A stretch of 64,000 nt of DNA from the NCBI GenBank assembly GCA_005808665.1, contig SYLG01000104.1, positions 1 through 64,000 of the forward strand, read 5' to 3'. The notes beneath the pieces are model-generated. The model ran no database searches, was not told the origin of the DNA, and saw nothing but the letters and a program-made list of their open reading frames with translations. The position numbers and the translations under genes are program-made. The first letter of the stretch is position 1; each line of letters opens with the position of its first letter. The stretch comes from Planctomycetia bacterium (GTDB taxonomy: Bacteria; Planctomycetota; Planctomycetia; Gemmatales; Gemmataceae). Shown piece by piece: positions 1-64,000 of this stretch.

Positions 1-171
1 AACTCAGGAAGGAAACCGAGGCATGGTACATCCACACAAATGCCAAAACCCGTAGGGTCGATTGGCAAATGTCCATTGGAGATGCCAGAATTAAACTAAA
101 GTCCGTTTATCCTGTATTTATTGAGTGACAAAGCACTAGTTACAGGGCCGTTGAAGGCATGCGCCAAAGGC

Positions 172-3003
172 TCACACAAAGACCTCTTTTCGGTTTGGTT
201 GAGTTTTTGGGACCAGTCCCTTTGCCATTGCAAATTCGAGCAGTTGCTCCCCTTCGCCTCGTTGCGTGAAGACTACTTCACCGGGACTGACATGGGCGTT
301 CCAATGGCGCTGAAAGATCACGGCCAGATCCTTGTTCTTGGCGAAGGCCGATGGTACGGCGTGCAGCAATTGCATTGACCGTCTGGATCTCTGGAAATAC
401 TGGCCCAGGAAGCGCGGCAGGATGCGAGAAAGCCATGTTTTCTCGCGAAACTCGACATAACGGGGGATGACATAGCGCGGGTTGTCGAATGGGCCAAGGG
501 CTTCGTGCAGGGCTTCGCTGAAGGCGGCGCTGGCCTCGGTCGTGGCGTCTTTCAGGAATGATCGGACATATCCGCCGGAGCGCGTGCCGATGTGCAAGGC
601 TCCTGTGCCATAGGGGATCACGCCGATGTCGCGCAGTGCGCCAAGCACGGCTTCGCTGACGGCCGCAGCGAGCGATTCGCCGGTCCACGGCGACTTCGCC
701 CCGGGGAAAGGTGGGAAGTCGCCGCCACCCCCGCCGATTTGTGATTCGACCGCATGAATCGGCGCGGAGTGATACGGCTGGCCGATGCGCCACAGGTTGC
801 GAAACGCCGGGCGGCGCTTTGGGCGCTCGAGCATCTCGGCGTTGAGCACGGCCATTGAGTCCTCAATCCCTTCCGGCCTGATCTCCGTGAACGCGGCGTG
901 CACATGGCCGACGCCCTTCTCGACCGCACCATCGTCGGTCAGGCCGAAGAGTGTGTTGTGCTTTTCGATGAACCGCAGATAGTCGTCCAGCCCCTTCGTG
1001 AATTCCGGGGCAAGGCAGACCACATCCCAATTGTCCGCCAGCTTCGCAGGGTCATCCGGGTCGAGCCGGAACGATCGGCCGCGAAGCTGATTCACTGAAG
1101 TTGAGGTTGTGACCGTCGTGAGATCGACCAGTACATTGATCTTGGTCGCATCCCAGCCTTCGCCGAGCAACCCTCGCGTGCCCACCAAACATTTCGTCAA
1201 GCCTTTCTGGAAAAGGTCGGTGATCATCCCGACATACACGCGCGGGCACCAATCGCTGCCGGAACCGTTGAGCAGGTGAAAGCCGCTCTCTTCGGCGAAC
1301 TCCAATTTTACATCAATCCCCTTCGCATCCAGCCATGCGGCGGCCGCCTCGGCGAAACGCGGCGCGAGGTCATCATCGACCAGCACGGACGAACCGGTGA
1401 CGAGCACGGGATTAAGCTCGTCGGTTTCGTGATCGCTCAGAAGTGTTCGAAACGCAGCGATTGCGCCCCCTGCCTCTTCGTCAAGCAAATGGCTCACCTC
1501 CGCCGTGATCGCCGATGTCTTTTCAAAGTCAGTGACAATGACCGCGCGAATGCGATCGCCCAGCGCCTTGCGTTCGGCGTGCAAAATCGGAAGGAGAGCT
1601 GCCACTTTGCTGCGTGAGTACATCAAGACACGCCCGACCGGAGAAGCGCAGACCTGTGTGCCGGTCTCCGTGACCTGCACGCCGAGCATCCGCAGCCGTG
1701 CGATTGCCCGTTTGGCCTTTTCGTGGTCGGCCGGTTCACTGGACGCCCGCAGCCGATGCCGAATGTAACGGTCCAACACCGGCACAAGGATGCTCATGTC
1801 GAGTGAGGGGCCCAACGCATCCTTCGTCGGCGAATACAATGCCGGCGGCGGCATTGGCACTCCGTAGGGAAGAGCAAGACGATGCGCCTTCAGGAATAAT
1901 CGCGCCGCCCTGGCGAACACCTCGTCCCGCTTTTCAAAGCTCTCCCAATTCTTGGCAAAGCCGACAGGCAATCGACGCTCGGTGAGCACCTGCTGGAGCC
2001 AAGCATCGAGTGACTCGTGGGGCACGCAGCTTGCGCCTGAGGTTCGGGAGCCAACGACATCCGTCCCGTCGACACACAATTCCTCGACCAGCGCATTGAG
2101 TTGCTCATCCACCTTCGCAATGAAGGCCAATTCGTCGGCCGTCGGACGCACAAATAGGACGAGATCCTGGTAAGGCGCAAGGAACCCGTCCTTTATGACG
2201 GCCGGGACAGGGACTTCGTAGTCGATCAGGCCGAAGAACTCATCGTACCTTGCGAGGTCTTCCGGCCGCTGGCCGCAACGGTCGGGAGGCGTCGCTGTCA
2301 GGCCGAGCACGATAGGGTGATCGAGGTATTCGTGGATTTCCGAGAGGACTCGCCCCCAGTGGCGGAGCAAGTGATGGCACTCGTCCAGAATGATCAGCCC
2401 GATGCCGCGCCGTTTCAGCCGTTCGAGCGTCTCCCGTGACGAAGCATGCAGCAACCGCATCACTTCGCCGCCGATGGCAGCTTCGTCGCGCAGTTCCTTG
2501 CTGTAGCTGCTCAGCCGGTCTTTGTAGTATTTTGGGTTGTGACGCTTCAGGTCGTCGATCCAGACCGCCGCTTCGTCGAAGTCCTTCGCCTGACCCTTCT
2601 CGATCAAATTCTCCTGCCAGAGACTGATCGCCTGCTTGTCGGTGTCCGAAGTACCGCGACCCGGCAATGTCACCGCCTGATAGGTCAGCGATGTCAGCAG
2701 CCCGGGAATCCCGGTGTCTGTGCTGACAATGCTTGAGGCACCGCCGTCAATACCGTCGAACAGATCGACTCGCGCCGCCCACTGCGCTTGAATGGCCGAA
2801 TTCGGCGATAGCACGAGTGCCGGGGCGCGAACATACTCGGCCCACAAATACAACCCAAGCACCGTCTTCCCCGATCCCGGCGGCGCGATGATGTGCAGCT
2901 TGTGCTGTCCCGCATCAAGCTGCCGCCTGGCGATGTCGATTGCCTCGCGCTGCGACGGACGCAATTGGCCTTTGAACCGAATTGGCGGAAAGTTTTCGGA
3001 CAT
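172..3003 (-). CDS. Superfamily 2 DEAD/DEAH-type helicase
   Basis: A 943-residue ATP-dependent nucleic-acid helicase or translocase. Visible motifs: Walker A APPGSGKT at about residues 40-47, the motif II box ILDECHH at about 205-211, motif III-like LGLTATPP at about 233-240, and in the second RecA lobe GLLGEGWDATKIN and the arginine-finger motif QLRGRSFRLD. About 100 residues with KELRDEAAIGG separate the Walker A region from the DECH box, longer than in a minimal helicase. The ATG at 3003 is the first in frame but has no strong Shine-Dalgarno. No nuclease or methylase domain is recognisable. The gene is clearly G+C-richer than its neighbours (positions 601-660 are 39/60 G+C), which suggests transfer. 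Large stand-alone helicases of this kind often belong to restriction or defence loci, but partners would lie left of the window, so that role is only inferred. Confidence 0.85.
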   Translation of the reverse strand: MSENFPPIRFKGQLRPSQREAIDIARRQLDAGQHKLHIIAPPGSGKTVLGLYLWAEYVRAPALVLSPNSAIQAQWAARVDLFDGIDGGASSIVSTDTGIPGLLTSLTYQAVTLPGRGTSDTDKQAISLWQENLIEKGQAKDFDEAAVWIDDLKRHNPKYYKDRLSSYSKELRDEAAIGGEVMRLLHASSRETLERLKRRGIGLIILDECHHLLRHWGRVLSEIHEYLDHPIVLGLTATPPDRCGQRPEDLARYDEFFGLIDYEVPVPAVIKDGFLAPYQDLVLFVRPTADELAFIAKVDEQLNALVEELCVDGTDVVGSRTSGASCVPHESLDAWLQQVLTERRLPVGFAKNWESFEKRDEVFARAARLFLKAHRLALPYGVPMPPPALYSPTKDALGPSLDMSILVPVLDRYIRHRLRASSEPADHEKAKRAIARLRMLGVQVTETGTQVCASPVGRVLMYSRSKVAALLPILHAERKALGDRIRAVIVTDFEKTSAITAEVSHLLDEEAGGAIAAFRTLLSDHETDELNPVLVTGSSVLVDDDLAPRFAEAAAAWLDAKGIDVKLEFAEESGFHLLNGSGSDWCPRVYVGMITDLFQKGLTKCLVGTRGLLGEGWDATKINVLVDLTTVTTSTSVNQLRGRSFRLDPDDPAKLADNWDVVCLAPEFTKGLDDYLRFIEKHNTLFGLTDDGAVEKGVGHVHAAFTEIRPEGIEDSMAVLNAEMLERPKRRPAFRNLWRIGQPYHSAPIHAVESQIGGGGGDFPPFPGAKSPWTGESLAAAVSEAVLGALRDIGVIPYGTGALHIGTRSGGYVRSFLKDATTEASAAFSEALHEALGPFDNPRYVIPRYVEFREKTWLSRILPRFLGQYFQRSRRSMQLLHAVPSAFAKNKDLAVIFQRHWNAHVSPGEVVFTQRGEGEQLLEFAMAKGLVPKTQPNRKEVFV

Positions 3004-3082
3004 GGGAACGCCTACCGGAAAAGACTCAGATGCCTCCCACCGCGAGGATCATGACGGCAGCGCCAAATAAAGTGGCACACAT

Positions 3083-3096
3083 TTCGTAGATACGAA
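3083..3096. promoter_or_regulatory. Short inverted repeat upstream of helicase
   Basis: TTCGTA-GA-TACGAA is a perfect 6+6 inverted repeat about 80 bases upstream of the helicase start, in the A+T-richer spacer. It could be an operator for the minus-strand gene, but a repeat this short can arise by chance. Confidence 0.2.
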
Positions 3097-3305
3097 GTTA
3101 TGGGAATCCTGAAAGGGCAAGAATTCCGGGATTCCTGAACCAAACCCTGTTGGTATTGTGTTTCCGTGTTGATACCCTTTTATATCACTGATTTTCTTGC
3201 CGATTGGCGTCTGTACACAAGGAAAGTGACAAGCGGCAAGAATTCTAAACCCGCCTGGATTTATGAAATTGCCCAATGGGTTTTTGGTCTACCGTTTTAC
3301 CTTGG

Positions 3306-3428
3306 TTAGTGGTGCGATTCCTTTTCCATGATTTGGGTTTCGTAGTCCATTGGGGACGCAGTCCCAAGTGTCGAATGAAACCTGAGAGGGTTGTAATAGC
3401 CTTCGATGAATTCGAAAAAAGTGGCCAT
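3306..3428 (-). pseudogene. IS3-family transposase (integrase core) C-terminal remnant
   Basis: Translating the minus strand from ATG 3428 to TAA 3306-3308 gives about 40 residues containing FEFIEGYYNPLRFHSTLG followed by SPMDYE. This is the conserved end of the IS3/IS150-group OrfB DDE integrase, normally F-I-E-x-Y-Y-N-x-x-R-x-H-S-x-L-G-x-x-S-P-x-x-[FY]-E. A TGA stop lies immediately upstream in frame (3429-3431), and further upstream the frame shows no integrase similarity, so the catalytic D,D,E region is gone. It is a decayed insertion-sequence scar. No terminal inverted repeats could be recognised. The fragment falls below the ORF-track length and was found by reading the antisense frame. 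Confidence 0.75.
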
Positions 3429-3608
3429 TCATTCAACTACAATCGGGTCGTTGCCAAAACACAGGTCATTCGGGAAGCTCTGGGAGCGATTGGAACCATT
3501 CCCTGGTTTCGGGACAAAAGACTCTCAACCGCCAAATCCCAAATATTTCAGGAAATAACCTGAAATCGAGCCCTAACCGGCCACCCTTGCCGCTTCCAAT
3601 AATCAAAC

Positions 3609-3638
3609 AAAAGGGGTGCATAATTATGCACCCCTTTT
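3609..3638 (-). terminator. Perfect 15+15 palindrome, probable terminator
   Basis: AAAAGGGGTGCATAA is followed directly by its exact complement TTATGCACCCCTTTT. On the minus strand the hairpin lies just past the stop of the DUF1559 gene and runs into a T-rich tail (TTTTGTTTGATT), the layout of an intrinsic terminator for that gene. The sequence is symmetric and could also work for plus-strand transcripts. Confidence 0.75.
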
Positions 3639-3659
3639 CGGTAATCAGGCCACCCGGAT

Positions 3660-4634
3660 TTAGTTGCCAAAGTCGGCGTCAAGAGTGTTACGGGAATCGG
3701 GATTAAACGCCGTGGCCCAAGAATTCGCTGAAACCCCCGTTCCCACAATTCGAGCCGAACCGTCCCCCATGAGAACAAGGATGCCTGATGTCGAGGTAGA
3801 TTGGGCCATGGCATCCCTGGGACCTTTGGTCTTGCTTTTGGGGTCCGGTGTTGCCTGAAACACCGGATTTTTGCTGTTGTAGATTCCAGCCGGATCGATG
3901 GTTGGATCGAAAATGATGTTTGGAGAAGCCCAAAAATGGGGATTGGTAGGGACATCGACGGAAACCGCAAACCGCTCGGTAATGAACCCACAGTTGCTTG
4001 TACCCACTCCATTGGTGATTTGGGATTGGCGCCTGCTGGCAGCGGTCGCAATGGTTGGGTTGCCGCCAATGGTTGGTAAAACCGATCCATCCCGAAGGGT
4101 ATTCAATCCCGGGGCGTTCGCATCCGCTCCTCCAAAAGTTCCACCCCGAAAGACTAAAGGATTGGCTGCATAGCTTGCCAAGCCAAGAGTGCCAACCTGG
4201 GTAGGATCAGAGTCCGAAACAAAAGTAGGTACTCTTTTCGTATCCGGAATAACCCCAGCCGGGAAATTGCCCGGGGCGTTCACATTGGGAATGCCGTTAT
4301 CCTTGGCCTGGTTGTAAAGGTTGTCCTGTTGCAATCCGGGAAGCAAATAGTAAAAAAGGCTTCCATAAACATTGGTTGGGATATTATTTAACGCCCAAGG
4401 AAACCCACCTTCGGAATACGCACCATAGGCAGGGGGGTACTCTGCTTTGGTTGTGTTTCCCAAGGCAGCTTCAATAGCCAAACCGATTTGTTTCAGGTTG
4501 TTTTGACTTTTCGCCCGGGCTGCTGCCTCACGAACTTTTTGAACTGCGGGAAGCAATAATCCCACAAGTACACCAATAATGGCAATGACCACCAATAGCT
4601 CAATAAGCGTAAAACCCCTTCGACGAATGGACAT
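3660..4634 (-). CDS. DUF1559 domain protein with prepilin-type N-terminus
   Basis: A 324-residue secreted pseudopilin of the DUF1559 family that is expanded in planctomycetes. The start is set at ATG 4634, not at the track start 4769, because [16 protein letters not shown] is a textbook type IV prepilin leader (cleavage before F, E at +5). The hydrophobic helix continues to [15 protein letters not shown], then comes the family motif NNLKQIGLA. Near the C-terminus is [14 protein letters not shown], but the His of the usual H-x9-DG motif is replaced by Ser. The protein is probably assembled or anchored at the cell surface by a type II/IV-pilus-like system. It is transcribed alone, divergent from the GH38-like gene, and ends at a strong hairpin. 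Its biological role is not established. Confidence 0.9.
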
Positions 4635-4827
4635 GGGGAAGGCCCTCTTGGCTAACCACTTGAACAGCTTGAACTCTGACCGCCAACCTTCATTATTACA
4701 GTTCCCCCCAAAGGGTACAAGGCATAGACCAATGGAATAGGTTACTAAACCTGGATGGAAAGGACCCATGGGACCGATGACCCCCTCGAATTGCCCGTTT
4801 ACCGCTATTTATTTGACCAATCACAAA

Positions 4828-7557
4828 ATGCCATCGACGAGCATCACCTACCTTTCCGAGGAGGAGGTCCGGGTTTGGTTTGAGGGGTGGTTGGAACTTT
4901 GGAAGCCCGAGATCCTGGTCAGGCTCGAAGGACTACCTCAAACGGGCGGCCCCTATGATCACGATCCTGTGCGAAGCAACCACATTTATACTGTCACCCC
5001 GCAAACATTGGCACTTTTACCCCAGGATTGGGTTCAAAAAGCCCGCGAAGCCGGGAGCGAGGTGATTGAAATGGGTGATTCAGTTACCGTACGAACCGAG
5101 GAAAATTACCACTCACCCCAACCATTGAAACCCCTGGAAATTTCAACCGGGGATGCCCTAATGCTGCAAGCCTTGGGATTGGGCAAGGCATGGCTTGATG
5201 CTTTTTGTGAATCCCAAGACCACCCCAACCTGCTCGATTCCAGCCAATTTTGGCAACTTGTTTGGGAAACAGCCAAAGCCATTTTGGACAACGATACCAC
5301 TTTGGCAACCACCAAAGCAAAAGATGCAGCCGCACTATTGGTAACGGCCCGAGAGGGAATCACCACTCACGGGTTGTTTCACCTCGACTTGATCCTTGCC
5401 AACGCCTTAACGGAATGCGACCTGGAAAGCGGAGCGTGGCTTTCAGGGGATTATCCCAGAAACCTGATTGCCAGCGGATCCTGGTTGGCAGAATTGGAAC
5501 AAAAGTATCCCAAGTGTTTTTCACGCTTAAGGGGGATGGTCGACCAAGGCCAAATGGAAGTGTTGGGGGGAATTCAAATCGAACGGGATGATCCCCTAAC
5601 CTCGGTGGAATCCCAAGAATGGAATTTAAAAAAGGCCAGGGCCACCTATGAGTCTCTTTTGGGGAGGGAACCAAAAGTGTTCGGCCGGACTTCCGCGGGC
5701 CTCCATTCTACCTACCCTCTTTTACTGCAACATGCCGGGTATCGGAGGGCTGTGCTTATTTCGTTTGACGAGGCTATGGTGCCCCACTACCGAAGCCCTG
5801 TCGTGAGTTGGGCCGGGTCCGATGGCAAGTCTATCGAGGCACTGGCTCGGGTGCCTCTCCCAGCCGAGTCGATGCAAACCTGGTTTCATTTGGCGTACCA
5901 TTTAGGCCGTGCGGTGCGCGAAGATCATGCCCCGACCGTGGTTTTGTGCCACCGGACGGCACCGGGAATGCTTGCCAAGCTAGTCGGTGCCCTTTCCCGG
6001 TTGGGACCGGTTATGGGGCGGTGGCTCCTTCTCAGTGATTATTTCAACGAAGCGACCCCGGCAGAATATCCCGGAGTAGCGGCGGCGGATGATTTTGGGT
6101 TTGATTGGCTGGCACCCGATAACCTGGACAAGCCCCCCGAGGCTGACCCTGTTAGCCGCAGAGCCAACCGAACCAAGGCTCGTCGAAAAGTAGATGCTGC
6201 GTTTGCGCTTGGTGCGATTCATGAAGTCCTGGACAAGGGGGTTGGAGATTGGTCCACTCGCCGCCGCTTGTTAAACGGGGCCGAAGATGCCTTTGAGGAA
6301 CAGGGGCAGGACCCGACCGCGGTGCTGGAAAGCACCGCTCATTTGCTGGCTTCCCGGCTATTGCGGGGTGCTCCGGAAGCACCAGGGATTTTTGTATTCA
6401 ACGGTTGTGCCTTTACCCGGAGGATTGCTTTTGAATCGCGATCCATCACCGGCCATTTGGAAATTCAGGGAGTAGTGAAGGCGTTTTCAAAAGATGGGGA
6501 TCTGAGCCGCTGTGTGGTGGAAGTACCCGCTTTGGGCTATATTTGGATTCCCCGAAAAGGAGGCGATGCGAAGCCGATTCCACGAGCCAGAATGCGTTTG
6601 GCGGATGAAAAATCGGTTCGAAACGAGTTCTTCGAGGCTGAAATTGACCCCCAAACGGGTGCCATCAAGGCGTTCCGGGATGTCAAATCCCGACAAAATC
6701 GTGGGGCAATCCAGTTGGTTTTCCTACCTGGCAGCCGGATGAAAGCGATCGAGGTTTCGGTGGGATCAACCGGCCCTGCCCTTGGTGAATTGAATGTGAA
6801 AGGAGTCCTAACGGATGAAAAGGGAGAAACAATTGCCCATTTTTCGCAAAGGCTTCGCGCCTGGATTGGGCGGCCTGTGCTTGAGGTTCAGGTAGAATTG
6901 GAACCGGTTCGTTTGCCAACCGGATACCCTTGGCACTCGCTTTATGCAGCTCGATTTTCGCTTCCGATGGCGATTGGCAGTCTCAAACGGGGTCTAGGGG
7001 GATTTGTGGATGAAACGCGCCATAATCGGCCCTTAAGCCCCGAGTTTGTGGAATGGACAGTGGGTTCTGGAAATTGCGTCCTCCTCACGGGGGGAATGCC
7101 TCTTCTTCAACGCCACGGGTCCTCCCAATTTGATTTAGTCCTCCTTCCCCCAGGAGAATCGGCAAACAGGTTTGAATTTGGCCTTGCTTTGGACCGAAAT
7201 CATCCCCAACAACTCGCCCTAGGCTGGGTAAGCCCGGCACCGTTGGTGGAAGTGGATCAAGGCCCACCGGCCGCTGGTTCCTCGGCCTGGCTTTTTCATC
7301 AGGATTTACCCAATGTACTATTAGGTAACTTTCGCTCTTGCGAACCGGCGGAGGGCGATACAGTCCAAATAGATGTTCGCATTCAAGAATGCGAGGGCCA
7401 CTATAGTGTGGGGGAATTACGATGTTTTCGAGCCCCGCTTCGAGCTGCCTCCTTGGATTCAGACGGTATTAGTTCCATGGGACTTGGCATAAATGAGGAT
7501 GCTGTGCAGCTGGAAGTACCGCGACGGGAAATGAATTGGTTGAATGTCCATTGGTAG
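4828..7557 (+). CDS. GH38-like glycoside hydrolase (alpha-mannosidase-like)
   Basis: About 909 residues. The N-terminal third reads like a glycoside hydrolase family 38 (alpha/beta)7-barrel: HGLFHLDLILANAL resembles the HxD metal/catalytic strand, then come GQMEVLGGIQIERDDP, SQEWNLKKARATYES and LGREPKVFGR. The long remainder (from about residue 580, with NEFFEAEIDPQTGAIKA) matches the beta-sandwich layout of GH38 enzymes. I chose ATG 4828 (MPSTSITYLSEEEV) because the 20 residues from the track start at 4768 look non-coding and overlap the promoter region shared with the divergent DUF1559 gene. No signal peptide is seen, so a cytoplasmic role in breaking down alpha-mannosides or related glycans is plausible. 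The family call is moderate because the catalytic nucleophile could not be fixed by eye; a GH57-like enzyme is the alternative. Confidence 0.6.
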   Translation: MPSTSITYLSEEEVRVWFEGWLELWKPEILVRLEGLPQTGGPYDHDPVRSNHIYTVTPQTLALLPQDWVQKAREAGSEVIEMGDSVTVRTEENYHSPQPLKPLEISTGDALMLQALGLGKAWLDAFCESQDHPNLLDSSQFWQLVWETAKAILDNDTTLATTKAKDAAALLVTAREGITTHGLFHLDLILANALTECDLESGAWLSGDYPRNLIASGSWLAELEQKYPKCFSRLRGMVDQGQMEVLGGIQIERDDPLTSVESQEWNLKKARATYESLLGREPKVFGRTSAGLHSTYPLLLQHAGYRRAVLISFDEAMVPHYRSPVVSWAGSDGKSIEALARVPLPAESMQTWFHLAYHLGRAVREDHAPTVVLCHRTAPGMLAKLVGALSRLGPVMGRWLLLSDYFNEATPAEYPGVAAADDFGFDWLAPDNLDKPPEADPVSRRANRTKARRKVDAAFALGAIHEVLDKGVGDWSTRRRLLNGAEDAFEEQGQDPTAVLESTAHLLASRLLRGAPEAPGIFVFNGCAFTRRIAFESRSITGHLEIQGVVKAFSKDGDLSRCVVEVPALGYIWIPRKGGDAKPIPRARMRLADEKSVRNEFFEAEIDPQTGAIKAFRDVKSRQNRGAIQLVFLPGSRMKAIEVSVGSTGPALGELNVKGVLTDEKGETIAHFSQRLRAWIGRPVLEVQVELEPVRLPTGYPWHSLYAARFSLPMAIGSLKRGLGGFVDETRHNRPLSPEFVEWTVGSGNCVLLTGGMPLLQRHGSSQFDLVLLPPGESANRFEFGLALDRNHPQQLALGWVSPAPLVEVDQGPPAAGSSAWLFHQDLPNVLLGNFRSCEPAEGDTVQIDVRIQECEGHYSVGELRCFRAPLRAASLDSDGISSMGLGINEDAVQLEVPRREMNWLNVHW

Positions 7558-7704
7558 GAAAAATCGGCAAACTCGCCACAAATAGCCCATAAGCCACAAA
7601 TACTTCATTCTGCCCAAAAATGCCATTGGACGGGCTATCAGCCAGGTGCAATGATAAAATGCACAGTGCTGGTAACTTGTAAAATCCTAACCTTAGAGGC
7701 ACCT

Positions 7705-8061
7705 ATGGTTCGTCGTTTTATTCTTGCTTTGGTGTTGCCCATCTTGGCAGCATTCATTCCTTCTGCTCAAGCAGGCGGCCATCGGCCTTTTTTCCCGGAA
7801 AGCTACTATGACGGTGTGGCTTTTTGGGGACACAGAATTCCCTTTGTACCAATCCGGTGTGTCCAGGCACCAGAAACCCCGCCATGGCATGCTTTTTACC
7901 CGCAAGGAGCGTATGCCACTCGTCCGGTTCCGATGGCATATCCCTTTTGGCCAAGTACAGGGCACACAAACAGTGCAGGCCCGATCCACACGAATTATCA
8001 AGGGTTTCCTGGAAGCGTGGTCCCAATGCCTGGCAATTACCCATCTTACTGGGGTCGGTAA
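7705..8061 (+). CDS. Small exported protein, Pro/Tyr/Phe-rich
   Basis: 118 residues. The start at ATG 7705 gives a clean Sec signal peptide, MVRRFILALVLPILAAFIPSAQA, preceded by an AGAGG ribosome-binding site. The mature part is short and rich in Pro, Tyr, Phe, Gly and His (HRPFFPESYYDG, YPQGAYATRPVPMAYPFWP), with no recognisable domain. The composition is that of a low-complexity secreted or envelope protein. It stands alone between the GH38-like gene and the FHA gene. Function unknown. Confidence 0.6.
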   Translation: MVRRFILALVLPILAAFIPSAQAGGHRPFFPESYYDGVAFWGHRIPFVPIRCVQAPETPPWHAFYPQGAYATRPVPMAYPFWPSTGHTNSAGPIHTNYQGFPGSVVPMPGNYPSYWGR

Positions 8062-8244
8062 TCAAAAAGACCCTGGGGGGATCTCCATGACTGAAAGGGA
8101 GCGGTTGTCAGACGGTACGGGAATTTTTTTTACAAAATTCACTACTATCTCTTTTCCTCCGAAATAGGGATCCAATACCATGGATCTATCGTCCCATATC
8201 CTGTTTCGTTTTTTGGCAGGATGTTTTTTGGAGGAAAAACGCTC

Positions 8245-8733
8245 ATGATCCCGGTACAAGGTCGGCTCGTTCCCGAGGGAGGGGGCGATACTATCGAATT
8301 GGTTCGCCATGTTTTGGTTTTGGGAAGGCGACCGTCCTGTGATATTCAAATGGAATACCCGAACATTTCTGGCCAGCACATGCGGCTGAATTTCAAGATG
8401 GGGTATTGGACCGCAGAAGATTTGGGAAGTGCCAATGGGATCAAGGTGAATGGCTCCCGGGTTCAATCCCGCACGGTTTACCCGGGGGATATCCTTACAA
8501 TCGGAAAGCGCAATTTCAAACTTCACTATGAGCTTCCCCGAACCTCCACGGAGGATGATGAAGATTTGGCCCCCATTGTTACGCAGGCGGTTACCCCATC
8601 TGACACTCAGGACGGGGTAGATCTATCAGAATCGTTACTGGAAAAGGCCGGAATTAGTCGGAGGCGTTTAGGCAAGGATGCCCCCAAGCCGGAGGGATTT
8701 GATGCGGCCGATTTTCTCCTGGATCCGAATTAG
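8245..8733 (+). CDS. FHA domain protein
   Basis: 162 residues with an N-terminal forkhead-associated domain, a phosphothreonine-binding module. FHA landmarks are VLVLGRRPSCDIQ (Gly-Arg strand), PNISGQHMRL (Ser and His contacts) and LGSANGIKVNG (the usual S-T-N-G reads S-A-N-G). The C-terminal 60 residues are acidic and probably unstructured (STEDDEDLAP, DGVDLSESL). The start at ATG 8245 is favoured over the track start 8221 because GGAGG sits 10 bases before it. The protein probably docks onto a Ser/Thr-kinase substrate; no kinase gene is in the window. A bidirectional terminator follows. Confidence 0.85.
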   Translation: MIPVQGRLVPEGGGDTIELVRHVLVLGRRPSCDIQMEYPNISGQHMRLNFKMGYWTAEDLGSANGIKVNGSRVQSRTVYPGDILTIGKRNFKLHYELPRTSTEDDEDLAPIVTQAVTPSDTQDGVDLSESLLEKAGISRRRLGKDAPKPEGFDAADFLLDPN

Positions 8734-8782
8734 AAGGTGTTATTCGCACCAAAATCGATTTTGTAAGTCTGTCAAGGTAACG

Positions 8783-8814
8783 AAAAAGCCCCGGCGCATT
8801 CCCCGGGGCTTTTT
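8783..8814. terminator. Bidirectional intrinsic terminator
   Basis: AAAAAGCCCCGG, an 8-base loop, then CCGGGGCTTTTT form a 12-bp perfect stem with A and T tracts on the two sides. It lies between the convergent FHA and lipoprotein genes and can terminate both. Confidence 0.9.
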
Positions 8815-8836
8815 TCTTGGTCCGTAAACGGTTAGC

Positions 8837-9133
8837 CTACTTTGGTTTAGCTTCCCCAACCTGTTTGGTGTCGGCCTTGGGTTTGGCATCGGTTTTCGAT
8901 TTGTCCCCGGCCTCTGGTTTAACTTCGGTTTTGGATTTGTCCCCGGCCTCTGGTTTAACCTCAGTTTTGCCTTCCTGCTTAGCCCGTTGGGTTTCTTGAT
9001 TTTTTCGGCTATCTTCTTCCGTTTTTTTGATGACTGCTTCGGGTTTGGCACTCCCTTTTTTGGGCTCATCGCCACATCCGGTCATCAGAAAGGCAGCAAA
9101 GCTCGCTGCGGTAAACAAGGACACCCTCTTCAT
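8837..9133 (-). CDS. Small Lys/Glu-rich lipoprotein with tandem repeats
   Basis: 98 residues. MKRVSLFTAASFAAFLMTGCGDEP is a lipoprotein signal with lipobox M-T-G-C (Cys20), preceded by an AAGGAG ribosome-binding site 8 bases from the ATG. The mature protein is almost entirely charged and low-complexity, with two near-identical 12-residue units (KTEVKPEAGDKS) and a third degenerate one (KTDAKPKADTK). It is likely a periplasm-facing, disordered lipid-anchored protein. Simple Lys/Pro/Ala-rich lipoproteins of this type have no assigned function. Confidence 0.75.
   Translation of the reverse strand: MKRVSLFTAASFAAFLMTGCGDEPKKGSAKPEAVIKKTEEDSRKNQETQRAKQEGKTEVKPEAGDKSKTEVKPEAGDKSKTDAKPKADTKQVGEAKPK
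8891..8962. repeat. Two tandem 36-bp repeats inside the lipoprotein gene
   Basis: Positions 8891-8926 and 8927-8962 are identical except for two bases (tcgat/tggat and acttc/acctc). Each encodes a 12-residue KSKTEVKPEAGD unit. An in-frame tandem duplication like this can expand or contract by replication slippage. Confidence 0.9.
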
Positions 9134-9463
9134 CGCTGTAACTCCTTGAAAGGGAAAACGAGAGATAAATCCCCATGGAATATGGGGGTTGGCAAAGGGC
9201 AGCCATGACTACCCTCTGAGTATCCTAGGTCCAAAAGCAGTTTTTTGGGAGGGTCCAGGACAATTTTCATTGGATGTTTTTGCTAATAACCCCAGGCGAA
9301 ACCTGATTCAATGATTGTAATTGTTTTTTTCGGGACCACAAACCATTGGTTTCGCAATCCGGCCAAGGTCCAAATGGTACGCCCATGGAATCAAAAAATG
9401 CTAATCCCTTCGATAAAACCAATCAACGATAAAAAACACGGATTAAGCCAAATCATTTAATAG
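9134..9463. other. Spacer without a recognisable gene
   Basis: 330 bases between the lipoprotein start and the methyltransferase stop, both on the minus strand. I see the AAGGAG site of the lipoprotein near 9142-9147 and an A+T-rich stretch that could hold its promoter, but no ORF with family features, repeat or RNA structure. Confidence 0.4.
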
Positions 9464-10219
9464 CTAATTTCGGATCCAAATCATCCGATACCTTGCCAAA
9501 CCACCCAAAAAAGGAAACCACCTGAACAAATGTCGGTCAAACCGGGAGAGCAAAGGCCAGTTGCTGCCAGTTCCCCCAAAACGCCTAAGTGCAGAGATGA
9601 ATTCAAACGATTCCACTTTATGATTGGGAAAGGCAAGCAGCCAAAGCTTTAGATTCGCGTTGGACCAAGGCGTTTCGTCCCGGGTTCGTTCCTTTCCCGG
9701 GTAGGGAAGCCACTTTCTTGCCAGGGTAATTAGAGGATTACCTCCCCAAGGCTCGCAAAAAACCGCCATTCCCCGTGGTGCCAGAATGCGACGGACCTCA
9801 TTGATGGCCGCTTTTGTATCGAGGTGATGGAGGATTGCATTGCCCCAAAGTCGTTCCACGGAAGCATTTGCCAAGGGCAATCGTTCGGCATCGGCTTGAA
9901 AAAAAGGGGTGGAACATCCGAATCGGTCGTGGCGGTTCTTTGCTTCCGTGCAATACCCCAAGGACAAATCTGTCCCAAAAACAATGGCCCCCCGGCTGGT
10001 TAGTTCCATGGCCGCCCACCCATGGCCGGCACCAAGGTCAAGGGTGATTTTTCCATTTAGGGGTTCAAGGAGGTCCAATCCCCTTCGTATCCAGGGGGCA
10101 TGGTCCAAATAGGCGTTTTTGGTGCTGTTTTCCAAGGTCAAATCCCTTTGAAGGGCTCGTTCCTTGGCTTGGCGGTCGTGGAATAACTGTTCTTCAAGGA
10201 GACGGCGGGTGCAATCCAT
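9464..10219 (-). CDS. Class I SAM-dependent methyltransferase
   Basis: 251 residues. The SAM-binding motif I ITLDLGAGHGWAA is at about residues 58-70, the acidic strand-2 residue in VFGTDLSLGY, motif II/III in FQADAERLPLANASVERLW, and the post-motif AILHHLDTKAAINEVRRILAPRG is typical of the UbiE/Methyltransf_11 group. The C-terminal 90 residues are basic and aromatic. It lies 24 bases downstream of fabF on the same strand, so it may be the last gene of the fatty-acid cluster. The substrate cannot be read from the sequence; small molecules such as lipids or quinones are more likely than nucleic acids for this group. Confidence 0.85.
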   Translation of the reverse strand: MDCTRRLLEEQLFHDRQAKERALQRDLTLENSTKNAYLDHAPWIRRGLDLLEPLNGKITLDLGAGHGWAAMELTSRGAIVFGTDLSLGYCTEAKNRHDRFGCSTPFFQADAERLPLANASVERLWGNAILHHLDTKAAINEVRRILAPRGMAVFCEPWGGNPLITLARKWLPYPGKERTRDETPWSNANLKLWLLAFPNHKVESFEFISALRRFGGTGSNWPLLSRFDRHLFRWFPFLGGLARYRMIWIRN

Positions 10220-10243
10220 GGCGGGCCCCGCATGAGAAAAGGA

Positions 10244-11485
10244 TCAACCCGTAAAGCGTCCGAAAACGACCGAGCTGTTGTGGCCACCAAAGCCGAAACT
10301 ATTGGAAAGGGCATAGTTCAATGCCGTTTTTCTGGCTTGATTGGGAACATAATCCAGATCACATTCCGGGTCAGGATTATCCAGATTGATGGTCGGGTGA
10401 AGGATTTTTTCGTGAAGGGAAAGGATGGTTGCAATGGCCTCAACCCCGCCCGAGGCTCCCAAAAGGTGACCAAGCATGGACTTGGTACTGCTTATGGCCA
10501 AGGATTTTGAATGGGCTCCAAATACGGTTTTGATCGCCTTGGTTTCAGCGATGTCGCCAAGCGGAGTACTGGTGCCGTGAGCGTTGATGTAGCCAACCTG
10601 TTCCGGATTCAACCCAGCATCTTTTAGGGCAATGCGCATGGCATTGGAAGCGCCAATGCCATCCGGATGGGGCGCTGTAATATGATAAGCGTCTGCTGTG
10701 GCCCCAATTCCCAAAACCTCCGCATAAATGGTAGCCCCCCTGTTTTTTGCGTGTTCGAGTTCCTCGAGGACGATGATGCCTGCTCCTTCGCTCAATACGA
10801 AACCGTCCCGATCCCGGTCAAAGGGGCGACTAGCTTTGGTAAAATCGTCATTCCGTTGGGAAAGTGCCTTGGCTGAGGAAAATCCTCCCAAACCCATTGG
10901 GGTTATTCCTGCTTCGCTACCCCCGGTAATCATTACCTCCGCCCGGTTGTATTGAATGGCACGAAGGGCATCCCCTATGGAGTGGGTTGCGGAGGCACAG
11001 GCGGTGGATACGCAAGTATTGATGCCTGAAAAACCGAGTTCAATGGATACATTTCCTGCAGCTGCATTGGAAATCATTTTGGGAATGGTGAATGGACTGA
11101 TTTTGTTCGGACCATCTTTTATGTAGCGACCATGTTGATCTTCAAATTCCCTCAATCCACCGATGCCTGACCCGACAATTACCCCACACCGGAACGGATC
11201 TTCCTTGGAAAGGTCCAAACCGGAGTGGCCAAACGCCTCCTGTGCGGCCACAACGGCAAATTGGGCAAAGCGATCCAACCGCCTCAACTGTTTGGGATCC
11301 AGCGATTCGCGAAGGGGAAAGGATTTGACTTCACCTGCAAATTGGACCTTAAACGGTGCTGGGTCAAATAATTCAATCCGACTTATCCCGCTTTTGCCCT
11401 CTAAAAGTCCCTGCCACATGGTTGCGACATCCTGTCCCAGGGAGGTGACAACACCAAGCCCCGTGACAACCACTCGACGGGTCAT
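10244..11485 (-). CDS. fabF: 3-oxoacyl-ACP synthase II (KAS II)
   Basis: 413 residues, normal length for FabF. It condenses malonyl-ACP with acyl-ACP in fatty-acid elongation. The catalytic Cys163 lies in STACASATH; the two active-site His are H303 in [10 protein letters not shown] and H340 in [10 protein letters not shown]. The C-terminal [17 protein letters not shown] is typical of the thiolase fold. Its start overlaps the acpP stop by ATGA, giving translational coupling with its carrier protein. Confidence 0.97.
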
Positions 11486-11727
11486 TTCTTCGCAAGCTCC
11501 TTTTCGATAAAATCAATGGCCTCACCTACCGACTTGATTTTTTCCGCCTGATCCTCAGGAATGGAGATTTCAAACTCCTCTTCAAGCTCCATAACGAGTT
11601 CAACAATATCCAGGGAATCGGCGCCCAATTGATCGAAAGCGGTGGTTCGGGCAACTTGGTCGATATTGACTCCAAGGCTTTCCACAACAATCTTGACCAC
11701 TCGTTCTTCTATTGAAGCGTTAACCAC
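11482..11727 (-). CDS. acpP: Acyl carrier protein
   Basis: The small acidic four-helix carrier of growing acyl chains. The 4'-phosphopantetheine attachment Ser lies in [19 protein letters not shown]. The track ORF begins at 11766, but a GTG at 11727 preceded by GGAGGG (11735-11740, 7-base spacing) gives an 81-residue protein of standard length starting V(M)VNASIEERV, so I place the start there. It is coupled to fabF by ATGA overlap. A 246-base gap separates this start from the upstream fabD, where many bacteria carry fabG. Confidence 0.95.
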
Positions 11728-11973
11728 TGCTATGCCCTCCTGGGTCGGGCTCTTTAACTCACCCATTCAACGGATCCATTAGGTTCCGCTGCAACGGATT
11801 TATCATATTTCCACCGGTTATGGCAAGGTGACTTCCCTGCACCTTATCTAATTTACCGAGGGAACTTGGAGCTCGAACCGTACAACTTGATGATCCTAGG
11901 ATATGAGGAATTGATACCTTGGAAAGGTCTGGTCCCCATAAAACCCCAGCCCTTCCATTATTGATTTTGTCTG
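11728..11973. other. fabD-acpP spacer, no gene
   Basis: The 246 bases between the fabD stop and the acpP GTG contain the acpP ribosome-binding site and possibly its own promoter. No remnant of fabG can be read in either strand. Confidence 0.45.
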
Positions 11974-12879
11974 TTACCCTGGAACATTAATACAAGGCAA
12001 CTTGCGATCGATTCGCTTGAGTAGTCCCGCCAAAACTCTCCCGGGCCCGACTTCGTAAAACTTGTCTACTCCCTGGGCAATCATTTGCCGAATGCATGCC
12101 TCCCAGCGAACAGGTTCCACGACCTGCTTGGCTAATAATCCTGATATGGATTCCGGGGCACCATGGGGTAAACCCGTGACATTGGAAAAAACGGGAATAC
12201 GGGGTGCAACAAAACCGACCCTATTCAGGGCATCCCTAAGGGGGCTCATCGCAGGGTCCATTACGGGGGTATGAAATGCCCCTGCAACAGAGAGGCGAAT
12301 CGTTTTTCCCCCTGCCGCTTGGGCGAGCGTTTCTACTTCCTCCAAAGCGGGAATCTCCCCGCTAATTACAAGGTTTCCCGGACAAAGATAATTGGCAATT
12401 CGGACAATGCCCCTGGATTGACCTTGGCGGACCATTTCTTCAAGTTTGTTTTCGTCAAGAAGTAGAACACTTGACATCGAGGAGGGGATTTTCTCGGCCG
12501 CCATTTGCATGACCGTGCCCCGAAGGTGAACCAACCGGAGGCCGGTCTCAAAATTGATGGCGCCCGCAAATGCCAAGGCTGTGTATTCACCCAGGCTAAG
12601 CCCAGCAGTCATGGAACAGGCCATCAAATCATCATTGGCCAAATTTCCCAAATCGTGAAGAGCGGCCATGCTGGCAACAAAAAGGGCGGGTTGGCTAATG
12701 TCTGTGGCGTTGATTCGTTCAGCCGGGCCGTTTCGACAAATATCCAACAAATCAAATCCCAAAATTTGGGAAGCCTGATCATAGAGGGATTGAACCGAGG
12801 CATATTTTTCAGCTAAGGCAACACCCATACCCACATATTGTGCCCCTTGACCAGGGAAGAGAATCGCTGTCCGGGGCAT
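11974..12879 (-). CDS. fabD: Malonyl-CoA:ACP transacylase
   Basis: 301 residues, typical for FabD, which loads malonate onto ACP. N-terminal FPGQGAQYVGMG is the family signature, the nucleophile Ser95 is in GLSLGEYTALAF, and the partner His203 is in GAFHTPVMDPA. The C-terminal FYEVGPGRVLAGLLKRI is also diagnostic. It lies 25 bases after plsX on the minus strand, in the classical rpmF-plsX-fab order. Confidence 0.97.
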   Translation of the reverse strand: MPRTAILFPGQGAQYVGMGVALAEKYASVQSLYDQASQILGFDLLDICRNGPAERINATDISQPALFVASMAALHDLGNLANDDLMACSMTAGLSLGEYTALAFAGAINFETGLRLVHLRGTVMQMAAEKIPSSMSSVLLLDENKLEEMVRQGQSRGIVRIANYLCPGNLVISGEIPALEEVETLAQAAGGKTIRLSVAGAFHTPVMDPAMSPLRDALNRVGFVAPRIPVFSNVTGLPHGAPESISGLLAKQVVEPVRWEACIRQMIAQGVDKFYEVGPGRVLAGLLKRIDRKLPCINVPG

Positions 12880-12904
12880 GGTGAAACCTGTTAAAGGAGA
12901 ATAA

Positions 12905-13921
12905 TCAAATGGAAGCCAAGCTGAGATGTTGTTGTTGGCTTTCCAGTTCTTTGGTAATCAATTGATTGAGACCGGCCCTTGCATGTCGGGCGGCAACCGC
13001 CAACGCATTGCGGATCGCCCTATCATCAGAACTGCCATGGCAAACGATGCAAATGCCATCAATACCCAAAAGCGGTGCCCCGCCAAACTCGCTGTAGTGA
13101 TATTTCTGTGCCAAATTGGTGAGTGTGTTGATTCCTTTGTCCCGTTCGACGGTCAGGCTTTCACTAATCTCGCGGGCAACCACTTTCAGGATGAATTCGG
13201 TTATGCCTTCACACACTTTAAGGATCACATTTCCAACAAAACCATCGCAAATGACAACATCCACGCTGCCCCGATGAATGTCCCTACCCTCGACATTCCC
13301 CTTGTAAGAGCCTTTAATAGGAAATTTGTTGAAAAGGTCCGCAGTTATGCGGTGAAGCTCAGGTCCCTTGCCATCCTCCGAACCTACATTGATTAGCCCA
13401 ATGGAGGGATTTTCTTTTTTGAGAATATGCCGTGCGTAAATCAGGCCCATTACCCCATATTGGTACAAGTGCGTAGCTTTGGGATAAATGTTTGCTCCGA
13501 CATCAAGAATAAGACAAGGCCCCCGCATGGTGGGCATAATCGTGGCAATGCCAGGCCGCTCAACCCCAGCGAGGAATCGCCGGGACATCAAACCGCCGGC
13601 AACCATGGCCCCGGTATTTCCGGCACTAACGATGCCGTCAACCCGAGCCTGAGCCAGCAGCTGCCAGCATCGACTAATGGAATTGTCCGGTTTTCGGCGC
13701 AAACCAACCGTCGGGCTTTCCTCCATCCCGATTGCTTGCGAGCAATGAAAGACGCCAAGGCGGTCACTACGCCCAAATTGATCCAGAAGGGGCTGGATTT
13801 GGGCTTCATCTCCCACCAATGTCACACGGAGGTCACCATCTTGGGAAATGGCTTGCACTGCTCCGGCAACGATGGGACCAGGGGCATAATCGCCCCCCAT
13901 CGCGTCAAGCGCGATATGCAT
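12905..13921 (-). CDS. plsX: Phosphate acyltransferase PlsX
   Basis: 338 residues. It makes acyl-phosphate from acyl-ACP for phospholipid synthesis. MHIALDAMGGDYAPGPIVAGAV is the canonical N-terminus; GNTGAMVAGGLM, ILDVGANIYPKATHLYQYGVMG and the C-terminal EFGGAPLLGIDGICIVCHGSS are all conserved PlsX blocks. The gene begins 3 bases after the rpmF stop, the conserved rpmF-plsX arrangement. Confidence 0.97.
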   Translation of the reverse strand: MHIALDAMGGDYAPGPIVAGAVQAISQDGDLRVTLVGDEAQIQPLLDQFGRSDRLGVFHCSQAIGMEESPTVGLRRKPDNSISRCWQLLAQARVDGIVSAGNTGAMVAGGLMSRRFLAGVERPGIATIMPTMRGPCLILDVGANIYPKATHLYQYGVMGLIYARHILKKENPSIGLINVGSEDGKGPELHRITADLFNKFPIKGSYKGNVEGRDIHRGSVDVVICDGFVGNVILKVCEGITEFILKVVAREISESLTVERDKGINTLTNLAQKYHYSEFGGAPLLGIDGICIVCHGSSDDRAIRNALAVAARHARAGLNQLITKELESQQQHLSLASI

Positions 13922-13924
13922 GGA

Positions 13925-14110
13925 TCACTTCTCCGACCCTAGCCGGAGGATATCCTTCCCCTGGTAATGTCCACAATTGCCGCAAACTTTGTGCGCCAAA
14001 ACGGGCTGATCACAATTTTTGCAATATTGAATGGCAAGGGGCTTCACCGCATGGTGGGAGCGCCTCATGCCTCGCCTTGATGAGGAAATTCGTCTCTTTG
14101 GTACGGCCAT
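13925..14110 (-). CDS. rpmF: 50S ribosomal protein L32
   Basis: 61 residues. MAVPKRRISSSRRGMRRSHHA is the standard L32 N-terminus, followed by a zinc ribbon with paired cysteines CKNC and CGNC. It is therefore the zinc-binding (C+) form. It is the first gene of the fatty-acid cluster; the DUF177 (yceD) gene often found upstream is absent, and a divergent HIT gene begins instead. Confidence 0.97.
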   Translation of the reverse strand: MAVPKRRISSSRRGMRRSHHAVKPLAIQYCKNCDQPVLAHKVCGNCGHYQGKDILRLGSEK

Positions 14111-14245
14111 GGCTCAACCTGTTCGTCCGTTTTGTTCTGATTCGGATAAAAACATAGCATAAGACTTGAACCACCAAATGACCAGTCCGGCTTTTGCTCT
14201 TGGGTCAGGAACAAAAGAATTTCAAACGATTGGAACCAATTTTCC

Positions 14246-14773
14246 ATGGAACGGCTTTGGGCACCTTGGAGACTCTCCTACCTTACCGGGTCCACCCCTC
14301 CAGAACGGGACCAGAACTGTTTTCTTTGTTTGGCGGCAAGAATCGAGAATTTGGCCTCGTTTTCTCCGGAAAACCTGGTTGTTGCCACCTCCAATGATAT
14401 TCTTGTTATATTAAACAGATTTCCATATAGCAGTGGCCACCTTTTGATTTCACCCAAACGCCATGTTGCTTCGGTGGAGGACCTTAACCGAACAGAATCA
14501 CTTGCCCTCATGACCCAACTACAGATCGCCACCCGGGCCCTTCGTATGGCTTTCCATCCGGACGGGTTCAATGTGGGTATTAACCTTGGGCAAATCGCTG
14601 GAGCAGGTGTGCCCGGCCACCTTCATGTTCATATCGTTCCCCGGTGGAATGGTGACCATAACTTTATGCCCGTTACTGGGGGAACCCGTGTCATGCCAAT
14701 ACTGCTCGAGGACTCATGGAGCAAAATCCATGCGGCTTTTATGGCAATTAGGGACTCTGAACCCCTTGCCTAA
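14246..14773 (+). CDS. HIT-family hydrolase
   Basis: 175 residues of the histidine-triad superfamily, which hydrolyse or transfer nucleotide alpha-phosphates (for example Ap4A- or AMP-linked compounds). The triad is GHLHVHIVPRW, the CFLC pair near residue 25 forms half of the zinc site seen in many HIT proteins, and NRFPYSSGHLLISPKRHV is the conserved substrate-side block. It is divergent from rpmF and lies 36 bases upstream of the dNTPase gene, suggesting a small nucleotide-hygiene operon. Confidence 0.92.
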   Translation: MERLWAPWRLSYLTGSTPPERDQNCFLCLAARIENLASFSPENLVVATSNDILVILNRFPYSSGHLLISPKRHVASVEDLNRTESLALMTQLQIATRALRMAFHPDGFNVGINLGQIAGAGVPGHLHVHIVPRWNGDHNFMPVTGGTRVMPILLEDSWSKIHAAFMAIRDSEPLA

Positions 14774-14809
14774 ACGAGCTCAATTGTTTCCCAACCTGAG
14801 GATTCCGCC

Positions 14810-15922
14810 ATGTCCTTGGCTCCCTATGCCTTCCCGGATTCGAATTCCCTTGGAAGGGACCATCCGGAACCTCAACATGCCTATCGCGGCCCCTTTCAAA
14901 GGGATCGTGACCGGATAATCCACTCGACCGCTTTTAGGCGGTTAATGAACAAAACCCAGGTCCTTGTCGCCCAAACCAACGATCATCACCGAACCCGTTT
15001 GACCCACACCCTGGAGGTGGCACAAATTGGTAGAACCCTGGCTCGCGCTTTGAACCTCAATGAGGATTTGACCGAGGCGATTGCCTTGTCCCATGATTTA
15101 GGACACCCCCCCTTTGGCCATGCGGGAGAAAGCGAGCTGGCGGTGTGCATGGAAAATCATGGGGGATATGAACACAACAGTCATGCCCTAAGGGTTGTGG
15201 AGGTGCTTGAAAACCGCTATCCGGGCTTCCCCGGGCTCAACCTCACTTGGGAAGTTCGCGAAGCCATGGCCCATCACAGCAAATCCCCCAACGAGGAAAT
15301 GAAGCGTTTTTTAAGAGACGGAAGGCCATTTCTGGAGGCTCAATTGGCGGATGCTGTCGATTCCCTGGCGTACGATGCCCATGATGTTGATGATGCTTTG
15401 GACCTTGGATTGATTCTACCCGTCGATGTGGAGGCCATTCCCCTTTGTGCCCTGGTTCTGGAAAAAGCCAGGGAGCGCTTTGGGGTTATTCCACCCGAAG
15501 CCTTTAGCTCCACCCTGGTCCGGGCATTGGTCGACATTCAGGTTGAGGATCTCTTGACCCAAACCCGGGAAAACCTGAAGGAGGCAAAAATCGGGTCTAT
15601 TCTGGATGTTAGGGCGTTTCCGGGGCTTTTGGTGGGGCCAGGGTTAAGGATCCAGGCCTTGAAATCAGGCCTGGAAAGATTCCTGAAGGAACGAGTTTAC
15701 CAACACCCCAAAGTATTACGAATGACTTTTAAAGGCAGAAGGATCCTTCGCAAACTTTTTGACGAATTTGTCCGCTTGCCCAACCTCTTGCCCGAAAGGA
15801 ATCAACAACAAATCCCCTCCTGGGGAATCCATCGCGTCATTACCGATTATTTGGCTGGAATGACCGATCGGTTTGCCCAAACCGAGTACCTTCAACTTTT
15901 CGAACCCTTTCATTCGGTGTAG
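14810..15922 (+). CDS. dgt: dNTP triphosphohydrolase (dGTPase-like)
   Basis: 370 residues of the HD superfamily; family members hydrolyse dGTP or other dNTPs to the nucleoside and triphosphate. RDRDRIIHSTAFRRLMNKTQV is the conserved N-terminal block, H66 in RLTHTLEVAQIGR and H95-D96 in LSHDLGHPPFGHAGE supply the metal site, and SLAYDAHDVDDALDLGLI carries the last conserved Asp. The length fits the shorter bacterial dGTPase-like group rather than the ~505-residue E. coli Dgt, so dNTP specificity is uncertain. The gene follows the HIT gene on the same strand. Confidence 0.93.
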   Translation: MSLAPYAFPDSNSLGRDHPEPQHAYRGPFQRDRDRIIHSTAFRRLMNKTQVLVAQTNDHHRTRLTHTLEVAQIGRTLARALNLNEDLTEAIALSHDLGHPPFGHAGESELAVCMENHGGYEHNSHALRVVEVLENRYPGFPGLNLTWEVREAMAHHSKSPNEEMKRFLRDGRPFLEAQLADAVDSLAYDAHDVDDALDLGLILPVDVEAIPLCALVLEKARERFGVIPPEAFSSTLVRALVDIQVEDLLTQTRENLKEAKIGSILDVRAFPGLLVGPGLRIQALKSGLERFLKERVYQHPKVLRMTFKGRRILRKLFDEFVRLPNLLPERNQQQIPSWGIHRVITDYLAGMTDRFAQTEYLQLFEPFHSV

Positions 15923-15986
15923 ACTATTAGAGTGGAGTTCCGTCCCTTCAAGCCCAAGGAAACTCCGTCCCAAAGAAATCATTCCC

Positions 15987-17207
15987 ATGAAAAACTCATC
16001 CGCACCCCCAGAACCCTTGGTAGAAATGGAATCCATCGCACCCAAACAGGTGGATAGGATCCTTTTGGTGCTTAGAATCGTTTTCCTTCTGACCCTACTT
16101 GGCATTGGCCTTGCCGCGTTTAGGCATTTCACGACCATTTCCCCGACCGAAGCCATGACCCCTGCCGTGCTTGCTCTCACGGGGATTTTCGCCTTGGGTG
16201 GCCTCATTGTAATGTCGGATATGTTGATTGGGCATAAACAAATCACCACGCTTTCTGCCGTCTATTTCGGGCTTTTGTTGGGTTTACTTCTTGGAAACAT
16301 CCTTTGCACCGCTTTGGATCCTTTCTTTTTCGATTGGCAAGCCAACAAGGTCGAATCCCCTCTGCGCAAAGGGATGACCGTTTTGGTTTCGGTTATCGCT
16401 TGCTATGTTTGTGTCTCCCTTTTGCTCCAGACCAAGGACGACTTCCGGTTTGTCATTCCGTATGTTGAATTTTCCCGTCAGGTAAAAGGAAACAAGGCTC
16501 TCCTTTTGGATACGAGCGTAATTATAGATGGCCGCATTGCCGACCTGTGCGAAACTCGCCTTTTCGACAATCGAATGATCATTCCACGGTTTGTCCTTAA
16601 TGAACTCCAGGCGGTGGCCGACAGTGGTGACAGGCTCAAACGAAACCGTGGCCGCCGGGGCCTTGATATTTTAAAGCGGATGCAGTCGAACCCCAAATTG
16701 GACATCCAGTTTCATGATGGCAATATTGCCGGGGCCGAGGATGTTCGAAAGGTGGATGAAAGACTGGTCCTGTTAGCTCGGGTGCTTGACGCCAGGGTTG
16801 TGACCAACGATTTCAATCTCAACAAAATTGCCCAGATTCAGGGTGTCGAGGTAATCAACCTCAACGAGTTGGCCAACGCACTAAAATCGGTTGCCCTCCC
16901 CGGCGAAATCATGCAAATCAAAATCGTTAAGCAGGGAGATCAACCCGGACAGGGGGTTGGTTACCTTGAAGACGGCACCATGGTAGTCATCGAAGCCGGT
17001 CGGCAGTTCCTCAATCAGGATGTCCCAATTACGGTCACCAGTGTGATCCAAACACCTGCCGGCAGGATGATATTCGGTCGGGCGGAACGAGGGTCAAATG
17101 ATTACAAACCTGCGGATTCCAAAACGACGGCCATGGTTGCCTTCCCGCATGGCCAAACTGCCGAGGGCATTTCAAACCCAAATCCGTCAGGCAATCAGGG
17201 ATCCTGA
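15987..17207 (+). CDS. Membrane-anchored PIN/TRAM domain protein (YacL-like)
   Basis: About 406 residues. Four hydrophobic segments occupy roughly the first 140 residues (RIVFLLTLLGIGLAAF, MTPAVLALTGIFALGGLIV, AVYFGLLLGLLLGN, TVLVSVIACYVCVSLLL). A PIN nuclease domain follows: LLLDTSVIIDGRIADL holds the first acidic metal ligand, RFVLNELQAVAD the second and DARVVTNDFNLNKIA the third. A C-terminal TRAM domain (IVKQGDQPGQGVGYLEDGTMVVIE) probably binds RNA. This is the architecture of Bacillus YacL-type proteins. I place the start at ATG 15987 because the track start at 15873 overlaps the dgt 3' end. Likely an inner-membrane RNase, though substrates are unknown. Confidence 0.9.
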   Translation: MKNSSAPPEPLVEMESIAPKQVDRILLVLRIVFLLTLLGIGLAAFRHFTTISPTEAMTPAVLALTGIFALGGLIVMSDMLIGHKQITTLSAVYFGLLLGLLLGNILCTALDPFFFDWQANKVESPLRKGMTVLVSVIACYVCVSLLLQTKDDFRFVIPYVEFSRQVKGNKALLLDTSVIIDGRIADLCETRLFDNRMIIPRFVLNELQAVADSGDRLKRNRGRRGLDILKRMQSNPKLDIQFHDGNIAGAEDVRKVDERLVLLARVLDARVVTNDFNLNKIAQIQGVEVINLNELANALKSVALPGEIMQIKIVKQGDQPGQGVGYLEDGTMVVIEAGRQFLNQDVPITVTSVIQTPAGRMIFGRAERGSNDYKPADSKTTAMVAFPHGQTAEGISNPNPSGNQGS

Positions 17208-17210
17208 ACC

Positions 17211-17594
17211 CTATTGAGCCGGACCATTTTCCGAATGACTTGCACCTGTCAGCAATCGGTTCATTTTTTGCAGACACCCATCAAGGGATGAAGCGGCCAT
17301 GGCAAAGTTGGTGTGATCGGAAAAATCTTTAAAATGAGCAAGGTAATAGTCCCGGGCGGTTTCGAGTTTTCCCCATTTGCCTTTAAGTTTACGCAAATAT
17401 CGGGCCCAATCACCCTCTAAAAATGCTGGTTCCGTGGCCCGGATGACATCAAAAAGGGTCCTCGGTACCTCAAGCATTTCCGGATCTTCCTGAATTTCGT
17501 CAGCGTGCTTGAGAAATGTCCGGACCATCCAGAGGTGTGCCAACTCAATCTGGAGCAGGCACACCAATTCCTTTTCGGAGACCGGCAATGTCAT
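17211..17594 (-). CDS. Small soluble helical protein of unknown function
   Basis: 127 residues, predicted mostly helical (CLLQIELAHLWMVRTFLKHADEI, WARYLRKLKGKWGKLETARDYYLAHF), with no signal peptide or membrane segment. No family is recognised. Its ATG overlaps the stop of the upstream membrane-protein gene (ATGA), making it the last member of a translationally coupled minus-strand operon with an ABC exporter. The operon position suggests an accessory or regulatory role for that system. Confidence 0.7.
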   Translation of the reverse strand: MTLPVSEKELVCLLQIELAHLWMVRTFLKHADEIQEDPEMLEVPRTLFDVIRATEPAFLEGDWARYLRKLKGKWGKLETARDYYLAHFKDFSDHTNFAMAASSLDGCLQKMNRLLTGASHSENGPAQ

Positions 17595-18217
17595 TTCAGC
17601 AATCCGGAATCAGGAGGTTTGGGAATCGTGGGAAGTAAGGCCCCTCCTGCCGGGGAGGATTTTCCACCTGCCTCGGCCTCCTCTTTTGAAAGGAGGACAA
17701 GGAATGAGCCTATCGCCACCATGGCAATGCCCACAAAGAGTTTCATATTGGGAATGTGGTCAATTCCAAAATGGAAGGGTTCCCCCGGTTTTGGGTGCCA
17801 AAAAAGACTCACGAGGGTGTTGATGCAAGGGGCCAAGGCAAAGATCAAAGGTGCAATGTAGATGCGATGGGTGGCAGGGTTGACCCCTTCCAACCTGGCG
17901 GCATCCACTGCAGCCTTGGATGCAAAAATCACACAGATTGCACCCACTGCCCCTGCTACCCCGGCCAGCCCGCTAAAAATTAGTCCTGAGCTTTTCCAAT
18001 CCGGTTTGGCGTCTTCCCGGGTAAGCATTATTGAAAGGGGAATGACGACCGCCAACACAAAATAGGCCACCCCAACGCAAAGGATCGAGGCAAGTCTTCC
18101 CCCGATGGTACCCGGTTTGGTGGAAAGTTCCGTCCCACCGTAAAAAATGATGGGGACATAGGTACCCCAGGCGAGCCCTGCACAAGCCACAAAAATCAAC
18201 CAAAGATATTTGTCCAT
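17591..18217 (-). CDS. Polytopic membrane protein, DMT/EamA-like
   Basis: About 208 residues with five hydrophobic segments: WLIFVACAGLAWGTYVPII, LASILCVGVAYFVLAVVIPL, LIFSGLAGVAGAVGAICVIF, IYIAPLIFALAPCINTLVSL and MKLFVGIAMVAIGSFLVLL. The GxxWGTY start and pattern resemble half of a drug/metabolite (EamA/GRP-like) transporter, but this is a weak call. The start at ATG 18217 is used; the track start at 18571 runs through the upstream permease gene as a shadow. It begins 5 bases after the permease stop and overlaps the next gene by ATGA, so it belongs to the ABC operon. Confidence 0.75.
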   Translation of the reverse strand: MDKYLWLIFVACAGLAWGTYVPIIFYGGTELSTKPGTIGGRLASILCVGVAYFVLAVVIPLSIMLTREDAKPDWKSSGLIFSGLAGVAGAVGAICVIFASKAAVDAARLEGVNPATHRIYIAPLIFALAPCINTLVSLFWHPKPGEPFHFGIDHIPNMKLFVGIAMVAIGSFLVLLSKEEAEAGGKSSPAGGALLPTIPKPPDSGLLK

Positions 18218-18222
18218 ATCGT

Positions 18223-21200
18223 CTAATCCTGACTTCTGAGTTGCTTTAACAAGCCCAAACGGGCCACCACCCAAACCGAAAGTAGGCTTGAACCAAGCCC
18301 ACAAATCCCCACGAGGCCTGAAAGGAGGAGGATCCGCACCCACGCAAGGCCCATGGCACCCAACTGGGGCCAAACCGCAAGGAGGGCCGCACCCATTCCT
18401 GTCAATAGGCCCGCCAGAACCAGTACCCCTGATTCCGTCATTACTAGGATACCGATTCGATTCCTGGAAAACCCCAATGCGGCCAAAAGGGCCCATTCCG
18501 CAGACCGTTCCAGCATGCCCCTTGCCTGGGCAATTGCCAACCCCACCATTCCCAGGAGTAGTCCCAACCAACCTAGTGCCTGAAAAGTAGCCAGGTAGGT
18601 ATTCTCCACCGCCAGAAAGGATTCCAGCCTATCCCGACTGGAACGAATGACGGGACCCAATGGGGCCAAACCCGTGGCCAAAAGATTGATTAGGGCGGTT
18701 TCGTCCTGTTGGGGACAACCAACCAAAAGTACGCGAAAACCCTGAATCGCCTTGTCCATTTCCAAAAGGCGTTTTTGGGAAAGTAATAATTCCGATTGAA
18801 ATACGCTTTCAGAAAGTATACCGCCAATGGTTATATCAAATCCCCCGGATTCCTCCTTTCCAAAGGAAACCTTATCCCCCATTCCTTTGTGAAGTGTCCA
18901 CATTAGGGTATTCTTTTCCCCTATGGCCGGATTCCCGGAGCCTTCCAAAACCCGCCAAGGATTGTCCTCATACCCTTTGGCTTTTGCTGCAAAACGAAAT
19001 CCGCCCCGATCCAATAACAATTGTGGAACCCCGATCAACCGGGGATTACCTGATTGAAGCAAGTTGAGGCAACTAATGTCATCCCCGTCCCGAAGGCGGA
19101 GGGCCACAATCTCAGCCCGATCCAAAACCTCGTCTGCCCTTTGCCTGGCCATGGCTGGATCCGTTTTTGCCGCCCGTTCAATGTTGTCAAGGAGCTCCGA
19201 TTTCCCGGCGGCGGTTTCAAATCCTTGAAACAAGGGCTGATCCAACTCGATCCAATATCGAAATCCACCCGACCAGGATGCCTTGTCACCTACATCTCCG
19301 GTTTGGGCGGAGCGATGGAAGGCATCCACGGCGAAAAGTAAAAATACGGAAGAGGCCAAGAGTCCCACGCTTAAAAGGCTTCGCCCAGGTTTGCGTGAGA
19401 CACCCCGTAAACCAAGTATGATCCAATGTCGGCTATCCAATATGCCCCAAAAATCCCAGACCTTTAACAACCGGTTAAAGAGCACCAATAAGGATGACAA
19501 GCCAAGTGCCCCCGCACCAAAAAAACACCCCGCCCTGGCCTCGGCGTCCACCATCCTTGTGCCAACCATGGATAAACAAACCACCCCAAAAAAACATCCC
19601 AGCAAGCTCCCAATAAAAAGCCCATTCCCCTTGCCAGTTCCACATCTAAACTGTTTCGATCCTCCATCGGCTCGGTCGCCCAATAATAATTCATTTGCGT
19701 TGTGACCAAGAATGGACCTCGTTCGCCAAAAGGTGCTCAGTAGAAGCGTTGCCAAGGTGATGAAACTCCCGATAATCAAGGCCCTTGGCGAGGTGGATAC
19801 GAATAACTTTCCCGCCAAATCACCTCCAGGCCAATGGGATTCAAGCCAAAACGACAACAAGCCACAATACAAAACCGCAAGGGGTAGGCCGAGGGCGATT
19901 CCAACCAAACCTGGTCCGATGGCTTCGGCCAAAATGCGTCCCATAATCCGCCGCCTGGTCCAACCAAGGGCGGCAAACAATCCCCATTCCCCCATGCGCC
20001 TTTCCAAATGAAGGCGTAACAAAAGGGAAAATAGGCCAATGGCGGAAACCAACAGGAAGAAACTAAAACCCAAAAAGAGACCGGAGAAATCCATATTGCC
20101 AGCCGAACGCAAATCCGCCTGTTGAGCCAAAGGAAGCCAGGATAATCCGGATGCTGCCGGATCAATATTCGACAATAGTTTTTCCAAATAGGCGCCTCTC
20201 GCCTGATCCGCATCCACTCCTTCGGCCTCCAGGATTACCGAGGTGTAGTGGCCAAAGCGGCTTCCAAACAGCTTTTGTGCCAAAGCCAATTCGACAATTA
20301 CTTTGGGTGAGGCACGGTATTCCTTCCAGAAAGTATCATCAATGGGTTGGATCCGCCTGTTGTCATAAGGGAACGGTGGATTCCAATCCCTAAGGCTAAG
20401 CTTGTCGGTGATTCCGGGAAACTCCGGCGCCAAGTCAAAATCGACCGCCATCCCCTTTGGTGGCAACCTGCCAGCCACCGGTAACCGAACGGAAAGCTCC
20501 CTGGGTGGGCCGGAATGCTCCGCCGGGAAATAGGTTATTGCAATATCATTGCCCGGTTGGCCATTAAGGGGGCTTCCCGGAAAATCCAAAAGCATGGCGT
20601 TTCCGGGAGGCGGCACAGGAAGGGCCTTGTCCCCAAACCCAAGCGGTTGGGAGATTCCCGCAATCACCGAATAGGCCAATTCCCTGTTTTCAAGTTGGAT
20701 CTTATTGACCAGATGGACCAAGACCGGTTTTGAAACCAGGGCAACCTCATGTGCGGCCTTTCCCGCAGCCAAAACAAAAGGGTCTGCCAGGTAAAATTGA
20801 CGGCTTTCCAGGGTCAGATGGTTTCTGTTGAGGCGGTACCAATCCAGAAGGGCGGCCTTGGTAAGGATCCCTTTTTCTCCTATTTCCCTTGTCATTGACT
20901 CGCCCAATTGACCTTGCCATTCCCGGCGGGTAAGGGTGCCGTCCTTGTCCCGGTCATGCTTTGCGAAAAGGGATTCCACCCGATCCCTTGGGGATTTCAA
21001 AACAAGGCCATAATCCCCAAGGGTCAGACGGGATTTGTCAATCGATGGAAAGTCACCTGTCCCGGAGGAGAGGAGCCCATTTATTCTGCTAGGGCAATTA
21101 AGTGCCTTTTGTAGATCCAATAAAGGCATAAAAAGAACAGGTTCCGACGATATCCCACCCGTAAGGGAAAAGGATCCCGCCCCATTTCCGTCCCTTTTGG

Positions 21201-21756
21201 TCCCCCCCGCAAGGGTTCCAAGGCAATCAACCTCAAGGGTAGCAAGGCCTGAAGCAAAATCCTTTCGGCCCAGCAAGGACTCCCTGGGCGTATCGAATGG
21301 AAGTGCCAGGGTCAGGTTGAGTCGGGGGGCCCCATTATTCCCAATTAACCGTGCGAGGACAGGATTCATCCAAATTCCAGGTTGCCAACCCGGAGATTTT
21401 GTAAAACCATTCCAAAAGGACTCATTTACCCCATAGATTTGAACACCCCGAACCGCCAAACCTTCCGGGCCAATCAGGGCCACCGATCCTTTGGTGGTAA
21501 GAATTCCTGAATTAATGATCCCTTTTTGGGATAAACGATCCGCAATATCCTCCGGAACAAGCCTCGGAAATATCATCGCCCGTTTGACCCAACCGAGTTT
21601 CTCCCGTCCCACCCGGGCCAGGGAGTCCCGCAGGGAATCTCCAACCAACAAGGCCCCCGTGACCACCATGGTGGAAAGGGCAGCACCTAATACCAGGAAA
21701 ATCCAATCCCGCAAATAAAACCGGATCGACGCACCAAGAAGGCCAACGAGACTCAT
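18223..21756 (-). CDS. FtsX-family ABC permease with EF-hand-like loop
   Basis: 1177 residues, about three times a single MacB permease. An N-terminal membrane helix (about residues 15-38) is followed by a long periplasmic region, a first FtsX bundle (about 558-690, FFLLVSAIGLFSLLLRLHLERR), further helices near 710-780, a second periplasmic region and a C-terminal FtsX bundle (FQALGWLGLLLGMVGLAIAQA onward). It therefore resembles two MacB/LolE-like halves in one chain. In the first periplasmic region residues 268-279 read DRDKDGTLTRRE, a perfect 12-residue EF-hand calcium loop. The adjacent gene supplies the ATPase, overlapping by ATGA. The pair probably moves lipoproteins, lipids or peptides out of the inner membrane, or acts mechanically on the envelope; the substrate is unknown. 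Confidence 0.88.
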   Translation of the reverse strand: MSLVGLLGASIRFYLRDWIFLVLGAALSTMVVTGALLVGDSLRDSLARVGREKLGWVKRAMIFPRLVPEDIADRLSQKGIINSGILTTKGSVALIGPEGLAVRGVQIYGVNESFWNGFTKSPGWQPGIWMNPVLARLIGNNGAPRLNLTLALPFDTPRESLLGRKDFASGLATLEVDCLGTLAGGTKRDGNGAGSFSLTGGISSEPVLFMPLLDLQKALNCPSRINGLLSSGTGDFPSIDKSRLTLGDYGLVLKSPRDRVESLFAKHDRDKDGTLTRREWQGQLGESMTREIGEKGILTKAALLDWYRLNRNHLTLESRQFYLADPFVLAAGKAAHEVALVSKPVLVHLVNKIQLENRELAYSVIAGISQPLGFGDKALPVPPPGNAMLLDFPGSPLNGQPGNDIAITYFPAEHSGPPRELSVRLPVAGRLPPKGMAVDFDLAPEFPGITDKLSLRDWNPPFPYDNRRIQPIDDTFWKEYRASPKVIVELALAQKLFGSRFGHYTSVILEAEGVDADQARGAYLEKLLSNIDPAASGLSWLPLAQQADLRSAGNMDFSGLFLGFSFFLLVSAIGLFSLLLRLHLERRMGEWGLFAALGWTRRRIMGRILAEAIGPGLVGIALGLPLAVLYCGLLSFWLESHWPGGDLAGKLFVSTSPRALIIGSFITLATLLLSTFWRTRSILGHNANELLLGDRADGGSKQFRCGTGKGNGLFIGSLLGCFFGVVCLSMVGTRMVDAEARAGCFFGAGALGLSSLLVLFNRLLKVWDFWGILDSRHWIILGLRGVSRKPGRSLLSVGLLASSVFLLFAVDAFHRSAQTGDVGDKASWSGGFRYWIELDQPLFQGFETAAGKSELLDNIERAAKTDPAMARQRADEVLDRAEIVALRLRDGDDISCLNLLQSGNPRLIGVPQLLLDRGGFRFAAKAKGYEDNPWRVLEGSGNPAIGEKNTLMWTLHKGMGDKVSFGKEESGGFDITIGGILSESVFQSELLLSQKRLLEMDKAIQGFRVLLVGCPQQDETALINLLATGLAPLGPVIRSSRDRLESFLAVENTYLATFQALGWLGLLLGMVGLAIAQARGMLERSAEWALLAALGFSRNRIGILVMTESGVLVLAGLLTGMGAALLAVWPQLGAMGLAWVRILLLSGLVGICGLGSSLLSVWVVARLGLLKQLRSQD

Positions 21757-22442
21757 CCAATCGTCTCCATTCCAACATGCTCGGGAACTAGCCGTTCCTT
21801 GATTAACCGAAAAACAAGAGGCATCGAATGGGCCAAATCGAGGCTATGAGTGACAAGAACCAAACCACAATCCGTTCCCGCCATTTCCAGCAACAACCTC
21901 CCAACCCCCTTTGCGGCCCCGGGATCGAGGTTTCCCGTAGGTTCATCCGCCAGGATCAATTTGGGCCGCATCAACAGGGCCCTTGCCAGAGCCACCCGTT
22001 GCCTTTCCCCCCCAGAAAGTTCCGAAGGCCTGTGACCAAGCCTGTCCCCCATACCAACCCGTTCCAGCAGCTCCTTGGCCCGACCGGCATGGTTTCCTTG
22101 CACCCAACCCGCCATGGCCGGAATCAGGACATTTTCCAATGCATTCAATTGGGGTAAGAGGCGGTGTTCCTGGAAAACAAACCCGATTTTCTCATTCCGG
22201 AACTGTGCCAATCGATCAGGCGCCAAACCCTTCGGGTTGATACCATCAATTTCAAGGGATCCAGTATAAGACTGGTCCAATGTTCCCAAAATATTGAGGA
22301 GCGTGCTTTTCCCGGAACCCGAGGCTCCCAGGATAGCCACAGCATTTCCGGGCCCAAGTTGCAGGTCCAAGTCCCGAAGAATATCCAAAGACCCGGCAGG
22401 TGTTGGGAATGATTTCGATATTTTTTGAGCTTTTAGAATCAT
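21753..22442 (-). CDS. ABC transporter ATPase, LolD/MacB type
   Basis: 229 residues. Walker A is [15 protein letters not shown], the signature [33 protein letters not shown] joins the C-loop to Walker B and the D-loop, and the H-loop is VLVTHS. The sequence and length match the LolD/MacB/FtsE group that partners FtsX-fold permeases. Its stop overlaps the ATG of the giant permease gene. It leads the operon; a 117-base gap separates it from the upstream DUF1559 gene, leaving room for a promoter. Confidence 0.95.
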
Positions 22443-22559
22443 GAGTAGGGTCCCAAGAGGGAATGGGAAAGGAATCCAAAAAAGGGGGTATCAAGTACGA
22501 AACAGAATCCCTTTTGGATACTATTCCTTCACAAAAGAATTCCCCAAAAGGATTTGGCC

Positions 22560-24230
22560 TCATGGTAACAGAACTTGTTCCCCACCATTTCGGGTAATCA
22601 ATGCCTTTAAGGTTTTCTGATCAATGGTAAAAGCAATAAACCGGACAGACCCATCCATCAAGGACGCATTAAACCCGCCTGGAGTAAGTCCACCAAACAG
22701 GGTTGTCGTGGCGGGAGGGTCCCTATCGGGATTGAAGGGAACATCCTCGGGTTTGGTCCAGGGAACCTGGTTTTTGGCTTCAACGAACATTATTGTGTTG
22801 GAGGTACCATCCGGAAAACCCGTTGGCATCCGTAGTTTTTTTCCAAGGTCAATAAAAGCACCGGGTCCGGCCAGTCCCTGATAGGGAGTCAGGACATTTC
22901 CCTGGCTGTCGCGAGGAGGTTCTCCCCCCGGTTGACTGTAGGTTTTCACGGCGATCCTGGCGAGTTTCAAATTGTGTTCACTATCCCAAGGTTCCTCGAT
23001 TTTGAATTGTTTGTAAAGGTTTGCCTGTTCCAGGTAAGGCAGGATCGCCACCCGCCAGGACAAGAGAGCTTTACCCGTTTTTTTGTCGGTAATGTTGTTT
23101 GGGCAATACCCATTGGCATCATGAAAACTGTGGACCCCAATCGCTATCTCTTTCAGGTTGTTTGTGCTGGTCATTCTGTTGGCGGCAGCCCGAACTTTTT
23201 GAACCGCAGGAAGTAAAAGCCCTACACCCACGGCCACGACTGCCACCATCGTCATTTGTTCACCACCAGCCGCAGTCATTTTCACCTCGAGTGTATCCCC
23301 TTGCCGTAGAAGGGGAGGCTTTTTGAGAAATTGGGCATAGTCATTGAGGGCAGCCAGGTTATAAAGGGCCCCTAATGCCTCGGGGAGTTCCGAAAATGGG
23401 GCAGGTCGAATCCCTCCCTGTTTTTCCAATGTTTGACGCGACTGGGCCTTTGTTTTTTCCAATTCCACCAGACCCATTTGGGCAAGGGCTTTTAATAGCT
23501 CCAAAACCGCCTTGGCACGATCTTCCGAGGCATAGCGCACCCGGGTAACGAACCTGGTTTCTTTTCCAAGGTCAAGATGCAAATTTACCACTTCGGCATT
23601 TACAATTTCAGTAAAAGGGGGAGGGACAATTCCAAGCAGTTCCCGAGGGATCAATTGGGGTTGAACCACCAAACCAATATCGTGATTCGCCAATTCTGCA
23701 AACAAAGCCGGGGCCCGACCAGGCTGATTTTTCAGGAAGGATTCAAATCCATCCACCGGGGCAAAAAGGGCCAACCTTTTTTCGGGAAGTGCAAGCTTAT
23801 ACCCGGAATTCTTTTCCAACCAAACGGGAAAATTAACATCTTTGACCTTCACCGGTTCCAGGTCAAAGCTTTGGGCAATTACATCCCCCGGAATGTCTTC
23901 CAGGGTGGACACCAATACCGCAAGGGAAACCCCCGGGGTTGGGCTTCCCTCCATAGGAGTTGTCAAGGCAATTAAAGTAACCCTATCAATGTGAAATGGG
24001 GTAAGCTTGAATCGTTGTTCCAGGGTTTTCATTGCCTGGGGCCCAGCCAGGGCCACACAATCGCGAAGTTCCTTGAACGATTCGCTTTTATAAAGGGTTC
24101 CCCAGCGAAAATGGGCCACTGCCATTGCTTTGGCCGGAATCCGACCAAGTTCCGGAGCACTTGATTGGGCCCAACCCATTTGGCCTAAACCCAACCCCAT
24201 TACCACCAAACCCACAACAATGCGGTACAT
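22560..24230 (-). CDS. Exported DUF1559 protein with internal pilin-like helix
   Basis: 556 residues. The start at ATG 24230 is chosen (GGAGG 8 bases upstream; the GTG one codon earlier is less well spaced). MYRIVVGLVVMGLGLGQMGWAQ is a Sec signal, not a prepilin leader. Residues 23-320 form a domain of unknown function that is mostly alpha/beta. At about 326-352 the chain contains [20 protein letters not shown], a hydrophobic stretch like the mature N-terminus of DUF1559 pseudopilins, then TSTNNLKEIAIGVHSFHDANG and a DUF1559 C-terminal domain ending TPGGFNASLMDGSVRFIAF. The His of H-x9-DG is missing. It looks like a pseudopilin module grafted behind an exported domain, with the helix now a membrane anchor. 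Confidence 0.88.
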   Translation of the reverse strand: MYRIVVGLVVMGLGLGQMGWAQSSAPELGRIPAKAMAVAHFRWGTLYKSESFKELRDCVALAGPQAMKTLEQRFKLTPFHIDRVTLIALTTPMEGSPTPGVSLAVLVSTLEDIPGDVIAQSFDLEPVKVKDVNFPVWLEKNSGYKLALPEKRLALFAPVDGFESFLKNQPGRAPALFAELANHDIGLVVQPQLIPRELLGIVPPPFTEIVNAEVVNLHLDLGKETRFVTRVRYASEDRAKAVLELLKALAQMGLVELEKTKAQSRQTLEKQGGIRPAPFSELPEALGALYNLAALNDYAQFLKKPPLLRQGDTLEVKMTAAGGEQMTMVAVVAVGVGLLLPAVQKVRAAANRMTSTNNLKEIAIGVHSFHDANGYCPNNITDKKTGKALLSWRVAILPYLEQANLYKQFKIEEPWDSEHNLKLARIAVKTYSQPGGEPPRDSQGNVLTPYQGLAGPGAFIDLGKKLRMPTGFPDGTSNTIMFVEAKNQVPWTKPEDVPFNPDRDPPATTTLFGGLTPGGFNASLMDGSVRFIAFTIDQKTLKALITRNGGEQVLLP

Positions 24231-24393
24231 CACTTTGGCCTCCGGGTATCAAAGGTTATCTAACAATCATCCTACATCGATTGTACAGGGTTCGTCAATT
24301 AGACCATTGGCCTAACCTGCCATGGGATTTCCGTACAAAACCAAAACCCCCAAGGTTGGATAGCCTTTTTGAATCGTTGGAGTAATAAAGGGT

Positions 24394-26355
24394 ATGGCAA
24401 GAAATCCATTGGACAGGGTTTGCAACAGTGAATTGCCTGGTTTAACCCGGGTCGCAAGGCTTTTTCCCAATCGTGATTCGGCCGTTGCCGAGATTGCCAG
24501 GCTTCAGGCAGAATGTCGCCTCCCCGTGGGAAGCATTCATATCATTTCCGACATCCATGGCGAGGACGCAAAACTTCGTCATGTGCTTCACAATGGTTCG
24601 GGAACCCTAAGGCCCCTGATTGAAGAATTGTTTGCCTCGGACCTGAATCCCGAGGAATTGCGCCGACTGGTTTCCCTGTTCTTTTATCCCGACGAAATGC
24701 TGGCCCTTGAAAAGGAGCGGCTTGGCCCAGACGAAGAACTCGATGCCTTTTTCGAGTTGGCCCTTTCCCGATTGGTCCGCCTGGTTAGGGTCATTTCCAA
24801 AAATCGAAGCATTGCCCGCATTCATGAAGTTGCTGACCCTGCCGTCCGCGATTTTCTTTTGGAATTAGCCTGTGGACCATCCTCCCAAACCCAACCCGAA
24901 TTCCAAAAAACATTGATTCGGGGCGTGGTTGCCCATGGGAGAGGTGCCCGGTTGGCACACCAAATCATCAATCTCATTCGTGGCCTTGCGGTCGAAGAGC
25001 TTATCATTGGGGGAGATTGTTGGGATCGGGGCCCTCGTGGGGACAAGGTGGTGGACCACCTTATGCACCAACCCAGGCTAAGCTTTATTTGGGGCAACCA
25101 CGACACGGCCTGGGTGGGTGCTTCCATGGGGCACGGTGCTTGTATCGCCCAAGTTTGTCGCATTTCCCTCCGGTATGGCCGTATCGAACAACTCGAGGAG
25201 GGGTATGGCATTCCAATGTGGCCACTGATCAAGCTTGCCCAATCAACCTATGCGGATGACCCTGCCAAATCGTTCAGACCCAAGCTTGCCACCCAGCGGG
25301 ATCCCCTGTTGGTGGCCCGGATGCAGAAAGCCGCGGCCATCATCCAATTCAAGCTGGAGGCCGCTGCCATTCGACGGCACCCCGAATGGAAACTGGAAAG
25401 TCGGCGCTTGCTTCATCACCTGTCCGCTGACAAGAAAACCATTACCATTGATGGCCAGGAATATCCCCTCTCTGATGGAGCCTTTCCGACAATCAACCCG
25501 GATCGACCTTACGAACTTTCCGACCAGGAGGCGACATGCCTTGCTGCGCTCACCACCTCTTTTACCGGTTCGGTGAAATTGAAGGACCATGTCAGGTTTC
25601 TTCACAGGAATGGGTCACTTTGGGTAGTACGGCGCAATCATCTGGTTTTTCACGGCTGTATTCCCTGTGATGAGGCGGGTGAATTTTTACCCATTGAGGT
25701 CAATGGCCAACTGGTCCGTGGCCGCACTTTGTTTGAGGCACTTGAACTTCTCCTGGCCAGGGTATTTGATCACCCTGTTTTGGAAGACCTGGACTGGATG
25801 TGGTACCTTTGGTGTGGCCCATTGAGCCCACTATTTGGCAAGGACAAGATTGCCACTTTTGAAATTGACTTTGTCGCCAATCTTGCCACCCACAAAGAGA
25901 CCAAAAACCCTTATTTCACCCTCATCCACGAAACCTGGTTTTGCAACAAAGTGTTGGAGGAATTTGGTGTTGATCCCGAAAAAGGGCTCATTGTCAACGG
26001 CCATGTACCCGTAAAAATAGAATTGGGAGAAAATCCCGTCAAAAAATCGGGAAAGGCCATCACCATTGACGGAGCTTTCTCGGAAGCGTACGGCGATTAT
26101 GGCTATACCCTGCTCATTGAACCAGCAGGAACATTCCTTGCCCTTCACCACCATTTCGAACAGGTGGAAAAAGCAGTTCGCGATGGAGTCGATATCATTC
26201 CTCAGGTTTCCGTTATCCGTGAAGAAACCGAAATTCCCATGCGCGGGGACACCGAAGAGGTTTTCGCAATGACCGCCACCTGCACTCTTTTGGAGCGCCT
26301 TGTCATGGCATACAGGGCCAATCAAATTGCCGAATCTTTTTCGGTGAAACCATGA
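24394..26355 (+). CDS. fbp: Fructose-1,6-bisphosphatase class III
   Basis: 653 residues, typical of the Firmicutes-type class III FBPase, which removes the 1-phosphate in gluconeogenesis. It has a calcineurin-like metal site: HIISDIHGEDAKLRHVLHNG, IIGGDCWDRGPRGDKVVDHLM, FIWGNHDTAWVGASMGHGACI and, late in the chain, IVNGHVPVKI. The family pattern of a helical insertion between these blocks is present. Its stop overlaps the start of the GH13 gene (ATGA). Divergent from the DUF1559 gene upstream. Class III is unlike the class I/II enzymes of most bacteria. Confidence 0.95.
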   Translation: MARNPLDRVCNSELPGLTRVARLFPNRDSAVAEIARLQAECRLPVGSIHIISDIHGEDAKLRHVLHNGSGTLRPLIEELFASDLNPEELRRLVSLFFYPDEMLALEKERLGPDEELDAFFELALSRLVRLVRVISKNRSIARIHEVADPAVRDFLLELACGPSSQTQPEFQKTLIRGVVAHGRGARLAHQIINLIRGLAVEELIIGGDCWDRGPRGDKVVDHLMHQPRLSFIWGNHDTAWVGASMGHGACIAQVCRISLRYGRIEQLEEGYGIPMWPLIKLAQSTYADDPAKSFRPKLATQRDPLLVARMQKAAAIIQFKLEAAAIRRHPEWKLESRRLLHHLSADKKTITIDGQEYPLSDGAFPTINPDRPYELSDQEATCLAALTTSFTGSVKLKDHVRFLHRNGSLWVVRRNHLVFHGCIPCDEAGEFLPIEVNGQLVRGRTLFEALELLLARVFDHPVLEDLDWMWYLWCGPLSPLFGKDKIATFEIDFVANLATHKETKNPYFTLIHETWFCNKVLEEFGVDPEKGLIVNGHVPVKIELGENPVKKSGKAITIDGAFSEAYGDYGYTLLIEPAGTFLALHHHFEQVEKAVRDGVDIIPQVSVIREETEIPMRGDTEEVFAMTATCTLLERLVMAYRANQIAESFSVKP

Positions 26356-27845
26356 ATCCTTCCCCACGCATCTACCAGGCTTCGGCTAGGCACCTTGTGG
26401 CCGGGACAAATCCTTCCTGCCCCCCGGGAACCCTGGATAACATTAGCACCGGGTGGCTAGAGCAATTGGCTGACAAAGGCTTTGATTGGTTTTATCTTTA
26501 TGGGGTATGGGATTCGGGGAAAGCGGGTCAGGTTGTTTCCAGGGCCCACCCAAAGATGTGGGCCAAACAGGCGACCGATTTGCCCCTTGGATGTATAGGT
26601 GATGTTTCCGGATCTCCGTTTGCCATCAGGGAATACTGTCAGGATCCCCGCCTGGGGGATCCTGAAGCCTTGGCAAGGCTGAGGGGGCGGTGCCAAAAAG
26701 CAGGGCTCAAGTTGATGCTCGACTTTGTTGTCAATCACACGGCATTGGACCATTCCTGGGTGATCCACCGGCCCGAGTGGTTTGTGCAGGCCCATGGCGA
26801 AGCGGCGGATGTTCGACCGGAAGGGTTCGTTCCCCTTCCCACCATGAATGGTTGGCGTCTCTTCGCACACGGTAAAGATCCCTATTTTCCTGCCTGGGTC
26901 GATACCCTCCAATTGAATTTGCTCCACCCCGATCTGATCCAGGCCCACACGGAAAACCTGCTCCAGGCAGCCGGGCAATGCGATGGATTACGGGCAGACA
27001 TGGCCATGCTTGCACTTTCCGATATTTTCAGGAAAACCTGGGGCGGCCTTGCTGATCCCGCCGATGGATCGCCTTTGGCGGATAAGGATTTCTGGACAAC
27101 CGCCATCGACCGGTTGCGGATTGCCTTCCCGAACTGCCTCCTTTGCGGCGAGATCTATTGGTCGTTGGAAGGACGAATGTTGGATATGGGTTTTGATTTG
27201 GCCTATGACAAATCCGCCTATGACCTATTGCGGCATGGGGATGGGAGGGGCCTCAATGCTTTTGAAACCGCAGTGGCCAAAAGGTTACCCCATTTATTAC
27301 GATTTGGCGAAAACCATGACGAGGAACGAATGTTTTCCGCCTTTGGCAAAGAGAGGGCAATGGCCGCATTACCGCTCCTTTTGCTTCATAATGGACCGAT
27401 TTTGGTTCATGATGGCCAACTTGAGGGGAGTCTGGTAAATGCTGGTATCCACCTGGCCCGCAAAGCCCCCGAGTCCATTGATTGTGCGGTTGCCAAATCC
27501 GCAGACCTCTTTTGCAAACTCCAATCAAACCTTCAAATCGCGGTACCCATTGGAGTACACCAGGCATGGGAAGGAAACCCATCGCATGAGTGCCTTGTGA
27601 TAAATGGTTGGCAATCGGACACCAAGGCCTACCTGTTATGCGTCAATTACGCCGGATATCCTTCGCAAGGGCGTTTACAACTCCCATTGCATTGGATTGG
27701 TGCGGATGGTTTGGAAATGATGGACATTTATGGTGGCCAGCCCTATTCCCGACCTCGTACCGAACAATTGACCGCGGGATTGTTTGTGGATTTGCCCTCT
27801 TTCGGAATGCACCTATTCGAAATATCTTTGTCAAAAATCGCATAA
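26352..27845 (+). CDS. GH13 alpha-amylase-family enzyme
   Basis: 497 residues, no signal peptide, so cytoplasmic. The four GH13 regions are visible: I LMLDFVVNHT (about 121-130), II DGLRADMAML with nucleophile D216, III LLCGEIYW with acid/base E267, and IV RFGENHDEER with H322-D323. It therefore has an intact catalytic set for retaining alpha-glucan hydrolysis or transglycosylation. The exact specificity (amylase, trehalose-related, phosphorylase-like) cannot be fixed by eye. The gene is translationally coupled to class III fbp, suggesting a shared role in mobilising or rerouting glucan and hexose phosphate. It converges on the prenyltransferase-like gene. Confidence 0.92.
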   Translation: MNPSPRIYQASARHLVAGTNPSCPPGTLDNISTGWLEQLADKGFDWFYLYGVWDSGKAGQVVSRAHPKMWAKQATDLPLGCIGDVSGSPFAIREYCQDPRLGDPEALARLRGRCQKAGLKLMLDFVVNHTALDHSWVIHRPEWFVQAHGEAADVRPEGFVPLPTMNGWRLFAHGKDPYFPAWVDTLQLNLLHPDLIQAHTENLLQAAGQCDGLRADMAMLALSDIFRKTWGGLADPADGSPLADKDFWTTAIDRLRIAFPNCLLCGEIYWSLEGRMLDMGFDLAYDKSAYDLLRHGDGRGLNAFETAVAKRLPHLLRFGENHDEERMFSAFGKERAMAALPLLLLHNGPILVHDGQLEGSLVNAGIHLARKAPESIDCAVAKSADLFCKLQSNLQIAVPIGVHQAWEGNPSHECLVINGWQSDTKAYLLCVNYAGYPSQGRLQLPLHWIGADGLEMMDIYGGQPYSRPRTEQLTAGLFVDLPSFGMHLFEISLSKIA

Positions 27846-27891
27846 TGGTTCTGGTAAAACCATGTTCAAATGCGCCGGTTCACTTTCCATT

Positions 27892-28842
27892 TCAAATGGG
27901 AAAGGCAGATTTGTTTGCCAATGCCCTTAGGCCAAGGCCATAAAAAGTGTATTCGACATCCGCAATTTGATCCCAAACACCTGCAAGAAACCCACCGTCT
28001 GGTTGTTCCACCGCATCCAGGAATTCAGACAAGGCGTTAAGGTCAATGGCGTCCATGGCCCCAAGTTCAGCAAGGGTCCAAATTCCGGTGAAGCTGCTAA
28101 GGAGATCGCAAAGAGGCACACGATCATTCGCCCTTAATCCCCCTTCGGATCCAGTGGCTTCCACTAAAAAATCGACAATCCTTTCCCGAAAATCGCCGGA
28201 AAGCGACTGTTCGGATACCTGTTTGAGGATACCCACCGCTGCTGCGGTGGGATTGGTCCCACCCCGCCTGGCGGGAGCAACCTCCACAAATCCACCGTCT
28301 TCCCTTTGGCGGGCCAGTACAAAGGAAACCAGGGTTTCAGGATGGGTAACCGGCCGGGCCATAATCTCGTGGGCCAAAAGGCTTAAAAAGGTTTGGTAGG
28401 TGCTCCCGGCTTTGGCGTTGGGCTGTTGGGCAAATCCACCATCGGGAGTCCGCAAGGTCGCAAGCAGTTCCACAATCCGGTTTTCCCAATCCATTTTTGC
28501 GTTACCCAACGGGTTGGTAGCCCCGGCAAGCTGAATCAGGATCACCGAATACAAAAGGGAGTAAAAATCAACAATGGTTGCCTGGCCTCCCAGTTGGCTT
28601 GTCAAAAAGGCGGAGGCTTTTTCGGCAGTCGGTTGGTCGAGCTTGCCAAGAATGGCCAAGGCCCGCAGCCCAAAGGAAGTGTAATAAAGATCCGATGGGC
28701 CTTCACGGCCCGGAAATCCACCATCGGGTTGCTGCCTGGACAAAATCCATTGGGTATGAAGATTTCGTTTGGTGTTGTCCATGGAGGACAATCCCAAGGC
28801 AAGCTGCATGGTGAGACGCAAAATGTAACTGTTGCCGATCAT
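27892..28842 (-). CDS. Prenyltransferase-beta-like repeat protein
   Basis: About 316 residues of alpha/alpha-toroid type with at least five QxxDGGF-like repeats: RQQPDGGFPGREGPSD, RTPDGGFAQQPN, RQREDGGFVEV, GSEGGLRAND and EQPDGGFLAGVWDQ. These are the repeats of squalene cyclases and protein prenyltransferase beta subunits. The zinc ligands of eukaryotic beta subunits are not convincingly conserved: PLCDLLSSF and DVEYTFYGLGLRAL, with Glu where the His-Thr-Cys block normally lies, so prenyltransferase activity is uncertain. The start at ATG 28842 is used because the track start at 28902 lies inside the thioesterase gene. The gene begins 8 bases after that gene's stop. Confidence 0.8.
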   Translation of the reverse strand: MIGNSYILRLTMQLALGLSSMDNTKRNLHTQWILSRQQPDGGFPGREGPSDLYYTSFGLRALAILGKLDQPTAEKASAFLTSQLGGQATIVDFYSLLYSVILIQLAGATNPLGNAKMDWENRIVELLATLRTPDGGFAQQPNAKAGSTYQTFLSLLAHEIMARPVTHPETLVSFVLARQREDGGFVEVAPARRGGTNPTAAAVGILKQVSEQSLSGDFRERIVDFLVEATGSEGGLRANDRVPLCDLLSSFTGIWTLAELGAMDAIDLNALSEFLDAVEQPDGGFLAGVWDQIADVEYTFYGLGLRALANKSAFPI

Positions 28843-28850
28843 GGGATGGT

Positions 28851-29279
28851 TTAGGAATGGGGTTCGGGGGAAACGGTACTGGAAAGGGCACTTCGAAACC
28901 AACCGGGTAATGGTTCGGCCCGAAGGCCATTATCAGTCATGCGACAAAGGCAGGCGGAAAGGGTACCCCGGGCGTGTATCTCGTTGTCTTTGATCATTGT
29001 CATTTCATATTGAAGCGAACTGGATCCCAATCGGGCAAGGCGAACCTCGATTTCAAACTCATCCTGAAAGCGCAGTGGTTTTTTGTAATCACATGATGCG
29101 GATACCCGGGGAATGCCATACTTTTGACCTTCATGGTCAAAAAAAACAGACAGTCCACAAGTCCGGAGAAACTCGTGTTCCGCAGCTTCCATCCAGGAAA
29201 AAAACCGCGCGAAATGGGCGATACCCGCCATGTCGGTATCTGCAAACTCCACTCGCCGCCTGACTCGAAACGCATTCAT
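28851..29279 (-). CDS. Acyl-CoA thioesterase, YbgC/4HBT type
   Basis: 142 residues with a hotdog fold. RRRVEFADTDMAGIAHFARFFSWMEAAEHEFLR contains the D-T/D-M-x-G-x-x-H/Y-x-x-x-[FY] catalytic block with Asp and Glu, as in 4-hydroxybenzoyl-CoA thioesterases and YbgC. It hydrolyses acyl-CoA or acyl-ACP thioesters; substrate length is unknown. Its ATG overlaps the stop of a small upstream ORF, and it is followed at 8 bases by the prenyltransferase-repeat gene, forming a compact cassette. Confidence 0.9.
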   Translation of the reverse strand: MNAFRVRRRVEFADTDMAGIAHFARFFSWMEAAEHEFLRTCGLSVFFDHEGQKYGIPRVSASCDYKKPLRFQDEFEIEVRLARLGSSSLQYEMTMIKDNEIHARGTLSACLCRMTDNGLRAEPLPGWFRSALSSTVSPEPHS

Positions 29280-29479
29280 TCGATCCCCTCCACCTCGACT
29301 TTGTTAGGAAGGATCTCCCCATTGGGTAGGCGGATCCGCCAAAAGAGGGAGGAAATTTTTAATTGGGACAGGATTTCGAAATCCATTTCTTGGCTAGTTG
29401 GAGGACTCAATGGCTTCCCATCAGCTGGGCACATTTTACCAATCCACCCAATAACCCAATAGGAAGGATTCCCAGGCAT
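29276..29479 (-). CDS. Possible small protein, 67 residues
   Basis: MPGNPSYWVIGWIGKMCPADGKP to LPNKVEVEGIE. The start at ATG 29479 has a GGGA-type ribosome-binding site about 9 bases upstream, and the stop overlaps the thioesterase ATG by ATGA, which argues for a real, coupled gene. It holds one hydrophobic stretch (YWVIGWIG) and no known domain. The overlapping 94-residue ORF 29407-29691 in another frame has no such coupling. Confidence 0.4.
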   Translation of the reverse strand: MPGNPSYWVIGWIGKMCPADGKPLSPPTSQEMDFEILSQLKISSLFWRIRLPNGEILPNKVEVEGIE

Positions 29480-29718
29480 TTCGTACAAATTCCCAGTAGA
29501 CCTATATCTTGAATCTCAAAAACGCCAAAGTCCCTTGTAATTCCCTTAGGCATTTGCAAAAATGCAAAAGGTGAATGTTCAGGTATATAGGCCAATAAAA
29601 GGGATTTTTGGCATGCAAGAAGTAGGTTACTTGATTTTCCTGATTCGTTTATATAAGTTAGATTAGGTTTTTTTTTCCTTAGCCCATCCATTCATCCAGG
29701 TATTCTTTGGAGTAGGTA
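29480..29718. other. A+T-rich divergent spacer
   Basis: 239 bases between the divergent small ORF and the LolA-like gene. It is markedly A+T-rich and probably holds both promoters. I see no RNA gene or repeat. Confidence 0.35.
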
Positions 29719-30783
29719 ATGTCCCTCCGGGTTTTGTTTTTAAACCTGTTTTTTTTGGTAGCATCCATGGCCCATGCAAAAGCCCCGCCGAATTTACACG
29801 ATTTGCGTGAACGCCACCAGGCTGTCGTTGGGGCGATGGCCACACTTCACATCCGCTTCCATGCAAGATACGACCCTCCTAATCATGGTTTGGGAGAGGA
29901 AGAGGTCGAATATTGGCGGGACGGCACAGATTTTCGACTCGTTTATAAAACATCAAATGGACGAAGATTTGATTACCAGGGCATTTCCGGAACTTTAAAG
30001 GCATTTATCCATGGCCCTCCTGTTACCGCAGATGTTTTGCCCTCGAAATCTGGGACCATAGGCCCCATGCGCCGCACCCTTTATCCGGATCCTGGCATGT
30101 TTTGCCTTTTTAAAGTGCCCGGAAAAACCTCCATGGATTGGTTGCCCTTAGCGGAATCGCTGGATGAAACCCATGGTTTAAAAAGCCTTCGAACGGTGAA
30201 CGAAAAGGGAAAGGAATATTTCGTAATAACCCTGGATTACAACCACGGAAAATTTGAGGCTTGGTTATCTGAAAACCATAATTATTTAATTGAAAGGTTA
30301 ATTATTTGGCCAAACGAAGGTGGAACAAATCCGGTTGCTGACTATGTTGTTGATGAATTCAAGGAAATCTCCCCAGGAATCCCATTTCCGACAAAAATAT
30401 CTACCAGGTTTTATTCGCCTTCCGATGGCAAGCTTTGCGAAGTAAAAACGGTAATTGTTGATGAAATCAACATGAATCGTCCTATTTCAAAAAGCCAATT
30501 GGAATTTCTTTTCCCTCCCGGTGAAATTGTTCTTGACCTGGTCAATAATAAAGTTTGGAGAACAAACGACGAAGGCGAAATCGGAACCGAGGCAAAGGAC
30601 GAAAAGGGTCAAGCCCTGACCATTGTAAAAGGGAGCATGCACCCTGCCTTGGAAAATGGAGCTACCAGGGCAACAAGCGAAGAATCCGAACCACTCATTT
30701 CAAGACTTCTTCCTCTTTCACTAAGTTTAATTGCAGCAGGACTTTTTTTGATGTTGTTTAAAAAATATCGATTAAAAATGTAA
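29719..30783 (+). CDS. Exported LolA/LppX-like protein with C-terminal anchor
   Basis: 354 residues. MSLRVLFLNLFFLVASMAHA is a Sec signal peptide. The middle reads as a curved beta-sheet protein of the LolA/outer-membrane-lipoprotein-sorting type (VEYWRDGTDFRLVYKTSNGRRFDYQGISG, KEYFVITLDYNHGKFEAWLSENHNYLIERL), a family abundant in planctomycetes. Residues 326-347 (LISRLLPLSLSLIAAGLFLMLF) form a C-terminal membrane helix followed by KKYRLKM, a tail anchor. An AGTAGG ribosome-binding site precedes the ATG. The downstream small ORF and pseudopilin are on the same strand. Ligand and function unknown; the fold call is tentative. Confidence 0.6.
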   Translation: MSLRVLFLNLFFLVASMAHAKAPPNLHDLRERHQAVVGAMATLHIRFHARYDPPNHGLGEEEVEYWRDGTDFRLVYKTSNGRRFDYQGISGTLKAFIHGPPVTADVLPSKSGTIGPMRRTLYPDPGMFCLFKVPGKTSMDWLPLAESLDETHGLKSLRTVNEKGKEYFVITLDYNHGKFEAWLSENHNYLIERLIIWPNEGGTNPVADYVVDEFKEISPGIPFPTKISTRFYSPSDGKLCEVKTVIVDEINMNRPISKSQLEFLFPPGEIVLDLVNNKVWRTNDEGEIGTEAKDEKGQALTIVKGSMHPALENGATRATSEESEPLISRLLPLSLSLIAAGLFLMLFKKYRLKM

Positions 30784-30808
30784 GATTATAAAATTGGATA
30801 ACAGACAA

Positions 30809-31018
30809 ATGAATCTAAAAAAACGACAATATCTAAAATCTAATTTTTTGTTTAGCATTTGTTTTCTATTTTTAAATTTTGTTTTTTATAGGATTTCTGT
30901 TTTACCAGTAGGGCTAGACCGCATCCTTGGCGCCCCCAGCTTGGATGCTCCCGAAAGGGTTGATTTGACTGAGCTTGTTTTTGGAGGTCTATCCGAGGAA
31001 AAAAATGTTATTTTTTGA
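30809..31018 (+). CDS. Possible small membrane protein
   Basis: 69 residues from ATG 30809 (the track start is a TTG). One hydrophobic helix, NFLFSICFLFLNFVFYRISVL, precedes a short acidic tail (LDAPERVDLTELVFGGLSEE). No family is recognised. It sits between the LolA-like and DUF1559 genes on the same strand in the most A+T-rich part of the window (30841-30900 is 10/60 G+C). Low complexity could produce such an ORF by chance. Confidence 0.4.
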   Translation: MNLKKRQYLKSNFLFSICFLFLNFVFYRISVLPVGLDRILGAPSLDAPERVDLTELVFGGLSEEKNVIF

Positions 31019-31075
31019 TTAGTTCTTGAAGCTTTCAAATCATACCTATGAAATGCCTTAAAGGTGTAACTAATT

Positions 31076-31957
31076 ATGAAACATCCATACCGGACTGGTT
31101 TTTCACTCGTTGAACTATTGATTGTTATTGGCATTATTGGATTAGTCCTTGGCATTATTATACCCGCTGTTCAAAATGTCCGGGACGGAGCTCATAAATT
31201 GCATTGCCAAAATAACTTCAGGCAGATTGGCATGGCTTTGCATAACTATCATGGCCATTTTGGCCGGTTTCCAAGTGGTCCCATAATAGATGAAAAGGGA
31301 GAATACCAGATCCTGATTTCATGGATGGCGCAAATACTTCCCTACTTGGAAAACGAGGAACTGGGGAAAATTACTGCCCAGGCAATGAAGTCCCATCCGC
31401 ATGACCCCAATGCAAATCCTCCCCATAGCGGACTGAATACCATCATCAAACCCTACACTTGTCCTTCGGATGGGAGACTTTTTCAACCCCTTGTTACCCG
31501 CGATGGCCTTTCCATTGCATTCACCTCGTATATGGGAGTTTCTGGAGGCCCAACCAGGGGTGGACCGGGGTTTATGGGTAATGATTACGGAATTACCCTC
31601 TCCGATATCACGGATGGGGCAAGCAATACTATTGCGGTTAGTGAAAGGCCCCCACCCGATTCCCTTCAGGCTGGTTCCTGGTATTCGGCACTGGCTCCAT
31701 GGAACGGTTATTGGGGATACCACTATGGACCTGATCATGAAATGCCGGTAATCAATTATGGGTATATTGGTGAAATATGCGGAGGGCCCTCCGGATTTGG
31801 ACCCGGGAGAATGGATAATCGTTGTGATCGGCATCATTTTTGGAGTTTGCACCGGGGAGGAGCCAACTTTTTATTCGCGGATGGGCCTGCCGTTTCCTTC
31901 GGTACCAGGCCAAAGGAATTCTTCCTGCCCTGGCAACCCGATCCGGAGGGGAAATAG
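31076..31957 (+). CDS. DUF1559 pseudopilin with H-x9-DG motif
   Basis: 293 residues. MKHPYRTGFSLVELLIVIGIIGL is a prepilin leader with a cleavable GF junction and E at +5. It continues IIIPAVQNVRDGAHKLHCQNNFRQIGMALHNYH and ends with HRGGANFLFADGPAVSF, the complete H-x9-DG DUF1559 C-terminal motif, unlike the other two copies in this window. DGASNTIAVSERPP is also typical. It is exported and likely surface-associated; role unknown. Confidence 0.92.
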   Translation: MKHPYRTGFSLVELLIVIGIIGLVLGIIIPAVQNVRDGAHKLHCQNNFRQIGMALHNYHGHFGRFPSGPIIDEKGEYQILISWMAQILPYLENEELGKITAQAMKSHPHDPNANPPHSGLNTIIKPYTCPSDGRLFQPLVTRDGLSIAFTSYMGVSGGPTRGGPGFMGNDYGITLSDITDGASNTIAVSERPPPDSLQAGSWYSALAPWNGYWGYHYGPDHEMPVINYGYIGEICGGPSGFGPGRMDNRCDRHHFWSLHRGGANFLFADGPAVSFGTRPKEFFLPWQPDPEGK

Positions 31958-32381
31958 TGGAAATACCCTGATTTGGTTTCCTTTGGGATCCGTGGCCATT
32001 CCGTTTTGTCCTCCGTATGGAACCACCCAAATGGTTCCCAAAGGTGACCGAGTCCTCAAAATGGTAATACTCATCATGGAAATCAAAAGTCCAATCAAAC
32101 CAAGCGTCCAACCCGGGTTGAAATAGTTCAGGAATGGGGGATCCGTCTTATCGATTCGATAATGGGAAGGTACCTTCCTGTTCAAACCAAGGCATTCCCA
32201 CCAAATCAAAACCCCTATCGCCGTTTGATTAAAACCCAAATCCTGCCAATCCCGCAAGTCCTACAATATAAAAATCCTGCTGGGGATAACGAATCCTTTA
32301 GGGACTTGTTTTTAGGTAGGCGGGTTATTCCGTCACAGGCTACCTAATTGGGCCATTTGTTTGGCTACAAAGGATCATTCC
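31958..32381. other. Spacer without a supported gene
   Basis: 424 bases between the DUF1559 gene and the molybdoenzyme. A minus-strand frame (31871-32257) encodes a hydrophobic stretch GWTLGLIGLLISMMSITIL but lacks an ATG start before it and overlaps the DUF1559 3' end, so I do not annotate it as a gene. No terminator or RNA structure was recognised. Confidence 0.4.
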
Positions 32382-33653
32382 ATGAACCCTTTTGGTTTCC
32401 TTGCTGAGCATAGTCAATTGACGAGGAGGCTTTTTATTCGGGCGGGAGTGGTTGCCGGTTTTGGTCCTTGGACAGATTTGCCAAATTTGGAAGCGGTAGT
32501 CCAACCCAACCAGTCAACCAAACGGGCCAAAAACGAAAAGACCGGGGCCTTTCCAGATCCCTATTTCACAAAACAAGGGGATTTTCGCGATATTTCCCGG
32601 GGTGATCCCCTTCCCCATACTTTGTCCGAGGCAAAAAAACGCGAAGTGGGTCTAACCCGGGAGACTTGGCAATTGGAAGTGTTTTCGGATCCCAATCATC
32701 CGGCAAACATCCATAAACAGCTAACCAAAACGGAAAACTCGGCCCTTGATTTTGCCGCACTTTTAAAGCTGGGTGAAAAACACTCCGTCCGATTTCCCAA
32801 GGTGATGACTTGTCTCAACCTTGGTTGCCCATTGGGTATGGGCCTTTGGGAAGGAGTGCCCCTTCGGGAAATTGTCAAGCTTACCCAACCCAAGGATTCT
32901 CTCCGGCGGCTCTTTTACCATGGCTACCACAACAACGATCCAAAACAGGTTTTTCGCAGTTCGCTTGCCATCGGTAGGGTATGGGAAGATCCGTTTGATT
33001 TGCCCCCTGTGATCCTTTGTTACCGCTTGAACGGTGAATGGCTTGATTCCGAAAGGGGTGGTCCGGTTCGCATTATCGTTCCGGAAGATTACGGATTCAA
33101 GTCGGTCAAGTGGATCAGTCACCTCTATTTGACAAACCTGGCCACCGCCAATGACACCTATGCCGAGCAAGGCAATGATGTGGAAAGTCCCATGAAAACT
33201 TTTTCGGCCACCCTATCCCTGCCAAAGGAAGTCAAGGTTGGGGAAAAAATTGTGGCTACGGGCTATGCCCAGGTTGGCATTGCCGGGTTGGCCAAAGTGC
33301 AGGTTTCGATCGAGTCCAACGAATTTCCCCGGCAAGGGGATGACCCTCATTTTACCAAGGCAAAGTGGGTGGATGCCCAGTTGTTGAAACCTCCAGAGAA
33401 CTGGAGCAGTTTACCGGGTGGAAAGATCCCCGCCAACACTCATGGATTTGATGCCATGGGCAAGCCAAAATCCTGGCCCTTGCGCCTTACCAATGCGCAT
33501 TGGGGAGCCATATTGCCTGGCCTTCCCAAGGGCAAATACACTTTTCGTTGTCGGACCATTGACGAAAAAGGGCACGCCCAACCGGGCCCAAGACCCTTTC
33601 GGAATTCCGGCCATTCGAAAATTGAATCCCTTGTCGTTACGGTGAAAGATTGA
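32382..33653 (+). CDS. Sulfite-oxidase-family molybdopterin enzyme
   Basis: About 423 residues. The start at ATG 32382 exposes a Tat leader: TRRLFIRAGVVAGFG matches the twin-arginine consensus. The oxidoreductase molybdopterin domain follows, with candidate molybdenum-ligand Cys in VMTCLNLGCPLG and the block GGPVRIIVPEDYGFKSVKWISHL, which is conserved across SUOX/SoxC/MsrP-like proteins. The C-terminal dimerisation-like beta domain is KIVATGYAQVGIAGLAKVQVSIE to WGAILPGLPKGKYTFRCRTID. No haem domain is present, so electrons must pass to a separate acceptor. It probably oxidises sulfite or a related compound in the periplasm. Confidence 0.88.
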   Translation: MNPFGFLAEHSQLTRRLFIRAGVVAGFGPWTDLPNLEAVVQPNQSTKRAKNEKTGAFPDPYFTKQGDFRDISRGDPLPHTLSEAKKREVGLTRETWQLEVFSDPNHPANIHKQLTKTENSALDFAALLKLGEKHSVRFPKVMTCLNLGCPLGMGLWEGVPLREIVKLTQPKDSLRRLFYHGYHNNDPKQVFRSSLAIGRVWEDPFDLPPVILCYRLNGEWLDSERGGPVRIIVPEDYGFKSVKWISHLYLTNLATANDTYAEQGNDVESPMKTFSATLSLPKEVKVGEKIVATGYAQVGIAGLAKVQVSIESNEFPRQGDDPHFTKAKWVDAQLLKPPENWSSLPGGKIPANTHGFDAMGKPKSWPLRLTNAHWGAILPGLPKGKYTFRCRTIDEKGHAQPGPRPFRNSGHSKIESLVVTVKD

Positions 33654-33698
33654 CAAGGAAGGGTCTTGGCCAAAAGCTATTGGGCGCCTAAGCCTGTT

Positions 33699-35111
33699 TT
33701 ATCGCAGCTCGTATTCAATGCGACCATGCTTTTCCATCCGGCTGATCCGGTCTGTGGCATAAAGCCCGGCAAGGACAAACTCCATACACGAAGCCCGAAC
33801 GCCTTCGTTGGTTGAAGCGTTGACTTCAAAGGCTTTGTCCCAAGCCAAAGGAATCCGGGTCATTCGTTCGGAATAAGCCGAGGAAGGCAATAAATCTCCC
33901 ACTTCAATCCGAAGTCCCTTGGAAAAATATTGGCCGATTTCATCAAGCCCCGCTTCATCCACATATTCTTTGAAAACCAAAGCCACCGCCTCGGCCTGGA
34001 TGGAATCGAGGAGCTGGGTTTCAGACATCTGGTGGCTTCCCATTGGATCGAGTTCAATTTTTCCAAGGGATGATGCCTTTAAGTGGGCAAGATCACAAAT
34101 GCGGGGTACCGACGGATTTTCGCCCAATCGGATCCCGCGATTGCGGGCAGAGGCCACCATGATCTTGTAGTTGGCAATGGATAAGCGGGCACTGATTCCG
34201 GATTGGTGATCGGCATATTTGGACTTCCGTGCCAATCTGCTGATTTCTTCCACGATTTCCACCATGAATGGTGGGACAAGGACGGGAAAATTACCGCCCA
34301 AATCAACCGCCGCCTCCTGTAACATTATGTCGATCCCGGCTTGGCGGTCCTCGGGATAGTGGGTACGAATGAGGCTGCCGATACGGTCTTTGAGTTGGGG
34401 AATGACTTTTCCTGATCGGTTGTAGGTTGCTGGATTTGCCGAGAACAAAAGAAGTAGGTCCAGGTCAAAGCGAATGGGATAGCCTCTAATTTGCACATCC
34501 CGTTCTTCGAGAATGTTGAAAAGGCCAACCTGGACCAACTCATCAAGTTCGGGCACCTCATTCATTCCAAATATCCCACGATGCATGCGCGGAATGAGAC
34601 CCAGGGAGAGTGCTTCTTCCGCCCCTAGCGAGACACCACCCGCCAATTTTCCGGGGTCAATTTCGCCGATGATGTCGGCAAATTTGGTTCCCGGGGCAAG
34701 CCTTTCAGCGTAGCGGTCCTCCCTTTTCCACCAGCCAATCCGGATTGCGCCGGGTGGTGTTAGTGATACGAGTCGTTTACCCTCGCCAGTTATGGGTTTA
34801 AGGGGATCCTCGTGAACGGGAATATCCGGATGATCCAAAAATGGAATCGCATCATCGAGGAAGCTTGCAAGGGATCGCATCAGGCGGCTTTTGGCTTGTC
34901 CCTTCTCCCCAAGAAAAAGCATGTCATGACCAGCCAGGATTGCCAATGCGATGTCCGGAAGGACCGTGTTTTCATAACCCACTATCCCGGGAAATAATGC
35001 TTCCCCTTGGGACAATTGCCGGATAAAATTGGTGCGCAGTTCCTCCTTGACCGTACGGGTGGTGTACCCGATTGCCAAAAGGTCTTTCAAATTATCAGGT
35101 TGTTCCGCCAT
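33699..35111 (-). CDS. MoxR-like / magnesium-chelatase-like AAA+ ATPase
   Basis: 470 residues. Walker A is [17 protein letters not shown]; the Walker B position reads [20 protein letters not shown], with Asn-Glu instead of Asp-Glu; [19 protein letters not shown] and [33 protein letters not shown] cover the pre-sensor and sensor-1 region. These are characteristic of ChlI/MoxR-type chaperone ATPases. Such proteins usually work with a von Willebrand factor A partner, but neither flank carries one here. The gene is monocistronic between the convergent molybdoenzyme and the downstream-facing FHA gene. Confidence 0.88.
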
Positions 35112-35232
35112 GCTTTGGCCTTAGGGAATATGCCATTGGGAAAATATCATTTTTCGGGAAAGGGGAACCGAATAGGCTCATCTTAGGTTGGAAAAGGTAA
35201 AACGACGGGTTGGTTTCACAAGGATAACGAAA

Positions 35233-35874
35233 TCAGATGTCGTAGCGGTCGGGCAAGGCATTCACCGAGGAGATCGAAGGAGGTTGGCCAGCATTTCCAC
35301 TGGAATCCAGGCTACCGTTTGGATCCTGTTGTTTCCTTGAAGGTGGGGCGATTTTTGGATTGTTGGAAGAACTACCCGGGCGTGGAGCCGTGGCCCGGGC
35401 CGCGGGTTGAGCCCCTTGAGGGCCCCTGTTGGGGCGATCATAATTGCTTGCAGAGCTTCCCACCCCCGGAACCCCTGATACGGCAGGTAAGCCTGGCTGA
35501 TGGTCCAAATTGCTACCATCAGGGCCTTGGTTATACTTTCCAATGAGGGTAGCGTTGTTGTCAAGGTCCTGTTTGGAGGAAAGAGGTTTAGGATCCCCAA
35601 TCTCGATTCTAAAGGTGAAATGGGCCAGGTTGAGGATGTCCTCGTTCACCAATGCCCCTCGGCGGATACGCTGTCCATTGATCCGGGTGCCATTCGTGCT
35701 GCCCAAATCACGAACCATAAGTCCTTCCGATAATCGCACCAAAATGCAATGGAGCTTGGAAACACTTTTATGATCGAGTTTCAAATCGGCTTCTTCGGAC
35801 CGTCCCACCAAGGTAAGGTCCCGACCAAGTTCGACGGATGGTCCGCCTTCAATGGGAACAAGCGCAATGCGCAA
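35233..35874 (-). CDS. FHA domain protein with disordered tail
   Basis: 213 residues. The FHA core is intact: LVGRSEEADLKL, SVSKLHCILVRL, LGSTNGTRINGQRI, so it should bind phosphothreonine peptides. The remaining 115 residues are Pro/Ser/Gly/Asn-rich (RATAPRPGSSSNNPKIAPP) and probably disordered. The only fitting start is a TTG at 35874 with GGGAG 7 bases upstream (35882-35886); no in-frame ATG is seen. It lies upstream of the MoxR-like gene on the same strand, 121 bases away. Confidence 0.85.
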   Translation of the reverse strand: MRIALVPIEGGPSVELGRDLTLVGRSEEADLKLDHKSVSKLHCILVRLSEGLMVRDLGSTNGTRINGQRIRRGALVNEDILNLAHFTFRIEIGDPKPLSSKQDLDNNATLIGKYNQGPDGSNLDHQPGLPAVSGVPGVGSSASNYDRPNRGPQGAQPAARATAPRPGSSSNNPKIAPPSRKQQDPNGSLDSSGNAGQPPSISSVNALPDRYDI

Positions 35875-36027
35875 AGGAGAGCTCCCGGGTGAAGGTGTGG
35901 AAATGCTTATTCTCCATAGTATTGCATAAATGGGACTTTCCCATGGTAGGGTAAAAGGTCTCCAAGGGATTCACCTTCTTTGATCCACCCTTTTTACCCG
36001 TCTAACCGTCATAAGTGGCCTATTTTC

Positions 36028-36795
36028 ATGAATACAGAGATGATTCGGTTGCGAAGCAAATCAGGTTTCGAAATTGTTGGAGATTTTTATCCCAGGGGCC
36101 ATTCCCAGGCAGCAGTGGTTTATGTGCATGGATTGGGATCCCATCGGAGGGGAGAAAAGGCCCGTGCCCTTTTGGCGGCCGCCAGGGAGGCAGGGTGGTC
36201 CTTTGCGGCCATGGATTTTCATGGTCATGGCCAATCCCCTGGATCATTGCGGGACTTGCGCTGTACCCGACTTCAGCAAGATCTTGATGCTCTTTGGGAA
36301 TTCCTCCAGAAACAGGGAATCAAACGGCTCTATATGGTGGGTTCCAGCATGGGTGGCTGGGCTGCCTCCTGGTTTGCCAAAAGATTGGGACCAACCCGGG
36401 TCCCCGCCTTGGCAGTGTTTGCCCCGGCTTTTCGTTTTCCCCATACGAGGCTTACCACTTTAACCCCAAAGGAGGTGGAGACATGGAAAAAGGATGGCGT
36501 CCATACCTGGGTGACACCGTGGATGACCATGGAGTTGGAATGGGGACTCATTGAAGATGGAGTTCCGTTTACACTTGCCGATTTGGTAAAAGGCTGGCAA
36601 ACCCCACTCAAGATATACCATGGCATGAACGATACCATTGTTCCGTGGGAAGAAAGTCTTTCCGTTTGCCAATCCCTGGGGTTTGGGCCTTGGTCCCTGG
36701 AATTGATCGCCGATGGGGATCATCGGCTTACGGAACAAAAAACCTTGCTGGTGCGCCAAATCATGGAATGGTTTAGTCAAAGGGCCTTGGTTTGA
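36028..36795 (+). CDS. Alpha/beta hydrolase
   Basis: About 255 residues. The nucleophile elbow is MVGSSMGGWAASW, the oxyanion region VYVHGLGSHR and FHGHGQSPGS, the acid in GMNDTIVPWEES and the catalytic His in DGDHRLTEQ, so the triad is complete. The start at ATG 36028 is chosen; the TTG at 35980 is less likely. It is probably a cytoplasmic esterase or lysophospholipase-like enzyme; substrate unknown. It converges on the amino-acid transporter. Confidence 0.88.
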   Translation: MNTEMIRLRSKSGFEIVGDFYPRGHSQAAVVYVHGLGSHRRGEKARALLAAAREAGWSFAAMDFHGHGQSPGSLRDLRCTRLQQDLDALWEFLQKQGIKRLYMVGSSMGGWAASWFAKRLGPTRVPALAVFAPAFRFPHTRLTTLTPKEVETWKKDGVHTWVTPWMTMELEWGLIEDGVPFTLADLVKGWQTPLKIYHGMNDTIVPWEESLSVCQSLGFGPWSLELIADGDHRLTEQKTLLVRQIMEWFSQRALV

Positions 36796-36830
36796 AAGTC
36801 CTTGGGAGGGAATGGGGACTCCTGTTGTAG

Positions 36831-37604
36831 TTAACCCAAAACCCCTTTGAGAAAGGCGTGACTTCGTTCCGATCGGGGACGATCAAGGACCTGTTCAGGG
36901 GGACCGTTTTCAATAATGGTTCCCCCATCCAGCAAGACGATCCTGTCGGCCGACCGGCGGGCAAAGCCCATTTCATGGGTAACCATCAAAATGGTGAGGC
37001 CTTCGGCTTTCAATTCTGCCAAAAGGCCAAGGACATCTCCCTTCCGTTCCGGGTCAAGTGCGGCGGTGATTTCATCACAAAGGAGGCCAGCCGGGCGCAT
37101 CGCCAGAGTGCGGGCAATGGCCACCCTTTGTTGCTGCCCACCCGAAAGCGAATTCGGAAAGCGATTGCCAAATTGGCCCAACCCCACTCGTTCAAGCAAG
37201 CCTTCGGCTAATTGTCGGGCCTGTTCTGGACGGGCTCCGTTAACCGCCAAAGGCCCTTCCATTACATTGGCTAAAACATTTTTATGGGGAAACAATCTGT
37301 AATCCTGAAAGATCATTCCATACTTTTGACGAATGTTACGGAGCTTGTTGGCTGGGGTTTTGCCGCCCGAAAGGAGTGATTCCCCTCCCACCTTGATACT
37401 GCCCTTTTCAAAGGTGGTTAACCCGTTGAGACAACGAAGCAGGGTGGATTTCCCCCCTCCGGATGGTCCAATGATTGCAACCGTTTCTCCCTGTTGGATG
37501 GTTAGATCCAGCCCTTTTACCACTTGGAGGTTTCCGCGGTGGCACCAAAGCCCTTGGATTTCTACCACATTTTTTCCAGGGATTTCCTGTTCAGGATTTT
37601 TCAT
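36831..37604 (-). CDS. Polar amino-acid ABC transporter ATPase
   Basis: About 257 residues from ATG 37604. Walker A IGPSGGGKSTLLRCLNG, signature LSGGQQQRVAIARTLAMRPAGLLCDEITAALDPE and H-loop MVTHEMGFA match the GlnQ/ArtP-like polar amino-acid importer ATPases. The gene overlaps the end of the upstream fused binding-protein/permease gene by 14 bases, so the two encode a two-gene importer. The residue in the D-loop (EITAALD) is slightly unusual. Confidence 0.93.
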   Translation of the reverse strand: MKNPEQEIPGKNVVEIQGLWCHRGNLQVVKGLDLTIQQGETVAIIGPSGGGKSTLLRCLNGLTTFEKGSIKVGGESLLSGGKTPANKLRNIRQKYGMIFQDYRLFPHKNVLANVMEGPLAVNGARPEQARQLAEGLLERVGLGQFGNRFPNSLSGGQQQRVAIARTLAMRPAGLLCDEITAALDPERKGDVLGLLAELKAEGLTILMVTHEMGFARRSADRIVLLDGGTIIENGPPEQVLDRPRSERSHAFLKGVLG

Positions 37605-39033
37605 GATGCCCCATGGATTTCTCCAAACGGCGGGAAAGCCAGCCCAATGGAACAGATAGGACAAGGTAGATCAATGCGGTCATGAGTCCAATTTCCAGGA
37701 ATTTGAGGCTTGATTTGGCAAGAATTTGGTATTGTTTGTTCAGTTCAACCAAAGCAATGGCCCCTGCAATCGAGGTGTCCTTGAATAGGGCCACCAAATC
37801 CCCGGTCATTGGGGGCAAGGCAAAGCGTAAAGCCTGAGGGGCGATAATGCGACGAAACGCAGTCAAACGGTCCATACCCAGGGATAGGGCCGCTTCCCAT
37901 TGGCCGATGGGGACGGTTTGCAAAGCGGTGCGATAAATCTCCGATTCATAGGCAGAATAATTGAGGCCTAAACCGATCACCGAAGCGAGGAACGGATTGA
38001 GGTTGAGCCCCGGCATCAATTCAGGGAGGCCAAAATAAACCAGAAGCAAAAGGAGGTAGACGGGAATCCCCCGAAAAAATTCGACATGGGCGATCACCAA
38101 AAACCGAAGGGGGGTTGGCCCATAAACCCGCAAAAGTGCCAAGGGAAACCCAAGTGCCAAGGCAAAACCAAAGGAGCAAAAGGTCAGGGCGATTGTGATT
38201 ATGGCCCCATCAAGAAGCATTCGAAGAATCAATACTGATGACCATTCCTGGCTTTGGGTATCATCTGGTAACCCACCCATTTCAAGGGCCCCTTGGGAAT
38301 CATCCCATAGTCCCCATTTTTCAAGGATTTGGCGCAATTCCCCTGATTCGATCATTGTTTTCAAAGCGTCGTTTAGCGTATACAAAAGGGCTGGGTTACC
38401 GGGAGAAACGGCAATCGCATATTCCCCCGCTTCAAAGGGATTGCCAATGAATTTCAGTTTGGGATCTTTTTTGGCGTAAAAAAGTGCCATGGGTAAGTCA
38501 AGGACCACCGCATCAACCCTTCCATGAGCAAGTTCCGCATAAACCTCGGTCGGAGAGGGATAGGTGGCTGGGTTAACCCCCTTTAGGCGTAAAAGTCGCT
38601 CAGCAGCGGTCGCTTCCATGGTGGCGAAGCGTACATCGCCAACGGCAAGGGAGGTGGTAAAATCCGTGAACCGATCCTCATTATGGCGGCCCACAAGTTG
38701 TTGGCGATAAATGTAGTAGGGGCGCGTGAAAAGCACCTTTTCCTTGCGCTCCCTGGTAACCTCCAATCCGTTCATGGCAAAGGAAAAATCGCTGCGTAAC
38801 AGGCCCGGAATGAGGTTGGAAAAATCGTATTGGAAATGGCGAATGGAGTGCCCCATGCGCTTTTCCATCGCCTGAACAATGTCAAGTTCAAATCCGATTG
38901 GTTTGCCATCGGGTCCGATATAAAGGTAAGGGCCACCCCCCTCTATATCAGCACCAAACAGGATCGGACCTTGTGCCTTTACGGCACCTAATCCAATACA
39001 AACAAACGCCAATAAGGCAAGGCTTCGCTGCAT
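37591..39033 (-). CDS. Fused amino-acid binding protein and permease
   Basis: 480 residues. A Sec signal MQRSLALLAFVCIGLGAVKA leads into a family 3 solute-binding domain (GFELDIVQAMEKRMG, LLRSDFSFAMNGLEVTRERKEKVLFTRPYY, ILEKWGLWDDSQ), about residues 20-245. A linker then joins an inner-membrane permease (about 270-470; LILRMLLDGAIITIALTFCSFGFALALGFPL, HVEFFRGIPVYLLLLLVYF, YESEIYRTALQTVPIGQWEAALSLGM, the EAA loop). Binding protein and permease are normally separate, so the tethered form is notable. Substrate is likely a polar amino acid. Confidence 0.93.
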   Translation of the reverse strand: MQRSLALLAFVCIGLGAVKAQGPILFGADIEGGGPYLYIGPDGKPIGFELDIVQAMEKRMGHSIRHFQYDFSNLIPGLLRSDFSFAMNGLEVTRERKEKVLFTRPYYIYRQQLVGRHNEDRFTDFTTSLAVGDVRFATMEATAAERLLRLKGVNPATYPSPTEVYAELAHGRVDAVVLDLPMALFYAKKDPKLKFIGNPFEAGEYAIAVSPGNPALLYTLNDALKTMIESGELRQILEKWGLWDDSQGALEMGGLPDDTQSQEWSSVLILRMLLDGAIITIALTFCSFGFALALGFPLALLRVYGPTPLRFLVIAHVEFFRGIPVYLLLLLVYFGLPELMPGLNLNPFLASVIGLGLNYSAYESEIYRTALQTVPIGQWEAALSLGMDRLTAFRRIIAPQALRFALPPMTGDLVALFKDTSIAGAIALVELNKQYQILAKSSLKFLEIGLMTALIYLVLSVPLGWLSRRLEKSMGHHEKS

Positions 39034-39075
39034 TTTTGGACTGGTTACCTTAAGGGAAATAGGATTAGGAATGGG

Positions 39076-39888
39076 CTAGGAATTGGGTTTTGAATTCATA
39101 CTTGTAGCCCATTTCACGGCATTTGGAAGCACCTTTTCCATTCCGGGGGTAAGTTCGGGGTGAGGACTTATGGCAAGGACTTTGCCTTTGCCAAAAGTCC
39201 CGGAAGCAATGGCTGTCTTACCTGGCATGATTCCACCTGGTACACCTTTCTTACTTACTTCGGTTTCAAAGGTCGCCCATTCCTGATATTCGGAGAGATC
39301 CTTTTTGTCGGATTTGGCAAGCAAAGGACCTTGATGGTAGTAAATGTTGGTTTTTTTGGATTTCTCTTGAAACAGGGATTGGCCCTGTTGATTTAAAGCA
39401 AGATCCACCCGGCCCACACCACGGGCCCAATGGGCCCTGTCCAGAACCCTTGCATTTATAATGTGGAGGGACCAATCATAATCCGCCGAGGCAAGATAAG
39501 CCCCTGCACAGATGCCAATATAGTTTCCCCCGTTTTTTACAAACTCCCTAACCTTTTCTCGCCCTTCGATCCCTAGTGCCTTTCCCTGGCCTCCACCAGA
39601 TCCACCCCCAAAAATCACGACCTCGAAACCCTTGAGGTCCCCGTTACGGATGTCGGCGGCGGACACTGCTTTCACCTCCACATTATTTTCCGTTTGTAGT
39701 TGGGTAAGGATTTTTTTGGAGCTATTTCCAGTGCCTTGGCCCTGATAGAGGGCTACCAAGGTAGGTTTTTGGTTTTGTCCTTTCGAGGTTTGGGACAATC
39801 CTGCCAGGGAAAAGAGCCCCAATGAAAAAATGGCCAAAGCTCGGCCTAAAACTGCTCCCAACGATTTTATTACGATTCCCTTGGTCAC
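39076..39888 (-). CDS. Exported BPL_N/glutaminase-fold protein
   Basis: About 270 residues with a hydrophobic N-terminus (IVIKSLGAVLGRALAIFSLGLFSLAG) that looks like a signal peptide. The body resembles the biotin-protein-ligase N-terminal (class I glutamine amidotransferase-like) family: VVIFGGGSGGGQGKALG, REFVKNGGNYIGICAGAYLAS with a nucleophile-elbow Cys, and a late His in ISPHPELTPG. Such proteins are common as exported, stand-alone domains in planctomycetes; activity is unproven. The start is uncertain: the track uses TTG 39909, but GTG 39888 is also possible and there is no ATG. Confidence 0.75.
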   Translation of the reverse strand: MTKGIVIKSLGAVLGRALAIFSLGLFSLAGLSQTSKGQNQKPTLVALYQGQGTGNSSKKILTQLQTENNVEVKAVSAADIRNGDLKGFEVVIFGGGSGGGQGKALGIEGREKVREFVKNGGNYIGICAGAYLASADYDWSLHIINARVLDRAHWARGVGRVDLALNQQGQSLFQEKSKKTNIYYHQGPLLAKSDKKDLSEYQEWATFETEVSKKGVPGGIMPGKTAIASGTFGKGKVLAISPHPELTPGMEKVLPNAVKWATSMNSKPNS

Positions 39889-39976
39889 CAGAAAAACCCC
39901 TTGTACCAAACGGTCAATACCTTAATTTATGTTTACCGTCTTGGACAATTCATTTCACCAAAACTGGGAGAATTTC

Positions 39977-40363
39977 ATGGGAAGAGTCGTCTACTTTGAA
40001 ATCCACGCAGAAGACCCTGCACGGGCAATCCAGTTTTATTCCAATCTCCTGGGATGGAAATTTACCATACTCCATGAACAACCCATGGCGTATTGGAATG
40101 TGACAACCGGGCCGGATTCGGAACCGGGAATCAATGGGGGAATGCACCAAAGGATGGCCCCCATTACTGGGTTGGGTGTCTGTTCCTTTGTTTGCACAAC
40201 CTGTGTGCCAGATTTGGATTCCGTGGTTGAAAAAGCTGTTTTCTTGGGGGGGCAAATTGCCTTGCCAAAGATGCCAATCCCGGGAATTGGGTGGTTGGCC
40301 TATATCAAGGACACCGAAGGTAACATCATGGGCCTGACCCAACCGGATGTAAATGCAAAATGA
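39977..40363 (+). CDS. VOC/glyoxalase-family protein
   Basis: 128 residues from ATG 39977 (GGGAG upstream). MGRVVYFEIHAEDPARAIQFYSNLLGWKFT is the betaalphabetabetabeta start of the vicinal-oxygen-chelate fold, ending IPGIGWLAYIKDTEGNIMGLTQPD. A metal-dependent dioxygenase, glyoxalase or resistance-like role is possible, but substrate is unknown. Its stop overlaps the following GNAT gene by ATGA. Confidence 0.9.
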   Translation: MGRVVYFEIHAEDPARAIQFYSNLLGWKFTILHEQPMAYWNVTTGPDSEPGINGGMHQRMAPITGLGVCSFVCTTCVPDLDSVVEKAVFLGGQIALPKMPIPGIGWLAYIKDTEGNIMGLTQPDVNAK

Positions 40364-40929
40364 GCCAATCCGCTTTTGCATGGCATCCACTAACTTTGGA
40401 TCGATGGCAGGATTTAATATCCCTGTTTGGCCAGAACGGGGCCTGTGGGGGTTGCTGGTGCATGTTTTGGCGCCTTTCCCGAAAGGAATTTGTGGCAGGA
40501 AAAGGAGCAGTGAATGAGGCAAATTTTCAAACGATTATTCAAGTAGCCTCGCCCGGAATCCTTATTTACCATGACGCAAATCCAATAGGTTGGTGTGCAG
40601 TCGCCCCAAGAGAGGAATACCCGTTTTTGGCCCGTTCACGGATAATGGCCCCAGTGGATGACAAGCCTGTTTGGTCCGTGAGCTGTTTTTTTGTCAGAAA
40701 GGATTGGCGGAAAAAAGGCATCGGCGTCAGGCTCCTGAAGGCCGCGGTGGAATTTGCAAGGGATAAAGGTGCGCATGTCCTCGAGGGGTATCCCACGGAA
40801 TCAGGAAAACAGGCGGCGGATCCGTTTGTTTGGACTGGCTTGGCTTCCATGTTCAAAAAAGAAGGGTTTAAAGAGGTCGCTCGCCGCTCTTCCACACGGC
40901 CCATTTTCCGAAAAAACCTTTGCGGTTAA
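40360..40929 (+). CDS. GNAT-family N-acetyltransferase
   Basis: 189 residues. The acetyl-CoA-binding block is VSCFFVRKDWRKKGIGVRLLKAAVEFARDKGAHVLEGYP, containing the R/K-K-x-G-I-G pyrophosphate loop, and the fold ends with a C-terminal strand FKKEGFKEVARRSSTRPIF. A Cys-rich N-terminal stretch, GACGGCWCMFW, is unusual. It is translationally coupled to the VOC gene; the pair may act on one small molecule. Acceptor unknown. Confidence 0.9.
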   Translation: MSQSAFAWHPLTLDRWQDLISLFGQNGACGGCWCMFWRLSRKEFVAGKGAVNEANFQTIIQVASPGILIYHDANPIGWCAVAPREEYPFLARSRIMAPVDDKPVWSVSCFFVRKDWRKKGIGVRLLKAAVEFARDKGAHVLEGYPTESGKQAADPFVWTGLASMFKKEGFKEVARRSSTRPIFRKNLCG

Positions 40930-41045
40930 GAAATTGCCTCCGTTGGCAAAAATATACCGCCAATTGGTAATGCCAATCGTAAAACAAAATAAGGGTTGAT
41001 CCCGTTTTTTGATTCCATTTTTCATCCGCTTGGGATTATAACATT

Positions 41046-42311
41046 ATGACAAATCGCATTGGCGGATTGTTTCTCATGGGCATTCTCATCCTTGGGGCAA
41101 GCTGTACCCAAGCTCCCAAAGCAGAGGTCAAAGCCGAAGCACCCGAGGTTACCGTCAGGCACCTTGGAGAAATGATGCTTTCGGATGACCTTGTTTTAAC
41201 CGGTCGTCTGGATGCTGTGCTTAATGTGGATATCCGTTCAAGGGTGACAGGTTACATAGACAAAGTCTATTTTAAGGATGGAGATTTTATCAAAAAGGGA
41301 GCCACTCTCTATTTGATTGACCCAAGGCCCTATCAGGCCAAACTGGATATCGCAAAAGGTGATGTCGAACGGCTGGAAGGAGAGCGCAAACTTGCGGATA
41401 TCCAAGTGGACCGTTACAAAAAACTATCCGACAAGGGAGCTGCCAGCAAACAGGATTATGATATCTGGATTGCCAAGAAAGAGGAAAACATCGGTGGTTT
41501 GGCCTCCGCAAAGTCCCAAGTAATTTACAACCAGCTTAATTTGGATTTCTGCAAGGTCATTGCTCCCATAGATGGCCAAATCAGCCGGACCCAGATCCAA
41601 GTCGGAAACCTGATCAATGCGGATAACACAACCCTTACCAATATGGTTTCCATAGACCCGATTTATGCGTATTTCAACATGGATGAACCAACCATTATTC
41701 GCCTATTGAAGCAATTGCGATCAAGTAGTTCTGATAAAAGGCGATTAAGTGAGTACATTTTGGATGTCGGTTTAGTGGACGATTTGAAAAAGGAGTTCCC
41801 TTTCAAGGGAAAGATGAATTTTGTGAATAATCAATTGGACAAGCAAACGGGAACCATTACGGTTCGTGGTGAGTTGTTGAATCCCTATGATGTCACATCC
41901 ATACCCTATAAATTGCCATTATTTAAACAGGGAATGTTTATCCGGGTAAAATTACCCCTTTCGGACCCTAAACCAAGGCAAATGGTTCCCGAGGTTGCCG
42001 TGGGTAACAATCAGGATCGCAAAGTCATTTGGATTGTTGACAGTAACGACAAGTCCCAGATGATCGAGGTGGAGGTCGGCCAAAAAGCGGGTGATGTTGT
42101 GGCCATTACCCCAACGGATCCGGAAGTAAAATTGGGGCCTGAAACCAGGGTGGTTGTCCGGGGCATCCAAAGATGCAAAGCCGATAAACCAGTAAAGCCT
42201 GTATTTGATGAAAAGGCCAAACAACCTGTGCTTCCCGGTGAAACAGGTTCCAGGAATGGCATTGGAAAAATTCCCCCTGCCAATGCCAAGGGAAGCACTG
42301 GAAAACAATGA
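41046..42311 (+). CDS. RND efflux periplasmic adaptor (membrane fusion protein)
   Basis: 421 residues. The N-terminus LFLMGILILGASCTQAP is lipoprotein-like with Cys20, though the lipobox is not perfect. The adaptor parts follow in order: lipoyl half (VDIRSRVTGYIDKVYFKDGDFIKKGATLYLIDPRPYQA), a short alpha-hairpin (LEGERKLADIQVDRYKKLSDKGAASKQDYD), the second lipoyl half (VIAPIDGQISRTQIQVGNL), and beta-barrel and membrane-proximal domains (RGELLNPY, GMFIRVKLPL). The family links inner-membrane pump to outer-membrane channel. It overlaps the first RND gene by ATGA. Confidence 0.95.
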   Translation: MTNRIGGLFLMGILILGASCTQAPKAEVKAEAPEVTVRHLGEMMLSDDLVLTGRLDAVLNVDIRSRVTGYIDKVYFKDGDFIKKGATLYLIDPRPYQAKLDIAKGDVERLEGERKLADIQVDRYKKLSDKGAASKQDYDIWIAKKEENIGGLASAKSQVIYNQLNLDFCKVIAPIDGQISRTQIQVGNLINADNTTLTNMVSIDPIYAYFNMDEPTIIRLLKQLRSSSSDKRRLSEYILDVGLVDDLKKEFPFKGKMNFVNNQLDKQTGTITVRGELLNPYDVTSIPYKLPLFKQGMFIRVKLPLSDPKPRQMVPEVAVGNNQDRKVIWIVDSNDKSQMIEVEVGQKAGDVVAITPTDPEVKLGPETRVVVRGIQRCKADKPVKPVFDEKAKQPVLPGETGSRNGIGKIPPANAKGSTGKQ

Positions 42312-45300
42312 TTTCCCGGTTTTTCATAGACAGACCCATTTTTGCGGTAGTTTTATCGCTTTTATTCACCTTGGCGGGTGGAATTAGTGTGTTTTTCCTC
42401 CCTATAGCACTTTATCCACCTATCTCCCCACCCATGGTACAAGTCACCTGCACCTACCCTGGGGCCAATGCCAAAGTCGTTTCCGATACAGTGGGAACAC
42501 CCATTGAACAACTTGTTAATGGAGTAGATCATCTCCTTTACATGCAGTCCCAAAGCACCAATGATGGCAACTATGCCTTACTACTTACTTTTGATGTTGG
42601 ATCGGATATAAACCTTGCCTTGGTTCAGGTGCAGAACCGCGTTCAACTTGCCATGCCCCTTTTACCCAATGTGGTCAGGACCCAAGGGGTCAACATCAAG
42701 AAAAAGTCACCGGATATTTTACTATCTGTATCGATAATCTCGCCAGACGGGCGCTACGATGATCTGTTTATGAGCAATTATGCCACCATTCACCTAAAGG
42801 ATGAATTGCTGCGGGCCTATGGTGTAGGGGACCTGGTCTACCTTGGGCAGAGGGATTACAGTTTCAGGGCTTGGCTTGATCCAGAACAAATGGCAAGCAG
42901 GAGTATTAGTGCCGATCAGGTCAATAATGCCCTGAAAGATCAAAACACCGAGGTCATTTCCGGGTCAATCGGTCAGGCCCCCACAACCCTCGGTCAAGCA
43001 AATCGATTGATCCTGACTGCAAAAGGCCGCCTGAAAACCCCGGAAGACTTTGGCAATGTAATCATCAAAGTCGATCCTTCCATAATTGGCGGAGCCGTGG
43101 TTCGCCTTAAGGATATTGCAAGAATTGAGCTTGGAGCCCAGCTATACGATCAGATCTGCCAGTTAAATGGAAAACCCTCTGTGGGATTGGCGATTTTTCA
43201 GCTTCCTGGAACTAATGCCTTGAGTTGTTCCGAAGCCATCCGCAAAAAAATGGAAGAACTCTCCAAAGTTTTCCCACCAGGCTTGGATTACAAAATCCTT
43301 TATGACACCAGCCCCTTTATCAGTGAATCTATTGAGGAAGTGGCTTTGACCCTTAGAGATGCGATACTTTTGGTTGCAATTGTGGTTTTGTTGTTCCTTC
43401 AAAACTGGCGCGCAACCCTGATTCCTTTGATTGCCGTGCCAGTTGCTGTCGTAGGGACCTTTGCCATCATGGGACTCATTGGATTTAGCCTGAACACGCT
43501 TTCCTTGTTTGGTTTGGTGCTTTCCATTGGGATAGTTGTAGATGATGCGATCGTGGTAGTGGAAAATGTTGAGAGGCTTATTTCCCAGGGTCTAAGTCCC
43601 CGCGACGCTACCATTCAGGCCATGGAGGAGGTGACCGGACCTGTGATTGGGGTAGCCCTTGTTCTTTCCGCCGTCTTTATCCCATGTGCATTCATCGGCG
43701 GTGTGGTTGGTCTTTTTTTTAAGCAGTTCGCACTTACCATTGCTGTTTCAACCATTCTTTCAGCCATCAACTCGCTCACGCTTAGTCCGGCCATGGCAAA
43801 GTTGCTCCTCAAGCCTCATGGTGCCAAAAAAGACCTTTTTGAAAAGGCCATTGCTTTTGTGTTTGGGAGGTTTTTTTCCTTATTCAATCGTGTTTTCTCT
43901 TCGTTCATTTCGGGATATGGCTATACGGTTGGCTTTTTATTGAAAAGATGGATCACGGTTTTGGTCCTTTATGGAATCCTGCTGGTATTTACGGTCAAAT
44001 CCTTTGGAAGCTATCCCCTGGGATTTGTACCCCTGCAAGATCAGGGATATTTGCTGGCAACCGTTACCCTTGATGATGGGGCCTCGGTGCAAAGGACGAA
44101 TGCAACACTGCTTGAGGTTGATAAAAAAGTTCGTGCAATTCCGGGGGTCAAGGCAACCTTGGCAATCGCGGGTCAATCGTTCCTTTACAATGCCAATTCC
44201 CCGAATTGGGGTTCGATGTTCATCATTTTGGACGATTTCAAAAATCGTACCAAACCCGGCTTGGGTGCCATGGAAATCCTCCTTGCCGTGAGAAAAGCCT
44301 GCACTTCCCAATTTCAGGAGGCTTCCATAGGGGTATATCCAGCTCCCCCGGTTAAAGGGTTGGGAACCGCAGGGGGATTCAAATTTTATTTGGAAGATAG
44401 GGGTAATTTGGGAAATCAGGTCCTCCAGGATTCCGCAAATGACCTTGTTGCGTCCATGTCCACTTTGGGTTTACCCATGGTACGAACCGAATTTAACGCC
44501 AATATGCCCCAACTATTTCTGGACATCAATCGGGAAAAATTGCGCAATCAGGGAATCGCTTTGGAAACGCTTTTTAACACCTTGCAAACCCAAACGGGAT
44601 CCATGTTTATCAATAATTTCAATCTTTTTAGTCGGTATTGGCAACTTAAAACCATGGCAGCACCGGAATTCCGGGCGGCGACCCGTGAATTCCTCAATAT
44701 CAAGGTCCCCAATATCAAAGGGGAAATGGTCCCTATAAGTACACTGCTTACCCTGGTTAATGATCGCGGACCGGCCATGATCATGAGGTATAACCTCTAC
44801 CCCGCAGCCCCCATTGCCGGGATTCCGGGGCCTACCACCTCAGCCGGAACCGTTATTTCCCAGGTGGATGCGATCGCCAAAGCACAACTTCCGGATCAAT
44901 TTCACCTGGATTGGAGCGAAATCTATTTCCTGCAAATCAAGGCCGGAAATACCGCTGTCTTCCTTTTCCTTTTGGGAATACTGTTGGTATTTCTGGTGTT
45001 GGCGGCTTTGTATGAAAGTTGGACCAACCCGTTTGCTGTGATTCTTGTGGTGCCCCTCTGCCTCCTTTCGGCCATGGGAGGGTTAGCCATAAATCATTTT
45101 CCCATAGATATCTTGGCCCAGGTTGGATTGGTGGTGCTGGTTGGTTTGGCCTGCAAGAACGCCATTTTAATTGTCGAATATGCACGCGAATTGCGCCAAA
45201 AGGGGATGGAAATCAGGGAAGCGACCCTGCTTTCCTGCAAACTTCGATTCCGACCAATCATCATGACTTCCATGGCATTTATTTTGGGAGTTGTTCCCTT

Positions 45301-45466
45301 GGTGGTGGCACGGGGTGCGGGGGCAGAAATGCGTTGGTCCTTGGGGATCACGGTTTTTTCCGGCATGATTGGGGTAACCCTGTTTGGCACCCTGCTCACT
45401 CCCGTTTTTTACCAAACCATGGAGTCGATCTCGACCCGGTTTATCCGGAAAGGCAGGCAGGGATGA
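42308..45466 (+). CDS. RND multidrug efflux pump (HAE1), first copy
   Basis: 1052 residues, normal for AcrB-type pumps. MISRFFIDRPIFAVVLSLLFTLAG is the conserved start, the proton-relay pair lies in SIGIVVDDAIVVVENVERL, and FFLPIALYPPISPPMVQVTCTYPGA and LQNWRATLIPLIAVPVAVVGTF are family blocks. Probably proton-driven export of drugs, lipids or other amphiphiles as a trimer. It is translationally coupled to the adaptor upstream and to the second pump downstream. Confidence 0.96.
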   Translation: MISRFFIDRPIFAVVLSLLFTLAGGISVFFLPIALYPPISPPMVQVTCTYPGANAKVVSDTVGTPIEQLVNGVDHLLYMQSQSTNDGNYALLLTFDVGSDINLALVQVQNRVQLAMPLLPNVVRTQGVNIKKKSPDILLSVSIISPDGRYDDLFMSNYATIHLKDELLRAYGVGDLVYLGQRDYSFRAWLDPEQMASRSISADQVNNALKDQNTEVISGSIGQAPTTLGQANRLILTAKGRLKTPEDFGNVIIKVDPSIIGGAVVRLKDIARIELGAQLYDQICQLNGKPSVGLAIFQLPGTNALSCSEAIRKKMEELSKVFPPGLDYKILYDTSPFISESIEEVALTLRDAILLVAIVVLLFLQNWRATLIPLIAVPVAVVGTFAIMGLIGFSLNTLSLFGLVLSIGIVVDDAIVVVENVERLISQGLSPRDATIQAMEEVTGPVIGVALVLSAVFIPCAFIGGVVGLFFKQFALTIAVSTILSAINSLTLSPAMAKLLLKPHGAKKDLFEKAIAFVFGRFFSLFNRVFSSFISGYGYTVGFLLKRWITVLVLYGILLVFTVKSFGSYPLGFVPLQDQGYLLATVTLDDGASVQRTNATLLEVDKKVRAIPGVKATLAIAGQSFLYNANSPNWGSMFIILDDFKNRTKPGLGAMEILLAVRKACTSQFQEASIGVYPAPPVKGLGTAGGFKFYLEDRGNLGNQVLQDSANDLVASMSTLGLPMVRTEFNANMPQLFLDINREKLRNQGIALETLFNTLQTQTGSMFINNFNLFSRYWQLKTMAAPEFRAATREFLNIKVPNIKGEMVPISTLLTLVNDRGPAMIMRYNLYPAAPIAGIPGPTTSAGTVISQVDAIAKAQLPDQFHLDWSEIYFLQIKAGNTAVFLFLLGILLVFLVLAALYESWTNPFAVILVVPLCLLSAMGGLAINHFPIDILAQVGLVVLVGLACKNAILIVEYARELRQKGMEIREATLLSCKLRFRPIIMTSMAFILGVVPLVVARGAGAEMRWSLGITVFSGMIGVTLFGTLLTPVFYQTMESISTRFIRKGRQG

Positions 45467-48400
45467 TTCCCAGGTTTTTCATTGACCGGCCCATTTTCGC
45501 ATCGGTGGTTTCCATCCTCTTGGTCCTTGGGGGAGCGGTCTCCTATCTGACACTGCCAACCACGCAATACCCCGAAATCACCCCCCCAACAATTGAGGTT
45601 TCCACGATTTATCCAGGGGCGAATGCGGAATTGGTTCGGGATACCATTGCCGCACCAATCGAACAACAAGTAAGTGGCGTCGAAAATGCAATGTACATGA
45701 GCTCGCAATGTACCAACGATGGCCGCTATCGCCTCGTGATTACATTTGCGCCGGGAACCGATCTCAGTATGGCCCAGGTCCTTACCCAGGTTCGTGTTTC
45801 TTTGGCCCTACCCATTTTGCCCGATTTGGTTCAACGACAAGGGGTTTCGGTCCTCAAAAAGGGGGCTGGGGCCATGATGATCATTAATTTCACCAGCCTT
45901 AGTGATCCAACAGGTAAATCCCTTTTTACCGATACCTTTATGAGCAATTTTGCCACGATTCAGGTAAGGGACGAATTGCTCCGTGTAGAGGGCGTTGGGG
46001 ATGTTGGCTATATTGGCCAGCGGGACTACAGTATGAGAGCCTGGTTGGATCCTGAGCGCCTTGCTTTTCTTGGCTTGACAACGGATCAGGTGGTGGTTGC
46101 CCTCACCCAACAAAACTTTCAGGTTGCGGCTGGGAATATCGGCCAACAACCAGCCCCTGTCGGGCAAGCTTTTCAAATCACCCTAAGTGCCCTGGGTCGC
46201 CTAATCACCGAGAAGGAATTTGGCGATATTATAATCAAGGCCTTGCCCGGCACGGACGGAACCCCAGATGCGGTTCTTGTCCGCCTGAAAGATATTGCCC
46301 GTATCGAACTTGGTTCACAACAATACGACCAAATTTGCACATTGGATGGCAAACCAAGTGTTGGCTTGACCATTTTTCAACTTCCCGGTTCCAATGCCAT
46401 AAAAACGGCCGATGCTGTCCGCTTAAAGATGAAAGAATTGTTCACCGGGCTATCCACTGGCCTTGATTACAACATTGTCTATGACACCACCCCATTCATT
46501 CAGGAGTCCAAAACCGAAGTATTAAAAACACTCCGTGACGCTATCCTTTTGGTGGCACTTGTCGTCCTTGCTTTTTTGCAAAATTGGCGAGCAACCCTAA
46601 TACCCCTCATTGCCGTTCCGGTTGCGATCATTGGAACCTTCATCCTCATGGCAGCCTTGGGTTTCAGCCTCAACAACCTTTCCCTTTTCGGCTTGGTGTT
46701 GGCTATTGGAATTGTGGTGGATGATGCCATTGTTGTCGTGGAAAATGTCGAGCGGTGGATGGAGCAAGGATTATCCCCAAGGGATGCTTCCATTCGGGCA
46801 ATGGACGAGGTGACCGGACCAGTTTTGGGTGTGGCGCTTGTGCTAACGGCGGTGTTTGTTCCATGTGCATTCATCTCCGGAATTGTCGGCCAATTTTTTA
46901 GGCAATTCGCCCTAACCATTGCTGTATCAACGCTTTTGAGTGCCCTCAATTCGCTTACGCTAAGCCCGGCACTTGCCGCCTTATTGTTGAAACCAAAACA
47001 TGCCAAACCGGATATTTTAGACCTTTTTTTGCGTTGGACTCTTGGTTGGTTCTTTTTCCTGTTCAACTTTGCCTTTAATTGGGCCAATCAGGCCTATGGT
47101 GCGATTGTCGGGGGTGCACTCCGGATCAGCCTTCTGGTCCTACTTGTGTATTGCGGCCTCCTTTGGTTCACGGCAATCCTTTTTACCTCCGCACCCACCG
47201 GTTTTATCCCCCAACAGGATAAGGGCTACCTCATTGTTAATGTGACTTTACCCGATGGTGCCTCCCTTGAACGGACAAGTGAAGTAATCCAATTGATGGA
47301 AACGGAAGCAAGCAAAGACAAGGCGGTTACCCATACAGTGTCAATAGCTGGCCAATCGCTGGTGTTTGGTGCCAATTCCCCCAACTGGGGTGCCATGTAT
47401 GTCATGCTCAAGGGTTTTTCCGAACGCCCCGGCCCTGAAGGATCCGCCGATGCGATTTCCCTAAGGCTTAAGGCGGTTTGGGAAAGCCTTGTTCCCGATG
47501 CCAAGGTGGAAGTATTTGGCGCCCCACCCGTGGACGGTTTGGGAACTGTCGCAGGATTCAAAATGATTATCGAGGATCGTGGAGACTATGGCAGCCGTTC
47601 CCTCCAATCCGCAGCGGATCTTTTGGCCAAACAGGCAACGGAGGATCCCCAATTTCGCGGGATTTTTACTAATTACCGGGCGGACACTCCCTGGATCTGG
47701 CTCGATATTGATCGGGATAAGGCTCAATCCCTTGGCGTTTCCATTCAAGAACTTTTCCAAACATTACAGGTCAATCTTGGGTCGTATTATGTAAATCAAT
47801 TCAACCGATTTGGCAGATCCTGGCAAGTCAATATTCAGGCGGACGGCAAAAACCGAACCGAGATTCATGAAATCCTCAATCAGTTGAAGGTTAAAAACAA
47901 CCAAGGGGATATTATTCCCCTTGCGACCCTGATCCGCCCCCAATCTTCTACTGGTCCAAGCCTGATAATGCGCTACAACCTTTATCCCGCGGCGGCCATT
48001 TTTGGCGAACCCGCCCCTGGGATAAGCTCAACGACAGCCCTTGAAAGTTTTCAAAACAAATTCCAATCCCTTCGGGATAGTTCCGATATTTCCAGCCTCA
48101 TGTTCGCCGACTGGACCGAAATGGCCTATATGCAGATTCGCTCAGGGAATACGGCCATGTTACTTTTTGGCCTCGGGGTGGTTTTGGTATTTTTGGTATT
48201 GGCAGCACTTTATGAAAGCTGGGCACTTCCCCTGGCCGTTATCATGGTCGTCCCCATGTGCCTGTTATCGGCCATTTTTGGCTTGCTCCAGGCGGGAATG
48301 GATGTCAACATTTTCAGCCAAATTGGCTTTGTGGTGCTTGTGGGCCTTGCCTGTAAAAATGCGATCCTTTTTGTGGAATTTGCCAAACAGCTCCGGGAAG

Positions 48401-48720
48401 AGGGAACGCCCCTTCGGGATTCAGCCCTAATTGCCTGCAAAATGAGGCTAAGGCCCATCCTGATGACTTCATTTGCCTTTATTTTGGGGGTATTGCCGTT
48501 GGTTATTGCCGAGGGAGCGGGGGCCGAAATGCGAAGGACATTGGGCCAAACAGTATTTTGCGGCATGGTTGGGGTAACGGGCTTTGGAATTTTCCTTACG
48601 CCGGTGTTTTATTACTGTATTTTGTATTTCGCAAAACCTCCCGTGGGTAAAATCCGGGGAACCACGGATAATACCTCACCTTTGGAGGCAACCAAGTCTT
48701 CGGAAGGACATCTCGAATGA
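45463..48720 (+). CDS. RND multidrug efflux pump (HAE1), second copy
   Basis: 1085 residues from ATG 45463, which overlaps the first pump stop (ATGA); the track start at 45019 is a shadow inside the first gene. MIPRFFIDRPIFASVVSILLVLGG, IVVDDAIVVVENVERWM and LQNWRATLIPLIAVPVAIIGTF parallel the first copy, so the two arose by duplication. Tandem RND genes with one adaptor recall MdtABC-type heteromultimeric pumps, which is an inference. The C-terminus carries an extra tail (TTDNTSPLEATKSSEGHLE). Confidence 0.96.
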   Translation: MIPRFFIDRPIFASVVSILLVLGGAVSYLTLPTTQYPEITPPTIEVSTIYPGANAELVRDTIAAPIEQQVSGVENAMYMSSQCTNDGRYRLVITFAPGTDLSMAQVLTQVRVSLALPILPDLVQRQGVSVLKKGAGAMMIINFTSLSDPTGKSLFTDTFMSNFATIQVRDELLRVEGVGDVGYIGQRDYSMRAWLDPERLAFLGLTTDQVVVALTQQNFQVAAGNIGQQPAPVGQAFQITLSALGRLITEKEFGDIIIKALPGTDGTPDAVLVRLKDIARIELGSQQYDQICTLDGKPSVGLTIFQLPGSNAIKTADAVRLKMKELFTGLSTGLDYNIVYDTTPFIQESKTEVLKTLRDAILLVALVVLAFLQNWRATLIPLIAVPVAIIGTFILMAALGFSLNNLSLFGLVLAIGIVVDDAIVVVENVERWMEQGLSPRDASIRAMDEVTGPVLGVALVLTAVFVPCAFISGIVGQFFRQFALTIAVSTLLSALNSLTLSPALAALLLKPKHAKPDILDLFLRWTLGWFFFLFNFAFNWANQAYGAIVGGALRISLLVLLVYCGLLWFTAILFTSAPTGFIPQQDKGYLIVNVTLPDGASLERTSEVIQLMETEASKDKAVTHTVSIAGQSLVFGANSPNWGAMYVMLKGFSERPGPEGSADAISLRLKAVWESLVPDAKVEVFGAPPVDGLGTVAGFKMIIEDRGDYGSRSLQSAADLLAKQATEDPQFRGIFTNYRADTPWIWLDIDRDKAQSLGVSIQELFQTLQVNLGSYYVNQFNRFGRSWQVNIQADGKNRTEIHEILNQLKVKNNQGDIIPLATLIRPQSSTGPSLIMRYNLYPAAAIFGEPAPGISSTTALESFQNKFQSLRDSSDISSLMFADWTEMAYMQIRSGNTAMLLFGLGVVLVFLVLAALYESWALPLAVIMVVPMCLLSAIFGLLQAGMDVNIFSQIGFVVLVGLACKNAILFVEFAKQLREEGTPLRDSALIACKMRLRPILMTSFAFILGVLPLVIAEGAGAEMRRTLGQTVFCGMVGVTGFGIFLTPVFYYCILYFAKPPVGKIRGTTDNTSPLEATKSSEGHLE

Positions 48721-48744
48721 CTTGCCAAATGGATTGGAAGGGGT

Positions 48745-50412
48745 TTAAGGAACTTTTTTGTTTTTTAGTAACTCACGCCAATAGCCAAACCCGGAAGGCC
48801 TTGGCTTGGTTTCATAGGCATTGGGAGTCACACCTTCGGTACGGGGACTTGGGCGGTTTTCCATTTCACCCAAGGCCGGTTCTTCAAGGCGCATTTCCCA
48901 GCCTCCACCCAAAGCCCGGTAGGTGTGGATAAGGCCCAAGGATACGGAACCCAGATTATCGTTCAATTTGATCTGTTCCTGAACCAATTGGCGTTCCAAC
49001 AAATAAACACGGTTGAAATCCACCGTCCCCTCAAAGTATTGTTGCTTCGCCAGAGTAACGGATTTTGTCGCAGCTTGAACCGCTTTTTCCTGAAACTTTG
49101 CGGATTCATCCATTTTGATGTATTCGATCAATCCATTTTCCGTTTCCTTCCCGGCATTGAGAACGGTTTGCTGATAGGCCGCACCCAACGCTTGAAATTT
49201 TGCATCCTGCATGCGGATATTGTTTAACAGGCGGCCATAATTCAGGATTTTCCAATCCGCGGCCGGTCCGATTGTCCCCATCATGGATCCTGGAGAAAAC
49301 AATTGATTAATATCGGAACTCGCCAGACCTAAATAACCATTGATTACAAGGGAAGGGTACAAATCTGCCTCAGCAATCCCGATTTGGGCGCATTGGGCCG
49401 CAAGATTGCGCTCGGCTTTTCGAACATCGGGTCGCCTCCTCAATAGGTCTGCCGGAATGCCGGTTTTGGCCTCCGCAGGTGCAGGAGGAATTGGTTTTTT
49501 CCCCAACCTGGCAGTTAAATCTTCGGTAGAAATACCCAACAAAACACACATTGCGTTGGCGGCCTGGCGGGCCCGTTTTTCATTGGGGGGAATTTGGGCC
49601 TGGGTTTGGGCAAGGTTCAATGTAGCTTGTCCAACATCCAACTCGGTTGCAGCACCCCCTTTAAACCGATCTTCGGCAATTCCTAATGATCCCTGCATCA
49701 ATACCACAAATTTCCGAAGGGATTCCACCTGGGACTGCGCTACCCGGTAATCGACATAATAGTTGGCCATATCGGCTACCAGAGATACTAAAATACCATC
49801 ATATTCTTCGACGCTTGCCTGGTAGGTACCCTGGGAAGATTCAATATTGCGTCGAAGCTTGCCCCATGCGTCCAGTTCCCAACTCAAATTGAATCCCGTG
49901 GACCAGATGCTAAAACTGTGTTCGGGCAAAAAACTTGTAAAGCCCAAATTGGTACTGTAATTGAGCCGGTCATATCCTGTCAAACTGTTTTGGGATTGAG
50001 GTAAAAACTGACCAACCTTGATGTTGTAATTCGCCCGGGCCGCCAACACCCGAAAACCCGAGTCTTTGAGCAGGAAATTTTCGCGGTAGGCGGTTTCAAT
50101 GAGGTCATTTAAAACAGGGTCGTTGAATTGCTCCCACCACCTAAGGTCCGGACTGATACTTGCTTTCACTTTGGGATTTTTGGTGTCTAGCCAATCTTCC
50201 GAGGTTTGGGCATCTGGACGGAGGTAGTCAGGCCCCACCTTCATTTTTTGCCGCCAATATTGGGATGGGTGGGTACAACCCGAACACAAGGTAACCCCCA
50301 AAAAGAGCGATCCAAAAGCCCAATAACGAAGAATTCGTTTCCGGCCCCCCCCCATTTTGGCGGGTTCCATGACCTTTGATTTCAGGCAACAGTCCGAATA
50401 ATTTCCTAACAT
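48745..50412 (-). CDS. TolC/NodT-family outer-membrane efflux lipoprotein
   Basis: 555 residues, a little longer than typical NodT. A signal ending LFLGVTLCSGC supplies a lipidation Cys. The helical tunnel repeats are seen as KVGQFLPQSQNSLTGY, VADMANYYVDYRVAQSQVESLRKFV, TELDVGQATLNLAQTQAQIPPNEKRARQAANAMCVLLG and, in the second half, KQQYFEGTVDFNRVYLLERQLVQEQIKLND. It forms the outer-membrane channel for the adjacent pumps. It is transcribed toward them (convergent), so it is not in the same operon. ATG 50412 with AGGGG is kept; ATG 50370 is possible. Confidence 0.94.
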   Translation of the reverse strand: MLGNYSDCCLKSKVMEPAKMGGGRKRILRYWAFGSLFLGVTLCSGCTHPSQYWRQKMKVGPDYLRPDAQTSEDWLDTKNPKVKASISPDLRWWEQFNDPVLNDLIETAYRENFLLKDSGFRVLAARANYNIKVGQFLPQSQNSLTGYDRLNYSTNLGFTSFLPEHSFSIWSTGFNLSWELDAWGKLRRNIESSQGTYQASVEEYDGILVSLVADMANYYVDYRVAQSQVESLRKFVVLMQGSLGIAEDRFKGGAATELDVGQATLNLAQTQAQIPPNEKRARQAANAMCVLLGISTEDLTARLGKKPIPPAPAEAKTGIPADLLRRRPDVRKAERNLAAQCAQIGIAEADLYPSLVINGYLGLASSDINQLFSPGSMMGTIGPAADWKILNYGRLLNNIRMQDAKFQALGAAYQQTVLNAGKETENGLIEYIKMDESAKFQEKAVQAATKSVTLAKQQYFEGTVDFNRVYLLERQLVQEQIKLNDNLGSVSLGLIHTYRALGGGWEMRLEEPALGEMENRPSPRTEGVTPNAYETKPRPSGFGYWRELLKNKKVP

Positions 50413-50570
50413 GGCATATTGCCCCTATTAGAATTACAAACTCTGTTCCTTTTTGGAAGGAAACAGCCCGCATAACCACTATCGACCACAAATCCCGCAA
50501 AGATTACCAAAACCGGAAGCTCTGGATCGGGGTGCTTGCCATCCTACTCCTGTTCCAATGGATCAAACCC

Positions 50571-51926
50571 TCACATGGTAATAAACTTGGCCAAACCGGG
50601 GTGGATGAAGGGTGCCCGATAAGGCCGTATGAGAAGTTTATTGGCCTCTTGGTCGCCTACAATTTCTTTTTTAACCGGGTCATAGGAAACACTTCGTCCC
50701 AATTTCATGGCCAGGTTAGCCATGATGCAACTTGCCGTGGAAATGTGGCCTTGCTCGATATCTGAAATGGGTTTGGACCGTTTTTCAATAGACCTGAGTA
50801 GATCCTGGAGATGGACCCGTACCGCCGAGGCAACATGCTGTTCGAGGTCTTTTTCGGTTTTATCTTCCGGAAATTTCTCAAACTCAAAAAGCGGAGTACC
50901 CGAAAGGGCGGCTTTGTTCCTGCCATTGGGAAAGAACTCATATTTGTTCACGCTTAATTTAAGCGTCCCCTTTTCGCCATAAATGGTGGCACCCCACGGG
51001 TATTCGGGATCAGCGGCCGCTCCGTAAGTCCGATGTTCCCAGGAAGCGGTCAAGGTCCCAAAATCAAATAATGCAGACTGGGTGTCCGAAATGTTGGCCC
51101 TTCCCTGTTTTTGAACCAGAATGCCACCATTGGAACTAACCGTTTTGGGCCATCCCAAACCGAGCATCCAACGGACCATATCGAGCATATGGACACACAT
51201 ATCGCCGACGATGCCATTGCCATATTCCATGAAGGCACGCCACCCTCGAGGGTGAACAATCCGGTTAAAGGGCCGCATGGGGGCAGGACCAGTCCACAAT
51301 TCATAATCCAGATGTTCTGGAGGTTTAATGTCTGGTGCGTTGTCGTTGTTCCGCATGTGGTAGTAGCAATAAAGGTCTATGTGGCCTACCTTGCCTAAAA
51401 GGCCCTGGTCAATCACCCGATTTTTCGCTTCAATCAGGTGGGGAGTGCTTCGCCTCTGCATTCCCACCTGGACAACCCGTCCCAACCTGCGGGCGGTAGC
51501 CAGGATCGCCTCTCCCTCCGCAATGTCAGCACTAATCGGCTTTTGGAGGTAAAGGTCGGCCCCCGATTCCATGGCCGCTATGGCGTGCAGGGTATGCCAA
51601 TGGTCCGGAGAGCCGATCAAAACCAAATCAAGGTCCTTTTCTCCCAGCATTTTGCGATAATCCGCATAAGTACGGGGGATTTTTCCGGACTTTTGCCTTC
51701 CTGAGACGATTTGTGCCGCTTCTTTCAGCATTTTTTTATCTGGATCACAAAGGGAAACCACTTCAACCGGTGCCACCTGAATCAATCGCAAAAGGTCGAT
51801 CTTTCCATACCATCCTGTGCCAATAAGCCCAACCCTTAATTTGCGATCGGCAAATTCTTCTCCAAAAAGTTGGGTGGTGGAAAGGCCAGCAGCCCCTGCT
51901 GCGAAAAATGTGCGCCGATTCATCAT
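50571..51926 (-). CDS. Exported Gfo/Idh/MocA-family oxidoreductase
   Basis: 451 residues. The N-terminus MMNRRTFFAAGAAGLS is a Tat-like leader. The Rossmann domain follows (LRVGLIGTGWYGKIDLLRL, VVSLCDPDKKML), with the conserved EKP-like block YLQKPISADIAEGEAIL, then the substrate domain (GNGIVGDMCVHMLDMVRWML, LGWPKTVSSNGGI). Family members reduce or oxidise sugars and inositols with NAD(P). Exported copies of this family are expanded in planctomycetes. Substrate unknown. Confidence 0.93.
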   Translation of the reverse strand: MMNRRTFFAAGAAGLSTTQLFGEEFADRKLRVGLIGTGWYGKIDLLRLIQVAPVEVVSLCDPDKKMLKEAAQIVSGRQKSGKIPRTYADYRKMLGEKDLDLVLIGSPDHWHTLHAIAAMESGADLYLQKPISADIAEGEAILATARRLGRVVQVGMQRRSTPHLIEAKNRVIDQGLLGKVGHIDLYCYYHMRNNDNAPDIKPPEHLDYELWTGPAPMRPFNRIVHPRGWRAFMEYGNGIVGDMCVHMLDMVRWMLGLGWPKTVSSNGGILVQKQGRANISDTQSALFDFGTLTASWEHRTYGAAADPEYPWGATIYGEKGTLKLSVNKYEFFPNGRNKAALSGTPLFEFEKFPEDKTEKDLEQHVASAVRVHLQDLLRSIEKRSKPISDIEQGHISTASCIMANLAMKLGRSVSYDPVKKEIVGDQEANKLLIRPYRAPFIHPGLAKFITM

Positions 51927-52020
51927 GATCCTGACTCCCTATTCCTTTTGATTTTAGGGCATTTAAAGATTCTGTAGTACAAATCGTTTCCACCTATTCT
52001 GGACAAACAGTTGGCTCCCA

Positions 52021-53016
52021 TTAACCTTCGGCTTGGGTCCGTTGGAGGCGAAACAATTCCGAACCCATTTTGAGGACATAAAGGATATCGTTAATAGGGT
52101 CGTAATCAAGCCAGGTTAACGGGGACCAACCTTTCAGGGCCGAAGGCAGGGGGATATTCTTGGTCCATGTCTTGCCATCATCCAGGGATTCGCGGATACC
52201 CGATTTGGTCAACACGAAAAGGTGGCCCGGTTTTGTGCCAAAAATGGGACCCATTTTGACATCCTTCATATCACTTATTTTTGTCCAGGTGGCACCCTTA
52301 TCGGTTGTGGTGATCAGGGCATTTTCCACGACCCAATAGAGTTTTCCATTGCGCCATTTGGGTAAAGCGTCGGTGAAAAAATCGGCCACAGGGGACCAGG
52401 TATCTCCCGAATCCGTGGTTCGCATCATTTTCGGGTTGGGTTGAGTTTTGGTTTTTGCCAGGGTGGCGACTGCTATCTTTTCATCAAAAACCCATGCCGA
52501 GGAGAACCCTTTGCCTAGCTCTGTAAAAGATTTCCCCCCATCCCTGGAACGAACCAACTCACCTCCCGATTCGTGTTTGAAGGCAAACAGGCAATTCGGA
52601 TCGCGGTTAACCCAATCCAAAACTGCCCAATCCATGTGAACGGATTTTTTCCCAAATTCGCTCCAAGGGGAACCCTCCCTGTCCCCAACGAGAATGGGGG
52701 CCCCATAAACGAGGGCCACAACCAACCGATTGGTTTTTCCGGTGGGGTCAAAACCCATGCAGCCTGGCCATTCCGTTCGACCTTTGAATGGGGTTGAGAA
52801 AGGAGTAAAAAGGCCTCCCTTGTCTGTCGACCGAAAAAGTCCCTTGTCACTGATGTTCAGATAGACATGGCCATTGGATTGATCAATCAAAACACCACAA
52901 ATCCCACCATATCCAGCGTTTTCTTTTTTGGCAAGGTTATCAGTAATCTTTTCCCAATCGGCTGAAAAAAGGGGTGACGGGAAAGACAATGCCAAAAGTC
53001 CCAATATAAACCTCAT
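52021..53016 (-). CDS. Exported Asp-box beta-propeller protein
   Basis: 331 residues from ATG 53016, giving signal MRFILGLLALSFPSPLFSADW; the longer track start lies inside the upstream gene. At least five Asp-box/BNR motifs are visible: STDKGGLFT, SRDGGKSFTE, TTDSGDTWSP, TTDKGATWTK and SLDDGKTWTK, as in sialidase or YCF48-like propellers. A sialidase catalytic set is not evident. It starts 10 bases after the PQQ-propeller gene, likely in one operon. Confidence 0.85.
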   Translation of the reverse strand: MRFILGLLALSFPSPLFSADWEKITDNLAKKENAGYGGICGVLIDQSNGHVYLNISDKGLFRSTDKGGLFTPFSTPFKGRTEWPGCMGFDPTGKTNRLVVALVYGAPILVGDREGSPWSEFGKKSVHMDWAVLDWVNRDPNCLFAFKHESGGELVRSRDGGKSFTELGKGFSSAWVFDEKIAVATLAKTKTQPNPKMMRTTDSGDTWSPVADFFTDALPKWRNGKLYWVVENALITTTDKGATWTKISDMKDVKMGPIFGTKPGHLFVLTKSGIRESLDDGKTWTKNIPLPSALKGWSPLTWLDYDPINDILYVLKMGSELFRLQRTQAEG

Positions 53017-53026
53017 AAAAGACCTC

Positions 53027-54298
53027 TTATCGTTTGTTTCCAACACAAAAAAGGAATTGGTTGCCTTTAAGCAGGATCTTGCCATTGGAAACCGCCGGCG
53101 AGGATGGTGCGCTATCGCCAAGGTCCATTGTGGCAAGGATATTCAGCTTCGGGCCTGGCTTAATCACATAGGATTTTCCCGCATTGGCTAAATATAGTGT
53201 ACCATCGGCAGTAATAATTGGGCTGGAGGTCGTAGAAATCCCTGCCAACCGTTCTGCATAATGCAACGATCCATCTTTTCCACTTCGGCACGAAAGCATT
53301 CCAGGATGGTGAAGGCGATAAAGTAAGTCACCAAATAATACGGGTGAAGACAATCCTTCAGGTACCTGGTTGATTTTCCAATGTTGGTTGGTTTGGGTAA
53401 TATCCCCCTTCCCGTTGGGATCAATACCAAACGCCGGGCCACCCCGTCCGCTGTCAATGTAAACAAGGCCACCTTCCATTACAGGCGAAACGGTATCTCC
53501 CTTACTGGCAAACGACCAAAGGATTGAGCCGTCCCTTGGATCAACCCCCTCCAAAGAATTGGACCCGGCAACCAATAATTGTTTTTTCCCGCCTAATTGC
53601 ACAAGCGTAGGGGTGCTGTGGCAAAAATCATTGTGGGGCCTTTTCCTTTCCCAAACAATATTGCCGGTTTTTTTATCAAAGGCTAATAACCGGGAGGTTC
53701 GGCGCACACCATCGCATTGGAGGACGATTAAATCCCCCACAAGGACGGGACTGGCCCCAAGGGCAACATCAAAATCGAATGGTGTAATCTCCTTTCGCCA
53801 CAATGATTTTCCTTCCAAATCAAAGGCAGCCAAGACGGAAGAACCAAATACCACATATACCCGGTCGCCATCGCTCGCAGGGGTGGGTGCCGTGTAGCCA
53901 CCCCGAAGGTCCTTAAGCAACCATGGTCCAGGTTTAGCCTGGATATCCCAAATCAAGGCACCCTTTTCCAGGTCATAGCAAACAATGTGATGTTCCGGAA
54001 TTGCCTGGGTTGCATCCTGTCCTTTTGGCCAAAAACTGGCGGTGATAATGACACGATTTTTCACAATGATAGGACTGGATTGGTTGAGGTCTCGTCGATC
54101 CCCCTTGCCATTACCTGGAAGCGGTACTTTCCAAAGGAGGTTTTCCCCTTCCTTGGACCAGGTTGTAGGCAGGTTTTTATCATCCGTCAATCCTTGCCCG
54201 GTTGGACCCCGCCAACCAAGCCAATCGCCCCCCCACAAAAAGGGAGGAACCAGCCAACATCCAAAAAGTACAACCTTTCGAAACAGGGTCAGACTCAT
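53027..54298 (-). CDS. Exported PQQ-like beta-propeller protein
   Basis: 423 residues. Signal MSLTLFRKVVLFGCWLVPPFLWGG, then DWLGWRGPTGQGLTDDKNLPTTWSKEGENLLWKVPLPG, which is the standard opening of planctomycete PQQ-repeat proteins. Repeats include VCYDLEKGALIWDIQ, AAFDLEGKSLWRKE, LLAFDKKTGNIVWERK and EGVDPRDGSILWSF. PQQ cofactor binding is not assured; many are structural BamB-like propellers. Operon partner of the Asp-box gene. Confidence 0.92.
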   Translation of the reverse strand: MSLTLFRKVVLFGCWLVPPFLWGGDWLGWRGPTGQGLTDDKNLPTTWSKEGENLLWKVPLPGNGKGDRRDLNQSSPIIVKNRVIITASFWPKGQDATQAIPEHHIVCYDLEKGALIWDIQAKPGPWLLKDLRGGYTAPTPASDGDRVYVVFGSSVLAAFDLEGKSLWRKEITPFDFDVALGASPVLVGDLIVLQCDGVRRTSRLLAFDKKTGNIVWERKRPHNDFCHSTPTLVQLGGKKQLLVAGSNSLEGVDPRDGSILWSFASKGDTVSPVMEGGLVYIDSGRGGPAFGIDPNGKGDITQTNQHWKINQVPEGLSSPVLFGDLLYRLHHPGMLSCRSGKDGSLHYAERLAGISTTSSPIITADGTLYLANAGKSYVIKPGPKLNILATMDLGDSAPSSPAVSNGKILLKGNQFLFCVGNKR

Positions 54299-54389
54299 TG
54301 TTTTTAGCCTTGGTTTGATGGTTGGCCAAATCCCGATAGAAGTGATTGATACACTTCCAAGAGCGCAAAAGTTGCATTACTTGAAAGGA

Positions 54390-57347
54390 TCACTTGCCAC
54401 TCTCCCTGGTCATCAGGTATCCAAGCAGGTCAACAAGCTCCTGGTGTGTAAACCGCTCCAATTGGCCCTCGGGCATGAGCGACTGATTGGTGACCCTGCG
54501 CGTCTCAAGATCGGCAGTCGCAATCGAAAGTGTTTCCGTGGTTGTCCTAACAGTGAGGACTAGGGGCGTCTCCACCTGAACCGCCCCCGAGATGACCCGG
54601 CCATTTTTCAGTTCCAAAACTTCAAGTTTGTATTCTTTGGGTACGATGGCCGACGGATCCACCAGGTTTTCCGCCCAATAATCAAGGCTTTGGCGTTGGC
54701 CCCCGGTCAGGTCAGGCCCAAGTGCTGCCCCCTTGCCAAACAGTTTGTGACATGCCCCGCAACTTTGTTCGTAGACTTTCGCCCCTTGTTTTGGGTTGGC
54801 CTTGTTCAAATCAAGGGCCGCCAGTCTGGTTTTCCATTCCCCAAGGCTCTTTACTTTGTCCTGATTGGATGGCCGGATGGATCCCCAACTTTTCTCAATT
54901 CTCTGGCCAAATTCCTTGCCGGGAAGCAAGGCAATTTGCCTGGCAATGTGGACAGGAATATCCCTTGCCACGATTTTTTCCGATTCCAACGCATTCAAAA
55001 GCTGATTTGCCCATGCCGCCCTTTCCACCAAAAGTTCCAGGGCTTGTTGGCGTTCGATAATGGGGAGCTTGTTCCATGAGGACAAGATTTCCTCGGGCAG
55101 GGACTCATCTTTGAAACGGGCCCGGGTTATCCAGGAGGAGAGCCGAAATTCTGGATTTTTGCCCATCAAAACAAGCCATTGAGAGTTTTCCGTATTAGGA
55201 ATTGTTCGGGGTTGAGCCAATATTTCCTGCCGCAAGGATTGGGGTAGTTGGTCATTTTCGACAATCACTTTTGTAAGATCCCACGCTTTGGGGGTTTTGG
55301 TGAATTGTGCCAATTTGGCAATTTCTCCAAGAGTCCCTGCATGGGTACTTTTCTGAAATTGATTCAGAACTGCGTCGACTTTTTCCCGTTGGGGCAGCCG
55401 GGTGCCAGGCTGGGATAGGCTTTCGTTTAGTCCAATAAGCAATGCCTGCTCCGACCCGAAAGCAACTTTTTTTTCCAAAAGTTGGTCCAGAAGCCAATCG
55501 GTCCCGGAGGTCTCCATGTCATATTTTCCCACCAAGGCCACCCGCCTTGCCGCATATTGAACAATCAGGGAATCTTTTGCCTTGCTTAACACCTTGGCAG
55601 CCACCTGAGGTTTTTGGGCAAGGGATGGTTCAATGGCATACCAGTGCATGAGGCGGGTGGCTTGCTGGGTAAAAGCCGAACTCGTCAAAAACCCAAGGGC
55701 AGCCTGGGATTGGGCCTCGCCCCTCAGTCCGGTAGCGGTGCTAACCAATACACCCCTTACCCAAGGATCCATTTCCGTTTGGCATCCTTTAACTACCAAA
55801 TCGTCCAACCCCATTTCGCCAGCCAGGCGATAGGCCCAGCCGTTCAGGCGTGGCTGCTGTTTATTTTTCAGGCGGCGGTCAAGTTGTTCACGATCCAGCT
55901 TGCCCAAGGCAAAAAGTGTCCACAATCGGCGAACAAGGACAAGCTCCTTTGCGTAGTCTCCGCGGAGCCATTGAATGGCATCTGGCGAAATGGGACCTTT
56001 TGTCGCTCTTTCCTGGAGAAGGATCCTTGCCATATTGGCAATCCATTCGCCTCCACCATCCTGAATCTTGGCCAAATTCAAGTCACTTTCCTTGGTCAAG
56101 TCGATGGCCTTTTTGTGACTGTACCCGGCCGGGGTTAGTCGATAAATGCGTCCGTTGGTCATGTCGGCTTTGTCATAATTGTGGCATTCCCCGGTGTCGG
56201 ACCAATCGCTGAAATAGACCAAATCATCCGGACCCGTGGTTAGGGAAACCCCTCGAAACCATGGATCTGGGCTTTGGACAGGATCGGCTCGATGGGTGGC
56301 CTTGTAGGTCGCACCGTCCTGGATCAATTTGTCCCGGTTGACCCGATTGCCGTGAATGTTCAGCATCAAAATGGAGTTCTGCAGCTCTTCAGGCCAGGTT
56401 TTTCCGGACAGGATTGCCGCCCCGGCATGGGCATGACCACCGCCTGGGTTGGAATGAACTCCCTTGCCACCCCGACTGGAAGTCCAATGCCCACCCCCCC
56501 AATGAAGGTGGTCGGCAATGCTTGGAATCAAACCATAGGCATGAGGATTAAGATCGTTTCCAAACATCCGTTCCAGGCGGGCCCCGGGTTGGGCGTGCCA
56601 AACATGACTGATGACACAGTTGGTAATGAAGGCTTCCCCCCATTGGTCAAAATCCAGACCCCAGGGGTTGGTGGTCCCGTGGGTAACCGCAGCTACTTTC
56701 CCTTGGGTGGGATGGTAGCGCCAAACCCCACAATTGATTGCCAAACGATCCTGATCGGGCGTGCCCGGGGCACCCAATTTGCTATTGGAAAGGATGCCGT
56801 TACAACCCCATAGCCAGCCATCCGGGCCCCATTTCAACGCACACGAAACATTGTGCTTTGCCGTCAGGTCGAATCCGGTCAGGACTATTTTGGAAGGTCC
56901 ATCCGCCACTCCATCGCCATCGGCATCCGGAATGAAAACCAAATGGGGGGTCGAACACAACCAAACCCCTCCCATTCCCACGGCAATACCCGAAAGGTTG
57001 GAACCGTTTTCCAGGAAGACCTTTTTCGTTTCAAAAGTTCCATCGCCATCCTTGTCCTCGAGGATGGTAACGCGATCCTTTCCCTTGGCTGGATCGGCAA
57101 GCCACATCGGGTAGGAAAAACATTCCACCCCCCAAAGTCTCCCCTTGGCATCGGTGGTGAGAGCGATCGGCTGGACGATTTCAGGTTCTGAAGCAACAAG
57201 GGAGACCTTGAGTCCGGCTTCGACCTGCATTCGTTGGCTTGATGCCAACGGGGGAAGTGGGGCTTCTTTGGGTTTTTCAACCGGTGAAACCTGGCCAAAA
57301 AGGGCCAAAAGGAGGGGGGTGTAGCAATAAAACCAAATGGAATTCAT
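54390..57347 (-). CDS. PVC-type CxxCH cytochrome/dehydrogenase-like protein
   Basis: About 985 residues from ATG 57347, with a signal MNSIWFYCYTPLLLALFGQ. An N-terminal glucose/sorbosone-dehydrogenase-like propeller (VTILEDKDGDGTFETKKVFLENG, KWGPDGWLWGCNGILSN, TNPWGLDFDQWGEAFITNC) is followed by a helical repeat region and a C-terminal cytochrome c domain with CGACH in YEQSCGACHKLFGKGAALGPDLTG. This is the planctomycete membrane-bound dehydrogenase/haem-binding family. It is divergent from a close relative at 57482. Electron donor and acceptor unknown. Confidence 0.93.
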   Translation of the reverse strand: MNSIWFYCYTPLLLALFGQVSPVEKPKEAPLPPLASSQRMQVEAGLKVSLVASEPEIVQPIALTTDAKGRLWGVECFSYPMWLADPAKGKDRVTILEDKDGDGTFETKKVFLENGSNLSGIAVGMGGVWLCSTPHLVFIPDADGDGVADGPSKIVLTGFDLTAKHNVSCALKWGPDGWLWGCNGILSNSKLGAPGTPDQDRLAINCGVWRYHPTQGKVAAVTHGTTNPWGLDFDQWGEAFITNCVISHVWHAQPGARLERMFGNDLNPHAYGLIPSIADHLHWGGGHWTSSRGGKGVHSNPGGGHAHAGAAILSGKTWPEELQNSILMLNIHGNRVNRDKLIQDGATYKATHRADPVQSPDPWFRGVSLTTGPDDLVYFSDWSDTGECHNYDKADMTNGRIYRLTPAGYSHKKAIDLTKESDLNLAKIQDGGGEWIANMARILLQERATKGPISPDAIQWLRGDYAKELVLVRRLWTLFALGKLDREQLDRRLKNKQQPRLNGWAYRLAGEMGLDDLVVKGCQTEMDPWVRGVLVSTATGLRGEAQSQAALGFLTSSAFTQQATRLMHWYAIEPSLAQKPQVAAKVLSKAKDSLIVQYAARRVALVGKYDMETSGTDWLLDQLLEKKVAFGSEQALLIGLNESLSQPGTRLPQREKVDAVLNQFQKSTHAGTLGEIAKLAQFTKTPKAWDLTKVIVENDQLPQSLRQEILAQPRTIPNTENSQWLVLMGKNPEFRLSSWITRARFKDESLPEEILSSWNKLPIIERQQALELLVERAAWANQLLNALESEKIVARDIPVHIARQIALLPGKEFGQRIEKSWGSIRPSNQDKVKSLGEWKTRLAALDLNKANPKQGAKVYEQSCGACHKLFGKGAALGPDLTGGQRQSLDYWAENLVDPSAIVPKEYKLEVLELKNGRVISGAVQVETPLVLTVRTTTETLSIATADLETRRVTNQSLMPEGQLERFTHQELVDLLGYLMTRESGK

Positions 57348-57481
57348 GGTGGACTCGCGAGGTTTTGCGAACGGGGTGCTGGTGGAAAGGTTAAGTACTT
57401 GAGGAAAACTTGTCAAATGGGAGGTGGTCCAATTACCCCTCTCTAACCAAAATAAAGGCATCTCCCCTTCGAGGCCTTCCC

Positions 57482-60400
57482 ATGATTGCTACCCTTTCCC
57501 GTGATCCGTTGGTTTACAATTCTTTTGGTTTGCTGGTTCGGATGTGGCGTGTGGGCACCTTGACCTTGTTTTTGGGGGCCGTTGCAATCCCCCTTCTGGG
57601 CCAGGAAAGCCCTTCCAGATTGGCGGCCAGGAAAGCCCAAAAAAAAGGGGTAACCCCGGACGGTGTTTCGGCCTTGGCAGGAATCAAACCCAAAGCCGAG
57701 GATGGCAGGATTCTCAATTTGGATTTTGAAAAAGGGGATCTTAGCGATTGGATCCCCGAGGGTGATGCATTCAAAGGCCAACCCATCGAAGGGGACACGG
57801 TGGGTCCTCGCCGGGGAGACATGAAATCCAACCACCAGGGCAAATTTTGGATTGGGACCTTCGAAAAATCCTTTGACGCTCCCACCGGAACCCTCACCTC
57901 GATCCCTTTCAAAGTAACCCATCCATGGGCAAGTTTTCTGGTGGCGGGTGGAGCCAGTGACCTAACGGTGGTTCAGGTCCTTGAGGTGCCCTCGGGCAAG
58001 GTTCTGGTCCAAGCCAACGGTGTGGAATCGGAAACATTAACCCGATTTGCTTTGGATTTAACCAACCAAATGGGTAAACAGATCCGGATCAAAATCATTG
58101 ATCGTTACAACGGGCCCTGGGGACATATCAATTTCGATGATTTCCTTTTTCACGAGACCCGTCCGCCACTCCCCCAACGGACCAGCCCATTGGCCCCTGA
58201 CAGCCACCAGTACGCAGGGCTAAAACCCGCCGAAGCTGCCAAAGCCATGTCGGTTCCGGAAGGGTTTCAGGTAACCCTTTTTGCCGGGGAACCAGATGTC
58301 CACCAACCGATTGCCATGGCACTGGATGATCGGGGAAGGTTGTGGGTTGCCGAGGCATTTTGCTATCCGCGCAAACGGGCCGCCAAGGACGCCAATGACC
58401 GCATTGTGATCTTTGAGGACACCAATCACGACGGAAAATTTGACAAACGCTCGGTGTTTATTGAGGGACTAAACCTCGTCAGTGGCTTTGAAATTGGCCA
58501 TGGCGGGGTGTGGGTTGGTGCAGCACCGGAGCTTCTATTCATTCCATGGGACGAGACCAGGTCGAGGCCTGCCGGTCCTCCCCAAGTCCTGCTTAACGGG
58601 TGGGGTTACCAGGATACTCACGAAACCCTCAATGCTTTTATTTGGGGCCCCGACGGCTGGCTCTGGGGTTGCCATGGCGTCTTTACCCACTCCCTTGTGG
58701 GCAAGCCCGGCACCCCCAATCAGGAACGCACACCCCTAAACGCAGGGATCTGGCGATATCATCCGACCAAACACACCTTCGAAGTCGTTAGCCAGGGAAC
58801 AAGTAACCCATGGGGCCTGGATTTCAATGACTTTGGTGAAGCATTTATCGAGGCTTGCGTCATTCCCCATGCCTTTCACATCATTCCGGGCGGCCGTTAC
58901 CTTCGTCAGGCCGGATCTCATTTCAACCCCTATACCTTTGCCGATATCAACACCATCGCCGACCATCGACACTATCTGGGAAACAATCCCCACGGCGGCA
59001 ACAATCGCTCGGATTTGGCAGGAGGGGGCCATGCCCATTGCGGCACCATGATTTACCTGGGGGGCTCTTGGCCTCTGGAATACCGCAATGGTTTCTTTAT
59101 GGCCAATGTCCACGGCCGCCGCATCAACATGGACCTCCTCAAGGAAAAGGGCTCCGGCTATGTGGCAGGCCACGGTCCTGATTTTCTCCTGGCCAACGAC
59201 GCCTATGCGCGGTTTATCAACCTCCAATATGGCCCTGATGGAAATGTGTTTTTGATCGATTGGTACGACAAACAAGCCTGCCACAGTCAAGTGATCGAGG
59301 CCCACGATCGCACCAACGGCCGAATCTATAAAATCAGTCACCGGGCCAGTAAACCGGTCACCGTGAACCTGGAAAAAGAAACGGATGAAGCTCTTGTCGA
59401 TTATCAACTCCACCAAAACGATTGGTTCGTACGCCACGCCCGCCGGATCCTGGCGGAGAGAGGCCCCAACCCAAAGGTTCACAAACTCTTGTGCGAAAAA
59501 ATCCTAACCCAAAACGAGCCCACCCGGAGGCTTCGGGGCCTTTGGGCCCTGCATGCCACCGGAGGATTGGACCAATCCACGGCAAATAAACTCCTTGCCG
59601 ATCCCAACGAACATGTCAGGGGCTGGACCGTACGACTGGTGGGGGAGGCGGCCAATGGTTTGCCATCCAATGCGGGGGCAAACCCCATGGAAAAGATTGT
59701 CCCTCTTTCCCATGACAAATCACCGGTGGTTCGCCGTGAAATGGCCAGCCTTGCCCAAAGGCTTCCGGCCAGCCAACGGTGGACCATTCTGGAGACTTTG
59801 GCTACCTTCCCGGAGGATGGTGCCGATTTCAATTTACCTCTTTTGGGTTGGTATGCCCTGGAACCTTTGTTGGATATTGATCCGGAACGGGCCGTGAAAC
59901 TCGCCATGTCAGGCCCTACCCTTTGGGGCAACTTTGCCATTCGTAAACTTTCTTTGGTGGCAAACCCCAAGTCCCTGGATGCGGCAATGATTGCGGTAGC
60001 AAAGGCATCCACACGCCAAGCCGAATTGTTGGCGGAGGTCCGGGAATCCATGCGGGGAAGAAAGGGGATCGCTCCCCCCCATGCGTGGAAATCCTTTTAC
60101 CCCCAATTGGTCCATTCCAATAATCCGGTCATTCGTGATTTGGCATTGGCATTGGCTACGGGTTGGGGCGATCCCCGTGCCCTGGAACAGCTCCGCTTGG
60201 TTCTTGAGGATAAAACCCAGTCCCCAAAAAGGCGTCGTGAAGCATTAAATGCCTTGGTACAAGCCGAACCCATGGGCCTGGCCCGCCCATTAACCGCCCT
60301 TGTAACCGATGAAAAAAATCCTGATGGGCTCTTGGTCCAGGATGCAATCAAGGCAATGGCCAACCTCGATGGCAACAACATTCCGGGAGCATTGATTGGA

Positions 60401-61657
60401 AGTTATGGCCGCTTTAATGCGGATCAAAAACGCGACACCCTTGCCACGCTTGCTTCAAGGCCCCTTTGGAGCAAACAACTGTTAAAAGCGGTTGAATCCA
60501 GGAAAATCCCAAGTAATGACCTTGGTGCTGAATTGGTCCGCCAGATCCGAAATTTGGGAGACCCTGACCTGGACCGGCAGTTGGCCGAAATCTGGGGCAT
60601 TGTTCGGGATACTCCGGCCGATCGAAAAAAACGAATCGAGGAAGTTCGCCGATGGATCAATGCCAAGACCGCACCGGTAGTGGACCTCGCGGAAGGCCGG
60701 CACCTTTTCCAAAAAGTTTGTGTTTCCTGCCATGTTCTTTACGGCAGCGGTGGCAAAGTGGGTCCGGAACTCACCGGTTCCAACCGTGCCAACCTCGATT
60801 ACCTTCTCGAGAATATGCTCGATCCTGGAGCCGTTATTCCCAAAGAATATGCGGTTACCGTTTTGGCCCTTTCCAATGGCCGACTGGTTACCGGAATTGT
60901 CACCCAGGAAATTGGGGAGCGGATTACCATAGTTACCGCCAACGAAACCCTTGTCATTGCCAAAGGCGACATCGAATCCCGCCGTGCATCGGACCATTCC
61001 ATGATGCCTGACAACCTTTTGCAAAACCTGACCCAACACGAGGTGCGGAGTTTGTTTGCTTACCTCCGAAATCCTGGCCAAACTCCCATCATGGCTACCC
61101 TGGAAAACTTGCCTCTTTTTTTCAATGGCAAGGACCTCACCAATTGGATCGGTGATACCTCTCTTTGGAACGTGGAAAACGCTGAGATCGTGGGAAAAAG
61201 TAAAGGTCTCAAAAAGAACCAGTTCCTTGTTTCTCAAATGGATCTCAAGGATTTTCGGTTGGAATTCCAGGTTAAGCTAACCCCCAATAATGAAAATAGT
61301 GGGGTTCAAATCCGCAGTCTGCTTTTGCCCGATGGCGAAATGCGTGGTCCCCAGGCGGACATTGGCAAAGGTTGGTGGGGAAAACTGTACGAGGAATCAG
61401 GCCGGGGCCTGCTTTGGCCCAAAGCCACAGAAGATGTTGTTAAACTGGAGAACTGGAACCACTATGTGATCGAAGCCAATGGCCCCACCATTCGAACCTG
61501 GATAAACGGAAAATTGGCGGTTGACCTTACCGATCCAAAACTTGCAAGACGGGGACAGATAGGGATTCAAATCCATTCGGGAGGCCCGATGGAGGTCCGC
61601 TACAAGGATTTCAACCTGACATTGATAGGGGTCAAACCAAACAAATCCTCACCCTGA
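57482..61657 (+). CDS. PVC-type CxxCH protein fused to DUF1080 domain
   Basis: About 1391 residues; ATG 57482 is used, with ATG 57542 (MWRVGTLTLFLGAVAIPLLGQ) an equally good signal start. Order of parts: a short N-terminal region with a jelly-roll-like segment (LNLDFEKGDLSDWIPEG), the propeller (VIFEDTNHDGKFDKRSVFIEGLN, IWGPDGWLWGCHGVFTH), HEAT-like helical repeats, a cytochrome c domain with CVSCH in LFQKVCVSCHVLYGSGGKVGPELTG, and a C-terminal DUF1080/3-keto-disaccharide-hydrolase-like sheet domain (LPLFFNGKDLTNWIGDTS, WINGKLAVDLTDPKLARRGQIGIQIHSGG). The combination suggests extracellular glycan oxidation coupled to keto-sugar hydrolysis. Confidence 0.93.
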   Translation: MIATLSRDPLVYNSFGLLVRMWRVGTLTLFLGAVAIPLLGQESPSRLAARKAQKKGVTPDGVSALAGIKPKAEDGRILNLDFEKGDLSDWIPEGDAFKGQPIEGDTVGPRRGDMKSNHQGKFWIGTFEKSFDAPTGTLTSIPFKVTHPWASFLVAGGASDLTVVQVLEVPSGKVLVQANGVESETLTRFALDLTNQMGKQIRIKIIDRYNGPWGHINFDDFLFHETRPPLPQRTSPLAPDSHQYAGLKPAEAAKAMSVPEGFQVTLFAGEPDVHQPIAMALDDRGRLWVAEAFCYPRKRAAKDANDRIVIFEDTNHDGKFDKRSVFIEGLNLVSGFEIGHGGVWVGAAPELLFIPWDETRSRPAGPPQVLLNGWGYQDTHETLNAFIWGPDGWLWGCHGVFTHSLVGKPGTPNQERTPLNAGIWRYHPTKHTFEVVSQGTSNPWGLDFNDFGEAFIEACVIPHAFHIIPGGRYLRQAGSHFNPYTFADINTIADHRHYLGNNPHGGNNRSDLAGGGHAHCGTMIYLGGSWPLEYRNGFFMANVHGRRINMDLLKEKGSGYVAGHGPDFLLANDAYARFINLQYGPDGNVFLIDWYDKQACHSQVIEAHDRTNGRIYKISHRASKPVTVNLEKETDEALVDYQLHQNDWFVRHARRILAERGPNPKVHKLLCEKILTQNEPTRRLRGLWALHATGGLDQSTANKLLADPNEHVRGWTVRLVGEAANGLPSNAGANPMEKIVPLSHDKSPVVRREMASLAQRLPASQRWTILETLATFPEDGADFNLPLLGWYALEPLLDIDPERAVKLAMSGPTLWGNFAIRKLSLVANPKSLDAAMIAVAKASTRQAELLAEVRESMRGRKGIAPPHAWKSFYPQLVHSNNPVIRDLALALATGWGDPRALEQLRLVLEDKTQSPKRRREALNALVQAEPMGLARPLTALVTDEKNPDGLLVQDAIKAMANLDGNNIPGALIGSYGRFNADQKRDTLATLASRPLWSKQLLKAVESRKIPSNDLGAELVRQIRNLGDPDLDRQLAEIWGIVRDTPADRKKRIEEVRRWINAKTAPVVDLAEGRHLFQKVCVSCHVLYGSGGKVGPELTGSNRANLDYLLENMLDPGAVIPKEYAVTVLALSNGRLVTGIVTQEIGERITIVTANETLVIAKGDIESRRASDHSMMPDNLLQNLTQHEVRSLFAYLRNPGQTPIMATLENLPLFFNGKDLTNWIGDTSLWNVENAEIVGKSKGLKKNQFLVSQMDLKDFRLEFQVKLTPNNENSGVQIRSLLLPDGEMRGPQADIGKGWWGKLYEESGRGLLWPKATEDVVKLENWNHYVIEANGPTIRTWINGKLAVDLTDPKLARRGQIGIQIHSGGPMEVRYKDFNLTLIGVKPNKSSP

Positions 61658-61669
61658 ATTGCTTTATCC

Positions 61670-64000
61670 TCATTTAGGAACAGGAACCCATTCAACCTCA
61701 AATGGGGATTCCGAAACCACGGGAAAGCCATGCCGTTTCGCCGTGGCTTTGACCGTAAGATTCCAAATACCCAAAAGTCGGGAATCAATCTTTGAATGAA
61801 CCTTGAGAGTCGCACCACCAGCTTTTTCATTCAGTTGCAAGGGCTCGGCCCAAACCAATCCTTTAATCCGTTGATCCACAATGAGCTCCAACTCAACCGG
61901 ACCTGCGAGGTGGGGAGACCGGGCCAGTTTAAGCGGAATTTCCAGGGGAATACCCATTTTGCCAATCAATTCCAGATTCGGAACGGTGGTCCGGTCCACG
62001 CCCAATTTCATCAAAGCCCCCTCCATGGACATGGTGATTTGGCCTTCCATGGGGGCCAAAACATCCCGGAGAACCCCCTTTGGATCGGGTACTTTTGCCA
62101 TCGCGATCAGGCCAATCCGGCTGGTCCGGGTGGTCTCCAACCATTCCGGAGCGAAAACGGGGTAGAAAACTTTTTGCTTGTCAGCGGGAACAACCACTGA
62201 ATCCCCCCGTATTCCCTGACGATGCCTCTGTTGATCCGCTGCCATATCCAGAACGATCTCCCCCTTAAAACCATCCGTGCGATCAATCAGGATTTCGGCA
62301 AGGTGGGTGGCCCCCCGAGGGATGCGGCGACCTCCATCAGCCTCAGCCGCCTTAACTTTGAACGGAGGCTTCATGGTAATAGCCACCAATATTTTTTGCA
62401 CCGGTTCGCCAGGATTTACCGGATGAGCGCTTTTGGTTACTTGTTGATTGTTGACTTTGGCGGTTCCAAAAACTTCAACCAAGGTTGCCTCAACCGAGGC
62501 ATCCTTGGAACACTCCAGGGCAACCTTTAAAGAATCACTACCTGGGGGAATGACCATTTCCTTGGGCAATTTGATCCCGGGGGAAAGGCCTTTGATCGTG
62601 ACTTGGATCGGTTCCTTGAATTGGCCCAAACGAAGGACATTGATGGTCAATTCCGCTTTGCCTCCAAGGGGAATGGAGACTATTCCGCCTGCTTGAAGAG
62701 AGAAATCGTCCTTCGGTTTCTGAACCACCAAACGATAGACCGAAGTGCTATCATGTTTTCTTCCTGAAACATCCCCAACCAACAAGGTATGGAGCCCATC
62801 CGCTACCAAGGTTATTGACAACCTGGGATCAGTGGTGCCTCCCGAATCATCTTTTTCACCAAGGGATTTGCCATCTGGCCCCAGGATTTCGATGGTGGTG
62901 TCCAACGGGGATCCCATCTTTTTTGCCTGAACTTCAAAAATCCAAAACTCCCCTTTTTTCCCATTAAAGGTATAGGCATCCACCTCCCCCTTGCGGGTTA
63001 TGATTCCGTTCATGGCCCCGGGGACAACCAAGCCAATCGCCTTGCCCCCGGACCTGTCCTGTTCGATTTGCTCCGTGCCCTCGGACAGGAACATGGGAAT
63101 GTCGTTGGAGGAGCCAAAGGGTGTGGCAACTCTACCCGAAAACGACCCACCCGCACCTTCCTTGGGAAAGGTAACTTCCTGAGTCATTGTTTCCAAAAGG
63201 GGTTTGCCGGTTAAAATCCCAAGGCCAAAAAAACCAATCGCCTGCCTGGTTCCAGGTTTGCCCCCCGCAGGCCTGGCCCCAAGTAACTTTGGCCCCTGGG
63301 CAAAGGATAAGCGATAAGTAAACGACCGATATCCACGATGGTCCAAATCCCTCACAGAAACAAGATAAACACGATCCTTTTCCACAAAAAATGTCATGGA
63401 GGAATCCATTCCGGCTGTGTCAAACATTTCTGAAATCAATGGACCGGATTCATTCCGGACCTGAACCACCAAATTCAGGTCATTTCCCAAGCTGCGAGCC
63501 ATGGTTTGGCAAGTTATGGGACCGGATTTTGTTGCCTTGAAGAAGTAATGATCCACCTCCTCGATCCGGCCCAATCGCCCTTCAATTGTTATGGGAAAAT
63601 GGGGAATCAATTGAGGTGCATTCCGCAACTCGTTTTCAATTAACGATTCCCCCTCCCCAATCATGAATATCCCGCCCTGGGACGCACCGTTAGCGTTTGC
63701 CACGCTCCATTGAACCGGTCCAGCGGGCATATTGGCGGGAATGATCCACCTGGCTGATACTTCACGGGGAAGCCGGGGATCATTCGCAAAGCTCTTAATG
63801 TCAAACCAAAAGGGTGGCTCGTGGATCAATACTGGACCAGGCTTGGAAAGGATTTCAAGTTTGACCCTGGGGTCATGGATAAAAAATTTTGTGTCTGGGG
63901 TCCAGTCGGTACCCCCAAGGCGGACCTCTATTGAGGTTCCCGCTTTTCCCCCCGCGGGAAAACAATAACAATCTTTGCCTGGAGACTGTTGCCCATAGAC
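61670..64000 (-). CDS. Large PPC-type exported protein, 5' end cut by window
   Basis: The frame stays open from the stop at 61670 to the window edge at 64000, at least 776 residues; the track start at 63829 is a TTG and not a real start. Readable parts upstream of it include FPAGGKAGTSIEVRLGGTDW and FFIHDPRVKLEILSKPGP, typical of planctomycete proteins with bacterial pre-peptidase (PPC) domains. PPC-like domains occur at EGRLGRIEEVDHYFFKATKSGPITCQTMARSLGNDLN and GEVDAYTFNGKKGEFWIFEVQAKKMGSPLDTTIEIL. It is probably secreted. Catalytic function cannot be assigned. It converges on the CxxCH-DUF1080 gene. Confidence 0.85.
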   Translation of the reverse strand, partial: VYGQQSPGKDCYCFPAGGKAGTSIEVRLGGTDWTPDTKFFIHDPRVKLEILSKPGPVLIHEPPFWFDIKSFANDPRLPREVSARWIIPANMPAGPVQWSVANANGASQGGIFMIGEGESLIENELRNAPQLIPHFPITIEGRLGRIEEVDHYFFKATKSGPITCQTMARSLGNDLNLVVQVRNESGPLISEMFDTAGMDSSMTFFVEKDRVYLVSVRDLDHRGYRSFTYRLSFAQGPKLLGARPAGGKPGTRQAIGFFGLGILTGKPLLETMTQEVTFPKEGAGGSFSGRVATPFGSSNDIPMFLSEGTEQIEQDRSGGKAIGLVVPGAMNGIITRKGEVDAYTFNGKKGEFWIFEVQAKKMGSPLDTTIEILGPDGKSLGEKDDSGGTTDPRLSITLVADGLHTLLVGDVSGRKHDSTSVYRLVVQKPKDDFSLQAGGIVSIPLGGKAELTINVLRLGQFKEPIQVTIKGLSPGIKLPKEMVIPPGSDSLKVALECSKDASVEATLVEVFGTAKVNNQQVTKSAHPVNPGEPVQKILVAITMKPPFKVKAAEADGGRRIPRGATHLAEILIDRTDGFKGEIVLDMAADQQRHRQGIRGDSVVVPADKQKVFYPVFAPEWLETTRTSRIGLIAMAKVPDPKGVLRDVLAPMEGQITMSMEGALMKLGVDRTTVPNLELIGKMGIPLEIPLKLARSPHLAGPVELELIVDQRIKGLVWAEPLQLNEKAGGATLKVHSKIDSRLLGIWNLTVKATAKRHGFPVVSESPFEVEWVPVPK

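Follow-up and report, generated by a model that had tools for sequence, protein, structure and literature searches.

A truncated and decayed IS3-family right end next to a putatively acquired helicase gene in a Gemmataceae bacterium

What is the short antisense reading frame that lies between a conserved block of genes and a G+C-rich helicase gene in the genome of a Planctomycetia bacterium of the family Gemmataceae, and does it mark the edge of an acquired island? The locus is part of a stretch of 64,000 nucleotides that we analysed as a whole and that is called the window here. With a probability of about 0.92, the feature can be read as what is left of the right end of an IS3-family insertion sequence that is truncated on its 5' side and has decayed; it would consist of the last 30 to 34 or so codons of orfB, a hairpin-bearing tail of about 240 bp and a right terminal repeat that ends at position 3068.

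The frame itself (positions 3306 to 3428, minus strand) encodes 40 amino acids, MATFFEFIEGYYNPLRFHSTLGTASPMDYETQIMEKESHH. It had been recognized in the first-pass annotation as the end of an IS3 OrfB integrase, and this assignment holds: exactly this open reading frame is present, and it corresponds to the C-terminal end of OrfB, a DDE transposase. The frame matches the Pfam family rve_2 above the gathering score (E = 7.3e-5) as well as the very end of the NCBIfam model NF033516, transpos_IS3 (model positions 344 to 369 of 369, E = 5.7e-4). Moreover, full IS3 OrfB proteins match the locus by their C-termini in tblastn searches, with 63% identity over 30 amino acids in the case of IS1501 (E = 3.5e-7). 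Finally, a hidden Markov model (HMM) built from eleven OrfB proteins, the same set that served as protein queries, had its sole match in the six frames of the 64-kb window at this locus (E = 2.9e-10). Just about 30 residues match, as would be the case if the similarity to IS3 had arisen by chance; however, the E-values of the HMM in five shuffled windows ranged from 0.25 to 3.4, and the fragment belongs to a family of repeats that is recognizable at the DNA level. A chance resemblance is thus refuted, and its remaining probability is negligible.

The similarity to OrfB starts at about position 3434, within about three residues of an in-frame stop codon, indicating that the window copy is truncated at this point. 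The upstream stop codon noted in the first-pass annotation is indeed present in frame, but it does not cut off a longer readable transposase, since the IS3 similarity ends there as well. The truncation is located downstream of all three catalytic residues (D, D and E), and an orfA/orfB arrangement is absent from the window. A functional transposase at 3306 to 3428 is therefore ruled out: with the catalytic residues lost by decay, the copy is a remnant of the family rather than a functional IS3 element.

Judged from DNA alignments, the whole remnant is larger than first noted and spans positions 3068 to about 3434. Downstream of the OrfB stop codon, a non-coding 3' tail of about 240 bp (positions 3068 to 3305, minus strand) extends to the right terminus, and this tail is common to decayed copies on the contigs C167 and C2 of the same genome and to an internally deleted copy in a sibling genome of the same genus. 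A repeat search in combination with folding revealed a decayed hairpin in the tail (positions 3194 to 3242) with the arms TTCTTGCCGATTG and CAAGCGGCAAGAA; the hairpin is strong in the C2 copy (z = -7.2) and in the sibling copy (z = -4.9) and decayed in the window copy (z = -1.4). The tail is terminated by the right terminal inverted repeat (positions 3068 to 3093, minus strand), which reads TAAAGTGGCACACATTTCGTAGATAC in the inward direction. Every tail copy stops at the base equal to 3068, the consensus end of these copies being GTGGGCCACTTTA, and the pattern of the repeat has eight 23-bp matches in the genome as compared to none for the reversed control pattern. Of the terminal repeats, for which the first-pass annotation proposed a search, the right one is thus present; the left end of the window copy has been lost, and no target duplication is visible there. 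Intact IS3 relatives have merely about 10 to 50 bp between the orfB stop codon and the right repeat, so that a tail of about 240 bp is unusual. As to other functions of this region, an RNA gene in the tail was rejected because there is no Rfam match near the gathering score, and an outward promoter reading from the end of the element toward the helicase gene was rejected because there is no sigma-70-like site.

The sibling copy is particularly informative for the anatomy of the element. In Gemmataceae bacterium Baikal-deep-G173, the region L066:1130-1685 contains a 556-bp internally deleted IS3 element with 25-bp inverted repeats at both ends that differ at two positions. It encodes an IS3 OrfA, which is followed by the hairpin and the tail as in the window copy (69% identity over positions 3104 to 3250); in fact, OrfA reads on in frame into the hairpin tail, resulting in a frame of 156 amino acids. 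No target duplication is evident at this copy. The presence of the tail, both repeats and an IS3 OrfA in a single element shows that an IS3-family element has its right terminus at position 3068. Alternatively, the window might contain two adjoining remnants, an IS3 element whose actual right end is near 3246 and, next to it, an independent short repeat from 3068 to 3246. This idea is supported by the copy on contig C129, the match of which ends at about 3246, by the short 3' ends of the intact IS3 relatives, and by shorter, tail-only copies on C15, C130 and C88, in which part of the tail stands alone. However, the junction is common to three copies (window, C2 and C167), and in Baikal-deep-G173 the tail lies inside one element with matching inverted repeats and an IS3 OrfA, which makes two separate remnants unlikely. 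The junction shared by the three copies leads us to infer that the intact ancestor of the element already had the tail. Moreover, the sibling element shows that the IS3 family has yielded internally deleted derivatives that lack the transposase. The OrfA of this element was also used as the query in a scan of the genome collection.

Sequence searches in the genome that harbours the window identified additional members of the repeat family. Complete copies, for which the first-pass annotation proposed a search, were not among them; what was found are decayed relatives on other contigs. The copies on C167, C2 and C129 are 75 to 82% identical to the window fragment at the DNA level. The C2 copy reaches further upstream in OrfB and encodes MESFFETFKMGL, similar to the MESFF region that surrounds the catalytic E in intact OrfB proteins; this short stretch did not score with any Pfam family on its own. 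Contig C63 carries a broken OrfA and the start of OrfB in different frames; at the DNA level, this remnant is 71% identical to the OrfA of the sibling. No intact copy was found in this genome, and the NCBIfam model gives just two partial matches, both below the cut-off. Since a full-length element belonging to precisely this family did not turn up, the order orfB, tail and right repeat had to be pieced together from broken copies. A second decayed IS3 OrfB fragment (L023, C104:32311-32523) is located at a contig end; it was rejected as a member of the family as it has no DNA similarity to the window element and its relatives. In addition, the genome contains a miniature-type element in at least 40 copies with 21-bp terminal inverted repeats, TAACCCAAGTTACGCAGTTGG, lengths of 285 to 724 bp and no clear coding gene (examples are L030:1501-2221, L046:1501-2224, L047:1501-1785 and L019:630-914). 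Many assembly contigs stop about 140 bp inside its left arm, and one arm of the element is joined to the tail copy on C88. A link of the IS3 remnant to this element was rejected, as its ends are absent from the window.

Does the remnant mark the edge of an acquired island, as had been suggested? The right terminus at 3068 is located 65 bp before the start codon of a gene encoding a DEAD/ResIII-type helicase of 943 amino acids (positions 172 to 3003, minus strand; GC content 60.4%, GC3 0.72), which lies outside the insertion sequence. Its GC3 of 0.717 compares to a mean of about 0.53 and a maximum of 0.60 in the other large open reading frames of the window. Both genomes of the same genus, which are 90% and 79% complete, lack the gene. 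Among the 61 sampled genomes of the family, it occurs in 2, the one other helicase being 66 to 70% identical. Thus, foreign composition and patchy distribution coincide in this gene, as in genomic islands; models of defence systems gave only weak matches. On the other side of the remnant, also outside of it, a perfect palindromic terminator (15+15, 30 bp; positions 3609 to 3638, minus strand) follows a DUF1559 gene. The gene order is conserved with Baikal-deep-G173 from about 8816 down to 3609 and stops at this terminator, of which the sibling has a diverged yet palindromic version in the same place, exactly at the break in synteny. With the other sibling genome, conservation stops at 3660, and past the breakpoint the two siblings do not agree with each other either. 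The outlying GC3, the patchy distribution and the break in synteny suggest that the helicase gene is probably an accessory gene acquired by horizontal transfer. An island at this locus is therefore plausible and in part supported, but its far edge on the helicase side is off the contig, which starts at the first base of the window. The proximity of the right end to the foreign and patchily distributed helicase gene and the break at 3609 would also fit an element that took an active part in importing a composite island with the helicase, or that flanks such an island. This scenario is improbable: the window copy is truncated, no second copy is visible on the far side, where the contig starts, members of the family occur dispersed over at least six other contigs, and at this breakpoint the two siblings are not alike either. 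Any link between the element and the arrival of the helicase gene would be conjectural, since the decay of the element and its wide scatter over the genome preclude tying it to this event. Elsewhere in the window (42308 to 48720), two large adjacent open reading frames share about 70% DNA identity over 696 bp (43100 to 43791 and 46279 to 46970); they probably represent a tandem gene duplication.

We suggest that a small family of IS3 elements once moved in this genus of the Gemmataceae, presumably by the ordinary DDE-transposase mechanism that is typical of the family. The window copy would then have lost everything upstream of about 3434 and decayed to the remnant that now has the terminator, where the conserved block of genes ends, on one side and the helicase gene on the other. 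As every copy that turned up in this genome is broken, the element is inert. Our work confirms an unannotated IS fragment, establishes its real boundaries and demonstrates that this genus harbours a decayed IS3 family. At the locus itself, the remnant marks the end of the conserved gene order and the start of the accessory helicase gene. It is an ordinary inert remnant of the IS3 family and leaves general understanding unchanged. It is tempting to speculate, though doubtful, that an IS3 lineage of the Gemmataceae carries a hairpin-bearing module of about 180 to 240 bp between orfB and the right repeat. Since this module is kept in copies that lack orfA or orfB, it may matter for the mobilization of miniature derivatives.

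Literature searches yielded nothing on the window element, nor on IS1501 in Leptospira. The derivative in Baikal-deep-G173 (L066/L106) has the same hairpin tail and the same right end as the window copy. The two differ in what has been retained: the derivative keeps both ends and OrfA and has lost orfB, whereas the window copy keeps the end of orfB and has lost everything upstream of it. IS1501 of Leptospira interrogans, which also belongs to the IS3 family, resembles the window copy in the C-terminus of OrfB, the 30-residue match with 63% identity, and its terminal repeat contains GTAGACACC, a near-match to the consensus end of the window family. However, the right repeat of IS1501 is located at the orfB stop codon, whereas in the truncated window copy a hairpin tail of 240 bp lies between the two.

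Follow-up and report, generated by a model that had tools for sequence, protein, structure and literature searches.

The closest described counterpart of the first of the two genes considered here is the class III fructose-1,6-bisphosphatase (FBPase) of the Bacillus subtilis type (PF06874), which the protein encoded in the window (the whole stretch of 64,000 nucleotides that was analysed) resembles in its full-length profile match and in all of its metallophosphatase motifs. The class III FBPases of Firmicutes and Bacteroidota are, however, only about 35-38% identical to the planctomycete protein and, unlike the gene of the Bacillus subtilis-type enzyme, the window gene shares an operon with a GH13 enzyme. 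For the latter, the top matches in both sequence and fold are 3DHU from Lactobacillus plantarum and AmyB from Thermotoga neapolitana (4GKL), whose catalytic residues are identical to those of the window protein, but whose overall identity is 17-19%, with a TM-score of about 0.62 over the query. GlgE and TreS, the GH13 enzymes of the maltose-1-phosphate pathway, are also among the top fold matches, but they are only 14-17% identical, the TreS cut-off is not reached and a maltokinase neighbour was not recognised. With respect to gene arrangement, pairs annotated as 'glucosidase' (GH63-type) and 'alpha-amylase family glycosyl hydrolase' occur, for example, on Rhizobium and Caballeronia plasmids, and their GH13 member belongs to the same family as that of the window; its neighbour is a GH63 gene, whereas in the window it is an FBPase gene. 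An fbp-GH13 gene pair was not reported in the open-access literature searched, within which the arrangement is undescribed; its parts are members of known superfamilies.

According to the open reading frame list and the sequence, the fbp and GH13 genes of the window are both complete and lie on the same strand, and their GC contents by codon position are similar. The overlap of the fbp stop with the GH13 start in the tetranucleotide ATGA, proposed in the first-pass annotation, was confirmed. The positions of the genes, their junction and the conserved motifs are presented in Table 1.

Table 1. Features of the fbp-GH13 gene pair, in positions of the window; residue numbers refer to the respective protein.
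Feature	Position	Strand	Basis
fbp, class III fructose-1,6-bisphosphatase (FBPase_2), 653 aa	24394..26355	+	ORF, Pfam
FBPase metal-site motif DIHG, residues 53-56	24550..24561	+	
FBPase metal-site motif GDCWDRG, residues 207-213	25012..25032	+	
FBPase motif GNHD, residues 234-237	25093..25104	+	
FBPase motif NGHVP, residues 535-539	25996..26010	+	
ATGA shared by fbp stop and GH13 start	26352..26355	+	
GH13 enzyme, family without characterised member, 497 aa	26352..27845	+	ORF, Pfam, alignment, model
GH13 region I DFVVNH, residues 124-129	26721..26738	+	
GH13 region II GLRADMAM, residues 212-219, nucleophile D216	26985..27008	+	
GH13 region III GEIYW, residues 266-270, acid/base E267	27147..27161	+	
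GH13 region IV ENHDE, residues 320-324, D323	27309..27323	+	
46-base gap, GH13 stop to next gene (convergent)	27846..27891	.	

The first protein matches the Pfam FBPase_2 model over positions 3-638 of 639 (E 7e-193, 642.8 bits, cut-off 27). Its metallophosphatase motifs (DxHG, GDxxDRG, GNHD and a late GH) are intact and are invariant in nine homologues. An AlphaFold model, built on an alignment of four rows only, had a mean pLDDT of 38, too low for the calcineurin-like fold to be judged from it, and no solved structure related to this protein was found. Homologues at the 35-38% level occur in records of Bacteroides, Parabacteroides, Prevotella and Fusobacterium, and strong class III matches were obtained in 13 of 392 genomes sampled from the phylum. 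These occurrences correct the picture of a class found almost exclusively in Firmicutes, which its description as a minority type elsewhere suggests.

The distribution of FBPases was surveyed for classes I, II and III. The class I and class II profiles (PF00316 and PF03320) gave no match in the window genome, and of the three classes only class III was found in it and in six further genomes (G000, G001, G020, G023, G029, G030 and G056 in all). Among 59 relatives, nine genomes matched the class III model over most of its length, and in no genome of the window's family were classes I and III found together; several GH13-bearing genomes carry class I instead of class III. Because it is the only class I-III enzyme detected in its genome, and since the mutual exclusion of classes I and III fits this reading, the window FBPase looks like a general enzyme, and the earlier view of a "dedicated" module is not supported for this gene. 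About half of the relatives, a clade of 12 genomes among them, are without any class I-III FBPase, and the status of sole FBPase is therefore no proof of essentiality. The coupled pair offers a handle on FBPase class replacement in planctomycetes.

The second protein matches part of the barrel of the Pfam Alpha-amylase model (PF00128, E 3.6e-11). The four catalytic regions that had been reported for it are all intact, and R214, D216, E267, H322 and D323 are invariant in the GH13 alignment (n=47). As read, the protein does not begin with anything resembling a signal peptide. Structure prediction gave a confident model (pLDDT 94) whose best fold matches are GH13 structures, but these are generic GH13 relatives only, and no substrate can be read from the fold. 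The closest solved relatives are 17-19% identical and no NCBIfam model reaches its cut-off, which sets the protein apart from ordinary maltogenic amylases, a grouping that the first-pass annotation had named as evidence against its proposal. Maltogenic amylase, neopullulanase and maltodextrin glucosidase were rejected as identities, their matches being weak and partial (for maltodextrin glucosidase, 30.8 bits against 568), as were trehalose-6-phosphate hydrolase, TreC (22.9 bits against a cut-off of 799), and trehalose synthase, TreS, whose model matches weakly and in some relatives, below its cut-off. The sucrose phosphorylase group (GH13_18) was absent among the sequence and fold matches listed.

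In seven planctomycete genomes a class III fbp gene is followed, at a distance of -4 to +2 bases, by a GH13 relative, and the pair is thus not unique to the genome in which it was first seen. The linked pairs represent at least four genera and are 34-66% (GH13) and 51-85% (FBPase) identical to the window proteins. The junction is -4 in the window and in L065, 0 in L036, L107 and L126, +2 in L032, and GTGA in L043; the recurrence of so tight a junction indicates that the overlap is more than chance. The GH13 gene is present in about 21 of the 59 relatives, and all five of them that have both class III fbp and GH13 (G000, G001, G020, G030 and G023) carry the two genes adjacent and co-directional. 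To these were added L107 (UBA969) and L126 (LacPavin), reached via the GH13 sequence; L065 (labelled Singulisphaera sp. GP187) is the sister genome, apparently represented by the same contig as in G001. In the sample of 392 genomes from the phylum, GH13 was detected in 35, and the only carriers of both genes besides the window genome, G117 and G183, have them on different contigs, so the linkage is not general. On present evidence the coupling characterises the window's family rather than the phylum.

In five of the seven pairs (L065, L032, L036, L107 and L126) the GH13 gene is directly followed by a gene for a medium-chain oxidoreductase, whose closest models, PIG3-type NAD(P)H quinone oxidoreductase or alcohol dehydrogenase, are matched below their cut-offs. 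In the sister genome this PIG3-like gene lies at 11576-12592 of L065, and it is missing at the matching place in the window, 27846-27891. A ROK kinase gene, whose top NCBIfam match is polyphosphate-glucose phosphotransferase, far below the cut-off, lies in divergent orientation to fbp in G020, G030, G023 and G029 and adjoins GH13 in G024; in the window genome a ROK kinase gene is located on contig C184, where it overlaps a CPBP-protease-like gene.

Within the window's family, some FBPase was found in 15 of 16 GH13-bearing genomes, compared with 3 of 21 without GH13 (Fisher 1e-6). This raw co-occurrence was rejected as proof, because a 12-genome clade that lacks both GH13 and FBPase drives much of the count. 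When the distribution was checked on a tree of the GlgA protein, which is a proxy only for the species tree, there were four independent contrasts, about two of them agreeing and none opposing. The co-occurrence of GH13 with any FBPase, strong in raw counts, is not significant once ancestry is considered and is suggestive only.

Outside this lineage, a degenerate-pattern search of GTDB genomes confirmed at least 582 loci of the GH13 family, and the neighbours were read in the best 80 of them. These 80 loci come from Planctomycetota, Pseudomonadota, desulfobacteria, Chloroflexota, Cyanobacteriota, Bacteroidota, Actinomycetota and Methanomicrobiales. In annotated records the protein appears as 'alpha-amylase family glycosyl hydrolase', with no curated family name. 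The flanks of 37 of the 80 loci encode, mostly adjacent to GH13, a GH63/MGH1-like protein about 920 aa long, which matches the Pfam mannosylglycerate-hydrolase-like domain; the order in L111 is glk-GH63-GH13. The rpiA gene lies beside GH13 in five of the 80 (L086, L096, L098, L125 and L140; about 0.3 expected), and these loci also hold rpe and partly pgl, tkt and pgi; as the five correspond to about two or three lineages, the count is not one of independent events. Other members have a gene for a HAD phosphatase (L071) or for a phosphoketolase (L112) nearby; neither G6PDH nor 6PGDH was detected when the surroundings of the GH13 loci were searched by motif. Taken together, the ROK kinase, rpe, rpiA, pgl, pgi, tkt and glk neighbours back the link to hexose phosphate made in the first-pass annotation. 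FBPase is rarely a neighbour outside the linked planctomycete group and, since most members of the family are without an FBPase link, the pairing is a lineage-specific arrangement. For a GH13 family that counts hundreds of bacterial and archaeal members and has no curated activity, such recurrent neighbours provide a short list of testable roles.

Two other kinds of neighbourhood were observed. MscS channel genes adjoin GH13 in L089, L093, L099 and L133, and with bestrophin-like/DUF4239 neighbours the list extends to L127, L116, L135, L137 and L290, a hint of osmotic regulation; sulfate permease, ion channel and bile-acid symporter genes occur near GH13 in several lineages. Eight archaeal loci of the Methanoculleus type (L074, L079, L084, L095, L104, L110, L114 and L118) have conserved GH13 neighbours, the GH13 gene mostly standing just after a gene for an FAD-binding reductase-like protein.

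In contrast to the plasmid GH63-GH13 pairs, the window genome has its GH63 relative apart from GH13, among pentose-phosphate genes. On contig C88 36000-54000 (L234), positions 7795-15945, the genes tkt-rpiA-pgl-rpe-glk-GH63 form an operon-like series; all are co-directional and separated by 2-44 bases. Two types of GH63 protein can be distinguished in the relatives by identity to the L042 protein: the first, at 68-100%, occurs mostly in genomes that carry GH13, and the second, at 46-58%, includes the protein of the window genome. The window genome also carries glgA, glgB and a GlgX-type gene, which makes glycogen a possible source of glucose; almost all relatives have GlgA, whether or not they carry a GH13 family member, and glycogen is thus not specifically indicated. 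None of the storage compounds suggested in the first-pass annotation (glycogen, trehalose or a sucrose-like compound) was singled out as the substrate.

We consider it about an even chance that translational coupling makes the pair a two-gene unit of central sugar metabolism in which two inputs to the hexose-phosphate pool are expressed jointly. Support comes from the intact genes, the junction kept across lineages, the lack of a detected class I or II FBPase, and the GH13 neighbours rich in hexose- and pentose-phosphate genes. The FBPase would convert fructose-1,6-bisphosphate to fructose-6-phosphate. As it is the sole class I-III FBPase found, its most likely roles are gluconeogenesis and, around the pentose-phosphate pathway, the recycling of triose phosphate into hexose phosphate, a direction of flux that we infer. 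The GH13 enzyme is most likely an intracellular alpha-glucosidase, which would release free glucose by hydrolysis of a short alpha-glucoside or of a fragment of an alpha-glucan; glycogen fragments or osmolytes are possible substrates. The glucose would be phosphorylated by a kinase encoded elsewhere in the window genome, and the putative benefit of the coupling would be that both inputs remain co-expressed. A wider proposal, that the GH13 family comprises new intracellular alpha-glucosidases, common to many bacteria and methanogens, which supply glucose to a kinase and pentose-phosphate enzymes for NADPH, and that in some planctomycetes the sole FBPase and the PIG3-like third gene complete a glucan-to-NADPH cycle by triose phosphate return, appears decidedly unlikely.

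The pair could also be a product of operon drift, in which a housekeeping FBPase and an unrelated housekeeping GH13 enzyme became neighbours in one planctomycete lineage and have remained so because coupling costs little to maintain, with no common pathway. The general scarcity of the FBPase link in the GH13 family fits this explanation, and so does the tree test in which the seven fbp-linked GH13 proteins, which are fast-evolving, fitted a single clade (p-AU 0.855, the constrained tree being better than the free one): on these sequences they may be one clade, and the pairing may then have arisen once. The FBPase partners, however, do not clearly form one clade in the corresponding test (p-AU 0.028), which leaves room for partner exchange or repeated pairing, and the tight junction was kept while GH13 diverged to about 35% identity and the flanking genes changed. 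Identity between the window and the sister genome is 85% for the FBPase and 66% for the GH13 enzyme, so the latter changes faster, with its catalytic residues kept; for dN/dS, synonymous sites were saturated. On this evidence, drift seems an unlikely explanation.

Equally unlikely is a role in osmolyte turnover, in which GH13 would break down a glucoside osmolyte (such as glucosylglycerate or glucosylglycerol) at falling salinity and the FBPase link would return the carbon to hexose phosphate. The usual GH63 partner, with its mannosylglycerate-hydrolase-like domain, and the channel and transporter neighbours in several lineages agree with such a role, and cyanobacteria possess a known gene for glucosylglycerol hydrolase, albeit of a different type, GHL5 (PMC5002435). 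The name of the Pfam domain, however, marks a relationship rather than a substrate, and the identified neighbours of the fbp-linked clade are a sugar kinase and an oxidoreductase, with no channel among them, nor was a gene for osmolyte synthesis noted at the locus. That the class III protein has a different sugar phosphate as its substrate, such as a glucosyl-acceptor phosphate, and works with GH13 to build or modify a glucoside is very unlikely. The low identity of the planctomycete protein to the Firmicutes and Bacteroidota FBPases would allow this, as would the use of class I by several GH13-bearing genomes, but the FBPase model is matched over its full length with every motif present, and the mutual exclusion of classes I and III in the family fits the replacement of one FBPase by another.

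Elsewhere in the window, positions 18223-21756 encode a large ABC-permease-like protein of 1177 aa with an EF-hand-like stretch, DRDKDGTLTRREW, and this gene adjoins an ABC ATPase gene.
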